IMG/VR virus record: IMGVR_UViG_3300034374_001272
Coordinates: 1 to 21,022 of that record
Direction: 5' to 3' (one strand)
Source of the DNA: a virus
DNA: 21,022 nucleotides
Within the stretch, counting starts at the first letter, position 1. Each line of letters opens with the position of its first letter. The notes beneath the pieces were generated by a model that saw only the letters and a list, made by a program, of their open reading frames with translations, had not been told where the DNA came from and made no database searches. Made by a program: the position numbers and the translations under genes. Below, one piece after another: positions 1 through 21,022 of the stretch.

Positions 1-222
1 CATGGTGTATGCCCAGAGCAAGCACGTATGATCCTGCCACAAAGTATGATGACTGAGTGGTACTGGTCAGGTAGCCTTGATGCTTTTGCTGATATGTGTA
101 ACCTACGTTGTGCCTTTGATACACAACCAGAGACAAGGTTTGTGGCTACACAGATCAGTGACAGAATGCGTAGGCTGTTTCCTGTATCTTGGGCAGCATT
201 AGTGGAGAAAAACTATGAATAA
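1..222 (+). CDS. thyX: FAD-dependent thymidylate synthase ThyX, C-terminal part (5' end outside window)
   Basis: The frame is open from the first base and reads HGVCPEQARMILPQSMMTEW before continuing to the TAA at 220-222. The stretch PEQAR-(M)-LPQS, then TEWYW-GSL-AF, LR, and a Q-ET-R motif matches the C-terminal third of ThyX, including the region that contacts dUMP and FAD. ThyX makes dTMP from dUMP using methylene-tetrahydrofolate, FAD and NADPH, without the ThyA mechanism. An ATG lies at position 28, but it is internal to the conserved domain, so the gene is cut by the window edge rather than being a 64-aa protein. The RHRxxS-type FAD motif would lie upstream and cannot be checked. It fits the nucleotide-supply genes further along the same strand (MazG-like, ribonucleotide reductase). 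The last 8 bases overlap the next gene. Confidence 0.9.
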   Translation, partial: HGVCPEQARMILPQSMMTEWYWSGSLDAFADMCNLRCAFDTQPETRFVATQISDRMRRLFPVSWAALVEKNYE

Positions 223-532
223 GAATGCAGGTATCATTGGTGTTGAAACTGTAGAAGAACACGAAGACGGTGGTGCAACATTTAAGTTTCACATGGATGC
301 ACATGCCCGTGGGTTACTTACAGAGGAAGGCTTGAAGCTGGTACTTTATTGTGCAGCAGCAAAATTAGATATGGGTGTAGTGTATGACTTCATAGAGGAT
401 CATATTAGGTATAATAAGGACGAGGAGCCAGACAAAAAGTTTGACGAGTATGGAAACTACGGTGAGAACAATCCACCAGTATCTTCTAAAGGGTCATGGG
501 ATAGCCAGGATAAAACGGAGAACATTACATGA
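215..532 (+). CDS. Hypothetical phage protein, 105 aa
   Basis: The start ATG lies 8 bases before the end of thyX, with GGAGA at about 204-208 as a plausible ribosome binding site. The N-terminal half (residues 5-65) looks like a small folded domain: a V-E-T-V/E-E strand, DGGATFKFHMD, then LTEEGLKLVLYCAAA. Residues 66-105 are charged and low in hydrophobics (DEEPDKK, NYGENNPP), so probably a disordered tail. I recall similar short acidic proteins in marine phage replication regions but know no function. It ends with an ATGA overlap into the next gene, so the two are probably translationally coupled. No cysteines or membrane segment suggest a specific role. Confidence 0.7.
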   Translation: MNKNAGIIGVETVEEHEDGGATFKFHMDAHARGLLTEEGLKLVLYCAAAKLDMGVVYDFIEDHIRYNKDEEPDKKFDEYGNYGENNPPVSSKGSWDSQDKTENIT

Positions 533-705
533 CAGGTAAGTACACATTCGGTATCCCACTAAAAGAGATACGCCCTATGACCAAAGAAGAAAGGCAGAGG
601 GCGAAAGAACGAGCCAAACAGAATATGTATGGTGAAAGTAAATGTGTGTCTTGCGGAAATGTATCGACAGGTGATTTCTGTGAGTTTTGTTTGAACGAAG
701 AGTGA
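529..705 (+). CDS. Small zinc-ribbon-like protein, 58 aa
   Basis: This short gene overlaps the previous stop as ATGA (529-532) and ends with TGA at 703-705. The basic N-terminal half (residues 18-31, rich in Lys, Arg and Glu) is followed by a compact cysteine module: C39-V-S-C42, eight residues, then C51-E-F-C54. Two CxxC pairs that close together are typical of a single zinc ribbon or rubredoxin-like knuckle. Such small proteins in phage replication blocks often bind nucleic acid or a host protein, but nothing here identifies the partner. The gene sits directly before the helicase with 21 bases between them. The tight overlap and the intact metal-binding pattern support a real gene. Confidence 0.65.
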   Translation: MTGKYTFGIPLKEIRPMTKEERQRAKERAKQNMYGESKCVSCGNVSTGDFCEFCLNEE

Positions 706-726
706 TGGATAAAAAGAGCGAGAGAC

Positions 727-1947
727 ATGATGGAACTAGCATTACTTAAGACGCTACTAAACCGTGAGTTTTATGAGCAACACAAAGGTATAAAGTGTCC
801 TGATAAAATCTTTAGTAAAGATGTGCGTAAGATTAAGCAAGCATTAGACGGAGCTATGGAAGCTTACGATGGAGACTTATCTGTTGCTGATCTAGAGGCG
901 GTGTTCAACCGTATGAATGCTAGTATGACTACAGCTACACGTGGTGCATATGAGGATCTCTTTAGGCGTATCAGTATCACTGAGCCTATCAAGCAAGAGA
1001 TAGCACAAGACACACTGTCACAGCTATTCCAGCAGCATGTTGGTGATCGTGTAGCTAACTTAGGTTTTGACTTTGTTAACGGTACAGAGAATAGCCTAGA
1101 ACCTTTGCGTAAACTATTAGAGGATTACAAGGATGACTTTACTCCTAACCTGCGTGTTGACTGGGACGACTCTAGCTTGGACACAGTACTTGATGCTACG
1201 CTTCTGGAATCCAAATGGAAGTTCAACATACCTTCCTTGGCTCGTAGGGTGGAAGGCGTTAGCGGTGGTCATCTTGTCTTGGTTGGTGCTCGCCCCAATA
1301 CTGGTAAAACTTCTTTCCATGCCTCTCTACTAGCAGCATCAGAAGGCTTTGCACATCAGGGTGCTAAGTGTATCATACTCTGCAATGAAGAAGCATACAC
1401 ACGTGTGGCTGCACGTTACATCAGTGCTTCATCTAACATGACAATGAAAGAGGTAAGGGAAAATAAAGCGCTGGCACACAAACGGTATGAACCTATTCGC
1501 AAGAATGTTCTATTCAAAGATAGCACAGGTAAGGGTATGTCTTGGGTTGAGGCTGTAGTAAAACAAGAGCATCCAGACATAGTAGTACTTGACATGGGCG
1601 ACAAGTTCGCAGATATTAGCAGTGAGCGTAGTGACATTACGCTTAAGACTGCAGCCATTCATGCACGTAATATTGCTAAGCAGTATGATTGTTGTGTGAT
1701 ATGGATGTCACAATTATCTGCAGAAGCAGAAGGTAAGGCTGACCTAAACCAAGCAATGATGGAAGGATCAAAGACAGGCAAGGCTGCAGAGGCAGACCTT
1801 ATGATCCTAATAGGAAAGACGCAACAAGCAGAGGGTGAGGATGAAGATCCAGTACGGTACCTCAACCTTGCTAAGAATAAACTGAATGGATTTCAAGGGA
1901 AGATCACATGTGTACTTGATGGGTCACGCTCTATCTATTCAGCATGA
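727..1947 (+). CDS. DnaB-family replicative DNA helicase (no primase domain)
   Basis: This 406-aa protein is a RecA-fold hexameric helicase of the DnaB/T7 gp4 family, which unwinds the fork ahead of the polymerase by ATP hydrolysis. Walker A is GARPNTGKTS at residues 187-196, the catalytic glutamate region is CNEEAYTR around 219-226, and Walker B is IVVLD at 285-289. The switch motif is WMSQLS at about 326-331, and an arginine/lysine-finger-like segment LAKNKLNG occurs at 381-388. Residues 1-150 are helical (DnaB N-terminal and linker type) and show no zinc-binding primase or TOPRIM motifs. Unlike T7 gp4, primase must therefore be a separate gene, probably upstream of the window. There are two possible starts (ATG ATG at 727 and 730). 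The stop overlaps the strong ribosome binding site of the polymerase gene. Confidence 0.93.
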   Translation: MMELALLKTLLNREFYEQHKGIKCPDKIFSKDVRKIKQALDGAMEAYDGDLSVADLEAVFNRMNASMTTATRGAYEDLFRRISITEPIKQEIAQDTLSQLFQQHVGDRVANLGFDFVNGTENSLEPLRKLLEDYKDDFTPNLRVDWDDSSLDTVLDATLLESKWKFNIPSLARRVEGVSGGHLVLVGARPNTGKTSFHASLLAASEGFAHQGAKCIILCNEEAYTRVAARYISASSNMTMKEVRENKALAHKRYEPIRKNVLFKDSTGKGMSWVEAVVKQEHPDIVVLDMGDKFADISSERSDITLKTAAIHARNIAKQYDCCVIWMSQLSAEAEGKADLNQAMMEGSKTGKAAEADLMILIGKTQQAEGEDEDPVRYLNLAKNKLNGFQGKITCVLDGSRSIYSA

Positions 1948-1955
1948 GGTGAGAT

Positions 1956-4004
1956 ATGAGATTAATATTAGACGTTGAGAACAGCGTCACTAAACGAAAT
2001 GGTAAAGAACACATGGACCCCTTTGAGCCTAGCAATGAGCTAGTGCAAGTGGGTATGCTTAATGCTGATAAGCGTGATCAGAGATGGATTGTTAATCTAA
2101 ACCACGATGAAGACAAGGATACTACAGGTAGGGGACGTAAGTTTATACAGCAAGTGTTAGATATGACAACGCTGTTAATTATGCACAACGCACAGCATGA
2201 CTTGATGTGGCTGTGGGAAAGTGGATTCAAGTATGATGGCCCTATCTACGATACAATGTTAGCAGAGTACGTGCTTGACAGAGGGCAGCGTTCCCCCCTT
2301 AGCTTGGCAGCGTGTGCTGAGCGTAGACAACTAGAGGTACAGAAAGATGATACGCTTAAAAAGTTTTTCAAAGACGGTTATAATACTAACGAGATCCCTC
2401 TATCTGAGCTTAGCTTTTATCTTAGGCATGATCTTTATACAACTAACGAGTTGTTCCATAGTATCGAAGCAGATTACAGCAAGCCAGAATCAGCCAGCCT
2501 CCACAGGATTAGAGACACAACCTTTGATACCTGCAGAACCCTCACAAGAATGTACATGTCAGGAATCAAAGTCGATCTTCAAGAGTTGGGACGAGTAAAG
2601 GAGCAGTTCGAGAATGAGAAAGCTGAGATTGAAGACCGTCTGCAGAGGAAAATCAGGATACTTATGGGAGACACACCAATTAATCTTAACTCCCCAGAAC
2701 AGATGTCGCAGGTTATCTTTAGCAAAAGAGTTAAGGACAAGAAAGATTGGAATGGCTTATTCGAATTTACTTCTACGCTCCAAGAGTTCAAAGATACAGT
2801 CGAAGCTAATAGTGAAACGATCTATAGGACTGTGGCCTATACCTGTCCAGCTTGTGAGGGCAGTGCAAAAGTATATAAGCTAAGAAAGGATGGCACAAAG
2901 TATGCTAGACCTAACAAGTGCAAAGACTGTGATGCTCAAGGGTTCAAGCTTAAGCAGACGAACCAGGTTGCAGGTCTTAAGTTTAACGCTCCCAGCAAGG
3001 CTTGGGTTAGTGCAAACGGATTTAGTACAGGAAAGGGTAACCTAGATGTTCTTACGGCTACTGCTAGAAACAATGGAATGCGTGATGCTGAGTCTTTTCT
3101 CAGTGATCTTAAACGCCTCTCTGCTATTAGTAGTTATCTCAGTTCTTTTGTAGAGGGAATAGCAAGCTACACTAAACAAGATGGCTTCTTACACGTAGGG
3201 TTAACCCAGCACATCACTGCTACTGGACGCTTCAGTGGACGTAACCCTAACATGCAGAACATGCCCCGTGGTGGTACCTTTCCTGTGAAGAGGGTATTTG
3301 TATCGCGCTGGGACGGAGGCTTAATACTGGAGGCAGATTTTGCCCAACTCGAATTTCGCACGGCGGCGTTCCTCGCCCAAGACGAAACAGCAATTAGAGA
3401 AATCGAAACAGGATTTGACGTACACGCCTATACCGCCCAAGTCATTACTGAAGCAGGGCAACAAACGTCCCGCCAAGAAGCAAAGGCGCACACCTTCGCT
3501 CCCCTCTTTGGGGCCACGGGATTTGGACGATCCAAAGCTGAGCAGTCATACTACACGCACTTCGTGGACAAGTATAAAGGAATAGCTAAGTGGCACCAGA
3601 AGCTAGGAGATGAGGCACTACGCTTCATGAAGATAACTAATGTATCAGGTAGGCAATATGCATTTCCAGATGTCAAGCGTAGGGACAACGGATCTCCTAC
3701 TCACTTCACTATGATCAAGAACTATCCCGTGCAAGGCTTTGCCACAGGAGATGTCGTCCCTGTTGTACTCAACAAACTTCACGAATTGTTACAACCGTTA
3801 CAATCTTGTGTAGTCAACTCTGTTCATGACAGCATGGTTGTTGATGTACATCCAGACGAAACTAGAAAAGTTTTGACTATAATTGAACTACTTAACGACA
3901 GCATCAACGATCTCATTCAAGAGAAGTACAATGTCAAAATGAATGTCCCTCTATTATTAGAAGCAAAGATGGGACCGAATTGGCTTGACACGATTGATGT
4001 ATAG
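1956..4004 (+). CDS. Family A DNA polymerase with 3'-5' exonuclease and DnaJ-like zinc insert
   Basis: This 682-aa enzyme is the phage replicase. The proofreading domain has D6/E8 (LDVEN), N78-x3-D82 (HNAQHD) and Y155-x3-D159 (YLRHD), so all three exonuclease motifs are intact. The polymerase domain has TATGRFSGRNPNMQNMP (421-437), motif A with D461 (EADFAQLEFR), motif B with R506, K510 and F514, and motif C VHD at 623-625. F514 aligns with E. coli Pol I Phe762, whereas T7 has Tyr there. Between the thumb motif NLNSPEQ (243-249) and the STGKGNLDVL segment sits a cysteine insert (C297, C300, C322, C325). TGAGGTGA at 1945-1952 is a strong ribosome binding site. I recall a partial DnaJ central domain described in the HMO-2011 polymerase. 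A sigma70-like promoter overlaps the last codons. Confidence 0.96.
   Translation: MRLILDVENSVTKRNGKEHMDPFEPSNELVQVGMLNADKRDQRWIVNLNHDEDKDTTGRGRKFIQQVLDMTTLLIMHNAQHDLMWLWESGFKYDGPIYDTMLAEYVLDRGQRSPLSLAACAERRQLEVQKDDTLKKFFKDGYNTNEIPLSELSFYLRHDLYTTNELFHSIEADYSKPESASLHRIRDTTFDTCRTLTRMYMSGIKVDLQELGRVKEQFENEKAEIEDRLQRKIRILMGDTPINLNSPEQMSQVIFSKRVKDKKDWNGLFEFTSTLQEFKDTVEANSETIYRTVAYTCPACEGSAKVYKLRKDGTKYARPNKCKDCDAQGFKLKQTNQVAGLKFNAPSKAWVSANGFSTGKGNLDVLTATARNNGMRDAESFLSDLKRLSAISSYLSSFVEGIASYTKQDGFLHVGLTQHITATGRFSGRNPNMQNMPRGGTFPVKRVFVSRWDGGLILEADFAQLEFRTAAFLAQDETAIREIETGFDVHAYTAQVITEAGQQTSRQEAKAHTFAPLFGATGFGRSKAEQSYYTHFVDKYKGIAKWHQKLGDEALRFMKITNVSGRQYAFPDVKRRDNGSPTHFTMIKNYPVQGFATGDVVPVVLNKLHELLQPLQSCVVNSVHDSMVVDVHPDETRKVLTIIELLNDSINDLIQEKYNVKMNVPLLLEAKMGPNWLDTIDV
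2844..2930 (+). other. DnaJ-type zinc-binding segment inside the DNA polymerase gene
   Basis: Residues 297-325 of the polymerase read CPACEG, about 20 mostly basic residues, then CKDCDAQG at 322-329. These two CxxCxxxG-like knuckles resemble half of the DnaJ cysteine-rich domain. The surrounding region (about 260-340) is lysine-rich. Its place between the NLNSPEQ motif and the segment leading into the palm is comparable with where other family A polymerases carry only a short loop. I infer a zinc-stabilised module near the thumb that could touch DNA or a processivity partner, by analogy with the T7 thioredoxin-binding insertion. Confidence 0.75.
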
Positions 4005-4012
4005 TGTATAAC
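3985..4012 (+). promoter_or_regulatory. Sigma70-like promoter before the SSB-like gene
   Basis: A perfect TTGACA (3985-3990) is followed after 16 bases by TATAAC (4007-4012), five of six matches to the -10 consensus. Transcription would start near 4018-4020, leaving a leader of about 27 bases that contains the ribosome binding site AGAAAGG (about 4031-4037) before the ATG at 4046. The -35 box lies inside the last codons of the polymerase gene. The 41-base gap at 4005-4045 is one of the few intergenic spaces on this strand. It would let the host RNA polymerase make extra transcript for a protein needed in high copy. Confidence 0.6.
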
Positions 4013-4045
4013 TAAGTCTCTTTAACTCAGTAGAAAGGTACTAAA

Positions 4046-4927
4046 ATGAGTACAGAATTAGCAGTAGCACAAGAACGTGGACAATCAATGGCAGAATTGA
4101 TGGGCGTGTCAATGTCAGGAGGGGGAGAAGCTGTCCCTAGTATTGCACGTATTGGTATGCTACATCAGTCCATCATGGGCGAGGTAGAAGTTAACGGTAA
4201 GAATATTAAGACAGAGGTCATACCTGTTGGTGCTTTTATCCTCACGCAAGGAGAGGACAAGGTGTATAGCAATGGTATTGTCATGCGTGTCTTTGCCCAG
4301 CGCCAACAGTGGCAACGGTGGAATAGTGAGACAGAAGAGATGGAGAAGTCTGTTCAGTCTAATTCACTGAATGGTGACTTGAAGGATAGCATTGGGGGTC
4401 TAAACCTTGGACGTCCATCTGGTTACATCGAAGACTTCAATGCACTACCTGATGCAACTAAACAGGTTATCCGTAGTGTTAAGCGTGTCAATGTTTATTA
4501 CGGTACTGTAACCTTGTGTGATCCTTTAAATGAAAAGGGTGAGTCATTAGATAAAGATAAGTATATTGACATCCCATGTGTAATGGATGTTAAGAACCGT
4601 GACTCCCTTAAATCTATCAACGGTGTAATGAATACACTCAAGCGTAAGAACATGTTACCTATTATGTCTACAATTAAATTAGACGGTGTAGAAGATAGCA
4701 TTCCTACAGGTGCTAAGTTTGGTAAGATCGAAGCTTCGCTTGGTGATAAGGTTGACATCATTGAAGGTGACAATGAAATGCTCAAAGACTTCATCGAACT
4801 GATTGAGTATAGTAATGGTAAGATCTTAGATCTGCATCATGAAAGAGCTAAGGGTCACACAGATGAAGACGAAGGACTTGTACAAGATATACTTAACAAT
4901 GACTTCGTAGACGTGGATGCAGATTAA
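4046..4927 (+). CDS. Probable single-stranded DNA-binding protein, 293 aa
   Basis: This is not recognised by a signature motif; the call rests on position and shape. It lies between the polymerase and the exonuclease, where T7-like phages keep gp2.5, and has its own promoter-like sequence. The middle (about residues 30-240) is rich in short beta-prone segments (GEVEVNGKNIKTEVIP, GAFILTQG, RVNVYYGTVTLCD), which suits an OB-like fold. The C-terminus from about residue 270 is strongly acidic with an embedded aromatic (DEDEG, NNDFVDVDAD). Such tails are the partner-docking element of phage and bacterial SSBs. Residues 20-30 hold a flexible MSGGGEAV segment. It would coat template strands and recruit polymerase and helicase. 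It could also be another replication-accessory protein. The stop overlaps the exonuclease start by one base (TAATG). Confidence 0.6.
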   Translation: MSTELAVAQERGQSMAELMGVSMSGGGEAVPSIARIGMLHQSIMGEVEVNGKNIKTEVIPVGAFILTQGEDKVYSNGIVMRVFAQRQQWQRWNSETEEMEKSVQSNSLNGDLKDSIGGLNLGRPSGYIEDFNALPDATKQVIRSVKRVNVYYGTVTLCDPLNEKGESLDKDKYIDIPCVMDVKNRDSLKSINGVMNTLKRKNMLPIMSTIKLDGVEDSIPTGAKFGKIEASLGDKVDIIEGDNEMLKDFIELIEYSNGKILDLHHERAKGHTDEDEGLVQDILNNDFVDVDAD

Positions 4928-5787
4928 TGAATCATCCAGCAGAGCTAATGGTCTATAGCTTCTTGCAAAAGGCTATGGCTGGCGAAGCAAGCATGACTGA
5001 GGAGGTGGCTGCACAAGTCGCCTCTGATGTCCAAGCTGCTATGCATAAGCAATTCAACAGTGGACCACGTGACGAGTTCCGTTTACGTATGTCAAACATT
5101 GGAAAGCCTAAGTGCCAGTTGTGGTTTGAGAAGAATGACCCTGAAGATAAGACACCCTTACCGCCTCACTTCCTGATGAACATGATCCTTGGCGATATAG
5201 TTGAGGCTGTGTTCAAAGGACTGCTTCGTGCTGCAGGTGTTGAGTTTAAAGATAATGATACTGTCATCCTCAAGTTAGCCAACGGCAAGGAGATCAAAGG
5301 CGAATACGATATGGAGATGGACGGTAAGATTGATGACGTTAAGTCTGCATCACCTTGGTCCTATCAAAATAAGTTTGCATCCTTCGATGCCTTGTCTCAA
5401 GGCGACAGCTTTGGTTACATCGCACAGCTAGTAGGCTATGCTACAGCAGCAGGTAAGGACGTTGGTGGATGGTGGGTAGTCAACAAAGGTAATGGTGAGT
5501 TCAAGTACGTTGATGCATCTGAGGTAGACAAGGATGCAGTACTACGAGATATTCAAAACCTAGTAGACTATCTTGACAATGACGAACCTTTTGAGAGATG
5601 CTTTGAACCTCTGCCTGAAACGTATTACAAAAAGCCAAGCGGTAATCTTATATTACCCAGCGCATGTAAGTTCTGTAGCTTCAAACACAAGTGTCATAAA
5701 ACTTTACAAACATTACCAAGTAGGGTATCAAAAGCAACCAACCCACCAGAAGTGGATTATGTATTTATAGGAGATGGCAATGTCTAA
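4927..5787 (+). CDS. PD-(D/E)XK exonuclease, Cas4/RecB-like, with probable Fe-S cluster
   Basis: This 286-aa nuclease shows the PD-(D/E)XK core: E93 in a GDIVEAVFKG helix, D132 in EMDGK, D137-V-K139 in DDVKS, and the QLVGY motif (Q167, Y171) that in RecB/Cas4 nucleases follows the lysine. A lone cysteine near the N-terminus (C63, in SNIGKPKCQLWF) plus three near the C-terminus (C247-x2-C250-x5-C256) match the layout of the 4Fe-4S staple in AddB and Cas4. It probably resects double-stranded DNA ends, either to degrade host DNA (T7 gp6-like role) or to start recombination with the SSB encoded just upstream. The start overlaps the previous stop by one base. The last 8 bases overlap the downstream small gene if that starts at 5780. 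Confidence 0.85.
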   Translation: MNHPAELMVYSFLQKAMAGEASMTEEVAAQVASDVQAAMHKQFNSGPRDEFRLRMSNIGKPKCQLWFEKNDPEDKTPLPPHFLMNMILGDIVEAVFKGLLRAAGVEFKDNDTVILKLANGKEIKGEYDMEMDGKIDDVKSASPWSYQNKFASFDALSQGDSFGYIAQLVGYATAAGKDVGGWWVVNKGNGEFKYVDASEVDKDAVLRDIQNLVDYLDNDEPFERCFEPLPETYYKKPSGNLILPSACKFCSFKHKCHKTLQTLPSRVSKATNPPEVDYVFIGDGNV

Positions 5788-5968
5788 AATAACTATCAAT
5801 GATAAAGAGTACCATACAGACGACTTCAATGAAGAACAAATGAATATGTATAGAGAGATCGGCCTAGCCCGTGAAGAGATGGCACGAATGGATTACTTGA
5901 TGCGCGTACTTGATGCACGTTGTGGTCAGTTAGGTGGCATGATTGTTAAACAGGCAGAGGAATCATAA
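5780..5968 (+). CDS. Small DUF6447-like protein, 62 aa
   Basis: The sequence begins MSKITINDKEYHTDDF and continues into a helical half with EIGLAREEMARMDYLMRVLDARC. I recognise this pattern (a short beta hairpin with a 'dg/nd-KEY' turn, then a helix ending near an LxxxR segment) as the DUF6447 type common in marine phages; its function is unknown. An upstream in-frame ATG exists at 5774, but GGAG at 5770-5773 abuts it directly and is 6 bases from the ATG at 5780, so I prefer 5780. It overlaps the end of the exonuclease gene. No membrane segment and one cysteine. It could act as a small regulator or an adaptor of the replication proteins, but nothing shows which. Confidence 0.7.
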   Translation: MSKITINDKEYHTDDFNEEQMNMYREIGLAREEMARMDYLMRVLDARCGQLGGMIVKQAEES

Positions 5969-5973
5969 TTAAT

Positions 5974-6669
5974 ATGTTAAGCATACCCTTCTTAAAACGG
6001 CAGAAGTATATCGAAGTAAAGGCTTATACGAACCATTTGGGTGTATATGAACACGCTCCTGTGTGTAAAAATTTCAAAACCAAAATAAAACGCCCTGATG
6101 CATCTTTGGCAGATATTACATCTTTTTATACGGGATGTTGGTCCAGAGTAAATACTGGCGCTAATAGTATCACTTTACAAAGCCCGTGTGAAATAAAAAT
6201 AGATTGTTTGGGGCTAGACGGTTGTGAAGCCTATTCTTCTGAGCCAGAAATAGTGAGTATAGACTTTAATCACAATACAGACACGGCTTATCCTGATCGT
6301 GATTTTTTTATATCTAAATTCATTATGCCTTGGGTGTTTGAAGATAATCTGAAGATTAATTTTGTTATTGCTAGGCACATAGAAAATACTACCATGATGA
6401 ATGTCTTGAGTGGTCTACTAAACTTTAGAACGCAGCCTGCAGTTAATATATTTAACGTGATTTCAAAAATAAAACATAATTATAAAATCCCGCCAAAACA
6501 TCCGTTGGTGTCGATATATCCAATGAGTGATTTACCTCTGCACCTTGAGGTTTACCACGACCCTACTAAATATCATCAGCTTTTTGAAAAACATCACAGT
6601 TTATATTTTCAAGGGACATCAATAAAGCTTGATCGTAAAGAGAGGACAAAACCATTAGAAAGCACCTAA
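5974..6669 (+). CDS. Hypothetical protein, 231 aa, AT-rich gene
   Basis: I do not recognise a function. The N-terminus (IPFLKRQKYIEVKAYT, then a 'VYEHAPV' segment, and later SITLQSPCEIKI) resembles a family of about 230-aa hypothetical proteins I recall from marine T4-like and T7-like phages, but I cannot confirm it. The protein is probably globular and beta-rich, with no signal peptide or membrane helix. The gene is clearly more AT-rich than its neighbours: three hand-counted 60-base lines (6061, 6301, 6421) give about 28% GC, against 38-43% in lines sampled elsewhere. It sits between the DUF6447-like gene and endonuclease I in an otherwise tightly coupled series. Its 3' end contains the ribosome binding site and apparent ATT start of the next gene. 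I infer a recently acquired accessory gene. Confidence 0.65.
   Translation: MLSIPFLKRQKYIEVKAYTNHLGVYEHAPVCKNFKTKIKRPDASLADITSFYTGCWSRVNTGANSITLQSPCEIKIDCLGLDGCEAYSSEPEIVSIDFNHNTDTAYPDRDFFISKFIMPWVFEDNLKINFVIARHIENTTMMNVLSGLLNFRTQPAVNIFNVISKIKHNYKIPPKHPLVSIYPMSDLPLHLEVYHDPTKYHQLFEKHHSLYFQGTSIKLDRKERTKPLEST
6641..6656 (+). promoter_or_regulatory. Shine-Dalgarno site and ATT start of endonuclease I
   Basis: AGAGGA (6641-6646) is followed by seven bases and then ATT (6654-6656). The spacing is optimal for initiation, and ATT is the only near-cognate codon at that distance in the endonuclease frame. The site lies within the coding sequence of the upstream 231-aa gene. Confidence 0.6.
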
Positions 6670-7079
6670 AACGTACCTATCGCAGTGGCCTTGAAGAAGA
6701 GGCTGCTGCATTCCTTAAGTCTAGACAAAAGAAGGTAGAGTATGAGAAGCTAAAGATTGAATGGGAAGATCTTAAGTATCGTACCTATACACCAGACTTT
6801 GAGTTAGACAATGGCATCATCATCGAAACGAAGGGTATCTTTAGTGCATCAGATAGACGTAAGCATCTTGAAATACAAAGACAACACCCTAAATTAGATA
6901 TTCGTTTTGTGTTTAGTAATGCTAATGCAAAACTTTACAAAGGAGCTAAGTCTAGATATTGTGATTGGTGTGAGAACCATAACTTCAAGTGGGCGCACCG
7001 TGTCATACCAGAAGGTTGGCTACTAGAGAAAGGTAATCGTATGAAAGATCAACGGCTCAAAGTTAACAGGAGAGTATGA
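6654..7079 (+). CDS. T7-type endonuclease I (Holliday-junction resolvase), apparent ATT start
   Basis: The frame (positions divisible by 3) opens after the stop at 6636 and encodes a clear homologue of T7 gp3: YRSGLEEE, then YTPDF, IIIETKG, and DIRFVFSNANAKLYKG. The catalytic set is E14, D48, E58 and K60; the D-to-E-to-K spacing of 10 and 2 is the same as T7 (D55, E65, K67). It resolves branched replication and recombination intermediates before packaging. No ATG, GTG or TTG lies upstream of the conserved domain. AGAGGA at 6641-6646 lies 7 bases before an ATT at 6654, giving 141 aa, close to the 149 aa of T7 gp3. I therefore choose ATT. The start region lies inside the end of the AT-rich gene, and the stop overlaps the next ATG. 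Confidence 0.88.
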   Translation: MRKHLKRTYRSGLEEEAAAFLKSRQKKVEYEKLKIEWEDLKYRTYTPDFELDNGIIIETKGIFSASDRRKHLEIQRQHPKLDIRFVFSNANAKLYKGAKSRYCDWCENHNFKWAHRVIPEGWLLEKGNRMKDQRLKVNRRV

Positions 7080-7426
7080 TGAAATTTAAACTAAACCCAG
7101 GAGAAGTAGCGCTTGTGTTGTCACCTCTTGAAGATGAAAATGGTTGGACTGGTGTTCTAACTACATCTATATCTGTTGGGCCTGAGTATGAAAGAGAAGC
7201 TATGGGTTTTGCAATGGAGACAGCCGTTACTATGGTAGCCACTACAAACTTTATAGAGGACAATCCAGATCTTATGGAAGAGATTGACTTTTATAAAGAG
7301 GTTATTATAAAGGAAATGTTTCCTGCACAGTATGCTGCTACACTAAACGAAATAGATAGTGTGTATACAAAAGATGGTAACATCATAACGTTGAACAGAT
7401 TCACTAAGACACAGGGTAACGCATGA
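7076..7426 (+). CDS. Hypothetical protein, 116 aa
   Basis: It begins with ATGATG overlapping the endonuclease I stop, with AGGAGAG at about 7068-7074 as a good ribosome binding site. The sequence suggests a small alpha/beta protein: a KFKLNPGEVALVLSP strand region, WTGVLTTSISVGPEY, then a long amphipathic helix (EAMGFAMETAVTMVATTNF) and an acidic stretch (EDNPDLMEEIDFYKEV). There are no cysteines and no membrane segment. I recall similar ~115-aa proteins near phage endonuclease and DUF3310 genes but know no function. The end overlaps the next gene as ATGA, so coupling with the DUF3310 protein is likely. Confidence 0.7.
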   Translation: MMKFKLNPGEVALVLSPLEDENGWTGVLTTSISVGPEYEREAMGFAMETAVTMVATTNFIEDNPDLMEEIDFYKEVIIKEMFPAQYAATLNEIDSVYTKDGNIITLNRFTKTQGNA

Positions 7427-7656
7427 GTGATATAGATCCAGTGAACAAACCTATTCACTATAATCAAGCAAAGATAGAATGCATAGATGCAATAGAAGCT
7501 ATGACAGAAAATATGTCAGGCTACCTTGCACCACAAGCAGCAAATGTCTTAAAGTATATGTGGCGGTGTGAATACAAGAATGGCTTGGAAGATATAGATA
7601 AAGCTATTTGGTATTTAAACAGAATGCGTAAGCGCTGGGTTGAGAAACACAAATGA
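7423..7656 (+). CDS. DUF3310 family protein, 77 aa
   Basis: The order DPVNKPIHYNQ, IECIDAIEAM, NVLKYMWRCEYKNGLEDIDKAIWYLNRM is the DUF3310 signature, present across nearly the full length, which is usual for this family. DUF3310 proteins are widespread in phages of many hosts and are often labelled 'nucleotide kinase-like' in databases, although I know of no kinase motif in them and see no Walker A here. Its setting beside a MazG-like gene and ribonucleotide reductase is consistent with a role in nucleotide metabolism, but that is only context. It overlaps the genes on both sides as ATGA. Confidence 0.88.
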   Translation: MSDIDPVNKPIHYNQAKIECIDAIEAMTENMSGYLAPQAANVLKYMWRCEYKNGLEDIDKAIWYLNRMRKRWVEKHK

Positions 7657-7823
7657 GCAAGAAGTTTAGCATTACATATCTCATTGAGGTTGATGATAAC
7701 AACAATATACTTTCTTCTTTTGACGACAATCATGAGGAAGATATATATGATCTAATAACAAATGTCATGTATGATGTAGATGACGTTAAGATAGAAAACT
7801 TAGTAGTGAAGGAACGAGGATGA
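7653..7823 (+). CDS. Small acidic hypothetical protein, 56 aa
   Basis: ATG at 7653 overlaps the DUF3310 stop (ATGA), and the TGA at 7821-7823 overlaps the next ATG. The product starts MSKKFSITYLIEVDD and is rich in Asp, Glu and Asn (DDNNN, FDDNHEEDIYD), ending VKIENLVVKERG. Two beta-prone ends with an acidic helical middle suggest a small ferredoxin-like or beta-alpha-beta fold. I do not recognise it. Exact overlap coupling at both ends is the main reason to accept it as a gene. Confidence 0.65.
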   Translation: MSKKFSITYLIEVDDNNNILSSFDDNHEEDIYDLITNVMYDVDDVKIENLVVKERG

Positions 7824-8200
7824 TAAGTAGAGAAGACTTAGAGAACATGGGATACTACGAAATGTTTCCTGATGCAGAACCTACGGACTGGACAAAGTAT
7901 TATTCTAGTTGGGTTGAGAAGATGATCTTGACAGAAGGACAAGAACGTATATATGAAAATACGCTAGGTCTTTTTGGGGAAGCAGGTGAGGTAGCTGAGA
8001 AGTTAAAGAAACGTATTCGTGACAATAACTCTTTTACCAACGAAGAGATTATGCAAGAGATAGGTGACGTTGTATTCTACGCTACAGCATTAGCCAACAT
8101 ATACGGCAAAGGCTTGCATGAAGTAATACAACTTAATATTAAAAAGCTAGAAGACAGACAAAAGAGAAATAAACTAAGAGGAAGTGGGGATAAGAGATGA
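7820..8200 (+). CDS. MazG-like nucleoside triphosphate pyrophosphohydrolase, 126 aa
   Basis: The protein has the MazG motif: GLFGEAGEVAEKLKK (E-x2-E pattern, residues about 51-65), followed by EIGDVVFYATALA (E-x2-D, about 81-93) and LNIKKLEDRQKRNKLRGSGD at the C-terminus, which matches single-domain phage MazG proteins. These all-alpha enzymes hydrolyse NTPs or dNTPs to monophosphates with Mg2+ held by the acidic residues. In phages they have been proposed to act on nucleotide pools or on (p)ppGpp, and the substrate cannot be told from sequence. AAGGA at 7809-7813 gives a good ribosome binding site. It overlaps the ribonucleotide reductase gene by 4 bases (ATGA), which supports a joint role in nucleotide supply. 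Confidence 0.88.
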   Translation: MISREDLENMGYYEMFPDAEPTDWTKYYSSWVEKMILTEGQERIYENTLGLFGEAGEVAEKLKKRIRDNNSFTNEEIMQEIGDVVFYATALANIYGKGLHEVIQLNIKKLEDRQKRNKLRGSGDKR

Positions 8201-10095
8201 ACAATTATTTTCCAACAGATTATCAAGCATTCATACATAAGTCACGGTATGCCAAATACTTTGACGGTAAAGGACGTGAGTCTTGGAGCGACACAGTTGA
8301 GCGCTACATGGACAATGTAGTGCGCCCTAAGCTAGGTGACGATACGTATGTTAACAGCATTCGTGATGCTATCTTAAACCTAGAGGTCATGCCATCTATG
8401 AGGGCCATGATGACTGCTGGCCCAGCACTAGATCGTGACAATACTGCAGGGTATAACTGTAGCTACCTACCCGTAGATGACCCTAAGTCCTTCGATGAGG
8501 CTATGTTCATCTTGCTTTGTGGCACTGGTGTTGGCTTCAGTGTTGAGAGGCAGTACATCAGTAAGCTCCCTGAAATCCCTACTCTCTTCCAGAGCGATAC
8601 CACTATCGTTGTCAAGGACAGTAAGGAGGGATGGGCTAAGGCGTTTAGACAATTGTTGGCACTCCTGTGGGCTGGCGAGATCCCCCAATGGGATGTCTCT
8701 AAGGTACGTCCTGCAGGTGCAAGACTTAAAACGTTTGGCGGTAGAGCATCAGGCCCAGCGCCTCTCGTTGAATTGTTTAACTTTACTGTACAGACATTCA
8801 AGAACGCACAAGGGCGTAAGCTGTCTAGCGTAGAGTGCCATGACCTGATGTGTTTCATTGGTCAGATTGTAGTTGTAGGTGGTGTTCGCCGTAGTGCCAT
8901 GATCTCTTTGTCTAACCTCAGTGATGACCGTATGCGTCACGCTAAGTCAGGACAGTGGTGGGAGACTGCAGCGCATCGTGCCTTAGCCAATAACTCTGTA
9001 GCTTACACTGAGAAGCCAGACATGGAAACGTTTATGCGTGAGTGGCTTGCCTTAGTTGAGAGTAAATCAGGTGAGAGAGGAATATTCAATCGTGAAGCAT
9101 CTAAGAAGCAAGCTGCAAAGAATGGTAGGCGAGATCCAGAGTATCATTTTGGGACTAACCCGTGTAGTGAAATCATCTTGCGCCCGTATCAGTTCTGTAA
9201 TCTTACAGAAGTTGTTGTCAGGGCTACAGATACTATTGAAGACCTTGAGCGAAAGGTACGTGTTGCAACAATTCTGGGAACTATACAATCCTCCTACACT
9301 AAGTTCCCCTACTTGCGGAAAGTGTGGCAGAATAATACTGAAGAGGAAAGACTGCTGGGAGTGTCGCTAACAGGTATCATGGACAACCGCCTGATGACAC
9401 ATAAGAACAAAGGCTTAGAAAAAACATTGGAGCACCTAAAGAATGTCGCCATTTCTACTAATGCTGAACTTGCTGGTCGTCTTAACATACCGCCCTCTGT
9501 TGCGATTAGCTGCGTTAAACCATCGGGAACAGTCTCGCAGTTGGTTGACTCCAGCAGTGGCATCCATGCTCGTCACTCTCCATATTATGTCCGTACTGTA
9601 CGTGGTGACAATAAAGATCCCCTAACAAAGATGATGATTGATCAGGGTATACCTAATGAACCATGCGTACATAAAGGAGATACCACTACTGTATTTAGCT
9701 TTCCACAGAAGTCACCAGCAGGTGCAATAACACGTAACGATATGACAGCCGTAGAGCAACTAGAGATGTGGCTAACGTATCAGCGACACTGGTGTGAGCA
9801 TAAACCTAGTGTGACGATCTCAGTTCGTGACAGTGAGTGGTTAGCTGTAGGTGCATTTGTGTATGAGCACTTTGATGAAATGTCTGGTGTGTCTTTCTTG
9901 CCTCATTCTGATCATACTTATCAGCAAGCACCCTATCAGGATTGTACTAAAGAAGAATACGAAGAGTTGCTAGAGAGAATGCCAACTAATGTAAACTGGT
10001 CAAAGCTATCTGATTATGAGCAAGAAGATAATACAATTAGTATGCAGACGATGGCCTGTTCTGGTGACGTATGCGAAATCGTAGACCTAGTATAG
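8197..10095 (+). CDS. Adenosylcobalamin-dependent (class II) ribonucleotide reductase
   Basis: This 632-aa protein resembles the monomeric class II reductases (Lactobacillus RTPR type). The active-site pattern is FGTNPCSEIIL, with N321, thiyl-radical C323 and E325. The reducible pair would be C88 (YNCSY) and C334 (QFCNL); C323 and C334 are 11 apart, as C408 and C419 are in RTPR. A C-terminal C621-x4-C626 pair serves as the thiol shuttle re-reduced by thioredoxin. Other family segments are LLCGTGVGFSVER (106-118), VKPSGTVSQL and SSGIHARHSPYY. No separate small subunit is needed, and none is seen next to it. It converts ribonucleotides (probably triphosphates) to deoxyribonucleotides and depends on host B12. 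It overlaps mazG by 4 bases and the DUF1289 gene by 25. Confidence 0.93.
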   Translation: MNNYFPTDYQAFIHKSRYAKYFDGKGRESWSDTVERYMDNVVRPKLGDDTYVNSIRDAILNLEVMPSMRAMMTAGPALDRDNTAGYNCSYLPVDDPKSFDEAMFILLCGTGVGFSVERQYISKLPEIPTLFQSDTTIVVKDSKEGWAKAFRQLLALLWAGEIPQWDVSKVRPAGARLKTFGGRASGPAPLVELFNFTVQTFKNAQGRKLSSVECHDLMCFIGQIVVVGGVRRSAMISLSNLSDDRMRHAKSGQWWETAAHRALANNSVAYTEKPDMETFMREWLALVESKSGERGIFNREASKKQAAKNGRRDPEYHFGTNPCSEIILRPYQFCNLTEVVVRATDTIEDLERKVRVATILGTIQSSYTKFPYLRKVWQNNTEEERLLGVSLTGIMDNRLMTHKNKGLEKTLEHLKNVAISTNAELAGRLNIPPSVAISCVKPSGTVSQLVDSSSGIHARHSPYYVRTVRGDNKDPLTKMMIDQGIPNEPCVHKGDTTTVFSFPQKSPAGAITRNDMTAVEQLEMWLTYQRHWCEHKPSVTISVRDSEWLAVGAFVYEHFDEMSGVSFLPHSDHTYQQAPYQDCTKEEYEELLERMPTNVNWSKLSDYEQEDNTISMQTMACSGDVCEIVDLV

Positions 10096-10268
10096 GGTCT
10101 ATACCATCTCCCTGCATAAAGGTCTGTCGTATAGAAAAGGATGGATACTGTGCGGGGTGTAAAAGAACCATTGACGAAATACGTGAATGGAGTATAATCA
10201 GTGAAGATGAACAGAAAAAACTTCTGTTTAAATTAGCATGGAGAAAGAAGGAGAAAGCCCATGATTGA
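10071..10268 (+). CDS. DUF1289 small cysteine-motif protein, 65 aa
   Basis: The core SPCIKVCRIEKDGYCAGCKR (residues 13-32), followed by TIDEIREW, is the DUF1289 signature, with four cysteines C15, C19, C27 and C30 all kept. The family is common as small stand-alone proteins in alpha- and gammaproteobacteria; the cysteines are presumed to bind a metal or Fe-S centre, but the function is not established. The start ATG lies 25 bases inside the reductase gene, with GGTGA about 5 bases before it. Residues 46-65 are a charged helix. Co-expression with a thiol-dependent reductase makes a redox-linked role possible, which is only inference. It was probably acquired from a host. It overlaps the next gene by 8 bases. 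Confidence 0.87.
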   Translation: MRNRRPSIGSIPSPCIKVCRIEKDGYCAGCKRTIDEIREWSIISEDEQKKLLFKLAWRKKEKAHD

Positions 10269-10410
10269 AACTCTTGTAATGTTAGTAGCTGCAGGTGGAA
10301 TATTTATTGGCACTGTAGTTGAAGTGGTAGAGCCAGCAGTAGATTATACTGTTGATCAAATTACTCATGCCTATGAGTACATCGACGGAGAGCTTAACCC
10401 AGAATCCTAA
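10261..10410 (+). CDS. Small membrane peptide, 49 aa
   Basis: It starts within the end of the DUF1289 gene (8-base overlap), with GGAGA at about 10249-10253 as ribosome binding site. Residues 3-20 (TLVMLVAAGGIFIGTVV) form one hydrophobic segment long enough to cross the inner membrane; the rest is acidic (EVVEPAVDYTVDQ, EYIDGELNPES) and probably cytoplasmic or periplasmic. There is no signal-peptidase or lipobox site. Function unknown; small membrane peptides in phages can affect lysis or superinfection. The last codon is directly followed by the terminator region, so this is the end of the transcription unit. Confidence 0.6.
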   Translation: MIETLVMLVAAGGIFIGTVVEVVEPAVDYTVDQITHAYEYIDGELNPES

Positions 10411-10420
10411 AAATAAAAAT

Positions 10421-10449
10421 AGCCTAGCAGTCGATGTGATTGCTAGGCT
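10421..10449. terminator. Hairpin terminator, bidirectional, stronger for the minus strand
   Basis: AGCCTAGCA (10421-10429) and TGCTAGGCT (10441-10449) form a perfect 9-bp stem around an 11-base loop. On the plus strand it is followed by TTATTATG, a modest U-rich tail. On the minus strand, leaving the hairpin at 10421, the transcript reads A-UUUUU-A-UUUUU-A (10420-10408), a much better intrinsic-terminator tail. It lies 10 bases after the stop of the membrane peptide gene and 21 bases before the endonuclease VII-like gene. Confidence 0.8.
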
Positions 10450-10470
10450 TTATTATGTACTGGAGTTACT

Positions 10471-10908
10471 ATGCAACTAGATCTATTCCCTTCTACTCTA
10501 ACATACGTAGAACCAAACAAGGAAGATGAGGTTTATTTTTGTAGGAAGTGTGAGCAACATAAGGAGCCTAGTGCTTTTAATCCTAGCACTTTATTAGTAT
10601 TTAGAAACGATACTAAAGCTAGAAAGTCTGGAAGGGGTCAAGCTGTATGGTGTAGGAGTTGTAGTAAAGAATACAACATAGGAAAAAAGATAGCTGAAAG
10701 CCAAGCTAAACCTAAGCCTACAAAACCTTCACCGTGTGATTGCTGTTCTAAGATTATGCAACCTAATATGTTGTACTTAGACCACGATCATATAACTTAT
10801 AAATTTAGAGGTTGGCTGTGTCGCTCTTGTAACAGTGGCATAGGCGGCTTAGGAGATACAATAGAGGGGTTACAGAGGGCAATTAAATATTTAGAGAGCA
10901 GCCAATGA
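10471..10908 (+). CDS. Endonuclease VII-like recombination nuclease, 145 aa
   Basis: The C-terminal half carries the endonuclease VII (His-Me finger) core: C89/C92 (PCDCCSK), the LDHDH catalytic segment at 103-107, then LCRSCNSGIGGLGD (C117, C120, catalytic-type N121) and a helix GLQRAIKYL. The N-terminal half has a second cysteine set (C24-x2-C27, C61-x2-C64), as often seen in phage endonuclease VII-domain proteins. T4 endonuclease VII resolves Holliday junctions and trims branches during packaging; relatives can also be homing nucleases. This gene lies outside the coupled replication operon, after the terminator, with its own ribosome binding site (TGGAG at about 10460-10464). It overlaps the next small gene as ATGA. 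Free-standing mobility cannot be excluded. Confidence 0.85.
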   Translation: MQLDLFPSTLTYVEPNKEDEVYFCRKCEQHKEPSAFNPSTLLVFRNDTKARKSGRGQAVWCRSCSKEYNIGKKIAESQAKPKPTKPSPCDCCSKIMQPNMLYLDHDHITYKFRGWLCRSCNSGIGGLGDTIEGLQRAIKYLESSQ

Positions 10909-11111
10909 AACTAGAACAAGAAGCTAGGGAGCACCTAGTCAAAAAGAGAATGCAGTTTAAAGAGCAACTACGTGAGTATGCGGCTTACTTAGAGGACTAC
11001 ATAGACAAAAGCTTAAACCCCTGCCACGAAACAGAACAAGCTAAGATACATCTACAAGCTTGTGTGTTATGGGCAGAGGAGTCAGCCGAATGTCACAGCA
11101 CTAGAAACTAG
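10905..11111 (+). CDS. Small helical protein resembling the Acb2/Tad1 family (possible anti-CBASS), 68 aa
   Basis: This 68-aa, mostly helical protein has a charged first helix (residues 1-35, ending YAAYLEDYID), a turn SLNPC, and a second helix HETEQAKIHLQACVLWAEESAECH. The pattern 'xLExxI ... E/R-x-x-x-A-x-x-x-L-x-x-A/C-x-x-W-A' is reminiscent of short phage proteins of the Acb2/Tad1 hexamer-domain family, which sequester cyclic nucleotides used by CBASS and Thoeris defences. The match is from memory and covers few residues, so it is a hypothesis. It may simply be a small DNA-metabolism protein. It is coupled to the endonuclease VII-like gene (ATGA). Its 3' end overlaps the end of the convergent 1172-aa gene by 11 bases. 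Confidence 0.55.
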   Translation: MKLEQEAREHLVKKRMQFKEQLREYAAYLEDYIDKSLNPCHETEQAKIHLQACVLWAEESAECHSTRN

Positions 11112-14100
11112 CTGCTGCATCGTATGCTTCTTTTAAGTAGTCTGCATATTCCATAAACAAATCTAACTCAGCGAAACTGTAATCCTCTAAGCTACCAGTA
11201 ACACCAAAGATGTCTTTCATGGCTCTTGCAGTTTCGTTGCGTATCTCTTTATTATGTTTACTATTGGCTTTATTTACCATAAGTAAATGCGCGTTTTTGC
11301 TACCTGTATATCCTTTGCTTATGCGCTCTTTTATTTGAGACTTAGCGTCACGCATAACCTTCTTAAGCATAGCACGTCTTTGCGTCAAGGTTCCTTCATT
11401 AAACTCTTTTGTTAGAAGAAGCTTATTTGTTTGTTGTTCTAATACAGGTGCAAGCATAGAGTTTAACATCTTATCATAGGCAGGTATTTTAGTACGCTCA
11501 TTTGCTGCCCACGGGAACATCTCTGCCATAGAATAAGACTTCTCTGCAGCAGTACGTCCTTGCTTTATAGTTAAGCCAAAGATACGAGCAAAAGGATTAG
11601 GATCATATACATCCCCTTCGCGTGTAGCTACTCTTAGCTCTTCACCAATTCTTTTTCCTCCTATACCAAGATCTGCTGCTGTAACAGAATCTGCAGCATC
11701 AATAAATGCTTCTAAAACATTATCAATGTATTTGGTAGCCGATTGAGTAAAGAGGCTGAAGCTATCTGCTTGACGTACATCCTTAGCTGTATCAGTACCC
11801 GTAGCAAAACCAATAAGCTTATTAAACGCATCTATAGGACGTGTAAAGCCAGCCGTAAAGTTACCTGCTGCTTTAGCAAACCCATCAAGTGTAGCACCTC
11901 TTGCGCCTTCGTCATTGTTAAGTAAGATGTCAAGTACATTGTTTATATCATTACCAAACTGTGTATCCTTTGAGATCTGACCTATAGCTACTTGAGTAAG
12001 TATCTCTTGTCTAAGCTCTGGCGGTACATCTTCTCCATTACGCTTCATATTAAAGATGCGCCCTGCAGCTAAGAAGGTAGAGAAGGGGAACATATTCTTA
12101 AAGTCTACGATGGTACCACCACCTACGTCTACTTCATACACACCCAAGCCTTGTTCTCTACGTTCCTTGTCATATTCAGACGAGAGTAATATAGCAGTAC
12201 TGCCTATAGTAGCGCGTGACCACGCCTCACCTACTGATATATCTCTAGTAGGTTCTTGCCTAGTTATCTTTTTATAGACTGGCTTAAGGAATAACTCTGG
12301 AAAAGCAAGAGGTGACCACTGATATGCTGTAGCTACAACGTTATTCATAAACCTACCAAAAGGAATAATTGTACCCAAACCCGGTGTATTAGATGCAGAC
12401 TCAACTATTTTTGCTAGGCCACGTAAAAGCTCTGGCTGTTCTCCTGTGGTATAATCCTTGGCGTATACAGACTTAAGAGTTGTGTCTAGTGCAGCTTGAA
12501 TTACAGATTCATCAATGACTTCCTCGCTAGATAGTAAAGCTTCCTTCAAAGTCATCTTCTTTTCTAGGCGTAAATACTTATCCAGTTCCCCCATAAACAT
12601 CTGGGATTTAGTAAAGCTGTCCTGAACACTAACACCTGTAATATTATTAGCAGCATTAGCAGAGGCTTCCATTACTCTATAGACAGGATTGCTAGGATCT
12701 ATGCCATACTTCTCAGCCTTCCTATCTACTCCACCTGCCATAGTTTCAAGCAAGATCTTCTGCGCGTCTTTGTTCTCATCTAAGAACTTCATATATGCAT
12801 CATAGGTAGTGTAAGGGTCTAACAAGTTACGGATCTTTTGTACTTGCAACATGCGTAAAGCAGACGCCCTTCTAAAGCTCTCCTGTGCTGCCACCTTATC
12901 TATAGGTAATTGAGCTAAGCCCTTTGTCATCAAGGCTGTAGAGCTAAATAGATCAGCCATAGTTTGACCCATAGAGAACATACCAAAACCAGAAACGTTC
13001 AGCGCTGTAGTAGCAGGGGATGAAACAAGTAGACGTTTCCAGACAGACTGACCATAGCGTAAAGGCTGAGACTCCTTAGCTTTCTTAGCTTCCCTTGCAT
13101 CAATGCCCTCTACTTGATCTGCTATTTTCTTAGCTGCAGCTACAAGTCCAGAATCCATAAGCTTGCTTAGTTGTGATGCTACATTCAACGTCTTACCAGC
13201 TTCACTTAAACGTGCAGCCATAAGATCCCCTAGTTTTACACGTGATCCTGAGAGATTCCCAAACTGAAAGGATGTATATTTACCCATAAGTTTGTTGATT
13301 TCTTTCAACTCATCTTGTGTTAGAGAGTTTGCAACGTTTGTTATAATGTCAGATACGTGTATCTCTTTGCCAATTCTATAGCCCTTATCTCTAAAGAATC
13401 CTGCAAGACCCCCTATCTCACCTTTATCGTTAGGCTCACCAAATATCATCTCTTTAATGAGAGAAGAATCATCAAGGTTTTTATAACCAGGTGTACCCTT
13501 TTCTACCTTAGCATTCCATTTATCAATTGCTTCAGTTAAAGCCTTAGCTGCTTCAGGAGCTTCTTCCTTTTTTATAATAGGGGCATATTGATTGATAGTA
13601 TCTGCAGTAAGCTTATCAAATTCCTTTGTTGTATCTTCAAGTCCTGACTTACCCTTAAACTTTCTAAATGCTAATTGCGTACCACCAGCAACACCACCCA
13701 GCAAAGAAGAGAACCCTGTCTGTAGAAGACTATAAGACTCTTGAGATCCTACTTCTAACTCAGCTTGTTGTGCCATAACATCTTGCAGCACAGCAGCCGT
13801 AGCATCCAGTGCAGTGGTTTGTGCTAGTGATCCTTTCAGTCCTAGCTTTTCTAAACTAGATATACCTGCGTCCTCAAAAAGCTCACGTTGCGCTGATCTC
13901 ATGGCATCCTTAGCCATAGCGCGTCTGCCTTCTTTTTGTATCTTCTTGCTTACGCTTTTATACACACCCGCTTGTGCACGTGAACTCATGCCTTGAGCGG
14001 CAGCACGTTTTGCAGCCTCTCTACCTGCCTCTATAGCAGCTTTCTTTACAGCCTCTTTAGTTGCACCTGACTGCAGAGCCTCACGCCCAGCGCGGCGTAC

Positions 14101-14619
14101 AGCTTCTTTAATAACTTGTTTACCTGTAAGCTGCATACCTGCTGCACCAAACCGTCCAATACCACCAGTAACCAGACCTAAGTAGTTGGTAGGATCTTTA
14201 GCTGCAGCAAAGATGTAATCACCTACGCCAGACACAGCGCCCATAAGCCCATCGTTTACAAATACATTACCTAGTTGGTCATATATGTTGTAAGCTCTAC
14301 GTGCTATATCTTTCTGTCTCTGATTAGCTTTACTTACAAAGCGCAACTCTCCAGCAGTAGAGACTGTGTTAGCGTTAAAGTAACGCATACTTTTAACGAA
14401 GTCATCTACAACTTCGTCATTAGATTTTCTTTTATAATCTACGCCCTTACGCTCAATCATGTAGTCACGAATAGGCTGTAGATACATAGAGTTGTTCTTT
14501 AGATCTGATACAGTGAGCGTAGTGTCATCACTAAAGAGAGGCTCCAGTGGAACCTCCTCTTCAGTAGATGGACCTATAGAATCTAAGAAAGCGTTCAAAT
14601 CAATTTTGGTGTTGCCCAT
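11101..14619 (-). CDS. Large internal virion protein, 1172 aa (probable DNA-ejection protein)
   Basis: This is the last and largest gene of the minus-strand block. The protein is predicted mainly alpha-helical, with long Ala/Lys/Arg/Glu-rich stretches (about residues 165-250: QVIKEAVRRAGREAL, EAGREAAKRAAAQG). Weakly hydrophobic Gly/Ala segments occur near 120-155 (MGAVSGVGDYIFAAA), 300-315 (SSLLGGVAGG) and 530-565 (SSPATTALNVSGFGMFSMG), the last resembling a segment found in large phage internal or polyvalent proteins. No nuclease or protease motif is seen. Size, composition and position after smaller virion proteins fit a T7 gp16-like protein that leaves the capsid and spans the envelope during DNA ejection, although its N-terminus lacks a transglycosylase domain. 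AGAGAGA precedes the ATG. It ends in a tail-to-tail overlap with the plus-strand genes. Confidence 0.7.
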   Translation of the reverse strand: MGNTKIDLNAFLDSIGPSTEEEVPLEPLFSDDTTLTVSDLKNNSMYLQPIRDYMIERKGVDYKRKSNDEVVDDFVKSMRYFNANTVSTAGELRFVSKANQRQKDIARRAYNIYDQLGNVFVNDGLMGAVSGVGDYIFAAAKDPTNYLGLVTGGIGRFGAAGMQLTGKQVIKEAVRRAGREALQSGATKEAVKKAAIEAGREAAKRAAAQGMSSRAQAGVYKSVSKKIQKEGRRAMAKDAMRSAQRELFEDAGISSLEKLGLKGSLAQTTALDATAAVLQDVMAQQAELEVGSQESYSLLQTGFSSLLGGVAGGTQLAFRKFKGKSGLEDTTKEFDKLTADTINQYAPIIKKEEAPEAAKALTEAIDKWNAKVEKGTPGYKNLDDSSLIKEMIFGEPNDKGEIGGLAGFFRDKGYRIGKEIHVSDIITNVANSLTQDELKEINKLMGKYTSFQFGNLSGSRVKLGDLMAARLSEAGKTLNVASQLSKLMDSGLVAAAKKIADQVEGIDAREAKKAKESQPLRYGQSVWKRLLVSSPATTALNVSGFGMFSMGQTMADLFSSTALMTKGLAQLPIDKVAAQESFRRASALRMLQVQKIRNLLDPYTTYDAYMKFLDENKDAQKILLETMAGGVDRKAEKYGIDPSNPVYRVMEASANAANNITGVSVQDSFTKSQMFMGELDKYLRLEKKMTLKEALLSSEEVIDESVIQAALDTTLKSVYAKDYTTGEQPELLRGLAKIVESASNTPGLGTIIPFGRFMNNVVATAYQWSPLAFPELFLKPVYKKITRQEPTRDISVGEAWSRATIGSTAILLSSEYDKERREQGLGVYEVDVGGGTIVDFKNMFPFSTFLAAGRIFNMKRNGEDVPPELRQEILTQVAIGQISKDTQFGNDINNVLDILLNNDEGARGATLDGFAKAAGNFTAGFTRPIDAFNKLIGFATGTDTAKDVRQADSFSLFTQSATKYIDNVLEAFIDAADSVTAADLGIGGKRIGEELRVATREGDVYDPNPFARIFGLTIKQGRTAAEKSYSMAEMFPWAANERTKIPAYDKMLNSMLAPVLEQQTNKLLLTKEFNEGTLTQRRAMLKKVMRDAKSQIKERISKGYTGSKNAHLLMVNKANSKHNKEIRNETARAMKDIFGVTGSLEDYSFAELDLFMEYADYLKEAYDAAASF

Positions 14620-14631
14620 TCTTATCTCTCT

Positions 14632-16023
14632 TTATTTATTTTTTTTTTTTGATTTGCTTGGTTTAACATAACCTTTATAATCTGATGCCCTTATACTCCA
14701 ACTCAATACATCCAGTGGCGAATACCTAAACCCTAAATATTTAGACTTTTGAGTTCTAGACAGAGCATCCCATTCTTGTTGGGTAAATTGACCAATTACT
14801 TCTAAGTAACGAGATTTGGTTGTAGGATACTTCTTATCAGCCTCTTGAGGAGGTGTCTCTTCTTTAGGGGTTACTATTCCTGTTGTTGTACTTGTTGTTG
14901 TACTTGTTGATGTTGGTGGTAGGGGTGGTAGCTCTGCTGCTTCCACTTGTTCTTTGCCTTCTTCTTCTGGAACAAGAGTAGATTCAAAGTCTTGGGCAGG
15001 TAATCCATACGTATCACGTAATTCGTTATGCCACTCTGCGCCCATAGTATCTTCTATAATTTTAACAGCAAGTTCGTTTGTAAAGAACCCATCGCGTTCA
15101 CTGGGGTAGTTGTATGCATATTCATTAGTTATTATATCAGATACTATAGACCGTGCATATGTTTTTCTTGCAAGCTCCATTACAGTAGATGTTTCTTCAG
15201 CAGAAGCCTCCCTATTACCGCCGTCCAATTTGTTTTGTTCTGTATATTGATCATATAAACGGTTTTTCGCTTTTTCAGCTAGAGCCTCTGCTGCATCACT
15301 ATTGTAAGCCTTAGTATACTCTGTTCTTACTTCATTAGCAAACTTTACAGCGTCTTTCTTACCAAATATATCTGTGTCTGTGATAGTCATAACAGCATTA
15401 GGTATAAGCTGGTTAAACTCTGTCTGTCTTGCAGCAGCATTAACGTCAGCGATAGACATACCAGCAAATCCTGGTGTTTTTCTTAGCTCTTCCTTAGCTC
15501 TAGTCTTAGCTCCTACACCAAACAGTTTTCCTAGTACGCCCGTCTTATCCTCAACAGGTGCAGCAGTTGCTTGAGCGCCATAGGTTCTACGTGCAAACTC
15601 TTCTAATGACATGTCAAGCATACTAGGGTCAATTGAAGATATGTGAGGCATACTAATTGCAGCCTCTACATCAAATATAGATAGACGCTCACCTGCTTTT
15701 AGACCTTCTCTTTCATGTAGCTGTTTAAGCTTTTCAACAAGCTCACCTACGCCCTGAACACCAGAGGCCATAGCAGTCTTCACCATAGCTTTAGCATTAG
15801 CGCCTTCAGGTAACAAATCTAATGCTTGCTTGCCTAGAGATGCAGCAGTCTTAGCTCTTAGATCTCGCTGTTGTATTAAGGCTATGTTGCGCTCATAGGC
15901 AGCTTCTTCTTGCTCTTTGTATGCCTCTGCTTTTTCGCGGCTCTCCTGTATGCCAGTCGCGGCTGTCTGTAAAAAGGCTCCTAAAAAAGCATCTCTGTCA
16001 AAGTCTTTAAAAAATGCTGGCAT
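14632..16023 (-). CDS. Internal virion protein candidate, 463 aa, with Ser/Thr linker and lysine tail
   Basis: The N-terminus (residues 1-60) has a short FLGAFLQTAATGIQ segment followed by a charged helix (ESREKAEAYKEQEEAAYERN); the body is helical to about residue 350. A low-complexity hinge follows, with PPLPP and then STSTTTSTTTG at about 370-380, partly encoded by a 12-base tandem repeat, leading to a small C-terminal domain with paired WDALSRTQKSKYLGF-type motifs. The protein ends with KPSKSKKKNK, encoded by a run of 12 A. The composition suits an injected core protein comparable in role, not clearly in sequence, to T7 gp15. AAAGG lies just before the start, 4 bases after the upstream stop. 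It is followed after 12 bases by the 1172-aa gene. Confidence 0.65.
   Translation of the reverse strand: MPAFFKDFDRDAFLGAFLQTAATGIQESREKAEAYKEQEEAAYERNIALIQQRDLRAKTAASLGKQALDLLPEGANAKAMVKTAMASGVQGVGELVEKLKQLHEREGLKAGERLSIFDVEAAISMPHISSIDPSMLDMSLEEFARRTYGAQATAAPVEDKTGVLGKLFGVGAKTRAKEELRKTPGFAGMSIADVNAAARQTEFNQLIPNAVMTITDTDIFGKKDAVKFANEVRTEYTKAYNSDAAEALAEKAKNRLYDQYTEQNKLDGGNREASAEETSTVMELARKTYARSIVSDIITNEYAYNYPSERDGFFTNELAVKIIEDTMGAEWHNELRDTYGLPAQDFESTLVPEEEGKEQVEAAELPPLPPTSTSTTTSTTTGIVTPKEETPPQEADKKYPTTKSRYLEVIGQFTQQEWDALSRTQKSKYLGFRYSPLDVLSWSIRASDYKGYVKPSKSKKKNK
14882..14905 (-). repeat. Two perfect 12-base tandem repeats encoding a Ser/Thr hinge
   Basis: On the plus strand the unit GTTGTTGTACTT occurs twice in a row, with partial copies on either side. 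On the coding strand it specifies the STSTTTSTTT hinge of the 463-aa protein. Being a multiple of three, changes in copy number would keep the frame. Confidence 0.8.
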
Positions 16024-16027
16024 CTGC

Positions 16028-16561
16028 TTAACCTTTCGCCATCAAGCCCATTGGCTTCTCTTCTTCTGATGTCATCTCTTCCTCAGCGCCTTGATCCTCT
16101 ACTATATCACTTAGTAACTCCGCACCTGGATCTCCCATATCAAGGTCTTCATCTTCTAGATATTTAGTGGCAAGCATCATGAAGCGGTTCATCTCTGCCT
16201 GTGATGCACGTGCTTGTGGATCGTCAGTACTATCCTTAGCATCAATGCCCATCTCTTTAAAGCTCATCTTAAGGAACATGTGCATGACAGGCGCTACAAC
16301 CAAAGCAGCATCCAATGTGTGAAGCCCACGCATAACACCTTGTAAGTAGGTACCCTCAACTATAGGTGTGATGGGTACACCTGCCTGTGCCATAGCAGCT
16401 AAGTCATCTAACACATCTGGATTAGCCAGTTTCTCAATATAGAACTTAGCTATGTCATTTACATCAGACATCTCTGCTGGTTGTTCCCACGGGTTATTAC
16501 GTGGTTCTGTTGTTAGGGATTGACCGGGGATGGGTCTATCAAATGGTCCTGCTATTGACAT
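16028..16561 (-). CDS. Acidic phage protein, 177 aa, probably virion-associated
   Basis: The N-terminus is FDRPIPGQSLTTEPRNNPWE, then IAKFYIEKLANPDVLDDL and a helical middle (GVMRGLHTLDAALVVAPVMHMFLKM). I recall this opening motif ('DRPIPG-SLT-EP-N-PWE-P') from hypothetical proteins conserved in marine phages; no function is known to me. Residues 85-100 are hydrophobic but contain charges at both ends and look like a buried helix rather than a membrane span. The last 45 residues are strongly acidic (EDEDLDMGDPG, EEEMTSEEEKP), ending GLMAKG. It lies 9 bases after the candidate holin gene and 4 bases before the 463-aa gene, so it belongs to the same late operon. Structural or assembly-chaperone roles are both possible. 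Confidence 0.65.
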   Translation of the reverse strand: MSIAGPFDRPIPGQSLTTEPRNNPWEQPAEMSDVNDIAKFYIEKLANPDVLDDLAAMAQAGVPITPIVEGTYLQGVMRGLHTLDAALVVAPVMHMFLKMSFKEMGIDAKDSTDDPQARASQAEMNRFMMLATKYLEDEDLDMGDPGAELLSDIVEDQGAEEEMTSEEEKPMGLMAKG

Positions 16562-16570
16562 GTTATTATC

Positions 16571-17014
16571 CTACTTTGTAAATCCTGCACCAAAATATAA
16601 ACCTACTATAGCTGAAACTATATGTGTATCTAATGGCGTTATCACAAACCCTTGTGCGTATTTCCATTTAATTGAATCTTCAGGGCCAAACAGCCAGTTC
16701 CACAAACCGCCTGTCGCCTCAGTGTAACCTACGTAAACACCTACTTCAGGATACCACACTGCGACTAGCTTTGGCAAGACAATAATGCTGAACACTGCAG
16801 ATAAAGCTATGATGCGTCTAGTCCAAGCAAAGTGTTTGTCTGTCTTACCTGCATCCCTAGCTGTATTAACTTGCTCTGCAGAGAACCTAGCATTAGCGAG
16901 CATCATCTTATTTTGCTCTTGCTTGTTCTTCATGCTCTGCCCCCAGATAGACATGAAGCCACCCAGTAGGGTAGAGAACAGCATGGTTATAAGTTCTAGG
17001 GGAAGTCCCATCAT
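16571..17014 (-). CDS. Three-segment membrane protein, candidate holin, 147 aa
   Basis: Three hydrophobic segments are visible: residues 3-24 (GLPLELITMLFSTLLGGFMSIW), about 67-87 (RRIIALSAVFSIIVLPKLVAV) and about 131-145 (HIVSAIVGLYFGAGF). Between the first two lies a polar helix (KNKQEQNKMMLANARFSAEQ) that leads into FAWTRR at the membrane boundary. The layout is like the three-segment holins of GTA and marine phages, which form inner-membrane pores that time lysis. It follows directly the gene with a GH19-like lysozyme domain (stop and start adjacent, TAAATGATG), the classical lysin-holin pairing. It could instead be a virion membrane-anchoring protein, since it lies amid internal virion genes. 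The ribosome binding site is weak, so translation may depend on coupling to the upstream gene. Confidence 0.6.
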   Translation of the reverse strand: MMGLPLELITMLFSTLLGGFMSIWGQSMKNKQEQNKMMLANARFSAEQVNTARDAGKTDKHFAWTRRIIALSAVFSIIVLPKLVAVWYPEVGVYVGYTEATGGLWNWLFGPEDSIKWKYAQGFVITPLDTHIVSAIVGLYFGAGFTK

Positions 17015-18664
17015 TTAGTTACTTGCCATAATAGTATCTGGGCGTGACCTTGGGCGAAGAGAACTGCCAGTTCCTAAATCAAAGCCAAATAATTTTTTGT
17101 GTAATTTTTTAGCATTTCTCCAGCGCTTATTAGCCTCGCCCATTCCACCTGAATGTCCTATAACAGCATATAAGTCTCTTGCTGTCTTTACATCTTCCAA
17201 GCCCTTGTCTTCTAGATATGCTTTGGTTACAGCAAGGGAAACTTGTTGATTACTAGACATTAATTCTGGATTACTAACAATGTCATACCCTGCGAGTTTA
17301 CCATATTTTTCATAATTATGTTTACCTGTGAGTTGTATTGGACCTCTGCCTATATAACGAAGTCCATCACCAGGCTCTGTATTTCCTAAATTTGAGTTTC
17401 CAGTATAACCACTACCATAAACTATCTCAAAAATCTCGTCACTAGATTTAGAATCTTGAATAGCTTTCTTACGTGCTGTCATTTTTGGACCTAATTTACC
17501 GTCTTTATTTTTATAAGGATTTACAAACTTTTTGATTGCTTGACTTTTGGAATAGCCATTCTCTGTCATATCCTTACCACCAGCAGCTTCTGCATTTACG
17601 GTCGCTATAAATGCGGCTGCAGCAATAGGGTTATTAGGAAATAATTCTTTTGCTTGTTCTATTAGTTCATCACTACTAAGAGTATAATCAGTTGTAACAA
17701 CCTGCATACTAGACACAGCATTACGCTGCTCTGCTGTTAATGGTTTAGTCATCAAGCCTTTCCCATCTGAAGGGGCTGCACCTCCATCAGCATCGTCGGT
17801 GTCAATATCAGTAGGGCTAACAACAGGAGCCGTTTCATCTTCTTCACCTTGAATTTTATTTAGCAGATCCTGTATATCTTTCTGTATAGAAGCATCATTA
17901 GGAAAAGCTTTAGACATGTTTTTTAATTCTGCTATCCGTTTAGCCTTAAGAGCATCCCTTATAAACTCTTGGCTTGTAGTAGCAACATCAAAGTCACCAC
18001 CAAGGAAAGCTGTATCCCGTGGCATACGACCTAAGTTGCCAACGCCAATAGATTCTAGAAGAGCCTCTTGGTCTTCCCTGTCCATTCTACTTAGCTCTTC
18101 TACCTCTATGCTATCATCCATTAGATCAAACAAAGGCTTGTATTGCTGTAGTTCTTGCTCTGTTAAAGGACGATTTTCTCCAGTGTAAAGGGCTGAACGA
18201 GGTGCCTCAAAACCCTGTGCTTCTAGAAGAGCATCTTGTATGGCGGTACCACGAAGATAATCTTTTACATCTGTAACTATTTCTTCTGGCTTAAATCTAT
18301 TTTCGTTGTACAGCAAACGAGGATCTCCAGAGGGTGTCCAAGTCTGATCCTTTAAATTAACACCAGAGTTTGTAAATGCATTGGCACTGTTTTTATATAG
18401 TTGCGCTGGGCTGTTAGGTTTTTCACCCCCATCACCACCTGCCATTTGTTGAGCTTTTTGATATGCACTAGTGCCTGTGCCAGCCATAGTTTGACCACCA
18501 CCACCTGCAGTCATGGTTTCAGCGTATTGTTTGTATGCATCACTAGGCTTAGTACCTAAACCCTGCTTAGCTCTACTGCCACTCATGTTAGTGCCGCCAC
18601 CACCTGCAGCCATAGAAGAACCGTACTGCTGGTAAGCATTCATTGCATTTACATTATAGCTCAT
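17015..18664 (-). CDS. Virion-associated protein with C-terminal GH19-like lysozyme domain, 549 aa
   Basis: The domain from about residue 330 to 525 is GH19-like: AAAFIATVNAEAAGG with a candidate catalytic Glu (E359), KFVNPYKN, IVYGSGYTGNSNLGN, then RYIGRGPIQLTGKHNYEKYG (436-455), the family's 'GRGxIQLTGxxNY' signature. Such domains cut peptidoglycan. Residues 1-80 contain three glycine-rich imperfect repeats (AYQQYG, AYKQYA, AYQKAQ, each followed by M-x-AGGGG or MAGGDGG). Residues 100-270 are helical and acidic. The start is ATG at 18664 with AAAGG six bases upstream, in preference to an upstream ATG at 18706 inside the previous gene. The protein could be a lysin, but its length and setting suggest a virion enzyme that opens the cell wall during ejection, as the lytic domain of T7 gp16 does. 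Confidence 0.8.
   Translation of the reverse strand: MSYNVNAMNAYQQYGSSMAAGGGGTNMSGSRAKQGLGTKPSDAYKQYAETMTAGGGGQTMAGTGTSAYQKAQQMAGGDGGEKPNSPAQLYKNSANAFTNSGVNLKDQTWTPSGDPRLLYNENRFKPEEIVTDVKDYLRGTAIQDALLEAQGFEAPRSALYTGENRPLTEQELQQYKPLFDLMDDSIEVEELSRMDREDQEALLESIGVGNLGRMPRDTAFLGGDFDVATTSQEFIRDALKAKRIAELKNMSKAFPNDASIQKDIQDLLNKIQGEEDETAPVVSPTDIDTDDADGGAAPSDGKGLMTKPLTAEQRNAVSSMQVVTTDYTLSSDELIEQAKELFPNNPIAAAAFIATVNAEAAGGKDMTENGYSKSQAIKKFVNPYKNKDGKLGPKMTARKKAIQDSKSSDEIFEIVYGSGYTGNSNLGNTEPGDGLRYIGRGPIQLTGKHNYEKYGKLAGYDIVSNPELMSSNQQVSLAVTKAYLEDKGLEDVKTARDLYAVIGHSGGMGEANKRWRNAKKLHKKLFGFDLGTGSSLRPRSRPDTIMASN
18425..18640 (-). repeat. Three glycine-rich imperfect repeats in the lysozyme-domain protein
   Basis: Residues 9-80 of the 549-aa protein hold three copies of a unit built as A-Y-(Q/K)-(Q/K)-x, a short linker, M-x-A-G-G-G-G and a following (N/T)-M-(S/A)-G. 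Copies begin near residues 10, 43 and 67; the third is shortened and reads MAGGDGG. They are probably flexible spacers or packing motifs for capsid loading. Confidence 0.65.
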
Positions 18665-18665
18665 A

Positions 18666-20918
18666 TTATGCCTTTCCAAATACAAGGTTTGCTGCGTTAA
18701 TTGCAAGCTGACCTAAGAAAGATCCAAGGGCGGCAGAACCTGCAGAACCTCTGTCAGCAGCCGCTTTAATATCAGCAGCATATCTAGCTGATTCATCTCT
18801 TATCTTTTCTATAAGAATATTAGCATCACGCTCTGCAGCATTTTCTCCAGACTGCCACGCCCAAGCCAATACATCACGATCTCTTTGAACAATGTTGTTA
18901 TAGGCTGTCATAGTTAGATTGTTAGCAACTAAAGCTGCATCTCTATTAGCTTGGTTTTGTTCTGCATTAGCTGCGGTTGTAACAGCTTGCGCCCACGCTG
19001 CATTTGCTTGTGCTACAACAAGATGGTTAGTTGCATTAAATTGATCACGTGCATTCTGTTGCTGTATATTAAATTGTGCTATAGCGTTTGCCTCTCCTGC
19101 ATTAAACCTAGACATCGCATTAGCTTGCTCAGTATTAAACTGGGAAACCTGTGTAGCTAGTGAGGCAAAGAATTGATTGACTTGATTCTCTGATGTGGCG
19201 TTAAACTGACGGGCCGCATTCTCTGCAGCCTGATCACTTAACAAAGCACGTGCAATTTCTTGTGCTTTAATCACAGACATTTGCTGTTCATTTTCTAAGT
19301 TAGCCATATCCATCTTCAAGAAAGACTTGGCATTCTCTACTGCAGCTTGTTGTCTGTTGTTCAGGTTAGTAATATCTACTTGGCTCATAGCTGCAGCATC
19401 AGCCAGAACCTTAGCATTACGTGCATCTAAGTTAGCCAAGTCTACAGACTGAGCAAGTCTAGCATTCTCTAGTGCAATAGTTTGCTCAGCATTAAAGTTC
19501 ATGTTAGCAATGTCGCTGATCTTAGCAGCATTAGCTACCCGTGTTTGGAACTCTTGAGTGAACTCCATGCCAAGAAACTCAGCACGTTTCTCTGCAGCAA
19601 ACATAGCAGACTGTTGACGGTTGCTTAAGTTCTGCTGTTCAAATCGTGCAAAGGTAGAAGCATCTGCTTGAGCAATAGGAAGCGCAGACTCCATTGCAGC
19701 TTGGATAGCCGCTTGTCCAGCCATAGATGAAGCAGACAAACCACGTGCAGCCATCATAGCGGCAGCACCACGCATAGCACCAGCAGCCCAAGCAGGTGTA
19801 GCGCCACCCTCAAAGGCTTCCATCAACCCTGTAAGCTGTCCTTGTACAGTTGCATCTGTAGATGGTGCACCTGTAGCAGCCTCAAAGTTTACCTCTTTCT
19901 TGACGCGCTCCATATCAACGGTAGCGCCTTCAATCATCTCGCCCTTCTCTATCTTACGTGGGGCAGGTGCTTTGACTGTCTGTGCCTGTGTAATCTGTGC
20001 TGCAGTAAGACCAAGAGAAGCTAATTTATCTGGCGACATAGTAGCCGCCTCTGCTAGAGCATCTGGACCTATTTTACCAGTAGCAGCCTCAACTTTACTA
20101 AGCGTGTCCTGAACTTCTGTCGATACAGTTTTAGCTGAAACCGTTGCCGCTTCAGGCTTTTCAGCAGCCACAGCACTAGGCGCTTCTTCTGCAGTAGTTG
20201 TAGTAGCTGTATCAGCAACCCCTGCTTGACCTGTACCCTCTGCAATAGTAGTGCCTTCACCAGTATCAGATACTACTCCTGCTGTAGTTACAAGCTTTGT
20301 AGGATCAGATGTAATAGCCTTAGTCATTACATTTGCAGGACTGTCGGGTGGTGGTGTTGTATTTTCTTCTTCGTCCTCTCCTGCATCTCCACCTTCCTGA
20401 AAACCTCTAACGGCACCGCCTTGTGCCATACTTATTGTATGACTATGAGGCGGTACTCCACCAGATGTAGGTCTAGGCTGAGGTCTAGGTTGTAGTAAAG
20501 AACCTCCGGGTCTTGGCTCTACGGGCAATAAACCTTCTGGTAGCTGTACAGGCTGAGGCGCTGGGTACGCTAAATTAAACTCTCCTTTGATTGCAGCATC
20601 AGATAGAGGTAATTTTTCTACAGGATCAAACGATGGACTTATAAACTGTCCTTGCATAGGAGCAGAAGTATAGCCTCTTCTTTGCATCATCATATTGTTA
20701 TCATAAGGTGTCATACCACCTTCAGCCATCTTTACTTGTTGCCCTTCAATGGCACGTCTAGCTGCTAGTGTATACTTACCCATCTTAGCTGCAGCAGCAG
20801 GGTTAGATGCTAGGAAAGCATTAATAGACTTCTGGTTCATAGGACCACTATAACCCAGCGCTGGGAGGATCTTATTTTGTAGAGTCTCTGTTTTGAATCC
20901 TGCGAATTTTTTAGCCAT
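18666..20918 (-). CDS. Repeat-rich internal virion protein, 750 aa
   Basis: The architecture is modular. Residues 1-65 are a small N-terminal region with a phage 'TLAARRAIEGQ' helix. Residues 65-190 hold MAEGG and MAQGGAVRGFQEGG motifs with proline-rich linkers (QPRPQPRP). Residues 190-360 are Thr/Ala/Glu-rich and probably unstructured. From about 375 to 720 the protein is a long Ala/Gln/Asn-rich helical rod with 22-residue and 11-residue repeats, then a Gly/Ala C-terminus (AGSAALGSFLGQLAINAANLVFG) that is mildly hydrophobic. No enzymatic motif is seen. Composition and place next to the lysozyme-domain protein suggest an internal core or ejection protein, perhaps a tube former like T7 gp14. 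AGGA precedes the ATG, which starts 2 bases after the upstream stop. Confidence 0.7.
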   Translation of the reverse strand: MAKKFAGFKTETLQNKILPALGYSGPMNQKSINAFLASNPAAAAKMGKYTLAARRAIEGQQVKMAEGGMTPYDNNMMMQRRGYTSAPMQGQFISPSFDPVEKLPLSDAAIKGEFNLAYPAPQPVQLPEGLLPVEPRPGGSLLQPRPQPRPTSGGVPPHSHTISMAQGGAVRGFQEGGDAGEDEEENTTPPPDSPANVMTKAITSDPTKLVTTAGVVSDTGEGTTIAEGTGQAGVADTATTTTAEEAPSAVAAEKPEAATVSAKTVSTEVQDTLSKVEAATGKIGPDALAEAATMSPDKLASLGLTAAQITQAQTVKAPAPRKIEKGEMIEGATVDMERVKKEVNFEAATGAPSTDATVQGQLTGLMEAFEGGATPAWAAGAMRGAAAMMAARGLSASSMAGQAAIQAAMESALPIAQADASTFARFEQQNLSNRQQSAMFAAEKRAEFLGMEFTQEFQTRVANAAKISDIANMNFNAEQTIALENARLAQSVDLANLDARNAKVLADAAAMSQVDITNLNNRQQAAVENAKSFLKMDMANLENEQQMSVIKAQEIARALLSDQAAENAARQFNATSENQVNQFFASLATQVSQFNTEQANAMSRFNAGEANAIAQFNIQQQNARDQFNATNHLVVAQANAAWAQAVTTAANAEQNQANRDAALVANNLTMTAYNNIVQRDRDVLAWAWQSGENAAERDANILIEKIRDESARYAADIKAAADRGSAGSAALGSFLGQLAINAANLVFGKA
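19008..19205 (-). repeat. 11-residue (hendecad) repeats in the 750-aa virion protein
   Basis: Six consecutive 11-residue units run from residue 572 to 637, most starting F-N and ending in Q or R, for example FNTEQANAMSR, FNAGEANAIAQ and FNIQQQNARDQ. Hendecads give three helical turns per unit and favour straight or slightly right-handed helical bundles. Confidence 0.85.
19248..19445 (-). repeat. 22-residue repeats in the 750-aa virion protein
   Basis: Three consecutive 22-residue units begin at residues 492 (VDLANLDARNAK...), 514 (VDITNLNNRQQA...) and 536 (MDMANLENEQQM...). Each opens with (V/M)-D-(L/I/M)-(A/T)-N-L. A diverged copy precedes them around residue 468 with a two-residue insertion. 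Twenty-two is twice eleven, so the units agree with the 11-residue repeat that follows. Confidence 0.8.
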
Positions 20919-20920
20919 AA

Positions 20921-21022
20921 TTATTTCCTACCATCCATAAGGACTTGATCTAACTTAGCATCTAATGCATCAATCTTGTCTAATATTCTATTAATGTTTG
21001 ATGATACTTCTGTTTTAGTAAC
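20921..21022 (-). CDS. C-terminal end of a coiled-coil protein (5' part outside window)
   Basis: The frame is open from the window edge and ends with TAA at 20923-20921, two bases before the start of the 750-aa gene. The 33 visible residues, including INRILDKIDALDAKLDQVL, have hydrophobic residues at heptad spacing (I, I/L, I, L, L, L) and form a likely coiled coil ending in MDGRK. The last codons contain AGGA, the ribosome binding site of the next gene, so the two are coupled. The function of the whole protein cannot be told. Confidence 0.65.
   Translation of the reverse strand, partial: VTKTEVSSNINRILDKIDALDAKLDQVLMDGRK

Follow-up and report, generated by a model that had tools for sequence, protein, structure and literature searches.

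Introduction

The closest described systems to the gene analysed here are the phage proteins Acb2 and Tad1, which are grouped by Pfam in the Acb2/Tad1 hairpin family, PF24729. T4 Acb2 is reported to bind dinucleotides through Y8 and F82 (PMC12657218), and the C-terminal tail of Tad1 is described as taking part in its ligand site (PMC12043709). Phage proteins with a RyR domain, including a homologue from a Ruegeria phage, are reported to act on the cADPR signals of Thoeris by degrading or sequestering them (PMC13232231); the words Acb2, Tad1 and hairpin are absent from the main text of that paper.

Phages of the HMO-2011 type dominate in the ocean and are widespread there, according to PMC9038755; the main text of the same paper does not mention Tad1, CBASS or the string 'anti-defen'. 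Most small genes of these phages have no assigned function. Searching the literature on Acb2/Tad1 hairpins and on roseophage counter-defence, we found no title describing the 68-aa gene that is our subject, which lies in a 21,022-base virus record (hereafter the window).

Results

A conserved 68-aa gene at the border of two genome halves

The features of the window considered here are as follows, with coordinates on the window.

10471–10908, plus strand: endonuclease VII gene (PF02945, E 1.1e-14)
10905–11111, plus strand: 68-aa Acb2/Tad1-hairpin-like gene (ORF, Pfam, AlphaFold, BFVD, hhalign)
10905–10946, plus strand: conserved N-terminal part of helix 1, codons 1–14 (E4, E6, A7, H/F/Y10, K14), putatively one half of a ligand site (conservation)
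10962–11075, plus strand: residues 20–57, the stretch matching PF24729 below threshold (Pfam search)
11094–11105, plus strand: conserved C-terminal tail, codons 64–67, putatively the other half of the ligand site (conservation)
11101–14619, minus strand: 1172-aa convergent ORF, the first of the minus-strand virion half, which marks the slot

The reading frame runs from ATG to TAG and encodes 68 amino acids. Its start overlaps the endonuclease VII stop in an ATGA at 10905–10908, its 3' end overlaps that of the 1172-aa minus-strand ORF by 11 bases, and GC skew changes sign at the boundary beside it. These observations bear out the earlier note on this DNA, which had placed the gene at the border of the two genome halves. 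Relatives of the protein were found in 7 viral contigs by one pattern search and in 63 by another, with identities ranging from 82% to about 30%. Substitutions between the window gene and three close relatives are mostly synonymous (dN 0.10–0.11, dS 0.24–1.02, Nei–Gojobori). Because relatives occur in many contigs and the changes are mostly synonymous, 10905–11111 is a genuine gene, conserved and under purifying selection.

Elsewhere in the window, a strong terminator-like hairpin of 13 pairs followed by a T-rich tail (10421–10449) lies just upstream of the endonuclease VII/68-aa pair, and a DUF1289 protein (PF06945, E 1.6e-17) is encoded at 10071–10268, overlapping the end of the ribonucleotide reductase gene. 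In the virion half, the protein encoded at 17015–18706 on the minus strand has a C-terminal glycoside hydrolase 19 domain (E 4.4e-8) and is likely a lytic enzyme.

Profile comparisons place the family among Acb2/Tad1 hairpins

The best Pfam match of the window protein is PF24729, at E 0.0055 and 17.3 bits against a curated cutoff of 27 bits, and no member of its family reaches that cutoff (best score 18.2 bits, best E 0.003). PF24729 was nonetheless matched by 20 of the 41 distinct members and the next family by only 4, so the match, weak when judged from a single protein alone, is not weak across the family. Among the 20 family-bearing records, the 68-aa-family gene was the record's sole PF24729 match in 9, and the other 11 had none; phiCB2047-B was the 21st record covered by this search. 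As a positive control, a PF24729 search of T4 hit one place, Vs.4, at 70.3 bits. RasGAP_C and Nitr_red_assoc (Pfam) and AnkC (NCBIfam) were rejected as unrelated proteins that few members matched (RasGAP_C, 4 of 41). A second profile, phrog_1454, was matched by 18 of the 41 members (best E 6.3e-7) and also matches T4 Vs.4, the Tad1-like protein L110 and a hairpin of phage phiCB2047-B; the window protein by itself has no match to it at E<=1.

We then compared whole profiles, using a 41-member alignment of the family (A3, which leaves out L009–L011 and also L075, at a contig end) and a reference set of seven phage hairpins (A4). hhalign aligned A3 with A4 at a probability of 95.4 over 49 gapless columns, in Tad1-like hairpins. 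Controls to this comparison gave 0.3% for a reversed profile and 1.3% for an unrelated window family. A4 in turn recovers Acb2 homolog 43 (9ptq), T4 Vs.4 (7uq2) and chains of Thoeris anti-defense 1 (Tad1) from the PDB sequences, the Tad1 chains weakly (E 0.06–0.4); when the PDB sequences were searched directly, neither the window protein nor A3 matched an Acb2 or Tad1. When A3 was aligned with Acb2-type sequences alone, the probability was 40% over 21 columns. Because this Acb2-only match is short, the family is nearer to Tad1-like hairpins than to Acb2 proper; the Acb2/Tad1 placement suggested earlier is supported by the profiles.

A two-helix hairpin is a common fold and the E-values of single proteins are below threshold, which leaves room for a chance resemblance, that is, a small helical hairpin unrelated to Acb2/Tad1 by descent. 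The profile comparisons make this reading highly improbable in our judgement. None of 500 column shuffles reached the A3–A4 score, and neither did any of 500 shuffles that kept the helix blocks and the hydrophobic pattern (real score 42.75, shuffle maximum 22.57). Aligned alone with A4, the seven subclades gave 93, 84, 84, 95, 10, 82 and 42%; the two at 10% and 42% align poorly singly, and the five others score 82–95%. A match to a named phage protein, moreover, is reciprocal. The protein is SUFG_00048 of Sulfitobacter phage phiCB2047-B, which A3 matches at E 3.1e-4 over profile positions 22–62. In SUFG_00048 a RyR domain (PF02026, E 3.3e-10) precedes an Acb2/Tad1 hairpin that scores 33.4 bits, above the cutoff. 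Taken together, common descent is well supported, with the 68-aa protein a distant homologue of the Acb2/Tad1 hairpin superfamily.

SUFG_00048 (HQ317387.2; L012:575-1141) carries two modules tied to nucleotide immune signals within one roseophage protein, a fusion that joins two sponge modules in a single chain. Gordonia phage ChisanaKitsune (NC_071006.1) has three PF24729-like places (L097, L103 and L104), two of them above the cutoff, and a RyR-like protein as well.

The predicted structure is a helical hairpin

AlphaFold2, run with 41 sequences, predicted a helical hairpin with helices at residues 2–36 and 41–64 and a mean pLDDT of 95.2, in agreement with the two-helix protein first described. 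On this predicted model the two helices are antiparallel, as in PF24729 members, the fold being a common one. The motif that had drawn attention to the protein, E42-x3-A46-x3-L50-x2-C53-x2-W56-A57, is present exactly as described but does not quite end the protein, since 11 residues follow it.

In BFVD, the first-ranked match to the model was a 68-aa protein without a name. Among the top 17 rows, 12 are named 'Acb2/Tad1 hairpin domain-containing protein' and the remaining 5 lack a functional name; the phiCB2047-B protein appears further down, at rank 47. None of the 50 rows shown for a control protein carried the Acb2/Tad1 hairpin name, a weak control because the predicted fold of that protein was a single long helix with no hairpin. 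Structure searches of the PDB gave no significant match and no Acb2 chain among the matches listed. Tad1 (7uaw) stood at rank 23 with E 6.5, and CmTad1 (8kbc) was aligned over 46 residues (21–66) with Z 5.1 and rmsd 2.8, a match that proves nothing alone because the query is a helical hairpin. The PDB matches are a mix of unrelated bundles, as a chance resemblance would also produce. The family placement is supported by the matches among the viral models of BFVD; those in the PDB are weak.

Conserved residues suggest a possible ligand site other than that of Acb2

We calculated conservation over 67 distinct members, after dropping four sequences cut by contig ends (L220, L222, L256, L271) and one of 29 aa with a broken frame (L221). 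This last copy, at L221:1501, represents either gene loss or a sequencing error. Outside the helix-helix core, conservation is strongest at E4, E6, A7, a histidine or aromatic residue at 10, K14 and H64-G65-(I/L/V)66-K67, and the turn is conserved as well (L37, S/T/C40 and E42 among the 67 members). The tail of the window protein reads H64-S-T-R67 where the family has H-G-I-K. The N-terminal conservation is partly inflated by the search patterns that recruited the members; the CRP-207 homologue, which was found by tblastn, still has I-E-x-E-A-x-x-F. With the hairpin antiparallel and its turn at 37–40, the register would put residues 10–14 beside residue 64, so that the two conserved parts would meet at the open end. 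We propose this open end, comprising E4, E6, H/F/Y10 and K14 with the H-G-I-K tail, as a candidate pocket that would replace the dinucleotide pocket of Acb2.

The aromatic residues with which Acb2 stacks on dinucleotides are absent from the 67 members: Y8 lacks a counterpart, and F82 aligns with E62, where no family member has an aromatic residue. In Acb2, helix 2 begins with R67, which we take to be the trinucleotide residue. Position 41, where Acb2/Tad1 have an arginine, is a histidine in the window protein and E, D, H, K, S or P in the family, mostly not basic. Given both differences, the ligand may not be that of Acb2. Of the proposal that this is a short, diverged marine member of the Acb2/Tad1 type, the hairpin homology stands (Pfam/PHROG, profile-profile comparison, BFVD and phiCB2047-B), and the dinucleotide residues of Acb2 are missing.

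The absence of the known ligand-contact residues, together with a position 41 that is mostly not basic, would also fit a true hairpin homologue that is no sponge but a small module for oligomerisation or for binding proteins, with endonuclease VII or a host protein as a partner, for instance. We consider this unlikely, in part because the open end and the tail are conserved beyond the needs of a bare hairpin core. Gene order bears on the same question and is taken up below.

The gene ends the plus-strand block of HMO-2011-type phages

At a threshold of E<=1e-40, the family A DNA polymerase of the window matched 12 phage records in all, from 11 isolates (HMO-2011 occurring twice), every one of them HMO-2011-type by the group assignments given in PMC9038755. 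The nearest polymerase is that of Roseobacter phage CRP-207, at 78%. By this sequence relationship we class the window phage as an HMO-2011-type marine phage, and its host is probably Roseobacter-like.

Three isolates have annotated homologues of the 68-aa protein, all labelled 'hypothetical' (CRP-2 gp43, CRP-603 gp43 and CRP-207 gp38); in each of the three, the gene closes the plus-strand block to which it belongs. To describe the slot more widely, we examined 65 loci, 64 of which have at least 300 bases downstream (L053, with fewer than 300, was dropped from the percentage, and L075 from the count as from A3). At 56 of these 64 loci the 68-aa-family gene is directly followed by a convergent minus-strand ORF longer than 200 aa; among the remaining eight, the convergent ORF is 332–549 bases away in four, and the other four are close to contig ends. 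The preceding gene encodes endonuclease VII in the window and in CRP-207. This arrangement, with the overlap of the two genes in the window, would suit a module that works with endonuclease VII, but in CRP-2, CRP-603 and many contigs the gene is preceded by PhoH, which speaks against a fixed partner.

Among the 11 HMO-2011-type isolates, the A3 profile picked up the gene in 3. In HMO-2011, CRP-1, CRP-345, CRP-3, CRP-212 and CRP-235, the small genes that occupy this position showed no homology to the family, and the annotations of CRP-738 and HTVC033P contain no obvious counterpart. A weak A3 match in CRP-345, covering 18 residues inside the MazG gene, was judged to be chance. In the six isolates, the ribonucleotide reductase gene is followed by unrelated genes of about 140–170 and about 75–88 codons (e.g. 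L191:2680-3770 and L195:4037-4699). The end of the plus-strand block is a variable slot that may hold other host-interaction genes. The earlier note had further argued that such a border is where phages often keep counter-defence genes; the slot is variable in HMO-2011-type phages but nothing marks it as a counter-defence locus, which leaves that argument weak. The A3 scan found no relative of the gene in bacterial genomes, and PADLOC returned no match.

Discussion

We think it probable, by analogy with the described proteins, that the 68-aa protein, a diverged Acb2/Tad1 superfamily member made of the hairpin alone, acts in counter-defence, most likely as an oligomeric sponge for a nucleotide immune signal. 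By homology, the hairpins would pack into an oligomer like those of Acb2 and Tad1, with ligand sites between protomers. The oligomer would then sequester either a CBASS cyclic oligonucleotide or a Thoeris cADPR isomer, and with its signal sequestered the suicide effector of the host would stay off.

A bolder version of the sponge reading, to which we give a small chance, is that the marine hairpins form a subfamily whose ligand site is new, with H/F/Y10, K14 and the H-G-I-K tail forming a pocket for a signal that may escape Acb2 and Tad1. In that version the dinucleotide aromatics and the helix 2-start arginine of Acb2 would have been lost. If true, it would indicate that abundant marine bacteria have a nucleotide-signalling defence yet to be charted. 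As a hairpin relative kept in a fixed slot, the gene is a concrete counter-defence candidate for HMO-2011-type phages, and if it binds a signal, its choice of ligand would show which nucleotide-based defences marine Roseobacter-type hosts use.

Hairpin-only members of the superfamily are already known, both as predicted proteins in BFVD and from PDB 9ptq. The short Tad1-like PF24729/phrog_1454 hairpins (L110 and those of ChisanaKitsune) have in common with the 68-aa family the two-helix hairpin, along the 49 gapless profile columns, and the helix 2 pattern S/T-x-E...A...L.....W-A. They differ in having an F-x-Y-H-P-P loop before helix 1, whereas in the 68-aa protein helix 1 begins as early as residue 2 and has E-x-E-A-x-x-[HFY] instead. 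Acb2 homolog 43 (76 aa, six chains in its solved structure) is likewise a short hairpin and was found by A4 and L110; it has R-E-K at the start of helix 2 where the 68-aa protein has H-E-T, and it gave no direct sequence match to the family. T4 Vs.4, the Acb2 of PDB 7uq2, shares the helix 2 pattern A-K-x-x-L-x-x-x-x-x-W-A, but its Y8 and F82 lack counterparts in the family and the direct profile match to it is short. Tad1 (PDB 7uaw, 8kbc) shows a weak structural likeness in the hairpin and is described as having an N-terminal antiparallel beta-sheet (PMC12043709), whereas the model of the 68-aa protein is all-helical. In SUFG_00048 the hairpin stands behind a RyR domain, and in the 68-aa protein it stands alone. 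Since the protein falls below the Pfam cutoff and has neither the aromatics of Acb2 nor the beta-sheet of Tad1, we do not call it Acb2 or Tad1; it is a distant, hairpin-only relative in the same superfamily, and it may still work as they do.
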